Shown here piece after piece: positions 1-42,048 of a DNA stretch of 42,048 bases. Numbering within the stretch: the stretch's first letter is position 1; every line of letters begins with the position of its first letter. Position numbers and translations under genes: made by a program. The DNA is from Eubacteriales bacterium (GTDB lineage: Bacteria; Bacillota; Clostridia; Oscillospirales; Butyricicoccaceae), in the NCBI GenBank assembly GCA_030524205.1, contig JAUNGZ010000021.1, positions 1 to 42,048 on the forward strand. The letters are read 5' to 3'. Under the pieces are notes generated by a model. That model did no database searches and had not been told where the DNA came from. It saw only the letters and a list, made by a program, of their open reading frames with translations.

Positions 1-1
1 C

Positions 2-418
2 GATTACCACTGCACGCTCGCGCTCGCCATGGGCGCGGACTTCCTGATGCTCGGCCGTTACTTCTCGCGCTTCGACGAGTCGCCGACGAACAAGGTCAAC
101 ATCAACGGCAGCTACATGAAGGAATACTGGGGCGAAGGCTCGGCCCGTGCGCGCAACTGGCAGCGCTACGATATGGGCGGCGACAAAAAGCTGTCCTTCG
201 AGGAAGGCGTCGACTCCTACGTGCCGTACGCGGGCTCGCTCAAGGATAATGTGACGCTGACGCTTAACAAGGTCCGCTCGACCATGTGCAACTGCGGTTC
301 ACTCTCCATTCCGGAGTTTCAGAAGAAGGCCAAGATCACGCTCGTCTCCGCTACCTCGATCGTCGAGGGCGGCGCGCACGACGTTGTGCTCAAGGAAACG
401 GCGACCACTTCCAAGTAA
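2..418 (+). CDS. guaB: IMP dehydrogenase, C-terminal part (5' end outside the window)
   Basis: Partial gene; only the last 138 residues are present and the reading frame is already open at base 2. The protein converts IMP to XMP with NAD+, the committed step of GMP synthesis in the cytoplasm. The visible part carries the [12 protein letters not shown] segment and the [18 protein letters not shown] stretch, which matches the active-site flap and C-terminal barrel of the IMPDH/GMP reductase superfamily in the form found in Clostridia (seen by recall, not by search). It ends in TAA and is followed by a stem-loop terminator. The catalytic cysteine loop and any CBS domains lie upstream of the window, so full length cannot be judged. 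GMP reductase is the main alternative. Confidence 0.85.
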
Positions 419-440
419 AACGCATGTAAAACGTATATGG

Positions 441-473
441 ATTGCCCCGTAGGCGACTGCGGGGCAATTCTTG
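441..473 (+). terminator. Stem-loop terminator after guaB
   Basis: A perfect 9-bp stem, ATTGCCCCG (441-449) with CGGGGCAAT (460-468), closes a 10-nt loop and is followed by TCTTG. The T tract is poor, so termination may be partial. It separates guaB from the nucleotidyltransferase gene. Confidence 0.6.
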
Positions 474-491
474 TCGAAAGGGGGAAGCATA

Positions 492-1148
492 ATGGATATC
501 GCGCGATGGATGGAAGCATACACCGCGGCGGTGCGGCAGGCATTTGGGAAGCGCGTGCGCTGCGTGGGGCTGCAGGGCAGTCAGGCACGCGGCGAAGCGG
601 CGGCGGACAGCGATATTGACGTTGTGCTGATCCTTGACCGGTGGGAGCCGGAGGATTGGCCGCGCTATGAGACGGTGCTGGCCGGACTGCCTGAGCGGGA
701 CCGGGTGTGCGGCTTCGTCTCCGGACGGGAGGAGCTGCTGTGCTGGGAGCCCTCCGAGCTGTGCGGTTTTTATTACGACACGGAGCCGTGGTACGGCAAT
801 CTGGAGGAGCTGAAGGAGCGCTTCGGCGTATCCGACGCGCGCCGGGCAGTGCGCATGGGAGCGTGCGGCATTTATCATGCCTGCGCGCACAACAGGCTGC
901 ACGAGAAGGACGCCGGCCTGCTGCGCGAGCTGTATAAATCGGCGTTTTTTGTGCTGCGGACAGCGCATTTCTGCCGCACCGGCGCGTTTATCCGGCGCAG
1001 GGCCGACCTGCTGCCGCTGCTTGGCGGGGCCGACCGCGCGATTCTTGCCGCAGGCCTGCCGGACGGAGAAACGGCCGGAGGCTTTACAGAGCGGTCCGAC
1101 GCGCTGCTTGGCTGGGCGGCCGGCGTCATTCGGTCGTTTTCGTCATGA
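492..1148 (+). CDS. Nucleotidyltransferase-domain protein
   Basis: A 218-residue soluble protein. Residues near 25-45 hold the DNA polymerase beta-type nucleotidyltransferase signature GSQARGEAAADSDIDVVLI: a G-S motif followed by two metal-binding aspartates in SDID. The rest is mostly helical and cysteine-rich, as in stand-alone MNT/aminoglycoside-adenylyltransferase-like proteins. The substrate cannot be told from sequence. The ATG at 492 was chosen because AAGGGGGA lies 6 nt upstream; a TTG at 471 in the same frame has no ribosome site. The stop overlaps the region of the next start (ATGA at 1145-1148), so it is probably cotranscribed with the ClC gene. No HEPN partner gene is adjacent, which argues against a classical MNT/HEPN toxin-antitoxin pair. 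Confidence 0.75.
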   Translation: MDIARWMEAYTAAVRQAFGKRVRCVGLQGSQARGEAAADSDIDVVLILDRWEPEDWPRYETVLAGLPERDRVCGFVSGREELLCWEPSELCGFYYDTEPWYGNLEELKERFGVSDARRAVRMGACGIYHACAHNRLHEKDAGLLRELYKSAFFVLRTAHFCRTGAFIRRRADLLPLLGGADRAILAAGLPDGETAGGFTERSDALLGWAAGVIRSFSS

Positions 1149-1165
1149 CAGAAGGGGGGAACGCA

Positions 1166-2422
1166 TTGGAACTGCGGGAATATTGGATCAAACAGGCGAA
1201 AAATGTGTGGATATTCCTGCGTTGGTGCCTGTTTGCCGTCGTGATCGGTTTGGTGGTCGGCGCGGTGGGCGCGGCGTTCCACCACGCGCTGGAATGGGCG
1301 GGCGAAATGCGGCTGACGCACGGCTGGCTGCTGTATCTGCTGCCGCTCGCCGGCCTGTTCATCGCGTTTTGGTATAAAAAAGCAGATATGCCGCTCGAGC
1401 GCGGCACCAATTTCATCCTGACCTCGGTGCGGGAAAACCATCCGGTGCGGCTGCGGCTTGCGCCGAGCATTTTCCTGACCTCGGTGCTGACGCACCTGTG
1501 CGGCGGCTCGGCGGGGCGGGAGGGTGCGGCCCTGCAGCTTGGCGGCGCGATTTCGGGCAACATCGGCCACTGGATGCGGCTGGATGATAAGGACTCCCGC
1601 ACGATCACCATGTGCGGCATGGCGGCGGGCTTTGCCGCGCTGTTCGGCACGCCGCTCGCGGCGAGCGTGTTCTCGATGGAGGTGATCAGCGTCGGCGTGA
1701 TGTATTACGCCGCGCTGTTCCCGTGCGTGCTCGCGTCTGTCATCGCGCATCAGGTGGCGCTTCGGCTCGGCGGCGAGACGACGGCGTTCGCCGTTTCCGG
1801 CGTGCCGGACGGGGTGGATGCGCCGCTGCTGGTCAAGCTCATTCTGTTCGGCGCGGCCTGCGCCGTGCTGTCGGCGGTCGTGTGTATCGTATTCCACCGC
1901 ATCGGGCATTTGTTCAAGAAATACATACCAAATCAATATGTGTGCATCGCAGTGGGCGGCGCGGCGGTCGTGCTGCTGTCGCTCGTGCTCGGCACGCGCG
2001 ACTATAACGGCGCGGGCGTTGCCGTGATCGAGCGCGCGATGGCGGGGCAGGCGTCGTACGCCGCGTTTTTCCTTAAGCTGGTACTGACCGCGGTTACCAT
2101 CGGCGTGGGCTATAAGGGCGGCGAGATTGTGCCGGTGCTGTTCATCGGCTCGACCTTCGGCGCGGCGTACGGCGGCTTTTTCGGTCTGAATCCGTCGTTC
2201 GCGGCGGGTCTGGGCATGACCGCGATTTTCTGCGGCGTGACCAATTCGCCGCTGACTTCGATTTTGCTGGCGTATGAGCTGTTCGGCGGGCGGTCGCTCG
2301 GCCTGTTCGCGCTGGTGATTTCGATCGCCTATATGCTGTCGGGCTATTTCGGGCTGTACAGCGAGCAGAAGATACTGTATTCCAAAATGCGGCCGCAGTT
2401 TATCGACCGCAAGACAAAATAA
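1166..2422 (+). CDS. ClC-family chloride channel / H+/Cl- antiporter
   Basis: A polytopic membrane protein of about 418 residues. It carries the ClC selectivity motif GGSAGREGAALQLG, equivalent to the family's GxxxGREGP with Ala replacing Pro, and later GYKGGEIVPVLFIGSTFGAAYG, the second conserved loop (GxFxP-like). The family moves Cl- through a homodimer, either as a channel or in exchange for protons; here the mode is unknown. No C-terminal CBS pair is present. I chose the TTG at 1166 because GAAGGGGGG precedes it by 6 nt. The ATG at 1145, which overlaps the previous stop codon, has no Shine-Dalgarno site but is possible and adds 7 residues. Element copy A begins immediately after the stop. 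Confidence 0.9.
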   Translation: MELREYWIKQAKNVWIFLRWCLFAVVIGLVVGAVGAAFHHALEWAGEMRLTHGWLLYLLPLAGLFIAFWYKKADMPLERGTNFILTSVRENHPVRLRLAPSIFLTSVLTHLCGGSAGREGAALQLGGAISGNIGHWMRLDDKDSRTITMCGMAAGFAALFGTPLAASVFSMEVISVGVMYYAALFPCVLASVIAHQVALRLGGETTAFAVSGVPDGVDAPLLVKLILFGAACAVLSAVVCIVFHRIGHLFKKYIPNQYVCIAVGGAAVVLLSLVLGTRDYNGAGVAVIERAMAGQASYAAFFLKLVLTAVTIGVGYKGGEIVPVLFIGSTFGAAYGGFFGLNPSFAAGLGMTAIFCGVTNSPLTSILLAYELFGGRSLGLFALVISIAYMLSGYFGLYSEQKILYSKMRPQFIDRKTK

Positions 2423-2423
2423 T

Positions 2424-2571
2424 TCGATTGCGACCACGCTCGCAATCGAGGGACGCACTTCGGGCGAGGCCCGAAAGGGCTATTGCGCCCGAAACGCACG
2501 CGAATTTTGATTCGCGCGTGTTTCGGCCTTTGTATCAAATGACCGGGCGAAGCGCGGCCGTTTGATGAAAA
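2424..2571 (+). repeat. Structured interspersed element, copy A (candidate structured RNA)
   Basis: It begins 2 nt after the ClC stop codon and folds into four consecutive helices. Helix 1 is TCGATTGCGA/TCGCAATCGA (2424-2433, 2440-2449). Helix 2 is TTCGGGC/GCCCGAA (2459-2465, 2469-2475). Helix 3 is CCGAAAC/GTTTCGG with an inner CGCGAA/TTCGCG and loop TTTTGA (2489-2526). Helix 4 is ATCAAA/TTTGAT (2534-2539, 2561-2566), extendable on both sides. Unpaired GGGACGC, AGGGCTATTGCGCC and TTTGTATCAAA recur in copy B at 30384-30536, where the helices have different sequence but still pair. I do not recognise the family. Confidence 0.75.
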
Positions 2572-2592
2572 CCGCGTGGCGGTTTTCTATTT
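2567..2592 (+). terminator. Terminator hairpin directly after element copy A
   Basis: GAAAACCGC (2567-2575) pairs with GCGGTTTTC (2579-2587) around a GTG loop, followed by TATTTT. It would end the nucleotidyltransferase-ClC transcript, leaving copy A as its 3' untranslated region. Confidence 0.65.
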
Positions 2593-2630
2593 TAAATAGC
2601 GCTGCGGCGCGAGGGGGACGGGAGATTTTG

Positions 2631-3290
2631 ATGCACGAGTTCAAGGGTGCGATTTTTGATATGGACGGCACGCTGCTCGACTCGATGCCGGTGTGGGACC
2701 GGCTGAGCCAGCGGTTTCTGGGGAAATACGGCGTGACCGTGACGGATGAGGATTACACGGCGATAGAAGGTACGACGCAGCTGCAGGGCGCGCAGTATTT
2801 CATCGACAAATACCCCTTCCTGCCGTTTGACGCAGAGGGGCTGGTGCGCGGGCTGGACGAGCTGATCGAGGCGCGCTACGCCGCGATTGCCAAGCCCAAG
2901 GACGGCGTCCGTCCGTTTTTGGACGGGCTGCGGGCGCGCGGCGTTAAAATGGCGATCGCCACGCTGACCGCCCGGCACCACGCCGAAAAGGCGCTGCGCG
3001 ACCGGGATATGCTGGATTATTTTGCGTTCATGCTGACGATCGAAGACGTGGGCGTGTCCAAACGCCGGCCCGACATCTACCTGCGCGCCGCCGATAAGCT
3101 CGGGCTTGCCCCCGCGGACTGCATCGTGTTCGAGGATGCGCCTTATGCGGGCGAGACGGCCAAAAACGCGGGGTTTCGCGTGTGCGGCATGGCGGAGCCC
3201 GCCTACGCGGCGGGAGAGCGCGTGCTGCGCGCGGCCAGCGATTTCTTTGTCGAGCGGTCTTTTGACGAACTTGCGGGGAAATTGTCCTAA
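2631..3290 (+). CDS. HAD-superfamily phosphatase (phosphoglycolate / beta-phosphoglucomutase-like)
   Basis: A 219-residue cytoplasmic HAD hydrolase. Motif I is FDMDGTLLDS at residues 9-18, with D10 as the expected nucleophile and D12 as general acid. Motif II is the Thr in ATLTARHH, the motif III lysine is in VSKRRPDIY, and motif IV is FEDAPYAGETAK. A helical cap lies between motifs I and II, as in subfamily IA. The substrate is not predictable; small sugar or nucleotide phosphates are usual. The ATG at 2631 has GGGAG 6 nt upstream; a longer in-frame reading from 2562 would start inside the terminator hairpin and was rejected. The gene stands between element A and the MATE gene on the same strand. 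Confidence 0.85.
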   Translation: MHEFKGAIFDMDGTLLDSMPVWDRLSQRFLGKYGVTVTDEDYTAIEGTTQLQGAQYFIDKYPFLPFDAEGLVRGLDELIEARYAAIAKPKDGVRPFLDGLRARGVKMAIATLTARHHAEKALRDRDMLDYFAFMLTIEDVGVSKRRPDIYLRAADKLGLAPADCIVFEDAPYAGETAKNAGFRVCGMAEPAYAAGERVLRAASDFFVERSFDELAGKLS

Positions 3291-3401
3291 AAGGGCTTGC
3301 AATATCAATATATATGCCTTAAACTATACAGTGATAGTAAGTATACGGCTGCGTCGGACTTGTCTCCGGCGCGGCTTCGTTTTCGTCAGGGGGAATTTGA
3401 T

Positions 3402-4793
3402 TTGGAACAACAAAATAAGATGGGCACCGCGCGGATGGGTCCGCTGATCTTTTCGATGGCTTTGCCCGCAATGATCTCCATGCTGATCAACGCGCTGTAC
3501 AACATCGTGGACAGTATCTTCGTCGCCCAGTATTCACAGAGCGCGCTGGCCGCGGTGTCGCTGGTGTTTCCGCTGCAAACGCTCGTTATTGCGATCGGCG
3601 TGGGCACGGGCGTGGGCGTCAATTCGCTGATCGCCCGCCGTTTGGGTGAAAAACGCCAGCTTCACGCCAATTCGGCGGCCGAGCACGGTATCGCGCTTTC
3701 CGTCATCGGTGGTCTGGCGTTTTTGATCGTCGGCTTTGTGCTGGCGCGGCCGTTCCTCGCCGCATTTAAGGCGACTGAGGATGTGCTGACGCAGGCCGTA
3801 CAGTATTCGCAGATCGCGGTGGGGCTCAGCTTTTTCGTCATTATCTCGATGATGTGCGAAAAAATCCAGCAGTCGACCGGCAATATGATCATTCCGATGG
3901 CGCAGGGCTTGACCGGCGCGGTCATCAATATTATTCTCGATCCGCTGCTGATTTTTGGCATCGGTCCCTTTCCGTGCATGGGTGTGCGGGGCGCGGCGAT
4001 CGCGACCGTGATCGGGCAGATCGCGGGCATGCTGATCGGCCTGTGGGGCGTTTTCATTCATCAGAAAATTTTGCAGGTCAAAATGCACGAGTTTAAGTGG
4101 CGCGCGCAGACGGTCAAGGATATTTACCGCGTCGGCCTGCCCGGCATTGTCATGCAGAGCGTCGTCTCGGTGATGACGGCCGGCCTCAACGGCATCCTGA
4201 TCGGCTTTTCACAGATCGCCGTCAATGTGCTGGGCATTTACTTTAAGCTGCAAACCTTCATTTTTATGCCGGTGTTCGGCCTGAATCAGGGCGCGCTGCC
4301 GGTCATGGGCTATAACTACGGCGCGCAGAACAAAAAGCGCCTGCTCAGCGCCTACAAGATAACGCTGGCCGCGGCGGTCGCGATCATGGTGATCGGCCTG
4401 ATCGTGTTCCAGCTCTTCCCGCAGGCGATGCTGATGCTGTTTGTCGACCGGACGGACGTCGCTTCCATGCAGGAAATGCTGGAGACCGGCGTGCCGGCGC
4501 TCCGGATCATTTCGCTGTCCTTCCTCGGCGCGGCGTTCGGCATCATCAACTCGACCGCCTTTCAGGCGACCGGCCGCGGCATGGCCAGCCTGATCGTCTC
4601 GGTCTGCCGTCAGCTCGTCATCATCCTGCCGGCGGCGTGGGCGCTGGGGTATTTCTTTGGACTGAACGCCATTTGGTACGCGTTCCCGGTTGCTGAAATC
4701 GCGGCGTTCTTCATTTCCTACGCGCTGCTTTGGCGGATATACCAAACCGAGCTGCGCTTTATGGGCAGCGCTGAAAAGGAGAAAAAAGCATGA
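3402..4793 (+). CDS. MATE-family efflux transporter
   Basis: An integral membrane protein of about 463 residues with some 12 hydrophobic segments arranged as two halves. The first half contains ALPAMISMLINALYNIVDSIFV, the second AFGIINSTAFQATGRGM, both typical of the MATE/NorM-DinF fold that exports drugs or metabolites using Na+ or H+. The TTG at 3402 is taken as start because CAGGGGGA lies about 7 nt upstream; an ATG at 3420 is the alternative, and in-frame sequence further upstream has no ribosome site. Its stop codon overlaps the luxS start (ATGA), so the two are translationally coupled. The AT-rich stretch 3297-3345 upstream may hold the promoter, but I could not settle one. Confidence 0.88.
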   Translation: MEQQNKMGTARMGPLIFSMALPAMISMLINALYNIVDSIFVAQYSQSALAAVSLVFPLQTLVIAIGVGTGVGVNSLIARRLGEKRQLHANSAAEHGIALSVIGGLAFLIVGFVLARPFLAAFKATEDVLTQAVQYSQIAVGLSFFVIISMMCEKIQQSTGNMIIPMAQGLTGAVINIILDPLLIFGIGPFPCMGVRGAAIATVIGQIAGMLIGLWGVFIHQKILQVKMHEFKWRAQTVKDIYRVGLPGIVMQSVVSVMTAGLNGILIGFSQIAVNVLGIYFKLQTFIFMPVFGLNQGALPVMGYNYGAQNKKRLLSAYKITLAAAVAIMVIGLIVFQLFPQAMLMLFVDRTDVASMQEMLETGVPALRIISLSFLGAAFGIINSTAFQATGRGMASLIVSVCRQLVIILPAAWALGYFFGLNAIWYAFPVAEIAAFFISYALLWRIYQTELRFMGSAEKEKKA

Positions 4794-5248
4794 AACGGAT
4801 CGCAAGCTTTGCGGTAAACCATGACAAGCTCACGCCCGGCATGTATACCTCCCGCGTGGACGGCGATATCACAACCTACGATATCCGCATGGTTTACCCC
4901 AACGCGGGAACGTATATTGAGCCGGCGGCGGGCCATACGTTCGAGCATCTGTTCGCGACGTACTTACGCAATTCGCGCTTTGCCGAGCAGATCATTTACT
5001 GCGGCCCGATGGGCTGCCAGACCGGGTTTTATTTTCTGGTGCGCGATCTTGCGCCGTCCGACGCGATCGCGCTTACGCGGGAGACAATGGATTTCATCGC
5101 TGCTTACGAGGGCGAAATCCCGGGCGCGTCCCGCATCGAGTGCGGCAACTACCTGCTGCACGATCTGGCTGGAGCGAAAAGGCTGGCGGCTTCCATGATT
5201 CCGGTGCTGCGGGACTGGACCGAGGACAGGCTCGTTTACGAAAAATAA
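4790..5248 (+). CDS. luxS: S-ribosylhomocysteine lyase (autoinducer-2 synthase)
   Basis: 152 residues, the normal length for LuxS. It cleaves S-ribosylhomocysteine to homocysteine and DPD, the precursor of AI-2, in the activated methyl cycle. The metal-binding HTFEH (H49, E52 and H53) is intact, the catalytic cysteine is C76 in GPMGCQTGFY, and the third metal ligand is C118 in IECGNYLLH. All key residues are present, so the enzyme should be active. The start overlaps the MATE stop by four bases (ATGA at 4790), with GGAG a short way upstream inside the MATE gene. No pfs/mtn gene is nearby in this window. Confidence 0.95.
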   Translation: MKRIASFAVNHDKLTPGMYTSRVDGDITTYDIRMVYPNAGTYIEPAAGHTFEHLFATYLRNSRFAEQIIYCGPMGCQTGFYFLVRDLAPSDAIALTRETMDFIAAYEGEIPGASRIECGNYLLHDLAGAKRLAASMIPVLRDWTEDRLVYEK

Positions 5249-5251
5249 TGC

Positions 5252-5280
5252 TTGATTTTTGAGATCCGGTGTGGTATCAT
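5252..5280 (+). promoter_or_regulatory. Sigma-A promoter for rpmE
   Basis: TTGATT (5252-5257), a 17-nt spacer and TATCAT (5275-5280). It lies between luxS and rpmE, about 47 nt upstream of the rpmE start. Confidence 0.7.
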
Positions 5281-5326
5281 AATCATACGACTGTGAGATA
5301 TTTATCGTGGAAAGAGGTGAAACAAC

Positions 5327-5530
5327 ATGAAACAGGGCATCCATCCCGAGTACAAGCAGACGACTATCCGCTGTGCCTGCGGCAATGTCATTGAGACCGG
5401 CTCCACCAAGGAGAATATCGTCGTTGACGTTTGCTCCAAGTGCCACCCCTTCTTCACGGGTAAGCAGAAGCTGGTAGACACCGGCGGACGTGTTGATCGC
5501 TTCAAGAAGCGTTTCAATCTGGATAAGTAA
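5327..5530 (+). CDS. rpmE: 50S ribosomal protein L31
   Basis: 67 residues. L31 sits on the large subunit at the central protuberance and bridges to the small subunit. Zinc-binding cysteines C16, C18, C36 and C39 are all present, so this is the zinc-containing (C+) form rather than the zinc-independent paralogue made under zinc starvation. The opening MKQGIHPEY and the [11 protein letters not shown] tail are characteristic. AAAGAGGTG lies upstream of the ATG. It is monocistronic: its own promoter at 5252 and a strong terminator at 5538. Confidence 0.97.
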
Positions 5531-5537
5531 TTACGGG

Positions 5538-5570
5538 AAACCATCGAAACGTAGTGTTCGATGGTTTTTT
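5538..5570 (+). terminator. Rho-independent terminator of rpmE
   Basis: AAACCATCGAA (5538-5548) pairs with TTCGATGGTTT (5557-5567), and the T run continues to 5570. Confidence 0.85.
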
Positions 5571-5612
5571 CGTTCTTCATGAAAGCAAAGTCCCGAGAGG
5601 GGGAATTTTTGG

Positions 5613-6884
5613 ATGAACCAAATGGAAGCAGAACAAAAAATGGAAAAAGCCGTGCTGGTCGGGCTGTCGTGCCCGGGCTTTACGGCCGAGCAGGACACGG
5701 ACGAGCGCACGATGGACGAGCTGCGCGCGCTGGCCGAGACCGCGGGGGCGGAGACCGTTGCGCAGACCCTGCAGCGCCGTCCCGCGCCCGACGCGCGCAC
5801 CTTTATCGGCGAGGGCAAGGCCGAGGAGGTAAAGCAGCTTGCCGAGGCGAACGAGGCCGACCTTGTCATTTTCGACAACGAGCTGTCGCCCTCGCAGATG
5901 CGCGTGCTGGAGGAATTGACCGGCCGCACGGTGCTCGACCGCTCCGGGCTGATCCTTGATATTTTTGCCCAGCGCGCCCGCACGGGCGAGGGCAAACTGC
6001 AGGTAGAGCTTGCGCAGTATCAATATATCCTGCCGCGGCTCGCGGGCCTCGGCAAGTCGATGAGCCGCCTCGGCGGCGGCATCGGCACGCGCGGCCCGGG
6101 CGAATCGAAGCTCGAAAGCGACCGCCGCCACATCCGCCGCCGGATCGACAAGCTGAAAACGGATTTGGAGCAGGTGCGGCAGGTGCGCGCCGTGCAGCGC
6201 CGCCAGCGGAAAAAGACCGAAACGCCGCTCGTCGCCATCGTGGGCTACACGAACGCAGGCAAGAGTACGCTCCTAAACGCCTTGACCGGCGCGGGCATCG
6301 AGGCCAACGACCGCCTGTTCGACACGCTCGACCCGACCACGCGCAAAAAACGCATTTCGGACACGCAGGAGGTTTTGCTTTCCGACACGGTCGGCTTTAT
6401 CCGCAAGCTGCCGCACCATCTGGTGTCGGCGTTCAAGGCGACGCTCGAGGAGCTGTCCTACGCCGATCTGCTGCTGCATGTGGTGGACGTTTCGGACGAG
6501 AACTGGCGGGAGCAGGCCGAAACGGTCGAAAAGGTCATTGCGCAGTTGGGTGCGCAGGATATCCCGCGCGTGACGGTGTATAACAAGGCGGACAAGTGCC
6601 CGCCCGACGTGATCCCCTTTTTCCGGCCGGACGAGGGCGTGAAAATCTCCGCCAAGACCGGCGCGGGGCTGGACGAGCTGCTTTCCGCTGTCGAAAAGGC
6701 GCTGGGGCGCGGCAAGCACAGTGTGCGCCTGCTGATCCCGTATGCGGACGGCGCGGTGCTCGACCTGCTGCACCGCGAGGCGCAGGTGGAAGCGGAGGAC
6801 TATGCGGAAAACGGCACGCTCGTTTCCGCGGTGGTGGACGACAAGACCTATGGACGGGTCATGCAGTACCAAATCGAGGAATGA
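5613..6884 (+). CDS. hflX: GTPase HflX
   Basis: 423 residues. HflX binds the 50S subunit and splits or rescues stalled ribosomes, especially under heat or antibiotic stress. The N-terminal HflX domain includes TFIGEGKAEEV (63-73) and the glycine-rich linker SRLGGGIGTRGPGESKLE (151-168). The GTPase domain has G1 GYTNAGKS (211-218), G3 DTVG (258-261) and G4 NKAD (324-327). The ATG at 5613 follows GAGAGGGGGAA. The stop overlaps the ribosome site of the following gene, so HflX and the YigZ-like protein are probably cotranscribed. Confidence 0.95.
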   Translation: MNQMEAEQKMEKAVLVGLSCPGFTAEQDTDERTMDELRALAETAGAETVAQTLQRRPAPDARTFIGEGKAEEVKQLAEANEADLVIFDNELSPSQMRVLEELTGRTVLDRSGLILDIFAQRARTGEGKLQVELAQYQYILPRLAGLGKSMSRLGGGIGTRGPGESKLESDRRHIRRRIDKLKTDLEQVRQVRAVQRRQRKKTETPLVAIVGYTNAGKSTLLNALTGAGIEANDRLFDTLDPTTRKKRISDTQEVLLSDTVGFIRKLPHHLVSAFKATLEELSYADLLLHVVDVSDENWREQAETVEKVIAQLGAQDIPRVTVYNKADKCPPDVIPFFRPDEGVKISAKTGAGLDELLSAVEKALGRGKHSVRLLIPYADGAVLDLLHREAQVEAEDYAENGTLVSAVVDDKTYGRVMQYQIEE

Positions 6885-6886
6885 GC

Positions 6887-7522
6887 ATGGAACAGGACTA
6901 TCTGATCCCGTTCCTGCCCTACGGCGAGGATCGGTTTGAGGAAAAACGCTCTAAATTCACGGGTCGCCTGTGGCAGGCGGAGACGGCGGACGAGGCCGTC
7001 GCCCGCATCAAGGAAATGCGCGAAAGCTACCGCGACGCGACGCACCACTGCTGGGCCTATCTGATCCGCGAGGGCAACCTGATGCGCTATTCGGACGACG
7101 GCGAGCCACAGGGCACGGCGGGCATGCCCATCCTCGACGTGCTGCGGCACGAGGGGCTGCAAAACTGCGTGTGCGTCGTCACCCGTTATTTCGGCGGCGT
7201 GCTGCTGGGCACGGGCGGGCTGGTGCGCGCCTATACCAAGGGCGCGCAGCTCGCCGTGGCGGCGGCGGGCGTGCAGAAAATGAGCCTGTACGCCGTGCTG
7301 CTGCTCGCCTGCCCGTACAGCCTGTACGAGATCGTCCGGAATTTGCTGCCGGACTTTGACTGCACGGTGGAGGAGACCGACTTTGGCGCGGACGTAACGC
7401 TCACCTGCACCATTTCCGCGGGCGGGGAGGCGGCGCTGAACGAGGCGCTCGCCGAAGCCACCGCGGGCAGCGTGCGGGCGGAAACGGTCGAGACAAAGTT
7501 TATGGGCCGCCGGGTAAAATAA
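6887..7522 (+). CDS. YigZ/IMPACT-family protein
   Basis: 211 residues. The N-terminal IMPACT (UPF0029) domain shows KRSKFTGRL, the conserved RYSDDGEPQGTAGMPIL block and VTRYFGGVLLGTGGLVRAY; the C-terminal half is the DUF1949 ferredoxin-like domain. The family is linked to translation regulation, but the biochemical role in bacteria is not settled. The ATG at 6887 was chosen because GAGGA ends 6 nt before it; an ATG at 6881 overlaps the hflX stop but sits too close to that site. Coupling with hflX supports a ribosome-related role (inference). Confidence 0.88.
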   Translation: MEQDYLIPFLPYGEDRFEEKRSKFTGRLWQAETADEAVARIKEMRESYRDATHHCWAYLIREGNLMRYSDDGEPQGTAGMPILDVLRHEGLQNCVCVVTRYFGGVLLGTGGLVRAYTKGAQLAVAAAGVQKMSLYAVLLLACPYSLYEIVRNLLPDFDCTVEETDFGADVTLTCTISAGGEAALNEALAEATAGSVRAETVETKFMGRRVK

Positions 7523-7523
7523 A

Positions 7524-7551
7524 GAGGAGGCCAGCCGTGGCTGTCCTCCTC
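7524..7551. terminator. Hairpin between convergent genes
   Basis: GAGGAGG-c-CAGCC pairs with GGCTG-t-CCTCCTC around a GT loop (7524-7551). It lacks a proper T run on the plus strand; on the minus strand it is followed by TTTATTTTA, so it may serve mainly the minus-strand gene. Confidence 0.5.
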
Positions 7552-7566
7552 GGATAAAGCGGGTTT

Positions 7567-8220
7567 TCAGTTCATTTTGAAGCCGTCGTACACGACCCAG
7601 TCGGGAACGGCGCAGGCATTCTCATCGGTGAGCGCGCCGAACATGGCGCCGTTTTCGTCATTTTCTATGACGACGGTGTTTGTGCTGCCGTCCCACGAAA
7701 CCTTGTAGCCGTACATTTCAGCCACAGCGCGGATGGGCAGATAGGTGCGGCCGTCCTTGATGACGGGCGCGGTGTCGATGGTGAACGCGCCGGGATCGAT
7801 GGAAGCGTCCATCGTTTCCTTCAGCGTGCCGCCCGACCAGATTTCGGTATGCTCGTAGGCGATCTCGTTCTGTCCTTCCTGAAAGAACAGGCGCAGGCGG
7901 AAATCGTCCGAAAAGGTTTGCAGGCCGGGCACGCCGAAAATCTCCTCGTTCTCCAGCTGGCCGGGGACGATAACATGGAAATCCGTGCAGGCGACCTGCG
8001 CGGCGCTGTTCCAGCCGACCTCGCAGCCCAGAACCGTCGCTACCGCACGCAGCGGAACCATCGTGCGGTCGTTTTCGTCGACAAAGGGGAAGGCGTCGGT
8101 AAAGGCGACGGCTCCGCCGTTCACGGTCACGTGGATATCACCGTTCGCCGCCGAGGCGGTGCCGATCAGCGCGGAAAGTAGAGCGGCGCCGCAAATCAGG
8201 GATAATAGACGTTTTTTCAT
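7567..8220 (-). CDS. Secreted protein with copper-amine-oxidase-type stalk domains
   Basis: 217 residues with a Sec signal peptide (KKR, then LLSLICGAALLSALIG, then the cleavage motif ASA-A). Two stalk-domain repeats follow. The first contains VDENDRTMVPLRAVATVLGCEVGW, the second IKDGRTYLPIRAVAEMYGYKVSWD; PxRAVAE-type blocks are typical of the Cu_amine_oxidN1 domain in Firmicute surface proteins. No catalytic domain is attached, so a structural or ligand-binding role at the cell surface is likely (inference). The ATG at 8220 has AAAGGGGGA 6 nt upstream; an in-frame TTG at 8241 lies in the ribosome site itself. The upstream minus-strand region is AT-rich with TATAAT- and TATAAA-like hexamers. 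Confidence 0.85.
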   Translation of the reverse strand: MKKRLLSLICGAALLSALIGTASAANGDIHVTVNGGAVAFTDAFPFVDENDRTMVPLRAVATVLGCEVGWNSAAQVACTDFHVIVPGQLENEEIFGVPGLQTFSDDFRLRLFFQEGQNEIAYEHTEIWSGGTLKETMDASIDPGAFTIDTAPVIKDGRTYLPIRAVAEMYGYKVSWDGSTNTVVIENDENGAMFGALTDENACAVPDWVVYDGFKMN

Positions 8221-8383
8221 ATAGAGTCCCCCTTTTTTCAATTATATTTTTATACTAGCAGAACGGGATAGGAAAAGATAGCGGTTATCCCTACAAAATG
8301 CAAAAAAATTTTTTGTGAAAAAAGAGGATTTTTTAAATCCACTTCGTATTTAAATAATACAAGCCTTTTTGGCGGGGAGAGTG

Positions 8384-9394
8384 ATGCGAATGGCAACCGT
8401 GCGCGAGCAGCAGCAGGAGCGCGAAAAACAGACGCTTGCGGACTGGGCGACAAAATCCTATAATACGCGCGGCCGGTCGAAGCCGATGGAGGAATGCCCC
8501 TACCGCACCTGCTTTCAGCGCGACCGCGACCGCATCATCCATTCCAAGGCGTTCCGGCGGCTGTCCAATAAAACGCAGGTCTTTATTTCGCCCGAGGGCG
8601 ATCATTACCGCGCGCGGCTGACGCATACGCTCGAGGTGGCGCAGATCGCGCGCACGGTCGCGCGGGCGCTGTGCCTGAACGAGGATCTGACCGAGGCAAT
8701 CGCGCTGGGCCATGATCTGGGCCATACGCCGTTCGGCCACGCGGGCGAGCGCGCGCTCGACGAGGTCTGCCCGCTGGGCTTCCGGCATAACGAGCAGAGC
8801 CTGCGCATGGTCGACCGGCTCGAGCAGCTCAACCTGACCTGGGAGGTGCGCGACGGCATCGTGTGCCACACGGGCAAAAAGCCGGCCGGCACGCCGGAGG
8901 GCCGCATCATCCACTTTGCCGACCGCATCGCCTACATCAACCACGATATCGACGATGCGGTGCGCGGCGGGCTGCTCCGCGCGGAGGATATCCCCGCGGA
9001 TCTGCTTGACCGGCTGGGACACACGCACGGGCAGCGCATCGACACCATGGTAACCGCGATGATCTTCTATGGCCAGCAGCATCACGAGATCGGCATGGAC
9101 AGCCGCGTGCACGACGATATGATGGCGCTGCGCGGGTTCATGTTCGCCCATGTGTATCAGGGCACCGACGCGCAGAGCGAGGAGCAGCGCGCGAAAAATA
9201 TGCTGCGCAGCCTGTACGAGTATTTCGTCCGCTTTCCGGACGAGCTGCCCGAGGATTACCGGCGTCTGCGCGCCGGGGGCGATCCGCTCGAGCGCGTCGT
9301 CTGCGACTATATCGCGTGCATGACCGACCGCTACTCCATTGCGACCTATAAAAAATTATTTATTCCGAAAAGCTGGAATAAGATTGAAGATTGA
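8384..9394 (+). CDS. dgt: Deoxyguanosinetriphosphate triphosphohydrolase-like protein
   Basis: 336 residues. It hydrolyses dNTPs to deoxynucleosides and triphosphate and so affects the dNTP pool. The HD-domain metal site is visible: H81 in ARLTHTLEVAQIAR, the HD pair at 110-111 in GHDLGHTPFGHAGE, and a later FADRIAYINHDIDDA aspartate. Its length fits the shorter type-2 subfamily rather than E. coli Dgt. Several starts are close together (TTG 8369, GTG 8381, ATG 8384, ATG 8390); GGGGAG at 8374-8379 best serves 8384 or 8390. It leads a dgt-dnaG-rpoD run, an arrangement common in Firmicutes. Confidence 0.9.
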   Translation: MRMATVREQQQEREKQTLADWATKSYNTRGRSKPMEECPYRTCFQRDRDRIIHSKAFRRLSNKTQVFISPEGDHYRARLTHTLEVAQIARTVARALCLNEDLTEAIALGHDLGHTPFGHAGERALDEVCPLGFRHNEQSLRMVDRLEQLNLTWEVRDGIVCHTGKKPAGTPEGRIIHFADRIAYINHDIDDAVRGGLLRAEDIPADLLDRLGHTHGQRIDTMVTAMIFYGQQHHEIGMDSRVHDDMMALRGFMFAHVYQGTDAQSEEQRAKNMLRSLYEYFVRFPDELPEDYRRLRAGGDPLERVVCDYIACMTDRYSIATYKKLFIPKSWNKIED

Positions 9395-9430
9395 CGAAAA
9401 CGGTTATGATACAGGGAAGGAGGGGGCAGT

Positions 9431-11197
9431 ATGCCGTTTGACCGCGTATTTCTGGACGAGCTTGCCGCCCGGAACGATATTGTAGAGATCGTTTCGCAGT
9501 ATGTGCAGCTAAAAAAAAGCGGGGCGAATTATTTCGGCCTGTGTCCCTTCCATAACGAGAAAACCGCTTCGTTTTCCGTTTCGCCGGACAAGCAGATTTT
9601 CCACTGCTTCGGCTGCGGCGCGGGCGGCGGCGTGATCACGTTCGTGATGAAAGCCGAGGGGCTGGAATTTCCGGACGCGGTGCGCTTTTTGGCGGATAAG
9701 GCGGGCATGCAGGTGCCCGAGCAGGGCGAGGCCGACCGCAAGGCCGCCCGGCACCGGGAGCGGCTGTACGCCTTGTGCAAGGACGCCGGACGGTTTTATT
9801 ACGACACGCTGTGGCTGCCGGAAAACCGGGCGGTGCAGCAGTATTTTCTGAACCGAGGCCTGCATCGGCGCGTGATGAACCAATTCGGCTTGGGCTACGC
9901 GCCCGATTCCTTCCACGCGCTGCTCGATGCGATGGCCGCCAAGGGCTACACGCGGGACGAGCTGATGGACGCGGGCCTGATCAGCCGCAGCGAAAAGGGG
10001 CATGTGTACGACCGGTTCCGCAATCGCGTCATGTTCCCGATCATCGACGTGCGCGGCAATGTGATCGCGTTCGGCGGGCGCGTGATGGACGACTCCAAGC
10101 CCAAATACCTCAATTCGCCCGAAACCCCGATTTTCCACAAGAGCCGCAACCTGTTCGCGCTCAATCTGGCCAAGACGACGCGGAACGGATGCTTCATTCT
10201 CGCGGAGGGCTATATGGACGTGATCGCGCTGCATCAGGCGGGCTTCGACTCGGCGGTCGCCTCGCTCGGCACCTCGCTGACCGAGGAGCAGGCGCGCATG
10301 ATCGCGCGGCACACCGGCCAGATCGTGATTTCCTACGACGCGGACGGGGCCGGGCAGGCCGCCGCCCAGCGCGCGATCGACATCCTGAAAAAGTGTGATC
10401 TGCAGGTCAAGGTGCTCAAAATTCCGGGCGCGAAGGATCCGGACGAGTTCATCCGGGAAAAGGGAGCGGACGCGTTCCGCGCGATCATCGAGCGCAGCGA
10501 AAACCACAACGCCTATCGGCTCGAGCAGATCGCGTCTAAATACGATCTGGAGGACGACGAGGCGCGCGTGCTTTTCCTCAGGGACGCGGCGCGCATGCTC
10601 GCGGGCATCGAAAGCGGCGTTGAGCGCGAGGTTTACGCAGGCCGCGCGGCCAAAATGGCGGGCGTTACGCCCGAGGCCATGAACAACGAGGTGCGGCGCG
10701 AGCTGAATATCCGTCAAAAGAAGAGAAAAGCCGCCGAGCGGCGCGAGATCCGCTCGCCCGTCGGCATGGCGCAGCCCAAGGACCGCACGCTCGCCTATAC
10801 CGACGTCAAGTCGGCCAAGGCGGAGGAGAACGTGCTGCGGCTGCTCTTTTCCGATCAGAAGCTGATTGCGGAAACCGAAAAAGAACTGCCGCCGGCGTGG
10901 TTCTCGGCCGCTGTGCTGCGTAAGATATACGAGCGCGCGCTGGAGCTCGACCGCGGCGGGCAGATCGTCGACGTGCTGGCGTTTGAGGGCTGGCTCGAGC
11001 CGAACGAGATGAGCCATCTGTCCGGTATTCTGGGGCAGGCCGTGCCGCCCGGCGAGCATCGGCAGGATCTTGCGGATTACATAGATACCATACGCATGCA
11101 GCGCGTCAAGGATGGGACGCTTACCGAGGCGGGGGAGGACCCGCTGCTGACTTTTGGACGCATAAAAAAACAAAACGCGGGAGGACAAACGATATGA
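9431..11197 (+). CDS. dnaG: DNA primase
   Basis: 588 residues, normal for DnaG. It makes RNA primers for replication at the fork. The N-terminal CHC2 zinc finger uses C38, H41, C59 and C62 ([11 protein letters not shown] ... [10 protein letters not shown]). The TOPRIM core has E259 in AEGYMDV and the D303/D305 pair in SYDADGAGQ. The C-terminal part should bind the DnaB helicase. GAAGGAGGGGG precedes the ATG. The stop overlaps the rpoD start (ATGA at 11194). Confidence 0.97.
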
Positions 11198-12420
11198 CGA
11201 CGATGGGAAACAGCGCGCCGGAGCAGGCGGTTGACCAGCAGCAGGTGATCAAGGATCTGCTTGCGCTGGGCAAAAAGAACGGAAGGCTGACGCTGAAGGA
11301 GATCGCGGACGCGCTCGGCCAGCTCGAGCTGGAAAGCGACGATATCGACAAGCTGTACGAAACCATGGAGGCCATGGGGATCGAAATTGAGGCCGAAGGC
11401 GTGCTCGAGAAAATGGCCAACGACGACGACGAGGTGTTCGAGCCGGAGGAGGTCGAGGAGGTTCCCGAGGAGGAGCTGGTCGATACCTCGGCGATGGCCG
11501 AAACCTTTGCGATCGACGACCCGGTGCGCATGTACCTGAAGGAGATCGGCAAGGTCGACCTGCTCTCGCCGGAGGAGGAAATCACGCTGGCCGAGCAGAT
11601 GCTGCGCGGCAACGAAGCGCTGGAGAGAATAGAAGCCGAGGGCGATCCCATCCCCGCGGACGAGCGCGCCGCGCTCGATAAAGCGATTCGGGACGGTGAG
11701 CGCGCCAAAAAGCGCCTTGCCGAGGCAAACCTCCGTCTGGTCGTGTCCATCGCCAAGCGATACGTCGGCCGCGGCATGCTGTTCCTCGACCTGATTCAGG
11801 AGGGCAATCTGGGTCTGATTAAGGCGGTCGAGAAATTCGACTCGACCAAGGGCTTTAAATTCTCGACCTACGCGACCTGGTGGATCCGGCAGGCGATCAC
11901 GCGCGCGATCGCCGATCAGGCGCGCACCATCCGCATTCCGGTGCACATGGTCGAGACGATCAACAAGGTGATCCGCGTGTCCCGCCAGCTTTTGCAGGAG
12001 CTGGGCCACGATCCCAGCCCGGAGGAAATTGCCAAGGAAATGTCCATGCCGGTCGACCGGGTGCGCGATATTCTGAAGATCGCGCAGGAGCCGGTTTCGC
12101 TCGAGACCCCGATCGGCGAGGAGGAGGATTCCCACCTCGGCGATTTCATCCCGGACGACGACGCGCCCGAACCGGCGGAGGCCGCCTCCTTCATGCTGCT
12201 TAAGGAGCAGCTCGTCGAAGTGCTCAAAACGCTCACGCCGCGTGAGGAAAAGGTGCTGCGCCTGCGCTTTGGCATCGAGGATGGCCACACCCGCACGCTC
12301 GAGGAGGTCGGCAAGGAGTTTAACGTCACCCGTGAGCGCATCCGCCAGATCGAAGCAAAGGCGCTGCGCAAGCTGCGCCATCCTTCGCGCTCGAAGAAGC
12401 TCAAGGATTTTCTGAATTGA
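11194..12420 (+). CDS. rpoD: Primary RNA polymerase sigma factor (sigma-A / sigma-70)
   Basis: 408 residues. It directs RNA polymerase to housekeeping promoters. Present are region 1.1 (acidic N-terminus), region 1.2 ([17 protein letters not shown]), region 2 ([40 protein letters not shown], then [14 protein letters not shown]), region 3, and the region 4 helix-turn-helix ([30 protein letters not shown]). The many TTGACA/TATAAT promoters in this window fit this factor. The start overlaps the dnaG stop; GGGAGGA lies upstream. Confidence 0.97.
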
Positions 12421-12436
12421 CCCAAACCATAAAAAG

Positions 12437-12466
12437 GGCCGCCCTGTTGGGCGGCCTTCCTTATTT
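12437..12466. terminator. Bidirectional terminator between rpoD and the XRE regulator
   Basis: GGCCGCCC (12437-12444) pairs with GGGCGGCC (12449-12456) around TGTT. An A run lies upstream and TTCCTTATTT downstream, so it can serve both convergent genes. Confidence 0.75.
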
Positions 12467-12758
12467 AATCGAGCGAGGTCAGCAGCGAGGATAATAGGCT
12501 TCGCTGGTCCGGAGTGAGCGAAATGAGAAAATCGTGCAGATGGTTTTCAACCGTATTGCCGTCGCCGGGGTTGAAAAAATCGTGCAGGGAAATATGTAAT
12601 GCGTCGCAGACTAACTCCAGATTATCCACTGTGATCCCTTTTTCACCGAGCTCCACCGAGCGGAGAAAGCTTTGCGAAAGTCCGCAAAGGTTGGCAAGCC
12701 GATTGGTCGTCAAGTTCCTTCGTTCGCGCAGCATGGCAATGCGCGTTCCTACATCCAT
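12465..12758 (-). CDS. XRE-family (Cro/C1-type HTH) transcriptional regulator
   Basis: 97 residues. The helix-turn-helix spans about residues 6-60: RIAMLRERRNLTTNRLANLCGLSQSFLRSVELGEKGITVDNLELVCDALHISLHDFF, the usual HTH_3 pattern. A short C-terminal extension (about 35 residues) may give dimerisation. AGGAGGAG precedes the ATG. It is divergent from an 82-residue gene across a 112-bp AT-rich gap, so it may control itself and that gene (inference). Confidence 0.85.
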   Translation of the reverse strand: MDVGTRIAMLRERRNLTTNRLANLCGLSQSFLRSVELGEKGITVDNLELVCDALHISLHDFFNPGDGNTVENHLHDFLISLTPDQRSLLSSLLTSLD

Positions 12759-12808
12759 AATGTCGCTCCTCCTGCTTATCTATACTTTAGCAAAAATAGG
12801 ATTGAATA

Positions 12809-12837
12809 TTTACATCTATAAAAATATATAGTATACT
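12809..12837 (+). promoter_or_regulatory. Promoter for the 82-residue gene
   Basis: TTTACA (12809-12814), 17-nt spacer, TATACT (12832-12837). The gap with the divergent XRE gene is strongly AT-rich (12779-12852), in contrast with the flanking DNA. Confidence 0.6.
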
Positions 12838-12870
12838 TATAAATATAGAATAAGAGGGGAGCCTCAGACG

Positions 12871-13119
12871 GTGAAAAGTGGTGAAACGCTCGGTCTGTTG
12901 GATCGGCTGGCGGCAGAAACAGGCTGTAATTATATGTCCGATCTGCGCAGCGGCGCGGTTCTGCCAAGAATCGGCAAAACAGTTTGCCGCATCGCGCCTG
13001 AAGAATACGAGTTGAGCGAATGGCTGGATGCGGTTCAGTACATATGCGGAAAACGGCCGGACACGGGCAGCGCGAGCGAAGCCCGCGCTTATCTGATTCG
13101 GTGGACGGAAGAAAAGTAA
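12871..13119 (+). CDS. Small hypothetical protein (82 residues)
   Basis: Not recognised. A soluble, mixed-charge protein with two cysteines in its first half and one in VQYICGKR. It has no signal peptide or membrane segment. The GTG at 12871 is chosen because GAGGGGA (12854-12860) lies 10 nt upstream and a good promoter precedes it. It has its own strong terminator, so it is an independent transcription unit. The divergent XRE gene is the only contextual clue. It could be a small regulatory or stress protein; I do not assign a function. Confidence 0.6.
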   Translation: MKSGETLGLLDRLAAETGCNYMSDLRSGAVLPRIGKTVCRIAPEEYELSEWLDAVQYICGKRPDTGSASEARAYLIRWTEEK

Positions 13120-13128
13120 CACAAACAA

Positions 13129-13157
13129 AGCGCCCCGCTTACGCGGGGCGCTTTTTT
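13129..13157. terminator. Bidirectional terminator
   Basis: AGCGCCCCGC (13129-13138) pairs with GCGGGGCGCT (13143-13152) around TTAC, with TTTTTT after it and an A-rich flank before it. It serves the 82-residue gene and the convergent amidotransferase gene. Confidence 0.85.
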
Positions 13158-13159
13158 GC

Positions 13160-13825
13160 TCAGCACCGGCGGACAAGCCATTCAAACAGCGGCAGATGGT
13201 TTTCCGTGCCGACGTCGCTGCACAGCGGCGGCACCATGCGCTCGGGATGCCACTGCACGCCGAGCAGCGGCGCGGACGGATGGCGCAGCGCTTCGATCGT
13301 GCCGTCGGGCGCGCGCGCCGCAACGGCGAGCGGAGGCGCGACGCGCTCGACCGCCTGATGGTGATAGCTGTTGACGGTGGGCGCCGCGCCGACCAGCGCC
13401 GCAAGTGGCGCCGAGCAGGCGACCGGATGACAGCCCGCCGCATGGCCGTCGATATGCTGCTTCAGCGTGCCGCCAAGAAAGACGTTGACCACCTGAATGC
13501 CGCGGCAGACGCCGAGAATCGGCTTGCCGCGGCTGAAGAACGCCTCGAACAGCGACTGCTCCTCCGCATCCCGCACGGGGTCGATGGATAATTGGTCGCT
13601 TTCGCGCTTTTGCCCGAATAAGGCGGGATGCACGTCCCCACCGCCCGAAAGCAGCAGGCCGTCGCAGCGTTCGGCCAGCAGGGCGACGCTGCCGCGCGTA
13701 TACAGCGCGCCGGCGGCGCCCGCCGCGTCCAAACAGGCGCCGTAAAGCTCGGATTGCTGGCGGGACATGGACAAGTTGCCCATTATCCGGCCGCTGGAAA
13801 TCAAAATCAGTGGATGTTGCACCAT
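13160..13825 (-). CDS. Gamma-glutamyl-gamma-aminobutyrate hydrolase family protein (class I amidotransferase fold)
   Basis: 221 residues. The class I glutamine amidotransferase triad is visible: nucleophile Cys in KPILGVCRGIQVVN, and His plus Glu in LLGVQWHPE. LLLSGGGDVHPALFG and the NSYHHQAV block are typical of the PuuD-like peptidase C26 family, which cleaves gamma-glutamyl amides. No synthetase domain is attached. The true substrate is unknown. GGGAGGG is just upstream of the ATG. Its start region faces the strong promoter of the Na/Pi transporter gene. Confidence 0.85.
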   Translation of the reverse strand: MVQHPLILISSGRIMGNLSMSRQQSELYGACLDAAGAAGALYTRGSVALLAERCDGLLLSGGGDVHPALFGQKRESDQLSIDPVRDAEEQSLFEAFFSRGKPILGVCRGIQVVNVFLGGTLKQHIDGHAAGCHPVACSAPLAALVGAAPTVNSYHHQAVERVAPPLAVAARAPDGTIEALRHPSAPLLGVQWHPERMVPPLCSDVGTENHLPLFEWLVRRC

Positions 13826-13850
13826 GTTTGCCCTCCCGGCTGTTTTTTCG

Positions 13851-13880
13851 TTGACAGCTATTTGTGAAGTACGGTATACT
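13851..13880 (+). promoter_or_regulatory. Strong promoter for the Na/Pi cotransporter gene
   Basis: Perfect -35 TTGACA (13851-13856), 18-nt spacer, TATACT (13875-13880), about 58 nt upstream of the start codon. Confidence 0.8.
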
Positions 13881-13937
13881 TAATACGTATGGGAAATGAT
13901 AAAGATGTGTAAATAGCAGGTGAAATGGAGGAAGCGC

Positions 13938-15725
13938 ATGGGGTTCAATGTGCTGTCGCTCATGCAGATGGTCGGTGGTTTGGCACTGTTCGTTTACGGC
14001 ATGACGACGATGGGGAAGGGCTTGGAGCGTGCGGCCGGTTCCAAATTGGAAAAAACGCTTGAAAAGATGACGGGCAACGTGTTCAAGGCGCTGTTGATGG
14101 GTATGGTCGTCACCATGGTTATCCAATCGTCCTCAGCGACGACGGTCATGGTGGTCGGCTTTGTCAACGCCGGTATTATGACGCTGCGGCAGTCGGTGGG
14201 CGTCATTCTGGGCGCGAACATCGGTACGACGATCACCGCGCAGATTCTGCGCTTGGATTCCGGCGGGGGGCTGGGCGACAATCTGCTCCTGCAAATACTC
14301 AAGCCAAAGTATCTGGCGTATGTGATTGTGCTGGCCGGCGTCATTATCATGATGATGGCGAAAAAGCGCCGTACGCGCGATATCGCCGATATCTTTTCAG
14401 GTTTTGGTATTTTATTTATCGGTATGTCGATAATGGAAAGCGCGGTAGCGCCGCTGGCTGATCTGCCGCAGTTTTCGCAGCTGTTCGCGGCGATCTCCAA
14501 CCCGGTGCTCGGCGTGCTGGTCGGCGCGGGCGTTACGGCGATCATCCAGTCGTCCTCAGCGTCTGTCGGTATTTTGCAGGCGCTGTCCACGACCGGCGCG
14601 ATCACCTATGCGGCGGCGGTGCCAATCATACTGGGGCAGAATATCGGTACCTGTATCACGGCGTTCCTGTCCTCGCTTGGCGGCTCTAAAAACGCCCGCC
14701 GCACAGCGATGGTGCACTTTTATTTCAATTTGATCGGCTCAATCGTCTTTTTGATCGGTATTTATACCCTGCAATATTCGGTTGGCTTTTCGTTCTGGGA
14801 AGCTGCGATCGACAAAGGCGGTATTGCGAATTTCCACACGCTGTTCAACGTCGGCTGCACGCTGCTGTTCCTGCCGTTTACCAAGCTTTTGGTACGGCTG
14901 GCCGAGTGGAGCGTGCCCTCGGGCGAGCAGCAGGAGGACCCGCTGGCCAAACTCGAGCCGCGCTTTTTGACCACGCCCGCGCTGGCGCTCGAGCAGGCGC
15001 AGCGCTGCATCGCCGATATGGGCGACGCGGCCAAGCAGAATTTCCAAGTGGCGACAGAACCGCTGTTTTCGGGCTCCGTGCCCAATGAGGACGCTTTTCG
15101 CGAGCATGAGAGCTTCCTTGACCGCGCGGAGGTTGAAATTGCTCGCTATTTGACCAACATCCACAATATTCGCTCGGTCGATCAGCGCAGACAGACGGCC
15201 GAGATGATGCATTCGCTGTCAGACTTTGAAAAGATCGGCGACTATGCGCAGAATATTTTTGAACGGGTGGATGAATTCCGGCAGGCGGGCCTTTCGTTCT
15301 CCCCGGCGGCGATGCAGGAGCTGCATACCATGTGCAACGCGGTCGGTGAAGCGCTCGACTTGACCGTAGAGGGCTATGTGACGCGGTCGGTGTCGGTCGC
15401 GCGCACGGTCGAGCCGGTCGAGGAGGTCGTCGACACGCTCAAGGAACGGCTCAAGTCCCGCCATATCGCGCGGCTGGGCGCGGGCGAGTGCACGATGCAG
15501 ATCGGCATCCATTTCCTCGATATCGTGCATGATCTGGAGAAAATCAGCGACCATTGCTCCAATATTGCCATTTACACCATCCAGCTTGGCGAGGGCGCGG
15601 AGGAGTTCGACACGCATGAATACGCCAAGGAAGAATACAAATCGACCGCCCAGTTTGCGGAAAAGCTGCGTTATTATCAGCAGAAGTATCTGACGCAGAT
15701 TGACGCGGTTCCCTCCAAGGCATAA
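13938..15725 (+). CDS. Na+/phosphate cotransporter family protein with PhoU-like domain
   Basis: 595 residues. The N-terminal half (about 1-320) is membrane-embedded with two inverted repeats, each bearing the Na/Pi-cotransporter signature: QSSSATT (63-69) and QSSSASV (204-210), plus GANIGTTITAQ and GQNIGTCITAF. The C-terminal half is soluble, helical and PhoU-like (AEMMHSLSDFEKIGDYAQNI and HDLEKISDHCSNIAIY are metal-binding-type PhoU repeats). The family (NptA/YjbB) moves phosphate with sodium. GGAGGA lies 5 nt before the ATG at 13938; a GTG 18 nt earlier is less likely. It is monocistronic, with its own promoter and terminator. Confidence 0.9.
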   Translation: MGFNVLSLMQMVGGLALFVYGMTTMGKGLERAAGSKLEKTLEKMTGNVFKALLMGMVVTMVIQSSSATTVMVVGFVNAGIMTLRQSVGVILGANIGTTITAQILRLDSGGGLGDNLLLQILKPKYLAYVIVLAGVIIMMMAKKRRTRDIADIFSGFGILFIGMSIMESAVAPLADLPQFSQLFAAISNPVLGVLVGAGVTAIIQSSSASVGILQALSTTGAITYAAAVPIILGQNIGTCITAFLSSLGGSKNARRTAMVHFYFNLIGSIVFLIGIYTLQYSVGFSFWEAAIDKGGIANFHTLFNVGCTLLFLPFTKLLVRLAEWSVPSGEQQEDPLAKLEPRFLTTPALALEQAQRCIADMGDAAKQNFQVATEPLFSGSVPNEDAFREHESFLDRAEVEIARYLTNIHNIRSVDQRRQTAEMMHSLSDFEKIGDYAQNIFERVDEFRQAGLSFSPAAMQELHTMCNAVGEALDLTVEGYVTRSVSVARTVEPVEEVVDTLKERLKSRHIARLGAGECTMQIGIHFLDIVHDLEKISDHCSNIAIYTIQLGEGAEEFDTHEYAKEEYKSTAQFAEKLRYYQQKYLTQIDAVPSKA

Positions 15726-15736
15726 AACAGTATATG

Positions 15737-15772
15737 AAAAGCGCCGCGTGCTTTAGAACGCGGCGCTTTTTG
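15737..15772. terminator. Bidirectional terminator
   Basis: AAAAGCGCCGCG (15737-15748) pairs with CGCGGCGCTTTT (15759-15770). It separates the Na/Pi transporter gene from the convergent coiled-coil gene. Confidence 0.85.
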
Positions 15773-15775
15773 CAT

Positions 15776-17905
15776 TTATTCCTCCGAGGCGAACACGCCG
15801 TATATGGCGGAGAACAGTTTCTTGAAAATATTGCCGATGCGCGCGAACACGCCCTCGTCCGCCTGCCCGTCATCGGCGGCGGTATCATCGTCCGCTTCGT
15901 CAATGGAAATTTCACGGGTGCGCAGGATAAACTGCAAGCTTGCGGGAGAGGGGTTCTCCGAAGAGGTGACCGACTGCAAGGCGGCCTCCGCGTCAAGGTT
16001 TAAGACGTTGGTGTCCTCTTCCAAATCCTTCTTGCCGTCGTCGATCGCGCTGTGAATCGAGTCGGTCGCGCTTTGCAGGCTGCCCGAGCTGCCCGAGTTC
16101 GCCGCCTTCTGCAAAACGTCCAGCAGGCCGTCGAGCGAGCTTTGCAGGCTGGCGTCCGATTTGTCGCGCGCCGAGCGCAGCGAGCTCTGCACGGCGGAGA
16201 GCATCCCGCTGGTCGAGGCGAGCGCTTTGGCCAGCGTCGTCATCAGGTCGGTCGTCTTGCCGGCCGTGGAGACGGCGTCCGAGGTCAGCTGCTCAAGGGA
16301 AGCCGACAGCGCCGGGATATCGGCAAGCAGCTTGTTTACGCGCTCGAGCGTCCCGTCGGCCAGCACGGTCAGCTTTTTGCCCTCGCCGACAAAGTCCTGC
16401 GGCAGGCCGGTGTAATCGTCGAGCACGTCGTTGATGTCCTCAAGGTTTTCCAGCAGGCTCTCCGTGGAGGAAAGCAGGTTCTGCAGGCTGGCCGTCGAAT
16501 CCTCAAGGTTGCCGAGCGACTTGTCCAACGAACGGTACAAGCCGTCCGTCGCGGTACCTAGGGTCGAAAGCAGGCTGCCGAGGGCCTGCGCCTGCTCCGG
16601 GGTGATGACGCCCGTCGCGGCCATGGCCGTAAGCGTCTGCTCCGCAATCGCCGGAGCCGCGCCGTGAAGCTTGTTCATTTCGTCTCGCAGCTTGTTCAGC
16701 GAGGTTTTCAGGCGGCCCATATCGCCCTTGAGGTCGTTTACCGCATTGCGCAGCTCGCTGAGATAAAGCCATTCCGAGCCCGTTTCGTCGTCGAGATCGT
16801 CCAGCAGGTCTTCCAGATTGCCGAGCGAGGTTTTTAAATTGCGCAGCAGCTTTTGATAATTCGCCACATCGTCGGCGGATTCCTCAAGCGTGCCCAGCAT
16901 GCTGTTTACGGTGGCGTTCAGCGTGGTCAGCGTTGCCGACATGGAGTTGAGCTCGGGGATCGCCGAATCGGACTTGCCGGCAAGCTCCTCCAGCGCGGCC
17001 AGCGCCGCGTCAGTTTGCGGGTCGATGGCGCCGCGGTCGGCGATCAGCTGTTTGCGCACGTCGTTGATGCCCGCAATGCCGTTTGACAGCACGCCCAGCC
17101 CGCTTTGCATGGACTGCATGGTTTGGAGCATGCTGCTCAGACCCTCATATAGGCTGTCGCCCGAGGTGCCGAGCCGGTCCTTGATATCGCGCATATCGGC
17201 CAGAATATCGAGCGAGGACAGCGTTGCGGGCGCCATGAACAGGATCAGCCCCATGCTCTCGAAGCTGTTTGAGCCGATGCGGACGGTAAAGGTGTTTTCC
17301 TCGCCCGGCAGACCCATGAACACGACGATCTTATACGTGCCCATCGACTGGATCTGCGCGCCGGGCGCATCGATCGACAGCGCCTTGGACATGTCGATGC
17401 CGGTCGCGCAGATCAGCGTCATATTGTTTTTGTAGTAGTCGCTTGCGGCGGCGTTCGGCATGGCGTGAATGGTCATTTCGATCAGGCCGTTCGCGCCCGC
17501 GCATTTTTCCGCTTCTACCGGCACGCCGTTGAGCTTGTAGGACACGTCAAAGTTCCACGGCATTTGAATCGGCGTTTCTCCGTTCGGGATGCATTCGTAA
17601 TAGAAGCGCTGCATGCCCTCGTCCGGCAGCGTCCAAGTAACCGTGCCGTCCGAAAGCGCCGGCTGGTCGTAGGTCGACATGTTGTAAACGTCGGTATAGT
17701 CGCCGTAGTCGGTGAATTCGGTGTGTCCGTTGAGGCTTACGCCCTTGACGATGCGCGTATCCTCGGGCAGGCCGTAATAATCGAGGTTGATATAGACGGC
17801 CTCGTCCGTTTCCACGGTCGGCGCGGCGGCGCCCGCTCCCTGCCCAAGCAGCAGCGCGAGAGTGAGCGCGCCGGCCGTGATGCGGCGGAATTTATTTGTT
17901 TTCAT
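15776..17905 (-). CDS. Secreted coiled-coil protein paired with an MMPL exporter
   Basis: 709 residues. A Sec signal peptide (residues 1 to about 27, ending in GAGA-AA) is followed by a beta-rich domain (about 30-250), then a long run (about 255-640) of heptad-like helical sequence rich in Leu, Ser, Asp and Gly (patterns such as LGNLEDLLDDLDD and LRNAVNDLKGD). The tail is acidic and then ends in a short amphipathic segment, FARIGNIFKKLFSAIYGVFA, which may touch the membrane. The start lies inside the 3' end of the MMPL gene (14-nt overlap), so the two are translationally coupled. A plausible role is an extracytoplasmic partner or adaptor of the exporter, like the long coiled-coil proteins seen with YhgE/MMPL-type systems (inference). 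No catalytic motif is visible. Confidence 0.75.
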   Translation of the reverse strand: MKTNKFRRITAGALTLALLLGQGAGAAAPTVETDEAVYINLDYYGLPEDTRIVKGVSLNGHTEFTDYGDYTDVYNMSTYDQPALSDGTVTWTLPDEGMQRFYYECIPNGETPIQMPWNFDVSYKLNGVPVEAEKCAGANGLIEMTIHAMPNAAASDYYKNNMTLICATGIDMSKALSIDAPGAQIQSMGTYKIVVFMGLPGEENTFTVRIGSNSFESMGLILFMAPATLSSLDILADMRDIKDRLGTSGDSLYEGLSSMLQTMQSMQSGLGVLSNGIAGINDVRKQLIADRGAIDPQTDAALAALEELAGKSDSAIPELNSMSATLTTLNATVNSMLGTLEESADDVANYQKLLRNLKTSLGNLEDLLDDLDDETGSEWLYLSELRNAVNDLKGDMGRLKTSLNKLRDEMNKLHGAAPAIAEQTLTAMAATGVITPEQAQALGSLLSTLGTATDGLYRSLDKSLGNLEDSTASLQNLLSSTESLLENLEDINDVLDDYTGLPQDFVGEGKKLTVLADGTLERVNKLLADIPALSASLEQLTSDAVSTAGKTTDLMTTLAKALASTSGMLSAVQSSLRSARDKSDASLQSSLDGLLDVLQKAANSGSSGSLQSATDSIHSAIDDGKKDLEEDTNVLNLDAEAALQSVTSSENPSPASLQFILRTREISIDEADDDTAADDGQADEGVFARIGNIFKKLFSAIYGVFASEE

Positions 17906-20246
17906 CGGTTGTCTCCTCCTCGTCGATGGGGTTGGACTGCGGCTGATCCGTTTCGTCCGGCGGCGCGGCCGCGGGCTTTTCGCGGCGGCTCAACAGGCGC
18001 GCCAGCTTGTCGTGCACGGCTTGGCGGCGCGCGCGGTGGTTGGCGCGCATTTGCTCATGCAGGCGCTGGTGCTGCTGATGCAGCGCGCTGATGGTCGGCA
18101 GCACGAGCTTTTTTGCGTGGATACGGTTCATGCGCGCGTGCTTTTTCTGCGCGTAGTCGGGCTTGACGATCCATTTGTCGAAAATCATCAGGCACATGGG
18201 CAGCATGAACAGCACCAGAATCATGCTCAGCAGCGCGCCGCGGCCGATCAGGTGGCCAAGCCCGGCCACGGCCTCGACCGAAGACAGGAAATACAGCGCG
18301 TAAGCGACCGTCATTAAAATAATGCCCGAGGTCAGCACGGAGAGCGCGCTCGACGCGACCGCGCGGATGGCGGCCTCCTTTTTGTCGCCCTGTGCGCGGG
18401 CGTCCAGATAGTTGTTGGTCATCAGGATGGAATAGTCGATCGTCGCGCCGAGCTGCACGCAGGACACGATGATGAAGCCAAGGAACATGGTGCGCTGACC
18501 GGTGATGTAGGGCAGCGCGGTGTTGATGAACACGGCGGCCTCGATCGGGATGAGCACGACGAGCGGCAGCAGGGCGGATTTGAACGTGATCGCAACGACC
18601 AGCGCCACGCCGAGCAGCGAGATGATGTTGACAAAGCTGTAATCGGTCGTAATAATCGACTTGATATCCTGCGTGGACGGCGTTACGCCGACCAGATAGG
18701 TCTGCTCGTCCGGATAGTATTTTTCGATGATCGAGCGGATTTCGTCCGCATAGCGGAAGGCCGCGTCGCTTTCGCCCGCCGAGCGGACGTTGATGATCAC
18801 GCGGGCCCAGTGCGCGGAGTGGAGCTGTCCGGTCACGCTGTGGGGCAGGAAGCTCTCGGGAATGCCCTCCGGCACGGCGGAGGCGAGGCCGAGCGAGAGC
18901 TTGACGTAAGGCAGCGCGTCGATTTCGTCGGTCATGGCCTTTTCGGTGATGTTGCTGTCAAGCGGGACAAGGGCGAGCATCATATTGCTCTGTCCGAAGG
19001 CGGCGTTCATCTCCTGCTCGGCCGCATAGACCGGCGTGCCGGGCGAATTGCTGACCGCCTCGTTGCCGTAAGTAAAGTCCGCCATGCCCTGACCGACATA
19101 GCAGGGGATGACCAGCAGCAGTACGATAATGAGAACCGGCTTGCGGATCTTATAGGCGAGCACGCCGAAGCCGCGGAACTGCGGCATAAACGAGCGGTGC
19201 TGCGTTTTTTCAATCAGCGCTTGATAACGCAGGATGAGCGCGGGCATGAGCAGCAGCACGGTCAGCAGGCTGAGCGCGATGCCCTTGGCAAGCACAAAGC
19301 CCATATCCGGCCCGATGCCGAAGCGCATGAGCGCGAGCGCCAAAAAGCCGACGATGGTCGTCGCGCCCGAAGCGCCGATCGAGGTGAACGCGCTGCGCAG
19401 GGCGTTGGCCATGGCCTGCTCCGGTTCGACGCCGTTGGCTTTCTCGTGCGTGAACGAATGCAGCAGGAAGATCGAATAGTCCATTGAGCAGGCCAGTTGC
19501 AAAACCGCGCCGACCGCGTTGGACAAAAACGAAATCTCGCCGAAAATGATGTTCGAGCCCATGTTGAGCACGATCGCAATGCCCATGACCGACAAGAACA
19601 GCACCGGCTCGAACCACGAGGTCGTGGTAAGCGTCAAAATCAGGAAAATGAAAATGACGGCCAGCACCATGACGCGCATGACCTCGGAATTGATCGTCGG
19701 TCCGAGGTTGGTGTCCGACACGGCCGAGCCCGCGACCAGTCCGCGGTCGCCCACGATTTTCTCGATTTCGTGAACGGCCCGGTGCGTGCGGGAGGACGAA
19801 TCCTTTTCCGAAAAGGTAACGTCCATGTAGGCCATGCCGTCCTTGTAATAATCGCCGATGTCCGAATAGTCGATGAATTCGCTGGACCCGTAAATGTTGG
19901 TTTTGGTGTCGCACCACATGATCATGTCGACGCCGTCGACGTCGGCAATGCGGTCCTTGATGGATTTGGCCTCGTACAGCGTCACGTTCTTGAGCATGAC
20001 GCGGCCCATGCCGGGATAAGTAAACTCCTCCTCCATGATATCAAGCGCCTGCGCGGAGGGGGAGGAGTCGGGCAGATACTTGGTCAGGTCGTAGTTGACG
20101 CCCACAAGCGGCAGGCAGATCAGGCAGAACACAACCAGTATGGTAAACACCTTTTCAACCATTTTCCGGTGGGTAATAATCAAATCGACAGGACTGTGTC
20201 CCTTATGTTTCACAAGAAAAACACCAACTTTCTTAAAAACGCACAT
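17892..20246 (-). CDS. MMPL/RND-family transporter
   Basis: 784 residues with the two-halved RND topology: one N-terminal membrane helix (about 30-50), an external domain, five helices, then a repeat of this pattern. DYSIFLLHSFTHEKANG and DYSILMTNNYLDARAQGDKKEA are the duplicated conserved cytoplasm-proximal segments, and SPSAQALDIMEEEF opens the first external domain. The family exports lipids, lipopeptides or hydrophobic compounds using the proton gradient. The cytoplasmic tail is highly charged, rich in His, Arg and Gln. No clear Shine-Dalgarno precedes the ATG at 20246, but the promoter sits only about 25 nt upstream; a GTG 36 nt further in is a possible alternative. It is divergent from a TetR gene. 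Confidence 0.9.
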   Translation of the reverse strand: MCVFKKVGVFLVKHKGHSPVDLIITHRKMVEKVFTILVVFCLICLPLVGVNYDLTKYLPDSSPSAQALDIMEEEFTYPGMGRVMLKNVTLYEAKSIKDRIADVDGVDMIMWCDTKTNIYGSSEFIDYSDIGDYYKDGMAYMDVTFSEKDSSSRTHRAVHEIEKIVGDRGLVAGSAVSDTNLGPTINSEVMRVMVLAVIFIFLILTLTTTSWFEPVLFLSVMGIAIVLNMGSNIIFGEISFLSNAVGAVLQLACSMDYSIFLLHSFTHEKANGVEPEQAMANALRSAFTSIGASGATTIVGFLALALMRFGIGPDMGFVLAKGIALSLLTVLLLMPALILRYQALIEKTQHRSFMPQFRGFGVLAYKIRKPVLIIVLLLVIPCYVGQGMADFTYGNEAVSNSPGTPVYAAEQEMNAAFGQSNMMLALVPLDSNITEKAMTDEIDALPYVKLSLGLASAVPEGIPESFLPHSVTGQLHSAHWARVIINVRSAGESDAAFRYADEIRSIIEKYYPDEQTYLVGVTPSTQDIKSIITTDYSFVNIISLLGVALVVAITFKSALLPLVVLIPIEAAVFINTALPYITGQRTMFLGFIIVSCVQLGATIDYSILMTNNYLDARAQGDKKEAAIRAVASSALSVLTSGIILMTVAYALYFLSSVEAVAGLGHLIGRGALLSMILVLFMLPMCLMIFDKWIVKPDYAQKKHARMNRIHAKKLVLPTISALHQQHQRLHEQMRANHRARRQAVHDKLARLLSRREKPAAAPPDETDQPQSNPIDEEETTDENK

Positions 20247-20271
20247 TGCGTACGATTACTTTTCGTGTTAT

Positions 20272-20300
20272 AGTATAGTGCATAAGGATACCAGACACAA
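20272..20300 (-). promoter_or_regulatory. Promoter of the MMPL operon
   Basis: On the minus strand: TTGTGT (20295-20300), 17-nt spacer, TATACT (20272-20277). It lies in the divergent gap with the TetR gene, where TetR-family repressors usually bind. A short inverted repeat AATCA/TGATT flanks AATC just beyond the -35 and is a weak operator candidate. Confidence 0.65.
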
Positions 20301-20399
20301 CAATCAAATCTGATTAGAATGAATGAAAAAGTACATTTCAATAAAATTTGTTTATTAAATTACAAAAATTCTATGAGTGTAAGGACTGGAGGGGATAAC

Positions 20400-20957
20400 A
20401 TGGCCGAGCAGGAGGATAAGCGAATCCGGCGTACGAAAAAGCTGCTGCGGCAGTCGCTTACCCGGCTGATGCAGCAGCAGGATTTTCAAAGCATCACGGT
20501 GACCGACGTTGTGCGCGAGGCGGATATCAACCGCGGCACATTCTATGCGCATTACCGCGATGTTTACGACCTGCGCGAAAAAATCGAAAGCGAGATGATC
20601 GCGGATTTCCGCGCGATGATCGACAGCATCCGTCCGAATGCGGCGGTTTCGCTGCGCCCGGTGCTGAGCCGCGCAGTCGATTATCTGGAGGAAAACCGCG
20701 AGATCGTTACCACGCTGATCAAGGTCAGCGGCGCGGACGGCTTTGGCAAAAAGATGATCGAGGTAATCGAGGAATGCCGTATGGAAGCCGTGCCCTGCCA
20801 AGGGGTTGAGGATATCTACGTGGCGCGTTTTATCGCGACGGGCGTTGTGGGAATGCTGGAAAAATGGATCGCCGAGCCGTCGCCTATCCCCAAGGACGAG
20901 CTGACCGCGCTGATGGCAAAAATCCTATCGCCGCTGCTGCCGTCCGGCACGGAATAA
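20400..20957 (+). CDS. TetR/AcrR-family transcriptional regulator
   Basis: 185 residues. N-terminal TetR DNA-binding domain: RRTKKLLRQSLTRLMQQQDFQSITVTDVVREADINRGTFYAHYRDVYDL, with the recognition helix in NRGTFYAHY. The C-terminal ligand domain is helical and resembles the dihydroxyacetone-kinase-regulator type (TetR_C_7-like) common in Firmicutes (inference). GGAGGGG lies 5 nt upstream of the ATG at 20400; an in-frame ATG at 20319 lacks a ribosome site. Divergent placement suggests it represses the MMPL/coiled-coil operon. Confidence 0.88.
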   Translation: MAEQEDKRIRRTKKLLRQSLTRLMQQQDFQSITVTDVVREADINRGTFYAHYRDVYDLREKIESEMIADFRAMIDSIRPNAAVSLRPVLSRAVDYLEENREIVTTLIKVSGADGFGKKMIEVIEECRMEAVPCQGVEDIYVARFIATGVVGMLEKWIAEPSPIPKDELTALMAKILSPLLPSGTE

Positions 20958-20961
20958 AAAA

Positions 20962-20999
20962 AGAGCGCGGCCTCCCGGTGGGGAGACCGCGCTCTTGTT
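20962..20999. terminator. Bidirectional terminator
   Basis: AAGAGCGCGG (20962-20971) pairs with CCGCGCTCTT (20988-20997), with an inner CTCCC/GGGAG part. It stands between the TetR gene and the convergent glycosyltransferase gene. Confidence 0.8.
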
Positions 21000-22128
21000 A
21001 TTGCCATTGCAGTACGAAATCAGCCAGCTTTTCGGTGGCGTCCGGATGGGCGACGGCCTTCATGGTCTGCCGCACGGTTTCCAGCCGCACCGGGTTGTGG
21101 AACAGCTCGTACACCGCTTCGTCGATCGGGAAGTGCTTGGTGATCAGCGCGGCCATGCCGTTGTTGACTAGAAAATCGACGTTGCGCTCCTCGTGTCCCG
21201 GAATGGGGTCGACCAGCAGCATGGGCAGGTTTTTTGCCAGCGCCTCGGACACGGTCAGCCCGCCCGGCTTGGACACGATGCAGTCGGAGGCGCTCATCAT
21301 CACCTCTACGTTGTGCACAAAGCCGTAGGGCTTGACCACGCATCCGCCCTCGTACCGTGAAGCAAACTGCTCGACGCGCAGAAACTGCTTTTTGTTGTTG
21401 CCGCACACAACCAGCAGCTGCAGCGGCAGGCCGATCACGGTCAGCTTTTCGAGCGTTTTGACGTGGTCGGCATAGCCCATCGAGCCGCCCATCAGCAGGA
21501 TCGTCGGCCGCTTGGGGTCGATGCCAAGCTGCTGCGCGGCCTGCTCGCGCGGCAGCGCTTCGTTGAATTTGGGATGCACCGGTATACCGAGCGGCAGGAT
21601 ACGCTCTTCAGGGATGCCGCGCTTGACGCAGCGGAAGGTCAACAGCTCGCTCGCGGTGACGATATACTGCACGCGCGGCACATCCTCCCAGTAAGGATGG
21701 AGCGTGTAGTCGGTCACGATGCCGACGGTTTTGATATCGTCAAGCTTTTTGCGTTTTTTCAGCTCGTCCACCATCTGTGCGGCGAACACGTGGGTGCAGA
21801 TGATCACGTCGGGCGCGTAGCCGGCAATGACCTTGGCGAATTTGGACGCGCCCAGCGCGTTGATGATGGTGATGATGTTCGGTCCCGCGGAAAAATAACC
21901 CGCGCCGCCGTTTTCCGCAAGCTGGTAGATCACACGGTAGAGCGTCTGCATATGCTTGGAGGAAAACAGATAGCCCTTGTCGATCGTCGCTTTGACCAGA
22001 TTGCTGATATAGGCGTACACGTCAAGCGTGTGCACCTCCGCGTCCTTGCTCGCCAGCATATCGCCGATGGCCTTGGCGGTGGCGTGGTGCCCGAAGCCCG
22101 CTGTGACGGATAAAATCAATACTCTCAT
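20998..22128 (-). CDS. MGDG-synthase/MurG-like glycosyltransferase (diacylglycerol glucosyltransferase family)
   Basis: 376 residues, GT-B fold, GT28-like. The N-terminal RVLILSVTAGFGHHATAKAI is the MGDG_synth signature; the C-terminal domain contains LLMGGSMGYADHVKTL, and VSKPGGLTVSEALAKNLPMLLVDPIPGHEERN is the UDP-sugar binding block. The family (UgtP/YpfP) transfers glucose or galactose from UDP-sugar to diacylglycerol, making glycolipids and lipoteichoic-acid anchors at the inner membrane face. The ATG at 22128 has AAGGAGAG upstream. spoVG lies 58 bp upstream on the same strand, so they may be cotranscribed. Confidence 0.88.
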   Translation of the reverse strand: MRVLILSVTAGFGHHATAKAIGDMLASKDAEVHTLDVYAYISNLVKATIDKGYLFSSKHMQTLYRVIYQLAENGGAGYFSAGPNIITIINALGASKFAKVIAGYAPDVIICTHVFAAQMVDELKKRKKLDDIKTVGIVTDYTLHPYWEDVPRVQYIVTASELLTFRCVKRGIPEERILPLGIPVHPKFNEALPREQAAQQLGIDPKRPTILLMGGSMGYADHVKTLEKLTVIGLPLQLLVVCGNNKKQFLRVEQFASRYEGGCVVKPYGFVHNVEVMMSASDCIVSKPGGLTVSEALAKNLPMLLVDPIPGHEERNVDFLVNNGMAALITKHFPIDEAVYELFHNPVRLETVRQTMKAVAHPDATEKLADFVLQWQ

Positions 22129-22186
22129 ACCGCTACTCTCTCCTTGTATAAGAGTTATTTTACAGCAAAGCGGGCAAAAAAGCAAA

Positions 22187-22447
22187 TCATTGCAAAAAGG
22201 AGGCCCGGTAGGCGTCAAGCACCTTGTGCTCGAGCTCGTCCCGCAGCGCGCTGCCGACCGGATGCGCGATGTCGCGGAAGCGGCCGTCCGGCATGCGCCG
22301 CGAAGGCATGGCGAGAAACAGCCGGTCGCTGCCGTCGATGATTTTGATATCGTGCACGGCGAAGGTGCCGTCGAAGGTGACCGATACCAGCGCTTTGAGC
22401 CGTCCGAATTCCTCTACATGGCGGAATTTGATGTCTGTGATTTCCAT
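22187..22447 (-). CDS. spoVG: Septation regulator SpoVG
   Basis: 86 residues. SpoVG is a small nucleic-acid-binding regulator of septation, capsule and virulence traits in Firmicutes. Conserved blocks are MEITDIKFRHV, FDGTFAVHDIKIIDG, LFLAMPSRRMPDGRFRDIAHPVGSALRDELEHKVL; the family runs the same way throughout. AAAAGGAG precedes the ATG. It is divergent from murC across a 125-bp AT-rich gap. Confidence 0.95.
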   Translation of the reverse strand: MEITDIKFRHVEEFGRLKALVSVTFDGTFAVHDIKIIDGSDRLFLAMPSRRMPDGRFRDIAHPVGSALRDELEHKVLDAYRASFLQ

Positions 22448-22497
22448 AGTGTACTCCTTTTCACTCGTTTGTCGGCTTAAATTTGTCTGTTTGCCTA

Positions 22498-22526
22498 TTT
22501 ATATTTTGACAGAAATGTACTATAAT
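22498..22526 (+). promoter_or_regulatory. Probable murC promoter
   Basis: Perfect -10 TATAAT (22521-22526) with TTTATA (22498-22503) 17 nt before it. A perfect TTGACA at 22506-22511 lies in the spacer but is only 9 nt from this -10 and 14 nt from the next TATACT (22526-22531), so it is probably not the -35 unless the -10 is shifted. Confidence 0.55.
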
Positions 22527-22572
22527 ATACTACATCTGTTAAGAAAAAGGAAAGTGGGAGGCTTAAGGGAAT

Positions 22573-23946
22573 ATGGCCCTGTCTATCAAGCCCTATATTG
22601 AAAATAAGGAAACGATCCATCTGATCGGCATCGGCGGCGTGTCGATGAACTCGCTGGCCGAGCTGCTGCTCTCCATGGGGGTGCCGGTTACCGGCTCCGA
22701 CCGGCTCAAAACCGACGTCACGGCGCGTCTCGAAGCGCTGGGGGCGAAAATCGCGTATGAGCATAAAGCGGAAAATGTCGAGGGGGCGGCGCTCGTCGTG
22801 CGCACCGCCGCCGTGCACGACGATAATCCCGAGGTTGCGCGCGCGCGTCAAACGGGCGTGCCGGTCATGGAGCGCGCCGAGGCGTGGGGCCATTTGATGC
22901 GCGATTACGATAACGTGGTCTGCCTTGCCGGCACGCACGGCAAAACGACCTCGACCTCGATGATGACGCTGATGACAATGGAGGCCGGGCTGGACCCGAC
23001 CGTCATGGTCGGCTCCAATCTGCCCGCGATCGGCGGCACGCTGCGCATTGGCGCAAAGGACTGCTTTGTGGCCGAAAGCTGCGAATACTGCAATTCCTTC
23101 CTCAATTTCGCGCCGACGGTCGCCGTCGTGCTCAATGTAGAGGCCGATCATCTGGATTTCTTTAAGGATTTGAACGATATTGTGCATTCGTTCCGTTCGT
23201 TCTGCGAGCTGACGCCGGCAAGCGGCCTTGTCGTGGTCAACGGGGACGACGAGAACGCCATGCGCTGCGTGGACGGCCTGAACCGCCGCGTCCGCACCTT
23301 CGGTTTAAATGAAAACGCCGATGTGCGCGCGGCTGATATCAGCGACGTAAACGGCTATTACCGCTTTACGGTGCTGGTGGACGGCAAGGCTTACGCCAGA
23401 GTGGAGCTGTCCGTGCCCGGACGGCACAATATGCTCAACGCCTTGGCCTGCTGCGCGGCGGCCGAGTTTCTCGGCGTGCCCGGCGCGGCGGCCGAAACGG
23501 GACTGAACAAATTCACCGGCTCCTCCCGGCGGTTCCAGCTTGTCGGCAAAATGCCGAACGGCGCGACCGTGGTCGACGATTACGCCCACCATCCGAGCGA
23601 AATGAAAGCCACGCTGTCCACCGCGAAGGAGATGCATTTTGACCGTATCCTGTGCGCCTTCCAGCCGCATACCTATACGCGCACCAAGGCGCTGTTCGCG
23701 GAATTCGTCGAGGCGCTGCGGGGCTGCGATCAGGCCGTGCTTGCGCCGATCTACGCGGCGCGCGAGCAGAACACCATCGGTATTCATTCGAGCGATCTGG
23801 CAGCGGAGGTGCCGGGCGCCGTCTCCTTCGACACGTTCGCGGAGATCGCCGCCTATCTGCGGGCGGTGGCAGGCCCGAACGATCTGGTGCTGACAATGGG
23901 CGCGGGCAATATCAATGAGGTCGGTCCGATGCTCGTCAAGCAATAA
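22573..23946 (+). CDS. murC: UDP-N-acetylmuramate--L-alanine ligase
   Basis: 457 residues. It adds L-alanine to UDP-MurNAc with ATP, the first step of the peptidoglycan stem peptide. The N-terminal Rossmann loop is HLIGIGGVSMNSLAE (the usual GxGGxGM has Ser in place of the third Gly). The ATP loop is GTHGKTTS at 120-127. Later conserved blocks are VLNVEADHLDFF, GRHNMLNALA, FTGSSRRFQLVG and VVDDYAHHPSEMKATL, with FQPHTYTRTKALF in the C-terminal domain. All ligase motifs are present. GGGAGG lies upstream of the ATG. Monocistronic, with a strong terminator. Confidence 0.96.
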   Translation: MALSIKPYIENKETIHLIGIGGVSMNSLAELLLSMGVPVTGSDRLKTDVTARLEALGAKIAYEHKAENVEGAALVVRTAAVHDDNPEVARARQTGVPVMERAEAWGHLMRDYDNVVCLAGTHGKTTSTSMMTLMTMEAGLDPTVMVGSNLPAIGGTLRIGAKDCFVAESCEYCNSFLNFAPTVAVVLNVEADHLDFFKDLNDIVHSFRSFCELTPASGLVVVNGDDENAMRCVDGLNRRVRTFGLNENADVRAADISDVNGYYRFTVLVDGKAYARVELSVPGRHNMLNALACCAAAEFLGVPGAAAETGLNKFTGSSRRFQLVGKMPNGATVVDDYAHHPSEMKATLSTAKEMHFDRILCAFQPHTYTRTKALFAEFVEALRGCDQAVLAPIYAAREQNTIGIHSSDLAAEVPGAVSFDTFAEIAAYLRAVAGPNDLVLTMGAGNINEVGPMLVKQ

Positions 23947-23965
23947 GGAAAAAGCAAGCCGCAGG

Positions 23966-23998
23966 GGGGCGGACAGCTTGGGCTGTCCGCCCCTTTTT
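23966..23998 (+). terminator. Rho-independent terminator of murC
   Basis: GGGGCGGACAGC (23966-23977) pairs with GCTGTCCGCCCC (23982-23993) around TTGG, followed by TTTTT. Confidence 0.92.
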
Positions 23999-24132
23999 AC
24001 AGCGGAATAAGGCGGGCACGCGCGGCGGCAAAGGGCAGGGAATATGCGGGCAAAGCCCGCGTCCGGCTTGCTCTCGGACGGAGGGTACGGGGAAGAGGTT
24101 TCCATGAAATTGAATTTTATTTTGAATCCCTA
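23999..24132. other. GC-rich non-coding gap with two small hairpins
   Basis: No gene seen. GCGGGC-AAA-GCCCGC (24046-24060) and CGTCCG/CGGACG (24060-24080) are possible hairpins. GCAAAGGGCAGGG at 24028-24040 also occurs just after element copy B (30532-30544). Confidence 0.4.
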
Positions 24133-24161
24133 TTGACAAATACCACAAAATAGAAGATAAT
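24133..24161 (+). promoter_or_regulatory. Promoter for the cytidylate-kinase-like gene
   Basis: Perfect TTGACA (24133-24138), 17-nt spacer, GATAAT (24156-24161). Confidence 0.7.
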
Positions 24162-24216
24162 AATACAAACAGATTATGCATTTCGCATAATTCCGCAATG
24201 GTAAGGAGGGTGCGTT

Positions 24217-24828
24217 ATGAGCAATAATTTAGTCATCACTATCGGCCGTGAGTACGGCACCGGCGGTCGGGAAATCGGTCGTAAGATCGCGCTCCGCCTT
24301 GGAATAGCCTTTTATGACCGCGAGCTGATCACCCGAGCGGCGAAAAAAACAGGCTTTGACGAAAAGCTGTTTGAACAGCTCGACAAGCGCGCAACCAACA
24401 GCTTCCTGTATTCGCTTACCATGTTCGGTTCGGTCGGCCTGAACGGCATGAGCCTAACCGATCAGCTTTACTTAGCGCAGGCCAATGTGATCCGTGAGAT
24501 TGCGACGGACGCGCCCTGCGTAATTGTTGGCCGCTGCGCCGACCATGTGCTTCGCGATTTCGACAATCGCTTCGATTTCTTCGTTCATGGCTCGATCGAG
24601 GATCGCGTCCGGCGCATCCAGACCTGCGGCGATTACGAAATCGAGGGCAAGACGCCGGAGGCGGCGCTGGAAAAGATGGATAAACAGCGTTCCACCTATT
24701 ACAACTACTACACCGGCAAGGTATGGGGCAAGTGCGACCATTACGATATGTGCATCAATGCCGGGCGTTTGGGGATCGAGGATTCCGCGGACGTTATGCT
24801 GGAGTATGTGAATAAGGTTAAAAAGTGA
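24217..24828 (+). CDS. Cytidylate-kinase-like family protein
   Basis: 203 residues. The N-terminus has a P-loop-like ITIGREYGTGGREIGRKIALRLG, followed by FYDRELITRAAKKTGF; IVGRCADHVL and FVHGSIEDRVRRIQ resemble the NMP-kinase LID region of the cytidylate kinase 2 family. True Cmk proteins are of similar size but carry a more canonical P-loop, so nucleotide specificity is uncertain. GGTAAGGAGGG precedes the ATG. It has its own promoter and terminator. Confidence 0.8.
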   Translation: MSNNLVITIGREYGTGGREIGRKIALRLGIAFYDRELITRAAKKTGFDEKLFEQLDKRATNSFLYSLTMFGSVGLNGMSLTDQLYLAQANVIREIATDAPCVIVGRCADHVLRDFDNRFDFFVHGSIEDRVRRIQTCGDYEIEGKTPEAALEKMDKQRSTYYNYYTGKVWGKCDHYDMCINAGRLGIEDSADVMLEYVNKVKK

Positions 24829-24862
24829 CCGGTTTCCGGTAAGAGAGAGAAGAGAGAGTGCG

Positions 24863-24897
24863 GAAAGGCCGCGTCCCTTTGGGGCGCGGCCTTTCGC
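24863..24897 (+). terminator. Terminator hairpin
   Basis: GAAAGGCCGCG (24863-24873) pairs with CGCGGCCTTTC (24885-24895); the apex pairs TCCC with GGGG. The T run is short (CTTTC). Confidence 0.7.
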
Positions 24898-24957
24898 GCT
24901 GTCCGGAGGGAACAAATGCCGCCGGGCCGCGTCTTTTGAAGTAAGGGAGGGATTTTT

Positions 24958-25605
24958 ATGAAAAAGCGGATTTGCGCGGGACTGCTGCTGGCGGCCGTAC
25001 TGTACGTTCTGACGGCCTGCGGCGCGGAGCAAGAAGAGAGCGGGGGCGATGCAAAGCCTGTCATTTATCTCTATCCGGAGCAGCCGACAGAGGTCGTCGT
25101 GACGCTCGACTACGACGGCGAGCTGACGGCGTCCTATCCGGCTTATGGGAGCGGCTGGTCAGTGCTCGCCCAGCCGGACGGCACGCTGACCGACGGGAAA
25201 GGAAACGAGTACTCCTATTTGTTCTGGGAGGGCGTTTCCGACACGGCGTACGATTTTTCGGAGGGCTTCTGCGTCGCCGGGGCGGACACGGCGGCGTTTC
25301 TGCGAAAAACGCTGGCGGAAATCGGCTTGACGCCGCGCGAATATAACGAATTTATCGTCTACTGGCTGCCGCGTATGCAGGAGAACGCTTACAATCTGAT
25401 TTCTTTCCAGTCCGAGCGGTATACGGACAGCGCAAAACTGACGATTGCCCCCGAACCCGACAGTCTGCTGCGCGTCTTTATGGCGTGGAAACCGCTGCGC
25501 GAGCCGCGGGATATCGCGCCGCAGACGTTTGCGCCGTTTGTGCGCGAGGGCTTTACCGCCGTCGAATGGGGCGGCTGCGAGGTGCGTGGAAGCCTGAGGA
25601 AATAA
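24958..25605 (+). CDS. Lipoprotein with KPVIYLYP motif
   Basis: 215 residues. A lipoprotein signal peptide with lipobox LTAC (Cys at residue 20) is followed by a short charged linker, then KPVIYLYPEQPTEVVVTLDYDGELTASYPAYGSGW, a block I associate with a widespread but uncharacterised clostridial surface-protein domain. The remainder includes YLFWEG and a region with conserved-looking EYNEFIVYWLPRMQ. It should be anchored on the outer face of the membrane. AAGGGAGGG lies upstream of the ATG. Function unknown; no enzyme motif seen. Confidence 0.75.
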   Translation: MKKRICAGLLLAAVLYVLTACGAEQEESGGDAKPVIYLYPEQPTEVVVTLDYDGELTASYPAYGSGWSVLAQPDGTLTDGKGNEYSYLFWEGVSDTAYDFSEGFCVAGADTAAFLRKTLAEIGLTPREYNEFIVYWLPRMQENAYNLISFQSERYTDSAKLTIAPEPDSLLRVFMAWKPLREPRDIAPQTFAPFVREGFTAVEWGGCEVRGSLRK

Positions 25606-25645
25606 AACACGCCCGCACATCTGTGGCAGATGTGCGGGCGTGTTT
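25605..25645. terminator. Long bidirectional terminator
   Basis: A perfect 19-bp stem, left arm 25605-25623 and right arm 25627-25645 around TGG, with AAAC/GTTT ends. It stands between the lipoprotein gene and convergent niaX. Confidence 0.85.
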
Positions 25646-25648
25646 GAA

Positions 25649-26206
25649 TCAGGCGGTCTTCGCGGATTTGCGCAGCGTTAGACTGACCGGTTTCCAAATC
25701 AGAATCGAGATCGTGTAGTCGATCATCGAGTGGATCGCGGTGCCGAGGCCGACGAGCAGCACAACGCTCATCACAAAGCCGTTGGCAAGCTGCTCGGGCT
25801 TGAACAGCGAGCCGGCGAAAAAGAACGGAGAAACGATGATCACCTCGGCCGCCGCATGGATCAGCGCGATCACCACGTTGAAGCAGATGCTGGAAACCGG
25901 CTTTTCGATCACATCGGGATGGCGGCGCAGGTACCACGCGCCGAGCAGGGCGAAAATGATATGGGAGGCCGCGCGCAGCGCGATAATAGCGGGCGTGGTG
26001 AAGAAAAAGCCGAGTGTTGTGCCGATGCAGACCGCAACCGCAACGGCGGGGGAGATGAACATGGCAAGAAAGATTGCGACATGGCTGGCCAGCGTAAAGG
26101 ACATGGGGCCGAGCACAACCTTGGGCATGAACATGGGAACGACAATGCCGACCGCGCACAGCACGCCGGCGAGCACCAAATGGTACAGGCTTTTATTTTT
26201 TGTCAT
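25649..26206 (-). CDS. niaX: Putative niacin ECF transporter substrate-binding component
   Basis: 185 residues with about six membrane helices. GPMSFTLASHVAIFLAMFISP and IIALRAASHIIFALLGAWYLRRHP match my recollection of NiaX, the S component of a niacin energy-coupling-factor transporter; the shared EcfA/EcfT module is not in this window. A NiaR-type regulator is encoded 580 bp away on the same strand, and a NiaR-like site overlaps the promoter, which supports niacin as substrate. The ATG at 26206 has AAAGGAA upstream; an in-frame start 33 bases earlier lacks a good site. Another ECF S component (e.g. for queuosine precursor) is the main alternative. Confidence 0.75.
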   Translation of the reverse strand: MTKNKSLYHLVLAGVLCAVGIVVPMFMPKVVLGPMSFTLASHVAIFLAMFISPAVAVAVCIGTTLGFFFTTPAIIALRAASHIIFALLGAWYLRRHPDVIEKPVSSICFNVVIALIHAAAEVIIVSPFFFAGSLFKPEQLANGFVMSVVLLVGLGTAIHSMIDYTISILIWKPVSLTLRKSAKTA

Positions 26207-26247
26207 AAGTATCAATTTCCTTTCCGATCTTTTGTTCACTGTGTCAG

Positions 26248-26285
26248 AGTATACCGCAAAACCGGACAGGTGTCAAGACATATAT
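26248..26285 (-). promoter_or_regulatory. niaX promoter with candidate NiaR operator
   Basis: Minus-strand promoter: TTGACA (26271-26276), 17-nt spacer, TATACT (26248-26253). The -35 lies inside the palindrome TGTCAAGACA (26271-26280), and the plus-strand reading ACAGGTGTCAAGACATATAT (26266-26285) carries an ACAGGTGT half-site of the kind I recall for NiaR. A repressor there would block RNA polymerase. Confidence 0.65.
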
Positions 26286-26302
26286 CGAACAAAGTTACCC
26301 AG

Positions 26303-26331
26303 TTGCGGCGGACGTCTTGCTGTGGTATAGT
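26303..26331 (+). promoter_or_regulatory. Promoter for the zincin gene
   Basis: TTGCGG (26303-26308), 17-nt spacer, TATAGT (26326-26331), just upstream of the ATG at 26358 and divergent from the niaX promoter. Confidence 0.6.
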
Positions 26332-26357
26332 GACAAGTGGAAAGGAAGGTGCCCTCT

Positions 26358-26732
26358 ATGATTTCCATTGACCGATTTGAAGAGATCCTCGGCGCGCTCG
26401 CGGAAGAACTGCCCGAGGCGTTTTATGAAGAATTAAACGGCGGTATTCTGGTCGACCCTGGCCGGCCGCTCCACCCGGCGGATGAGCACGGAGACCTGTA
26501 TATCATGGGCGAATACCGCGTGGAGCCCGCTATGGGCAAGTATATCGTAATGTTTTACGGTTCGTTCCGGCGTGTGTTTGGCAATTTGGACGAAGCGCGG
26601 CTGACCGAGGAGATGCGCAAGGTGCTGCGGCACGAATTCCGCCATCATGTGGAAGGCCGGGCGGGCGTGCGCGATCTCGAGGTGTGGGACGAAGAGCAGA
26701 TTTCGGCGTACCGCGCGCGGCAGGAGAACTGA
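26358..26732 (+). CDS. Small metallopeptidase-family (zincin) protein
   Basis: 124 residues. HEFRH at 92-96 is an HExxH zinc motif, followed by HVEGRAGVRDLEVWDEEQ, in which a downstream acidic residue could be the third ligand; this matches the small bacterial 'possibl zinc metallopeptidase' (DUF1025-type) family. No signal peptide, so it acts in the cytoplasm. Substrates are unknown for the family. The ATG at 26358 has AAAGGAAGG upstream; a GTG at 26337 is unlikely. It sits between niaX and niaR but on the opposite strand, with its own promoter and terminator. Confidence 0.8.
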   Translation: MISIDRFEEILGALAEELPEAFYEELNGGILVDPGRPLHPADEHGDLYIMGEYRVEPAMGKYIVMFYGSFRRVFGNLDEARLTEEMRKVLRHEFRHHVEGRAGVRDLEVWDEEQISAYRARQEN

Positions 26733-26766
26733 AAAGCAGGACGCATGCGGCGCGTCCTGCTTTTTT
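26732..26766. terminator. Bidirectional terminator
   Basis: AAAAGCAGGACGC (26732-26744) pairs with GCGTCCTGC plus TTTT (26752-26764); the T run ends at 26766. It stands between the zincin gene and convergent niaR. Confidence 0.85.
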
Positions 26767-26785
26767 GCTTTGTGGGATAGCGCTG

Positions 26786-27310
26786 TTACGCTTCGGAGAG
26801 TAAAAAGCCCTCGTCGCCCAAGCCGCGCACGATGCGGTCGAGCGTTTGCTCGGTATCGGCGCGCAGCGTGTGCAGGTGGATGCCGCCGGTCAGATCGCAG
26901 AGCGGACGCGCGCCCGGCTGCTGGATCTTCTGGCAAAAAGCGTCCGCGTCGAAGCGCGAGAAAATATGCAGCGGGGCGCAGATTTGACCGTAGACCGAAT
27001 GCTCAACCGTAACGTCGATCAGCGCGCCTCCAAGGTCGACGACAAGGTAAAGCTCCTCGCGCAGGCGGTCGTCCCCATGGCAGCAGACGACGCTGCGCTC
27101 CGCGTAGGCGGGTGCGGCGGCCGCGTTTTCCAGCACGTAGCCCCGCGGCGTGGCCAGTACGGCAAGACCGCCCGCGCGCAGCAGCGCGATATCGCCCACG
27201 ATGATCTGGCGGCTGACGCCGCACTGCGCGGCGAGTGCGGTCGCAGAAACCGGTGCATCCGCCTGCGCGAGCAAATGTGTGATTTTTGTGCGCCGTTCGG
27301 CAGCGTTCAT
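26786..27310 (-). CDS. niaR: NiaR-type niacin-responsive transcriptional repressor (HTH_11 + 3H domain)
   Basis: 174 residues. Winged-helix HTH_11 at about 5-60 (RRTKITHLLAQADAPVSATALAAQCGVSRQIIVGDIALLRAGG) followed by a 3H domain with its three conserved histidines in likely positions (VEHSVYGQI, GGIHLHTLRA). NiaR (YrxA in Bacillus) binds niacin through the 3H domain and represses niacin uptake and NAD synthesis genes. GTG (27319) and ATG (27310) are both possible starts; the upstream AGGA fits either imperfectly. A TTGCAT-17-TATGAT promoter drives it. The nearby niaX promoter carries a matching candidate operator. Confidence 0.85.
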   Translation of the reverse strand: MNAAERRTKITHLLAQADAPVSATALAAQCGVSRQIIVGDIALLRAGGLAVLATPRGYVLENAAAAPAYAERSVVCCHGDDRLREELYLVVDLGGALIDVTVEHSVYGQICAPLHIFSRFDADAFCQKIQQPGARPLCDLTGGIHLHTLRADTEQTLDRIVRGLGDEGFLLSEA

Positions 27311-27333
27311 ATCCTTCACTTCCTAACGCTTTT

Positions 27334-27362
27334 ATCATAGCAAAAGAAAAAGGACTATGCAA
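27334..27362 (-). promoter_or_regulatory. niaR promoter
   Basis: Minus strand: TTGCAT (27357-27362), 17-nt spacer, TATGAT (27334-27339). The -35 lies inside the terminator of the upstream 3D-domain gene. Confidence 0.65.
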
Positions 27363-27374
27363 GCATAGTCCTTT
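27345..27374 (-). terminator. Terminator of the 3D-domain gene
   Basis: On the minus strand AAAGGACTATGC pairs with GCATAGTCCTTT (27349-27360 and 27363-27374), then a T-rich tail. The 12-bp stem has a 2-nt apex, so in practice the loop is wider. Confidence 0.75.
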
Positions 27375-27389
27375 CGGAAATCGTAATCA

Positions 27390-28055
27390 TCAGCCCAGCA
27401 GGTACACATTTGCGTACTGGACGCCCAGCTCATACGCGCGGTCGTGGGAAGAAACACAAACGTCGATCTTGTTGCTCTTGATCGCTCCGCCGGTATCCTC
27501 GGCGATAAACACGCCGTAGCCTTCGATATAAACGCGGCTGCCAAGCGGGATTACCGAGCTGTCTACCGCGATCGTGCGGCCCTCGGTCATCGTGGTGCCG
27601 GCGGCGGTTTTACCGTCCGAACGGCCGTTGCAGACCGCGCAGGGGCAGTAGAAGGTCAGCTTGTAGTTGCCCAGCGAGGTGGCGTTGCTCTTGATCACGT
27701 CGGTCGCGGTCAGCGAAGAGGAATAAGCAACTGTTTTCGCGGACACCGGCGCGGTCAGAAGATCGTTGTACTGCGCTTTGGCCTCGGCCTTTTTCTTAGC
27801 CTCGGCTTCCGCCTTGGCCTTCGCCTCCGCTTCGGCCTTCTTCTTGGCTTCGGCTTCCGCCTTGGCCTTGGAGAGCGCCTGCTCGGCAGTCGAGATTTCA
27901 TCCGAGGTCAGCACCGTGCCGACCGAGGAGTTGAGGTTGGAAGAAAGTACGGCGGCCGGCTGATCCAGCGCGGCCGCGCCAACCGTTGCCATCGTGCTGA
28001 CGGCAAGCGCCGCGGCGATCAGCTTAGACGCATGCTTTCGCAAAGAAATGGACAT
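27390..28055 (-). CDS. Secreted 3D-domain (RpfB/YuiC-like) cell-wall protein
   Basis: 221 residues. Sec signal peptide (about 1-28), a short linker, then an Ala/Lys/Glu repeat (residues about 64-94, units of KAEAEAKAKAEAE type) that should form a charged helix, and a C-terminal 3D domain. The 3D domain has YKLTFYCPCAVCNG, GTTMTEGRTIAVDSSVIPLGSRVYIEG and the three defining aspartates in AVD, AEDTGG and KIDV. 3D proteins of the YuiC/YabE group are lytic transglycosylase-like or stationary-phase survival factors. Cysteine count is low outside the CPCAVC and VCVSS sites. TTTAGGAG lies upstream of the ATG. An unusually structured 5' leader precedes the gene. Confidence 0.85.
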   Translation of the reverse strand: MSISLRKHASKLIAAALAVSTMATVGAAALDQPAAVLSSNLNSSVGTVLTSDEISTAEQALSKAKAEAEAKKKAEAEAKAKAEAEAKKKAEAKAQYNDLLTAPVSAKTVAYSSSLTATDVIKSNATSLGNYKLTFYCPCAVCNGRSDGKTAAGTTMTEGRTIAVDSSVIPLGSRVYIEGYGVFIAEDTGGAIKSNKIDVCVSSHDRAYELGVQYANVYLLG

Positions 28056-28166
28056 TTTGTGTTACACTCCTAAAATCGTCGTGAGAACCCGCGGATGACG
28101 CGGCACCGATGTTACCGATTTGTTCTCAGGTTGTTACTGGTTTGTTGTCGGACTGTTTCCGATCTG
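28056..28166 (-). promoter_or_regulatory. 5' leader of the 3D-domain gene
   Basis: About 110 nt from the inferred start point to the ATG. On the minus strand it holds a diverged direct repeat (ACAGATCGGAAACAG and ACAAATCGGTAACAT, 12 of 15 identical), then GAGAAC/GTTCTC enclosing CCGCG/CGCGG. I could not match it to the c-di-AMP (ydaO) riboswitch often found upstream of such genes. Confidence 0.35.
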
Positions 28167-28172
28167 TAACTT

Positions 28173-28201
28173 ATGATACTGCATCCTCTCGGATTTGTCA
28201 A
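28173..28201 (-). promoter_or_regulatory. Promoter of the 3D-domain gene
   Basis: Minus strand: perfect TTGACA (28196-28201), 17-nt spacer, TATCAT (28173-28178). Confidence 0.75.
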
Positions 28202-28398
28202 AGGCTTTTTTCGAATTCTGTGCAAACTGCATAATAGTTTTTCCGGTGGAGACAGATCTCTGTGTAGAGCTCTAAAAAAATCAGCGATTTTGACAAGAAA
28301 ACCATATCGGTTGTGTGCGATGTATTGTAACAAACAAGATATAGGACCTTAGTTCCGTGTGTTATTTGCGCGGCGCGGCTGAAAAGACCGGCGCCGGG

Positions 28399-28425
28399 AC
28401 GGCGGGACGGCGGGACGGTTTCGGC
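28399..28425 (+). repeat. Short tandem repeat (GGGACGGC)
   Basis: Three head-to-tail GGGACGG(C) units in the gap between the 3D-domain gene and RNase J (28202-28497, where I see no gene). Similar G-rich GGGACGG tracts occur at 30587-30600 and 30624-30640. Confidence 0.6.
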
Positions 28426-28497
28426 GGGAACGGCGGTATAAGCGGATTCGGATGCGTGGATACTATATATATAGAAGCGGCAAACCATAAAATTTGC

Positions 28498-28526
28498 TTT
28501 ACAGCAACCGGCGGCTGTGGTATTCT
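28498..28526 (+). promoter_or_regulatory. Promoter of the RNase J gene
   Basis: TTTACA (28498-28503), 17-nt spacer, TATTCT (28521-28526), giving a leader of about 190 nt. Confidence 0.6.
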
Positions 28527-28532
28527 AATAAT

Positions 28533-28720
28533 AAGTGTTTGCGGGCCGCGTGGGAATGCGCCGCTGTTTTGCGGCGAAACCGGATCGCATCGCCACTGTT
28601 TTTTTGAAATAAGGGCAACTGTACGGGATATAAAGCTGCCTTTTTTAAAAAGCGGGTGTTAACCCCGCGCTGTTACTTGAAAACTACATCAATGCTACAA
28701 AGGAAAGTGATAAGACTATT
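28533..28720 (+). promoter_or_regulatory. Long 5' leader of the RNase J gene
   Basis: The leader contains CGCCGC/GCGGCG (28559-28564, 28571-28576), an overlapping alternative GGCGA/TCGCC pair followed by a T7 run (28599-28605), and a weak GGCAAC/GCTGCC stem followed by T6 (28614-28646), then GCGGG/CCCGC. Mutually exclusive pairing next to T runs suggests attenuation, but this is inference from eye-folding. Confidence 0.35.
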
Positions 28721-30379
28721 ATGAAAGAAAAACTGAAAATCATACCGCTGGGCGGTCTCAACGAGATCGGCAAAAACATGACGGTGATCGAGTTTGGAAA
28801 CGACATCATCGTCATCGACTGCGGCGTCGCGTTTCCGGACGACGATATGCTGGGCGTGGATCTGGTCATACCCGACACGACTTACCTCAAGCGCAACCTG
28901 AATAAGCTGCGCGGCTATGTTATCACCCACGGACATGAGGACCATATCGGCGCGATCCCGTACGTGCTGCGGGAGTGCAACGCGCCGGTGTATGCGACAA
29001 AGCTTACCTGCGGTATCATCGAGACCAAGCTTTCGGAGCATAAAATGCCGCAGAAGGTTCGGCTGAACCATGTGCGCGCGGGCGACGCGATCAAGCTAGG
29101 CTGCTTCAAGGTCGAGTTTATCCATACCAACCACTCGATCGCGGACTCGGTTGCGCTGGCGATTACAACGCCGCTGGGCGTGCTGTTCCACACGGGCGAC
29201 TTCAAGATCGACCTGACGCCCGATTTGGGCGAGATGATCGACCTTGTCCGCATCGGCGAGCTGGGCAAGAAGGGAATTCTTGCGCTGATGAGCGATTCAA
29301 CCAACGTCGAGCGTCCCGGCTATACGCCGAGCGAAAAGACCGTCCGCAAGTCGCTGGAGAAATTCATTCTTGAAAGCGATCAGCGTATTATTATCGCGAC
29401 GTTCGCCTCCAACGTGTCCCGCCTGCAGCAGATTCTCGACATCGCCGCTAAAGCGGGCCGCAAGGTCGCGGTCTGCGGGCGCAGCATGGAGAAAATCTCC
29501 TCCGTCGCGGGAGAGCTGGGTTATTTGAACGACAAGGGCAAAACGATGATCGACATTGCTGAGATCAAGCGGTACCCGCGCAATAAAATCATTATTGTCT
29601 CGACCGGCTCGCAGGGCGAAACCATGTCCGCGCTGTACCGCATGGCCTATGGCAGCCACAAGCAGGTCGAAGTCGATTCCGGCGACCGTATCCTGATCGC
29701 GGCGTCGGCCATCCCGGGCAACGAAAAGTCGGTCAACGACATGGTAAACGAGCTGTATAAGCAGGGCGCGGAGGTCATTTACGACCGCTCCGCCGCCATC
29801 CACGTTTCGGGCCATGCCTGTCAGGAAGAGCAAAAGCTGATGATTGGCTTGTGCAAGCCGAAGTACTTCATTCCGGTACACGGCGAATACCGTATGCTCG
29901 TGCAGCATGCCAATTTGGCGCGCGAAATGGGCGTTAATTCAAAAAACATTTTGATCACCGAAATCGGCCGTCCGGTCGAGATCAGTGAAAATTCGGCCCG
30001 GCTGGGCAATCCCGTACCCGCCGGCCGCCTGCTGGTCGACGGACTCGGCATCGGCGACGTAGGCACCGCTGTGCTGCGCGACCGCAAGCATTTGTCCGAG
30101 GACGGCCTGCTGGTCATCGTCGTTACGGTGGACGCCACGACAGGCGTTGTCATCGCGGGTCCGGATATCGTGTCTCGCGGCTTTGTTTACGTCAAGGAAG
30201 CCGAGGATTTGATGGAAGAACTGCGCAACATCTCTCAGGTGGCGCTTGACCGCTGCTCGGTGGAGGGCGTGCGGGACTGGAACAGCCTCAAATCGGCCAT
30301 CAAGGGCGACGTGAGCGATTATTTGTTCAAAAAGACCAAGCGCAGCCCGATGGTGCTGCCGATTATCATGGAAATATAA
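28721..30379 (+). CDS. rnj: Ribonuclease J
   Basis: 552 residues. A metallo-beta-lactamase/beta-CASP ribonuclease with endo- and 5'-exonuclease activity, central to mRNA decay and rRNA maturation in Firmicutes. The zinc site HGHEDHIGA is at 70-78 (H70, H72, D74, H75), with further ligands in HTNHSIADS and FHTGDFKID; the beta-CASP motifs include VSTGSQGE and HVSGHA. Length equals RNase J1/J2. AAAGGAAAG lies rather far (about 14 nt) upstream of the ATG. Element copy B occupies its immediate 3' flank. Confidence 0.95.
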   Translation: MKEKLKIIPLGGLNEIGKNMTVIEFGNDIIVIDCGVAFPDDDMLGVDLVIPDTTYLKRNLNKLRGYVITHGHEDHIGAIPYVLRECNAPVYATKLTCGIIETKLSEHKMPQKVRLNHVRAGDAIKLGCFKVEFIHTNHSIADSVALAITTPLGVLFHTGDFKIDLTPDLGEMIDLVRIGELGKKGILALMSDSTNVERPGYTPSEKTVRKSLEKFILESDQRIIIATFASNVSRLQQILDIAAKAGRKVAVCGRSMEKISSVAGELGYLNDKGKTMIDIAEIKRYPRNKIIIVSTGSQGETMSALYRMAYGSHKQVEVDSGDRILIAASAIPGNEKSVNDMVNELYKQGAEVIYDRSAAIHVSGHACQEEQKLMIGLCKPKYFIPVHGEYRMLVQHANLAREMGVNSKNILITEIGRPVEISENSARLGNPVPAGRLLVDGLGIGDVGTAVLRDRKHLSEDGLLVIVVTVDATTGVVIAGPDIVSRGFVYVKEAEDLMEELRNISQVALDRCSVEGVRDWNSLKSAIKGDVSDYLFKKTKRSPMVLPIIMEI

Positions 30380-30383
30380 ATTT

Positions 30384-30536
30384 TCGTTTGAAACGTACAG
30401 CTTCAAACGAGGGACGCCCTTCCGGCCTGCGGGCCGGAGAGGGCTATTGCGCCAGAAAACCCCCCAGAATTTCGATTCTGGGGGGTTCTGGCGTTTGTAT
30501 CAAAAGCACGGGCGGAGCTCGCGCTTTTGATGCAAA
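30384..30536 (+). repeat. Structured interspersed element, copy B (candidate structured RNA)
   Basis: It starts 5 nt after the RNase J stop. Helix 1 is TCGTTTGAA/TTCAAACGA (30384-30392, 30402-30410). Helix 2 is TCCGGCC/GGCCGGA (30421-30427, 30432-30438). Helix 3 is CCAGAA-(AA)-CCCCCCAGAA with TTCTGGGGGG-TTCTGG and loop TTTCGA (30452-30491). Helix 4 is a 14-bp stem with one G-T pair (30494-30507, 30523-30536). The unpaired GGGACGC, AGGGCTATTGCGCC (30440-30453), GAATTTYGATTC tip, TTTGTATCAAA and CGGGCGRAGC match copy A, while most helix bases differ and still pair. Confidence 0.8.
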
Positions 30537-30641
30537 GGGCAGGGCCATTTGCGGATTGGATGCGCCTGCGGGCGGGGATGCGGGGGACGGGGGGACGGTC
30601 GCACCGCCGCGGCGCGGAGTTGGACGGGGGACGGGGGCGAG

Positions 30642-30674
30642 GCTGCGCGTTGGTGGACAACGCGCGGCTTTTTT
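30642..30674 (+). terminator. Rho-independent terminator downstream of element copy B
   Basis: GCGCGTTG (30645-30652) pairs with CAACGCGC (30658-30665) around GTGGA, flanked by GC/GC and followed by TTTTTT. It would end the RNase J transcript, so copy B lies in that transcript's 3' untranslated region. The stretch 30545-30641 between holds only G-rich sequence. Confidence 0.75.
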
Positions 30675-30682
30675 GCTATACT
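30654..30682 (+). promoter_or_regulatory. Promoter for the flavodoxin/ferredoxin gene
   Basis: TGGACA (30654-30659), 17-nt spacer, TATACT (30677-30682). It overlaps the terminator hairpin. Confidence 0.55.
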
Positions 30683-30711
30683 TACCTTATTATAAAAAAG
30701 GGGATGAGCGC

Positions 30712-31539
30712 ATGCAGGTCAAACGGGTGTGGGCGGTGTATTGGAGCGCGACGGGTACGACCAAGCGGGTCGTGACCGCTGTGGCGCGCGGTATCGCTGA
30801 AAAACGGGGACTGCCGCTGGATACATATGATTTCACGCTGCCGTCGGAGCGGCAGGGCGCGCCGGCGTTTACCAAGGAAGACGTGGTGGTTTTCGGCACG
30901 CCGACCTATGCGGGCCGCGTTCCCAACGTGCTGCTGAAATATTTGGCGACGGTTAAAGGGAATGGCGCGGCGGCCGTGCCGGTTGTGACGTTCGGCAACC
31001 GCAATTTTGACGATTCGCTGATCGAGCTGCGCGATATTTTGGCGGAAAACGGCTTTGTGCCCTTTGCGGCGGCGGCTTTTGTGGGCGAGCACTCGTTTTC
31101 GACCGTGCTCGCCGCCGGCCGGCCGGACGCGGACGACCTTGCGCAGGCAGCGGCCTTTGCCGTGCGGGTCGAGCGGCGGCTCGAGGACGTGCAGGAAAGC
31201 ACGCCTCCGGTCGAGGTCGAGGGCACGCCCAAGCCTTACCGCGGCTATTACCAGCCGCGCGACCGGGCGGGCAATCCGGTCGATATCCGCAAGGTCAAGC
31301 CAAAGACGGGCGAGGGCTGCGACGGCGGCGGCCTGTGCGCCCGCGTCTGCCCGATGGGTTCGATCAATCCGGAAAATGTGAGCGAGATCATCGGCATCTG
31401 TATCAAATGCGGCGCTTGCGTCAAAAAATGCCCCAAGGGCGCAAAATATTTCGACGATCCGGGCTTTGTCTACCATAAGACCGAGCTGGAGGAAGGCTAC
31501 AAACGCCGGGCGGACAACCGATTTTTCGAGGGGGAATAG
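30712..31539 (+). CDS. EFR1-type flavodoxin/ferredoxin fusion protein
   Basis: 275 residues. N-terminal flavodoxin-like domain (about 1-160) with the FMN phosphate loop YWSATGTTKRVV and VFGTPTYAGRVPN; C-terminal bacterial ferredoxin domain with two 4Fe-4S cysteine clusters (GLCARVCPMGSI and CIKCGACVKKCPKGA, the first with CDGGGLCARVC in place of a strict CxxCxxC). Such EFR1-family proteins carry electrons between FMN and iron-sulfur centres; the partner is unknown. AAAAAGGGG precedes the ATG at 30712; the long in-frame open stretch upstream runs through copy B and is not coding. The following lipoprotein gene starts 3 nt after the stop. Confidence 0.85.
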   Translation: MQVKRVWAVYWSATGTTKRVVTAVARGIAEKRGLPLDTYDFTLPSERQGAPAFTKEDVVVFGTPTYAGRVPNVLLKYLATVKGNGAAAVPVVTFGNRNFDDSLIELRDILAENGFVPFAAAAFVGEHSFSTVLAAGRPDADDLAQAAAFAVRVERRLEDVQESTPPVEVEGTPKPYRGYYQPRDRAGNPVDIRKVKPKTGEGCDGGGLCARVCPMGSINPENVSEIIGICIKCGACVKKCPKGAKYFDDPGFVYHKTELEEGYKRRADNRFFEGE

Positions 31540-31542
31540 CGG

Positions 31543-31869
31543 ATGGGCCGGACGGCGGAGCGGCTGTGCGCCGCATTGGCGTTGGCGTGTCTTGCGATAT
31601 GCAGCGGCTGCGGAAGGGCCGAAACAGTGGCTTCGGGCGTTTGCCGGATGGTTGTGGAAACGGAATCCGATTTTCCGTGGAGGCCCTCGCTGCAACTCGA
31701 CGCGGAGCAGGGGACTTTCATCTTCAACTTCGATACCTTATCCTCCGATTTGTGTGTGGGGTCTTATACGGTTAAAAACGGTGTTTTGACCTGCAAGACG
31801 GACGACGGCCTGTACCAATACCTGTTTGAGCGCACCGGAGAAAGCACGCTTGCCTTTCGGCAGGAGTAG
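31543..31869 (+). CDS. Small lipoprotein, apparently truncated by an in-frame TAG
   Basis: 108 residues to the TAG at 31867-31869. Lipoprotein signal peptide with lipobox-like ICSGC (Cys at residue 23), then a short beta-rich domain ESDFPWRPSLQLDAEQGTFIFNF, VGSYTVKNGVLTCKTDDGLYQYLFE, which resembles a clostridial family whose proteins usually continue with an SDxx...TDGAVF tail. Exactly that tail follows in frame after the TAG, so the gene is probably interrupted. GAGGGGGA lies upstream of the ATG; it is 3 nt after the EFR1 stop and likely cotranscribed. Confidence 0.7.
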   Translation: MGRTAERLCAALALACLAICSGCGRAETVASGVCRMVVETESDFPWRPSLQLDAEQGTFIFNFDTLSSDLCVGSYTVKNGVLTCKTDDGLYQYLFERTGESTLAFRQE

Positions 31870-31950
31870 TCGGACTCGGTGCGGCCGTTCGACCGTGTGC
31901 TGCAGCCCGCCGTGACGGACGGTGCGGTATTTGCGCGCGAGCAGACGTGA
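31870..31950 (+). pseudogene. In-frame tail of the interrupted lipoprotein
   Basis: 26 sense codons follow the TAG in the same frame, encoding SDSVRPFDRVLQPAVTDGAVF and a short end, then TGA at 31948-31950. Its composition and the TDGAVF ending match the expected C-terminus of the upstream lipoprotein. Confidence 0.6.
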
Positions 31951-31961
31951 TTTATCGGAAA

Positions 31962-32001
31962 AAAGCGGAAAGCTGACGCAGATGCGTCAGCTTTCCGCTT
32001 T
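31962..32001. terminator. Bidirectional terminator
   Basis: A perfect 18-bp stem (31962-31979 with 31984-32001) around AGAT. The stop codon of the convergent gene (31987-31989) is inside its right arm. Confidence 0.85.
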
Positions 32002-32529
32002 GTACATGCCGATTTTTTGCAGCTCCCCGATCATGTCGGGCACGGTCTGTCCGGCGATCTCAAGCCGTTCGGCCGCGCCGGGAGTGTCCCCCGAGAAGGT
32101 GTCCCACGCGGTGACCAGATGCTTGGTGGGCGCGACGCCGAACTGCTCGAGCAGCGGCAGGAACCGCTCGAGGCGCGGGCTGTAAATCGAAATAACCTTG
32201 TATTTCTGAATGAAAATTTCCTCCTCCGTCTCGTGCGAGGCAATGGCGAAGGCGGAAAGCCCGTCCTGATAGAGCAGCTCGCCGTAGCCGTCGAGTATCA
32301 TGGCGAGCTGCTTTTTGCTCATGCCGTCGAGGTACCACACCTCGTCCGATTCGGCGTCCGGATGCACCGCGAGGAACAGCGGCGCGGAAAGCTCGGCGTA
32401 AAACGCGCGGACAAAGCCGTCCAGCTTTTCGAAGGAAAGGTTGAGGGTCAGCGTGTCGCCGTCCCGCTGGTACTGTTCACACAGCTTTTCGGGAAAGGGC
32501 ACGGTAACGCCCGCAGCGGTTTGAAACAT
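31987..32529 (-). CDS. Hypothetical acidic soluble protein
   Basis: 180 residues, not recognised. No signal peptide, membrane helix or metal-binding motif. The central part holds a run of charged residues (FAIASHETEEEIFIQKYKVISIY) and the C-terminus is helical (DMIGELQKIGMYK). AAGGAGA lies upstream of the ATG at 32529. It is 30 bp downstream of birA on the same strand and so probably in its operon, which gives only a loose link to biotin metabolism. Confidence 0.65.
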   Translation of the reverse strand: MFQTAAGVTVPFPEKLCEQYQRDGDTLTLNLSFEKLDGFVRAFYAELSAPLFLAVHPDAESDEVWYLDGMSKKQLAMILDGYGELLYQDGLSAFAIASHETEEEIFIQKYKVISIYSPRLERFLPLLEQFGVAPTKHLVTAWDTFSGDTPGAAERLEIAGQTVPDMIGELQKIGMYKAES

Positions 32530-32559
32530 AGCTTTGATTCTCCTTATGATAAACGTCGT

Positions 32560-33534
32560 TTAAAAGCGGATGCTGATTTCGCCGGAGGAAAGCGTGCGGG
32601 CATGCCCGTCGCCGCCGCGCACAAGCAGATGGCCGTTCTCGTCCAGCCCGACGCAGTCGGCCTCGTAAGAAGCGGCGGGACCGACCACCTTGATCCTTCG
32701 GCCGATGCAGCATAGGCGGCCGCGGTAGGCGTCGAGCAGGGCGGCCTCCCGGCCGCTCGTCAGCAGCGCATACGCGCGCTCAAAACGGCTCATCACTGCG
32801 GCGGCAAGCGCGGCCCTGCGCGGCGCGGCGCCGAATTCGCTCAGCGCGCCCGCGACCGCCCGTACCTCGTCCGGCCACGCGGGGTTGGGGCGGAGATTGA
32901 TCCCGATGCCGACGACCAGCGCGCTGACCGCGCCGCTTTCGCCCTCGATCGTCGCCTCGGTCAGGATGCCGCACAGCTTTTTGCCGTGCATCAGCACGTC
33001 GTTGACCCATTTGATCTGCGGGGAGAAGCCGGCGGTCTGCTCGATCGCCCCGGCGACCGCGACCGCGGCGGCGATCGTGACGAACTGGATGCGGCTGATC
33101 GGGATTTCCGGGTGCAGCAGCAGCGTCATATATATGCCGGTGCCCGCAGGCGAGGCGAAAGCGCGTCCCAGACGGCCCCGGCCGCCGGTCTGCGTTTCCG
33201 CGAGCAGGGCAAAGCCGTGCGGCCGCTCCAGAAAGCGCTCCTTCATCACCGTGTTGGTCGAGGTGACCGAGGGCAGGATGCACAGCTCTCGGCCGATAGC
33301 CTGCGTGTCCAGAAGCGCCTGCACGCCTGCGGCGGTCAGGCTGTCGTCGTCCGCTGCGAGCAGGTAGCCGCCGCCGGGCACGCCTTCAATCCGCAGGCCG
33401 CCCGCGCGCAGCGCTTCGATGGCCTTGTGCACCGCCGCGCGGGAAACGCCCAGCCGCGCCGCGAGCATCCCGCCCGACAGCCGTTCGCCGCGCGCCTGCT
33501 CGAGCGCCTGCAATACCGCATCCTTGACCGCCAT
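32560..33534 (-). CDS. birA: Bifunctional biotin--[acetyl-CoA-carboxylase] ligase / biotin operon repressor
   Basis: 324 residues. N-terminal winged helix (about 1-60, LSGGMLAARLGVSRAAVHKAIEALRAGG) plus the biotin protein ligase catalytic domain with the GGRGRLGR signature at 117-124, the K175 WVNDV block, and a C-terminal SH3-like domain. It activates biotin to biotinyl-AMP and biotinylates carboxyltransferase subunits; with the HTH it can also repress biotin genes. The ATG has AAGGAGG upstream. A direct repeat in the promoter region may be its own operator. Confidence 0.93.
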   Translation of the reverse strand: MAVKDAVLQALEQARGERLSGGMLAARLGVSRAAVHKAIEALRAGGLRIEGVPGGGYLLAADDDSLTAAGVQALLDTQAIGRELCILPSVTSTNTVMKERFLERPHGFALLAETQTGGRGRLGRAFASPAGTGIYMTLLLHPEIPISRIQFVTIAAAVAVAGAIEQTAGFSPQIKWVNDVLMHGKKLCGILTEATIEGESGAVSALVVGIGINLRPNPAWPDEVRAVAGALSEFGAAPRRAALAAAVMSRFERAYALLTSGREAALLDAYRGRLCCIGRRIKVVGPAASYEADCVGLDENGHLLVRGGDGHARTLSSGEISIRF

Positions 33535-33549
33535 GATTTTGTAGCCTCC

Positions 33550-33575
33550 TTGTAAACAATAAGTCTATTGTAAAC
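33550..33575. promoter_or_regulatory. Direct repeat TTGTAAAC x2 in the birA-ylmH divergent gap
   Basis: TTGTAAAC at 33550-33557 and 33568-33575, 10 nt apart, with a central ACAATA/TATTGT inverted repeat. The 18-nt period puts both copies nearly on the same DNA face. BirA-family operators are often built from TTGTTAAC/TTGTAAAC-like halves, usually as inverted rather than direct repeats. Confidence 0.5.
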
Positions 33576-33596
33576 GAAACCGGCAAATAGTACAAT
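33568..33596 (+). promoter_or_regulatory. Promoter for ylmH
   Basis: TTGTAA (33568-33573), 17-nt spacer, TACAAT (33591-33596). The -35 is part of the second TTGTAAAC repeat. Confidence 0.55.
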
Positions 33597-33639
33597 GGGG
33601 AAAAGCAGATATTTAAGCAAACGGAGGCCTTTGCAGACG

Positions 33640-34437
33640 GTGAAAAGCAAAAATGAGATCTTGGCCGCGCTGGCGCGTTCGGACGACGAACGGCTGCTGC
33701 TGGCGGGCCTGCTGGATAAGGAGCAGACCTGCGCCTCGCGCGGGTATTTGACGCACACCAAATTTTTGGATTTGAACGAGCGCGCGCTGTGCGCAGAGGC
33801 GGTGCGGCTGGCGGGCGCGTCGGGACACGCCCTGTTTTGGGGCGGATATGAGGACGCCGAGCGCGTGGTCTGCCTGTTCTATCCCGATTATCTGGAAGAG
33901 GAGGGCGCGAAGGCGTCCGCGCCGCTCGCGCTGCTGCGCGCCCACAAGAGCAAGGGAGACGAGCTGGCGCACCGCGACTATTTGGGCGCGCTGATGGGTC
34001 TTCAGATCGACCGCTCGGTTGTAGGCGATATTTTGGTGCACGACGAGGGCGCGGACATCCTCGTGCTTGAGGACATGGCGGATTTTATCCTGATGAATTT
34101 CGGCAAGGCCGGGCGCAAGCACATTTCGCTGACGCGGGAGGAGCTTGCCTGCCTGAAAACTGCCGAGACAGAGCAGAAGGAGGGCGCGGGCTCGGTCGCC
34201 TCGCCGCGGCTGGACAGCGTGGCGGCGCTCGTTTTCGGGCTGTCCCGCAAGGACGCGCAGGAGCGCATTGAAAAGGGGCTGGTGTTCGTCAACAACGCGC
34301 CGTGCCAGAAGCCGGAGCGGCAGGTGGCCGAGGGCGACCGGCTGACCGTGCGCGGCCTTGGGCGCGCACGTATCGAAAGCTTCGGCGGGGTCAGCAGAAA
34401 GGGCCGGCAGTTTCTCAAATTTGTCAAAAACGCTTGA
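33640..34437 (+). CDS. ylmH: YlmH-family RNA-binding (S4 domain) protein
   Basis: 265 residues. The N-terminal half carries the YlmH-type region (EQTCASRGYLTHTKFLDLNER) and VVGDILVHDEGADILVLEDMADFI; the C-terminal S4 RNA-binding domain is RLDSVAALVFGLSRKDAQERIEKGLVFVNNAPCQKPERQVAEGDRLTVRGLG. YlmH acts on stalled 50S ribosomal complexes and in the division-cluster context in other Firmicutes. GTG at 33640 is chosen (ACGGAGG 12 nt upstream); TTG at 33631 is closer to the site but too close. An ATG at 33595 lies upstream of the inferred transcription start. Confidence 0.85.
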   Translation: MKSKNEILAALARSDDERLLLAGLLDKEQTCASRGYLTHTKFLDLNERALCAEAVRLAGASGHALFWGGYEDAERVVCLFYPDYLEEEGAKASAPLALLRAHKSKGDELAHRDYLGALMGLQIDRSVVGDILVHDEGADILVLEDMADFILMNFGKAGRKHISLTREELACLKTAETEQKEGAGSVASPRLDSVAALVFGLSRKDAQERIEKGLVFVNNAPCQKPERQVAEGDRLTVRGLGRARIESFGGVSRKGRQFLKFVKNA

Positions 34438-34449
34438 AAAGAATGGCGG

Positions 34450-34478
34450 TTGTCAAAACCGCGCTTGTATGGTATACT
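34450..34478 (+). promoter_or_regulatory. Promoter for the SLH-domain gene
   Basis: TTGTCA (34450-34455), 17-nt spacer, TATACT (34473-34478). Confidence 0.75.
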
Positions 34479-34508
34479 ATTGTCAGTCTCAATAAGGGGT
34501 GTATGGAT

Positions 34509-36602
34509 ATGAAAAAACGGCTGTTGTCCGCACTGCTGTGCGCCGTTATGCTGGCTTCCATGGTTCCGGCAGCCTTTGCCGCGTCGGATATTGAAAAGCA
34601 TTGGGCCAAGAATTATATCACCTATCTGGATCAGCAGGGGGTCATCAATCCCAGCGCAACGACCGGAAAATATGAGCCCGACCGCGAAATGACACGCGCC
34701 GAGTTCATGCGCTATATTAACCGCGCATTCCACTTCACCGAGCGCGCTTCCATCTCGTATACGGACGTCAAGACGACCGCCTGGTATTATGAAACGGTTC
34801 AGATCGCCGCGAAATACGGGTATATCAACGGCACCGGCAACAATAAGATGGAGCCGGACGGCAAAATCACGCGCGAACAGGCCGCGGTTATCATCGGCCG
34901 CCTATTCAAGGCTGACCCGGGCAGCGTAGCGCCGTCAGACCTGTCTTTTGCCGATAAGAATCAGGTTTCCAAATGGAGCGCGGGCTATATCAAGGCCGCG
35001 GCGGACAAGGGCTTTCTCGCCGGATACAGCGACGGCACGTTTAAACCGGGCAAGGTGGTCACGCGCGGCGAGGTTGCCAAAATCCTGTATTTTTACATGG
35101 GCACCGCACTGTCCGTTTCCGGAAAAGCGTACACCGGCGCCGATCTTAAAACCGATACCGCCAACGTGACGATTTCCGAGAACTGCACGCTGTCCGACGC
35201 GACGGTGGAGGGCGACCTGTACATCACCGAGGGCCTCGGTTCGAGTGCGGTCACGCTGACCAACGTCAATGTCAAGGGCATGATCATTGTGTCCGGCGGC
35301 ACAGTTACAATGATGAATACGACGAGCGACCATGTGATCGTTTCGTCACCGATGGGGCGCCTGCTGCAGACCACTGCAACGGGCGCTACCCACATAAAGG
35401 AAACCGAGGTCCGCTCGGCAGCGACTTTGTACGAGAAAGGGCTGACGACGACGGGCTACGAGGGCTTTGCCAATATCACGGTTGACGGCGGCAGCCGCGT
35501 GTCCTTGACGCTGGACGCCGCGGTGACCAACCTGACGCTCGCGGGCGAGGCCACGGTCAGCACGACCGCGGACACCTCGGTTTATCACTTAACGGCGAAT
35601 AAGGCCGCGTCCGTCACGGGCTACGGCTCGGTCTATCAGGCCGATATCAAGGCCGCGGGCGTCAGCTTTGCCAGCAGCGTGACCGTTTCGGGCTACACGC
35701 TGGCGAAGGGCGTCAGCGCGACGATCGGCGGGCAGACGGTCAGCACCTCGAGCGCGGCGGGCGTATCCCCGGCGAGCATCGACGTGGATCTGAACAATCT
35801 GACCGCGCTGGGCACGGCGGTCGATATTTCCCTGCCCGCGGGCGTGACCGCGTCCACCGTCACCTGCGACAGCGTTATCCTCTCGCCGTCGGTCGCGTAT
35901 ACGACGACCGGCTCGGGCATCCGCCTGCTGACCTCCTATCTGGGCACGCTGACGCGCGGCAGCCATACGCTTTTACTGACGCTGTCGGACGGCAAGCGCG
36001 CAAGCATTGCGATCACAGTGACCAATTCCTCCGCGACCGCGGACGCGCAGGATTTGACGTTCGACCGCTATTACAAGGCGGCCGGCTTTAAGGATTTAAG
36101 CGTTAAGCTCGACGGCGTCAGCGCGGAAAGCGATATCACCGGCGTGGTGCTCGGCTTGACCGATTTGGACTATACGTTCAACGGCACGACGCGCACGCTC
36201 GTCCTGCGCCGCGGCCTGCTGGCCCAGCTGCGGGCGGGCACGTACACGGTTTCGGTCGATCTGAAGAACGGCAGTCGGAAGTCGCTCAACCTGTCGGTGA
36301 CCGACTCGGCGCCAAGCGGTCAAACCGTATACGTGGCGGAGTACAATACCTATTCGCCGAGCGAGCCGAGCTTTTCCCTGCCGCTCGACCGGTTCACGGT
36401 GCGCAGTGTGACCTCGATCAAGAGCGGCGCGGCGCAGACGCTGCAAGCGGGGACGGATTACACGCTGTCCGCCCGCGCGCTGACGCTGACCAAGGCCGTG
36501 CTGGAAAAATACCGCGTGTCGAGCGGGTACGCGGAATTTACCGTGACGATGTCGGACAATTCGGTTTATACGCTGGTGATCGACTATATCAGCAGCAAAT
36601 AA
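34509..36602 (+). CDS. Surface protein with S-layer homology (SLH) domains
   Basis: 697 residues. Signal peptide KKRLLSALLCAVMLASMVPAAFA, then three SLH repeats (about 25-195) with DIEKHWAKNYITYL, REMTRAEFMRYINRAF, KITREQAAVIIGRLF and TRGEVAKILYFY, which bind pyruvylated secondary cell-wall polymer. The rest is beta-rich, Thr/Ser/Gly-heavy and repetitive in composition: a right-handed beta-helix-like stretch (about 215-420, TLTNVNVKGMIIVSGGT-type turns) and an Ig-like C-terminal region. It is probably an external structural or adhesive protein. ATG 34509 has AGGGG 9 nt upstream; ATG 34503 is possible. Own promoter and terminator. Confidence 0.88.
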   Translation: MKKRLLSALLCAVMLASMVPAAFAASDIEKHWAKNYITYLDQQGVINPSATTGKYEPDREMTRAEFMRYINRAFHFTERASISYTDVKTTAWYYETVQIAAKYGYINGTGNNKMEPDGKITREQAAVIIGRLFKADPGSVAPSDLSFADKNQVSKWSAGYIKAAADKGFLAGYSDGTFKPGKVVTRGEVAKILYFYMGTALSVSGKAYTGADLKTDTANVTISENCTLSDATVEGDLYITEGLGSSAVTLTNVNVKGMIIVSGGTVTMMNTTSDHVIVSSPMGRLLQTTATGATHIKETEVRSAATLYEKGLTTTGYEGFANITVDGGSRVSLTLDAAVTNLTLAGEATVSTTADTSVYHLTANKAASVTGYGSVYQADIKAAGVSFASSVTVSGYTLAKGVSATIGGQTVSTSSAAGVSPASIDVDLNNLTALGTAVDISLPAGVTASTVTCDSVILSPSVAYTTTGSGIRLLTSYLGTLTRGSHTLLLTLSDGKRASIAITVTNSSATADAQDLTFDRYYKAAGFKDLSVKLDGVSAESDITGVVLGLTDLDYTFNGTTRTLVLRRGLLAQLRAGTYTVSVDLKNGSRKSLNLSVTDSAPSGQTVYVAEYNTYSPSEPSFSLPLDRFTVRSVTSIKSGAAQTLQAGTDYTLSARALTLTKAVLEKYRVSSGYAEFTVTMSDNSVYTLVIDYISSK

Positions 36603-36635
36603 AAACAGGACGGCGTCTTAGACGCCGTCTTGTTT
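36603..36635 (+). terminator. Terminator of the SLH-domain gene
   Basis: AAACAgGACGGCGTC (36603-36617) pairs with GACGCCGTCtTGTTT (36621-36635), with one G-T pair. Confidence 0.8.
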
Positions 36636-36650
36636 ATCAGGAGTTGCTTT

Positions 36651-37466
36651 ATGAGAGGAAATATCCATGCGCGGCCGATGGAACAGGCGCTGCAGTTCAG
36701 GCTCCGGTGTGACTGCGAAGCATGCCGCGGCCTGTGCTGCGTTGCGTTGTACTGTGCGAAATGCGACGGTTTTCCAGCGGATAAAACGGCGGGGGAGCCG
36801 TGCTGTTTTTTGAGGCGGGATAGCCGGTGCGCGGTGCATGACCAATTGGCCGCGCGCGGGTTAAAAGGCTGCATTTCGTTTGACTGTCTGGGCGCGGGAC
36901 AGCGCGCCGTACAAGCCTGCGGCGGGGCGGATTGGCGGAAGGATGCAAAGACGGCGGAACGGCTGTTTGCGGCCTTCGCGCATTGCTGGCAGCTTCAGCA
37001 GATGCTTTGGTATCTGGCCGAGGTATGCACTTTGGCTGCAGCGGATGCTTTGAAGGATGCGGCCGGCCGGCTGATCACAGAAAACGAGCGGGTGACGGCG
37101 GAACGGCTTGACGAATACCGGACGCGGGTCAACGCGCTGCTGGAACGTGCCGCGTCGGCGGTGCGGAACGCGGTAAACGCTAAGGCGGCAAGCCGCCGCC
37201 GAGCCGATCTACTGGGCAAGCGCATGAACAAGAGCGATTTTTCCGGCGTGGATTTTACGGGCGCCTTACTGATCGCAGCCGATTTGTCAGATTGCCGATT
37301 GGCGGGGGCCTGCCTGCTGGGCGCCGACTTGCGCGATACCAATTTATGCGGTGCGGATTTGCGTGACAGCCTGTTCCTGACGCAAGCGCAGCTTAATGCC
37401 GCGAGGGGGGACGGAAGGACAAGGCTTGCTCCGTTTTTGCAGCGGCCGGCGGGATGGAATGCCTAA
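36651..37466 (+). CDS. Pentapeptide-repeat protein with Cys-rich N-terminus
   Basis: 271 residues. The N-terminal 90 residues hold about ten cysteines (CDCEACRGLCCVALYCAKCDGF, PCCFL, CAVHD, GCISFDC), suggesting metal or iron-sulfur binding. A helical middle follows, then a C-terminal pentapeptide-repeat helix (about 200-250, e.g. SDFSGVDFTGALLIAADLSD, ADLRDTNLCGADLRDSLF, A(D/N)LxX pattern). The overall type matches a pentapeptide-repeat family with conserved N-terminal cysteines that I recall in Firmicutes but whose role is unknown. AGGAG lies 7 nt before the ATG at 36651. Own terminator. Confidence 0.8.
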   Translation: MRGNIHARPMEQALQFRLRCDCEACRGLCCVALYCAKCDGFPADKTAGEPCCFLRRDSRCAVHDQLAARGLKGCISFDCLGAGQRAVQACGGADWRKDAKTAERLFAAFAHCWQLQQMLWYLAEVCTLAAADALKDAAGRLITENERVTAERLDEYRTRVNALLERAASAVRNAVNAKAASRRRADLLGKRMNKSDFSGVDFTGALLIAADLSDCRLAGACLLGADLRDTNLCGADLRDSLFLTQAQLNAARGDGRTRLAPFLQRPAGWNA

Positions 37467-37498
37467 AAAAGCGCCGCGGAATTTTCCGCGGCGCTTTT
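37467..37498. terminator. Bidirectional terminator
   Basis: AAAAGCGCCGCGGAA (37467-37481) pairs with TTCCGCGGCGCTTTT (37484-37498). It stands between the pentapeptide gene and the convergent glycosidase gene. Confidence 0.85.
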
Positions 37499-37512
37499 GC
37501 GTTCGAAACGAA

Positions 37513-38823
37513 TCAGCGTTCCATCTTCCAGAAGGCCGCCGAATAGGCGGGCAGCTCGCTGCCGCCGCCGAAGTCGTGCAGCTTGCCGGTGATGAGATCG
37601 AGCGCCTGCCCGCAGCCCGCGTCGAAATGAACGGTGCAGGGCTCGGCGTCGATGTTGACCGCGACCAGCACGCGCTCGTCCTCGGTCTGCCGCTGCCAGA
37701 TGCACTGCTTGTTGGTCAGCACAAGCTGTTTGAAATCGCCGCAGCACAGCGCCTTGCTGTTTTTATGCGCGTTGGCCATCGCGGCGATCGCGTCGGTCAG
37801 CTCGTTCCACTCCGGCTCGTCGAAGGACGGGCGCAGCGCGTCGTCGCCCTGCGATTTTTCGCCCTTCGCGCCCCATTCGCTGCCGTAATAGATGCACGGA
37901 ATGCCCGGCATGCCGAACAGCAGCGCGTAAATCAGCGGAAGGTGCTCGGGCGTGGACAGGATGGACGCGACGCGGGTCACATCGTGGTTGTCGACGAAGG
38001 ACAGTAGGTGCTTGCCGCGGTAGAGCGTCCAGTTTTCCGGGCCGAACTGGCGCAGCAGCGAATGTGTGATCTCAAACAGGTTCATGCTGTTCATCGACGA
38101 ATACAGCCCCTTGTAGCACTCGTAATTGGTGCAGGAGTGCAGCATGCCGTCGTTTACAAACTGGTTGTAGTCCCCATGCAGCAGCTCGCCCACGAGGAAG
38201 AAATCGGGCTTCAGCCCGTCGCAGAACGCGCGCAGCCGGCGCAGGAAGTCCTTGTCGAGGCAGTAGGCGACGTCGAGCCGCAGGCCGTCGATGTCGAACT
38301 CCTCCACCCAGCCGCGGATGCAGTCGAGGAGGTGGTCGACGACCGCGGGGTTTTGCAGATTGAGCTTTACCAGCTCGTAATGCCCTTCCCAGCCCTCGTA
38401 CCAAAAGCCGTCGTTGTAGTTTGAATTGCCCTCGAATGAAATGTGGAACCAATCCTTGTAGGGGGAATCCCATTTTTTCTCCTGCACGTCGCGGAACGCC
38501 CAGAACCCGCGGCCGACGTGGTTGAACACGCCGTCCAGCACGACCTTGACGCCCTGCCCGTGCATGGCTTTGCAGACGGCGGCAAAGTCCTTGTTCGTGC
38601 CCAGACGGCAGTCAACCTTGCGGAAATCACGGGTGTCATAGCCGTGGCTGTCGGACTCGAAGATGGGGGAGAAGTACACGGCGTCGCAGCCCAGCTTTTC
38701 AATATGGCCCGCCCAGTCGGCGGCCTTCGCGATGCGGGGAACAGTCACGCCGTCGTTTTGATGCGGCGCGCCGCAGAACCCGATCGGGTAGATTTGATAG
38801 AACACGCTTTGGTAAGCCCACAT
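37513..38823 (-). CDS. GH13 alpha-glucosidase / alpha-amylase family protein
   Basis: 436 residues, no signal peptide, so cytoplasmic. The GH13 conserved regions are all visible: I DGVFNH (97-102), II GLRLDVA with nucleophile D184, III VGELLHGD with acid/base E213, and IV FVDNHD with D278. It probably cleaves maltodextrins or other alpha-glucans taken up by the cell; cyclomaltodextrinase and maltodextrin glucosidase are the closest kinds by length. AAGGAGC lies upstream of the ATG. No sugar transporter is adjacent. Confidence 0.88.
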   Translation of the reverse strand: MWAYQSVFYQIYPIGFCGAPHQNDGVTVPRIAKAADWAGHIEKLGCDAVYFSPIFESDSHGYDTRDFRKVDCRLGTNKDFAAVCKAMHGQGVKVVLDGVFNHVGRGFWAFRDVQEKKWDSPYKDWFHISFEGNSNYNDGFWYEGWEGHYELVKLNLQNPAVVDHLLDCIRGWVEEFDIDGLRLDVAYCLDKDFLRRLRAFCDGLKPDFFLVGELLHGDYNQFVNDGMLHSCTNYECYKGLYSSMNSMNLFEITHSLLRQFGPENWTLYRGKHLLSFVDNHDVTRVASILSTPEHLPLIYALLFGMPGIPCIYYGSEWGAKGEKSQGDDALRPSFDEPEWNELTDAIAAMANAHKNSKALCCGDFKQLVLTNKQCIWQRQTEDERVLVAVNIDAEPCTVHFDAGCGQALDLITGKLHDFGGGSELPAYSAAFWKMER

Positions 38824-38859
38824 ATATAGTAAGCTCCTTTCACTTTCTGAGATATTATC

Positions 38860-38887
38860 AGTATACTATGATTTGACGGAAACACAA
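38860..38887 (-). promoter_or_regulatory. Promoter of the GH13 gene
   Basis: Minus strand: TTGTGT (38882-38887), 16-nt spacer, TATACT (38860-38865). Confidence 0.55.
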
Positions 38888-38926
38888 GCGATATGGGCAA
38901 ACTTAAAAATTTAATAAAGAAAAGGC

Positions 38927-38955
38927 TTGCGCCGCGTGCCGGGATGTGGTATTAT
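38927..38955 (+). promoter_or_regulatory. Promoter of rplS
   Basis: TTGCGC (38927-38932), 17-nt spacer, TATTAT (38950-38955). Confidence 0.6.
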
Positions 38956-38961
38956 ATTTCG

Positions 38962-39034
38962 GTAACACGGGCATTCCTCTGCTCATTTGACGAAAAATGC
39001 GGCAAGAATGTCTAAGACGAAAGGATGACAGAAA
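38962..39034 (+). promoter_or_regulatory. rplS 5' leader, possible structured ribosomal-protein leader
   Basis: GGCATTC (38970-38976) can pair with GAATGTC (39006-39012), with CATTT/AAATG (38984-38988, 38995-38999) nested inside. L19 leaders are known as regulatory RNAs in Firmicutes, but I cannot match this one to a consensus by eye. Confidence 0.35.
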
Positions 39035-39376
39035 ATGGATCTGGTCAAAGTACTGTCCGAGCAGCAGCTCAAGAGCGATCTGCCGGAGCTCAAGATCGGC
39101 GACACCGTCAAGGTGCACGCGAAGATCAAGGAAGGCAATCGCGAGCGTATTCAGGTATTCGAAGGCATCATCATTGCCAAGAAGCACGCCGGCGTTAACC
39201 AGACGGTTACCGTTCGCCGCATTTCTTACGGCGTAGGCGTTGAAAAGACGTTCCCGGTGCATTCTCCGAACGTGGATAAGTTCGAGATCGTGCGCCGCGG
39301 CAAGGTTCGCCGTGCCAAGCTGTATTACCTGCGCGGCCGCGTTGGCAAGGCTGCCAAGGTCGCCGAAAAGGTGTAA
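39035..39376 (+). CDS. rplS: 50S ribosomal protein L19
   Basis: 113 residues, typical length. L19 sits at the 30S-50S interface. Conserved parts include the [32 protein letters not shown] block, [20 protein letters not shown] and [33 protein letters not shown] lies upstream of the ATG. Here it stands alone, with its own promoter and terminator, not in the usual rpsP-rimM-trmD-rplS order. Confidence 0.97.
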
Positions 39377-39408
39377 AAAGCAAACCGGCGCCGCAAATGA
39401 GCCTCGCG

Positions 39409-39440
39409 AAGGACTCGGAAGTTTCCGGGTCCTTTTGCTT
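39409..39440 (+). terminator. Terminator of rplS
   Basis: AAGGACTCGGAA (39409-39420) pairs with TTCCGGGTCCTT (39423-39434) with one G-T pair, followed by TTGCTTT. Confidence 0.8.
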
Positions 39441-39507
39441 TGCCCAAAAACCGGCGGCTTCCGCGCGCAAAAATCGGCTGTGCTTTAGCAATACGCTTTT
39501 TTCATGC

Positions 39508-39536
39508 TTTACACTACGAAAGCGTTGTGATATAAT
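39508..39536 (+). promoter_or_regulatory. Promoter of the yerC-like gene
   Basis: TTTACA (39508-39513), 17-nt spacer, perfect TATAAT (39531-39536). Confidence 0.8.
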
Positions 39537-39546
39537 GATATCACAA
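39525..39546. promoter_or_regulatory. Palindromic operator over the yerC -10
   Basis: TTGTGATAT (39525-39533) and its exact reverse complement ATATCACAA (39538-39546) flank AATG. A 9-bp-arm perfect inverted repeat covering the -10 and the start point is a classic repressor site. Confidence 0.65.
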
Positions 39547-39577
39547 TGAGAAAAGATTTGAAGAAGGAGGGACTGGG

Positions 39578-39871
39578 TTGAACAGGAAGCTGAAGGACGA
39601 GGATATGGATATCCTGTTCCGCGGGATTTTAAAGCTGCAGACCGTAGAGGAATGCTATGACTTTTTTGAGGACCTGTGCACGATTGCGGAGCTTCGCGCG
39701 ATGGTACAGCGCTTTCAGGTTGCCCGTATGCTGGACGAGGGCCGCATTTACAGCGATATTGTGCAGGAAACCGGCGCGTCCACCGCGACGATCAGCCGCG
39801 TCAACAAGTGTTTGGTGTATGGTTCGGACGGCTACCGTAAGCTGCTCGACCGACTGAAGGAAGATGAATAG
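39578..39871 (+). CDS. YerC/YecD-type TrpR-like helix-turn-helix protein
   Basis: 97 residues. The TrpR-family fold is suggested by ILKLQTVEECYDFFEDLCTIAELRAMVQRFQVARMLDEGRIYSDIVQETGASTATISRVNKCL, with the recognition helix in STATISRVN. It is a small DNA-binding regulator whose ligand, if any, is unknown. The TTG start at 39578 is supported by AAGGAGG 7 nt upstream; no ATG is better placed. The palindrome over its own promoter suggests autoregulation. The stop overlaps the methyltransferase start by 8 nt. Confidence 0.85.
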   Translation: MNRKLKDEDMDILFRGILKLQTVEECYDFFEDLCTIAELRAMVQRFQVARMLDEGRIYSDIVQETGASTATISRVNKCLVYGSDGYRKLLDRLKEDE

Positions 39872-40604
39872 CTATCAGGCGCTGTCGGCATACTATGACC
39901 GCTTTACCGAGGACGTGGGCTATGAAGCGTGGGCGGATTTCTTTGAGGCGCTGTTCCGGCGAGAGGGGATGGAGCCAAAGCTGGTGCTCGATCTGGCCTG
40001 CGGCACGGGCAGCCTGACAAAGCTGCTCGCCGGGCGCGGATACGAAATGATCGGTGTGGACGCTTCGCCAGAAATGCTGATGCAGGCGATGGAGAACACG
40101 CTGGACTGCGTAAAGCGCCCGCTGTTCCTCAACCAGCGCATGGAGGAGCTTGACCTGTACGGCACGATAGACGTCTGCCTGTGCTGTCTGGACAGCGTAA
40201 ACTATGTGACCGATCCGGACGCGCTGCAAAAAGCGTTTGAGCGCGTCCATCTGTTCTTGGAGCCGAAAACCGGGCTGTTCGTGTTCGATATCAACACGCC
40301 GGAGCAGTTTGCCCGTCTGGACGGCAACAGCTATGTCCGGGAGGACGAGGATGTGTTCTGCGTTTGGCAGGCCGCGGTCGAGGACGGGCTGTGCGCCTAT
40401 CAGTTCGATATCTTTGCGCGGGAAGGCGAATGCTGGTCGCGCGCGCAGGAAACGCACGAGGAGCGCGTCTACACCGTTGAAGCGCTGACCGCGATGCTTG
40501 CCAAGGCGGGCTTTGCGGAGATTAAAACCTACGGGGGTCAAGCGTTTTCCCCTGTCAGGGGCGGCGAGAGCCGCATTTATTTCACCGCACGAAAGAGAGA
40601 TTAG
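39864..40604 (+). CDS. Class I SAM-dependent methyltransferase
   Basis: 246 residues. SAM-binding motif I is VLDLACGTGSLTKLLAGRG (41-59), motif II IGVDASPEML, then LCCLDSVNYV and the post-motif region; the family resembles methyltransferase domain 25/11 proteins. The substrate is not predictable. The start lies inside the 3' end of the yerC-like gene, with GAAGGAAG just upstream, so it is translationally coupled to it. Confidence 0.87.
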   Translation: MNSYQALSAYYDRFTEDVGYEAWADFFEALFRREGMEPKLVLDLACGTGSLTKLLAGRGYEMIGVDASPEMLMQAMENTLDCVKRPLFLNQRMEELDLYGTIDVCLCCLDSVNYVTDPDALQKAFERVHLFLEPKTGLFVFDINTPEQFARLDGNSYVREDEDVFCVWQAAVEDGLCAYQFDIFAREGECWSRAQETHEERVYTVEALTAMLAKAGFAEIKTYGGQAFSPVRGGESRIYFTARKRD

Positions 40605-40610
40605 AAATTT

Positions 40611-41492
40611 ATGAGCGATACCTTACTTCGCGCGATCGCCGCCGACGCGGGCATTCAGATCACCCTTGCCCAAACGGCCGGGCTGGTCGAGCGCGCCCGG
40701 CAGATCCATCACACGGCGCCGACCGCGACCGCCGCGCTCGGTCGCACGCTGACCGCGACCGCCATGATGGGCAGCCAGCTCAAAGCGGACGGCGGCTCGG
40801 TTACCGTGCAGTTCAAGGGGAACGGGCCTTTGGGCGCGATCGTCTGCGTGGGCGACGCGGACGGCTGTGTGCGCGGCTATCTGCAAAACCCGTCCTGCGA
40901 GCTGCCGCTGCGGGAGGATGGCAAGCTTGCGGTCGGCGCGGGCGTGGGCCGCGGCTATCTAATGGTCATCAAGGACGTTGGTATGAAGGAGCCGGTGACG
41001 GGCACGGTCGCGCTGGTAAACGGCGAAATTGCCGAGGATCTGACGCGCTATTTTGCCGAGAGCGAGCAAATCCCCACGGCGTGTGCGCTCGGCGTGCTGG
41101 TTGATACCGACCGGTCGGTCAAGTGCGCGGGCGGTTATCTGGTGCAGCTGATGCCTGGCGTCAAGGAAGCGGATATCGACCGGCTGGAGGCCAATTTGGC
41201 GCGGGTCGAGCCTGTGACCGCCATGCTGGACAAAGGGCTGACGTTGGAGCAGATCGCCCGGCGGGTGCTGGACGGCTTTGCGGTCGAGCTTTTGCAGACC
41301 GATGAAATTTGCTATCGCTGCGCGTGCAGCCGGCGGAAGGTGGAACGCGCGCTGATCAGCATGGGAAAAAAAGAATTGACGCAGATGGCGCAGGAACAGG
41401 AAAAAAGTGAAGTAACCTGCCAGTTTTGCGATAAAATCTATGATTTTACGCGAGAAGAGTTGCACGCTCTTTTAGCGCATGCGGAAAAATGA
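40611..41492 (+). CDS. hslO: Hsp33 redox-regulated holdase chaperone
   Basis: 293 residues. The N-terminal Hsp33 domain is followed by the zinc switch: EICYRCACSRRK (C-x2-C-x-C) and VTCQFCDKIYDF (C-x2-C). Under oxidation the zinc centre is lost, disulfides form and the chaperone dimerises and holds unfolding proteins. GKLAVGAGVGRGYLMVIKD and GYLVQLMPG are typical blocks. It follows the methyltransferase by 6 nt, so the three genes form one unit. A weak TGCGGAAAA/TTTTCCGCA hairpin (41480-41503) follows. Confidence 0.95.
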   Translation: MSDTLLRAIAADAGIQITLAQTAGLVERARQIHHTAPTATAALGRTLTATAMMGSQLKADGGSVTVQFKGNGPLGAIVCVGDADGCVRGYLQNPSCELPLREDGKLAVGAGVGRGYLMVIKDVGMKEPVTGTVALVNGEIAEDLTRYFAESEQIPTACALGVLVDTDRSVKCAGGYLVQLMPGVKEADIDRLEANLARVEPVTAMLDKGLTLEQIARRVLDGFAVELLQTDEICYRCACSRRKVERALISMGKKELTQMAQEQEKSEVTCQFCDKIYDFTREELHALLAHAEK

Positions 41493-41511
41493 AATTTTCC
41501 GCAAAAAGGTG

Positions 41512-41540
41512 TTGACAGAACGACCCCTTTTCGATATAAT
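41512..41540 (+). promoter_or_regulatory. Consensus promoter of the tRNA cluster
   Basis: Perfect TTGACA (41512-41517), 17-nt spacer, perfect TATAAT (41535-41540), the best promoter in the window. Confidence 0.9.
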
Positions 41541-41576
41541 AAATATCGCTGCTGATGATTACAGCAGCGGCGATTC

Positions 41577-41653
41577 GGCCCGGTAGCTCAGTTGGTTAGA
41601 GCGCCAGCCTGTCACGCTGGAGGCCGTGGGTTCAAGTCCCATCCGGGTCGCCA
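41577..41653 (+). tRNA. tRNA-Asp (GTC)
   Basis: A 77-nt cloverleaf with CCA encoded. Acceptor GGCCCGG/CCGGGTC with one G-T pair, D arm AGCTCAGTTGGTTAGAGC, anticodon loop CTGTCAC with anticodon GTC, T arm GTGGGTTCAAGTCCCAT. Confidence 0.95.
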
Positions 41654-41685
41654 TTTCTTCAGTCCGATGCGGCTGAAGAAAATAT

Positions 41686-41761
41686 GCCTCTGTAGCTCAG
41701 TCGGTAGAGCAGGGGACTGAAAATCCCCGTGTCGGTGGTTCGATTCCGCCCGGAGGCACCA
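41686..41761 (+). tRNA. tRNA-Phe (GAA)
   Basis: A 76-nt cloverleaf with CCA encoded. Acceptor GCCTCTG/CGGAGGC with one T-G pair, anticodon loop CTGAAAA with anticodon GAA, T arm CGGTGGTTCGATTCCGCC. Its last 17 acceptor-side bases recur at 41886-41902. Confidence 0.95.
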
Positions 41762-41798
41762 TTTTCTATATCGCACCATGTGGTGCGATATAGAAAAT
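41761..41798. repeat. Perfect 38-bp palindrome after tRNA-Phe
   Basis: An 18-bp arm starting ATTTTCTATATCGCACCA (41761-41778) and its exact complement (41781-41798) around TG. Its first base is the last base of the tRNA CCA. It could form a strong hairpin in RNA or DNA; it lacks a following T run, so it is not a plain terminator. Confidence 0.8.
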
Positions 41799-41812
41799 CC
41801 ATGTCGCAGCAA

Positions 41813-41892
41813 GGAATCGAAAGGCGGCTCTTAAAAACAATCCGGTGGATTGTTTTAACCGCCGTGGCTTTTGTCTCAGCAAAAGCGATTCC
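41813..41892. other. Three-way-junction structured block between tRNA-Phe and tRNA-Gly
   Basis: GGAATC (41813-41818) pairs with GATTCC (41887-41892) and encloses two hairpins. One is GGCGG/CCGCC (41823-41863) topped by an 12-bp stem around GGT (41831-41858); the other is GCTTTTG/CAAAAGC (41867-41886). No protein is likely here. Confidence 0.5.
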
Positions 41893-41902
41893 GCCCGGAG
41901 GC
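41886..41902 (+). repeat. Exact 17-bp copy of the tRNA-Phe 3' end
   Basis: CGATTCCGCCCGGAGGC is identical to 41741-41757 in tRNA-Phe, 145 bp away in the same orientation. A tRNA 3'-end duplication of this kind is typical of att sites left by integration. Confidence 0.75.
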
Positions 41903-41905
41903 GTC

Positions 41906-41950
41906 CCGCACTTACGGCAGCGAGCAATTTCGCTCGATTCACCGTTGCGG
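41906..41950. other. Long interrupted hairpin next to the tRNA repeat
   Basis: CCGCA (41906-41910), ACGG (41914-41917) and CGAGC (41921-41925) pair in turn with GCTCG (41932-41936), CCGT (41942-41945) and TGCGG (41946-41950). The flanking 41951-41995 shows no gene. Confidence 0.45.
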
Positions 41951-41995
41951 CAGCAACCAATTTCCTTCCCGAAACCTGAATAATTCACCCAATAT

Positions 41996-42048
41996 GCGGC
42001 TGTAGCTCATCTGGTAGAGCGCCACCTTGCCAAGGTGGAGGTAGCGAG
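41996..42048 (+). tRNA. tRNA-Gly (GCC), 3' end outside the window
   Basis: The first 53 nt of a tRNA. D arm AGCTCATCTGGTAGAGC and a CCACC/GGTGG anticodon stem enclosing TTGCCAA, anticodon GCC. Its AATATGC leader resembles that before tRNA-Phe, so both belong to one tRNA array. Confidence 0.9.

Follow-up and report, generated by a model that had tools for sequence, protein, structure and literature searches.

A probable modular hairpin-string repeat of Agathobaculum with paired stem changes and no G.U excess

The window, by which we mean the whole stretch of 42,048 nucleotides analysed here, contains two widely separated segments, copies A and B, that share their loops and linkers and differ in their stems. 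The question that they raise is whether this pattern denotes a functional RNA or a repeat that is copied as DNA. Paired changes rank as the strongest evidence that an RNA fold is functional, and the original prediction put the two copies forward as an unrecognised structured RNA or a mobile structured repeat. The observation is real, the family is larger than first noted, and an RNA role is possible. We nevertheless think it probable, by no means certain, that the element is a non-autonomous, modular, small interspersed hairpin-string DNA repeat of the genus Agathobaculum, which lies mostly 0-15 nt past stop codons.

The two copies and their family

The blocks common to both copies occur in the same order, with sequences as first described at 2424-2571 and 30384-30536: GGGACGC, AGGGCTATTGCGCC (identical in 14 of 14 letters), the GAATTTYGATTC tip, TTTGTATCAAA and CGGGCGRAGC. 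The stems that differ between A and B are each paired inside their own copy. The four helices of the original prediction are present, but the element is longer, with a fifth hairpin, a GCGCTGCGGCGC hairpin and a G-rich tail (Table 1); the GCGCTGCGGCGC motif was seen by eye 3' of many other copies too. Likewise, both of the copies first reported are genuine, but the same genome holds at least 73 distinct ones. Elsewhere in the window, four overlapping 48-nt repeats at 27766-27879, spaced by 18-24 nt, are probably a coding low-complexity stretch.

Table 1. Features of copies A and B in the window, and the terminator-like hairpin 3' of copy B
Feature	Position	Strand	Remarks
Copy A, H1 hairpin	2424..2449	+	TCGATTGCGA / TCGCAATCGA, loop CCACGC; begins 1 nt past the TAA of the CLC gene
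Copy A, conserved linker GGGACGC	2450..2456	+	
Copy A, H2 hairpin	2455..2478	+	ends approximate
Copy A, conserved block AGGGCTATTGCGCC	2476..2489	+	
Copy A, H3 hairpin	2490..2525	+	tip GAATTTTGATTC; outer stem freely variable among copies
Copy A, H4 hairpin	2533..2567	+	TATCAAATGACCGGGCGAAGCGCGGCCGTTTGATG
Copy A, H5 hairpin	2567..2587	+	terminator-like GAAAACCGCGTGGCGGTTTTC, then TATTTT
Copy A, H6 hairpin GCGCTGCGGCGC	2599..2610	+	G-rich tail next; by eye
Copy B, H1 hairpin	30384..30410	+	TCGTTTGAA.., loop region CGTACAG; begins 4 nt past the TAA of the RNase J gene
Copy B, GGGACGC linker, H2 and AGGGCTATTGCGCC	30411..30453	+	AGGGCTATTGCGCC at 30440-30453
Copy B, H3 hairpin	30454..30493	+	AGAAAACCCCCCAG..CTGGGGGGTTCTGG; ends approximate
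Copy B, H4 hairpin	30498..30532	+	
Copy B, H5/H6 and long G-rich tail	30533..30638	+	GGGGGACGG.., further hairpin; reaches the native terminator; by eye
Terminator-like hairpin, taken as native RNase J terminator	30639..30671	+	3' neighbour of the insertion, outside the element

The predicted fold of copy A (2421-2592) has a z-score of -5.0 and that of copy B (30380-30540) one of -11.4, with none of 200 shuffles equally stable in either case. The core AGGGCTATTGCGCC, with up to two mismatches, occurs at 46 places in the genome, five of them exact, and at 36 when the pattern is read backwards. Thirty of these places were fetched and 14 chosen as copies by eye; L006 and L013, near contig ends, were added later by model. 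Alignment A2 and model R1 consist of 12 of the 14, all from the window's genome and A and B included; the two omitted are L026, whose H4 is shortened, and L028, which has an insert. In these 12 copies, 34 of 49 consensus pairs turned out to be altered on both sides, far above shuffles (17.1, sd 2.3; reached by 0 of 500). Pairing is seen in 94.0% of cells, against 74.9% after shuffling and about 50% with the partner slid by one column, and the covariation score is 0.518, against 0.162 in shuffles and 0.08 and 0.15 with the partner slid by one column.

R1 scores copies A and B at 143.6 and 144.1 bits (E about 4e-37), partly by construction because both are in the 12-copy model. Only two other matches in the window reach E<=1, one of them on the reverse strand inside copy B (23.8 bits) and the other of 13 bits. 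Across the whole genome R1 has 134 matches at E<=1, a figure that also counts echoes from the reverse strand of these palindromes. Distinct, non-overlapping copies of at least 49.5 bits number 73 in 70 fetched loci of the 2.2-Mb genome, a minimum count that drops identical rows, one echo (L054:1616-1731) and all weaker matches.

Matches occur across the genus as well as in the window's genome. At E<=1e-5, R1 matches all 25 Agathobaculum genomes and none of 62 other genomes of the family. In five of the 25 (G002, G009, G010, G021 and G024) the best matches are weak (E 4e-8 to 4e-12), and the elements of these genomes may belong outside this subfamily. Among other families of the order, one of 23 genomes has a match, at E 0.009; in the class as a whole (391 genomes), matches at E<=1e-5 are confined to the genome of the window and two genomes of a single distant genus (33-38 bits). 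A wider distribution judged by the core pattern was rejected: eight of 11 hits in a contig collection lay outside the genus and were not confirmed by the model, and the three in Agathobaculum were. Carriage by phages or plasmids was rejected too, as the core pattern is absent in viral contigs and copy A (195 bases) has no match in the phage and plasmid collections.

That the element is unrecognised in Rfam holds at gathering thresholds. Rfam 15 finds only tRNAs in the window and nothing but a SAM riboswitch, lying outside the element, at eight loci that carry one; one match, to SpF66_sRNA, stays below the cut-off (34.3 bits versus 42). HEARO-type RNAs belong to families that Rfam covers. Among the matches listed in a literature search on Agathobaculum with palindromic or hairpin sequences, there was no account of the element. 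The SAM riboswitch (RF00162, 76 bits) lies on the minus strand at L119:853-956, near one copy.

Insertion, gene ends and exchangeable modules

The other half of the original prediction, a mobile structured repeat, is well supported by the number of copies, by sites empty in relatives and by exchanged modules. At the RNase J loci of 23 other genomes (one ends with the gene, so 22 are readable beyond it) and at the CLC loci of 22, the model finds no full element; the sole partial matches are a 34-nt H3-like stretch past RNase J in G021 (17.5 bits) and one in L154 (14.7 bits). By eye, RNase J in many relatives is followed by a short gap and then a terminator-like hairpin, and the window has such a hairpin 3' of copy B. 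Between the CLC and HAD genes, identified by Pfam, lie 11-48 nt in 16 of the 18 loci measured (out of 22) in relatives and 150-165 nt in the other two, compared with 208 nt in the window, where copy A occupies the gap. As judged from these loci, copies A and B are apparent insertions at sites that are empty in relatives. Inspection of the two window sites by eye showed no target-site duplications or terminal inverted repeats; the nearest relatives for this comparison are about 85% identical in RNase J, and exact element ends were not found in the copies compared.

Copies can also be kept in place. One stands before clpP (gene name by eye) in seven genomes, and copies kept in place across species hint at function. 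Behind what is apparently the same gene in the sister genomes G005 and G006 there are two quite different elements (L226 and L231), from which it follows that a site can be refilled or an element replaced.

The position relative to genes is far from random. Of the 73 own copies, 70 are testable (three are too close to a contig end), and 48 of them begin 0-15 nt past a same-strand stop codon that closes an ORF at least 100 codons long, with the H1 end towards the gene. Six adjoin an opposite-strand start codon with a Shine-Dalgarno-like stretch, and 16 do neither; by eye, a shorter frame ends ahead of several of these. Of 1460 positions drawn at random from these loci, 61 fall at stops and 86 at starts. 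The relatives' copies (n=40) are distributed similarly, with 30 at stops, 6 at starts and 4 at neither. In four loci (L054, L253, L246 and L124, the first two of which end the same gene), the final codons of a long ORF (157-340 codons), its stop included, double as the 5' arm of H1, and the 3' arm is complementary to them; no simple insertion model accounts for these coding-end arms. Copies also separate rpmJ from rpsM and pheS from pheT, names that we assigned by eye from the translations. These pairs usually form single operons, and if they do so here, the copies in them are not complete terminators.

From 5' to 3' the element reads, by eye, H1, GGGACGC, H2, GCTATTGC(GCC), H3, TTTGTAT, H4, H5, H6 and, in some copies, a G-rich tail, which makes about six short hairpins in about 200-250 nt. 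H1 is TCGATTG..CAATCGA or a variant with the loop CCACG or GTACA, the tip of H3 is AAT-N4-ATT, H5 is AAAAC-SGC..GCSG-TTTTC and H6 is GCGCGCTGCGGCGC (all by eye). Between a kept H1 and kept H4-H6, the middle may instead be AAAAGTTCCGACACGCGAAACTTTT or GACTTCTGCGCGCGCCC..GGGCACACTTGAAGTC, so that at least three middle modules can be told apart by eye. H1 also occurs solo, for example ahead of a gene reading as purM. Loci L050 and L091 have an identical H3, a nearly identical H4 and different H1 and H2, which argues that modules are exchanged.

Two observations on single modules may be added. In L058, L101, L104, L106, L115 and L117, a stretch of about 55 nt, GCCCGTAGGCCTCTATCC..GAGAGC with variants, lies within H4 or replaces it; it has GTAG and a hairpin, resembling a REP nested in the repeat. 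In G021, a solo-H3-like hairpin with a T-run follows RNase J (L159:1420-1453), as if a module had turned into a gene terminator.

Paired changes and the mismatch pattern

Over 50 copies, identity is 0.44 in the arms of H3, 0.67-0.71 in those of H1 and H4, and 0.70-0.83 in the linkers; the 5' arm of H3 has 47 distinct forms in 49 copies. As the arms of H1 and H4 are as conserved as the H3-H4 linker (0.70), free stem sequence is a trait of H3 above all. Compensation in H3 is nearly as complete for near as for distant copies. Where 1-3 of the 13 pairs differ (65 copy pairs), 0.67-0.79 of the differing pairs are Watson-Crick in both copies, and for copies that differ at 10-13 pairs the share is 0.82-0.84. 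Paired changes can also be followed in place between G005 and G006, where H1 of one element reads TCACGG/CCGTGA in one genome and TCGCGG/CCGCGA in its sister, and H1 of another differs as TCGCTG/CAGCGA versus TCGATG/CATCGA.

The loops of H3 give a further sign of events at the DNA level. The AAT-N4-ATT tip is readable in 65 of 116 copies, and in five of the 65 the loop is the exact reverse complement of one of the four commonest loops, a number reached by none of 5000 column shuffles. The turned loops CGAA (1) and CAAA (2), reverse-complement counterparts of TTCG (19) and TTTG (17), differ from these in every one of the four letters; CGCA (2), the counterpart of TGCG (6), differs in two. Loop turning as a general feature was rejected: H1 loops are never turned (CGTACAG 29:0, ACCACGCT 22:0), nor, by eye, is H4 of the GGGCNAAGC type. 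Template switching has been argued to cause paired stem changes, and rapid paired changes together with turned loops are what it predicts (PMC8794818). Paired changes are predicted by selection on the fold, too.

We therefore looked at mismatches, in registers set by Watson-Crick pairs alone. H1 (92 copies, 920 pairs, 2 rows skipped) has 12 A.C and 13 G.T, and H3 (66 copies, 854 pairs) has 35 A.C and 18 G.T, which adds up to 47 A.C versus 31 G.U. As a control, 30 tRNAs of the same genome (650 pairs), whose stems were drawn by a pairing-seeking program, have 46 G.T and no A.C; because the copies are related, the counts are not of independent events and the Fisher p of 2e-13 against the element is only a guide. 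The model by which copies were found rewards G.U, and this bias runs against the result of no G.U excess. With slightly different limits, the A.C/G.T counts are 7/12 for H1 and 24/7 for H3 in the own copies, and 7/4 and 12/12 in the relatives; the contrast between H3 and H1 of the own copies implies that one symmetrical process is not the whole story. All four stems of 50 own copies together hold 65 A.C, 46 G.T and 55 other mismatches, pairs with a mismatch as their commonest form being left out. In six sets of orthologous copies, 14 pairs have changed on both sides, with G.T at 17 and A.C at 4, a ratio biased to G.T because the structure was predicted with G.U allowed, omitting A.C pairs.

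The G.U excess that is typical of RNA helices is absent, so that the paired changes are also explicable by correction of DNA palindromes. The original prediction inferred selection on a fold from conserved loops combined with covarying stems; the paired changes are real, but with 31 G.U versus 47 A.C the step from them to selection is weak. The same split applies to the structured-RNA reading as such, which keeps the fold and the pairing statistics, but not the tolerance of G.U far above A.C. An RNA role at mRNA 3' ends is possible.

In the reading that we favour, a protein or nucleic acid would recognise the conserved loops and linkers once the single strand, be it DNA or RNA, has folded, and the stem sequence, chiefly that of H3, would be free so long as pairing holds. 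The arms would be kept complementary mainly at the DNA level, by template switching while the element is replicated or copied; one arm would be rewritten from its partner, and a loop might occasionally be turned round. Any effect of the terminator-like H5 on host genes would be a by-product or a later use. In its boldest form this is a tentative model, which may be right but has the odds against it: a mobile element at gene ends, recognised by its single-strand shape and loops, whose arms are rewritten at the DNA level when it is copied.

If this is true, DNA-level rewriting of arms gives textbook RNA-like covariation throughout a family without RNA selection, and the element is a natural counter-example for covariation tests. 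With its 70-odd copies, its well-paired, free H3 stems and no G.U excess, the family makes it testable how much covariation template switching can yield. It is also a genus-specific repeat at gene ends, in some cases in essential operons, and could influence how mRNAs end in a genus that is common in the gut.

Other explanations and known systems

The alternative that survives best, although we consider it rather unlikely, is a cis-acting RNA of mRNA 3' ends, be it a terminator, an exonuclease block or a processing site, in which selection on the folded RNA would drive the paired changes. As the copies are intergenic, and some lie between convergent genes, both strands might be selectable, which would favour neither G.U nor A.C. 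Such an RNA would fit the sense-orientation adjacency to stop codons, the terminator-like H5 of copy A (and, on the minus strand, a likewise terminator-like H1 at both window copies), the same-gene copies kept in several species, the strong pairing statistics and the biased 17 to 4 ratio of the orthologue sets. REPs are reported to lie for the most part downstream of genes and plausibly to be transcribed (PMC3733652). It would not fit the lack of G.U excess on either strand when all copies are taken together, the copies inside the usual rpmJ-rpsM and pheS-pheT operons and between CLC and HAD, the 6 of 70 own copies at a start codon of the other strand, or the two window sites that are empty in relatives.

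A family of trans-acting, structured non-coding RNAs encoded by many genes, which comes close to what was first proposed, is very unlikely given the copy number and the module exchange. The conserved unpaired stretches and the four helices with paired changes would suit it, as would one weak promoter-like site on the minus strand within copy B, but more than 70 copies stand beside different genes, modules are exchanged or replaced by alternative middle ones, no promoter-like site occurs in 2300-2700 around copy A, and the G.U excess is absent. Least probable of all is a REP-type or IS200/IS605-derived element moved by a Y1 (RAYT) transposase: the element is short, hairpin-rich and extragenic, with a GTAG-bearing insert in H4 of some copies, but this mobilisation is unsupported, since PF01797 has no match in the window's genome (G000), which is 81.9% complete and could therefore be missing the gene, and is positive in 4 of the 25 genus genomes, all of which have element matches.

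The DNA repeat that we favour can be set beside several known systems. Integron attC sites are marked by R'/R'' boxes and a nearby integron integrase; unlike them, the element's copies are dispersed and not in arrays. With BOX of Streptococcus pneumoniae and S. suis it has in common that it is small and interspersed, with exchangeable modules and predicted stem-loops, and a low rate of movement is reported for BOX (PMC3049150). The BOX-like build is apparent in the way H1 and H4-H6 recur, by eye, with at least three different middle modules between them, and in the swapped H1-H2. BOX has another host and, as far as it is described there, a different sequence, a distinction by description only (PMC3049150); in our element, moreover, H1 lies 0-15 nt past a stop in most copies, and the stem of H3 is almost wholly variable while its tip is kept. 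REP/RAYT elements are palindromic and extragenic, mostly downstream of genes, as the element is, but are given as 20-40 bp long (PMC3733652), as opposed to 150-250 nt here; the element copies inspected by eye have no GTAG/CGTC tag at their ends, and this genome no Y1 transposase. MITEs and ERIC/RUP-type repeats resemble the element in being non-autonomous, short and high in copy number (in part after PMC3049150). The element appears to differ from them in that each hairpin has its own inverted repeat, and by eye neither a terminal inverted repeat spanning the whole nor a target duplication was seen. Hairpins corrected by template switching share with it homogenised arms, loops that are sometimes turned and paired changes without stepwise intermediates; the cases described are in RNA and protein genes (PMC8794818), whereas here a dispersed repeat family is concerned.

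An autonomous partner was sought by way of single H1 and H4 hairpins at 12 places (two of them weak model hits), with 330 nt downstream of each; none was seen, nor was a mobilising enzyme found. What these places contain is short elements, H1 hairpins on their own and alternative middle modules. In G010 and G024 (e.g. L206-L212) there are many matches of about 118 nt and about 30 bits, probably a different repeat, and both genomes carry Y1 transposases; on account of that repeat this close pair was set aside as a source of a base-exact empty site. In two genomes of another family of the class, L295:1501-1652 and L296:1501-1652 contain a hairpin string of 33-38 bits with an H4-like GTATCAAAAG..CTTTTGATGAA part, which is either a chance likeness or a distant cousin.
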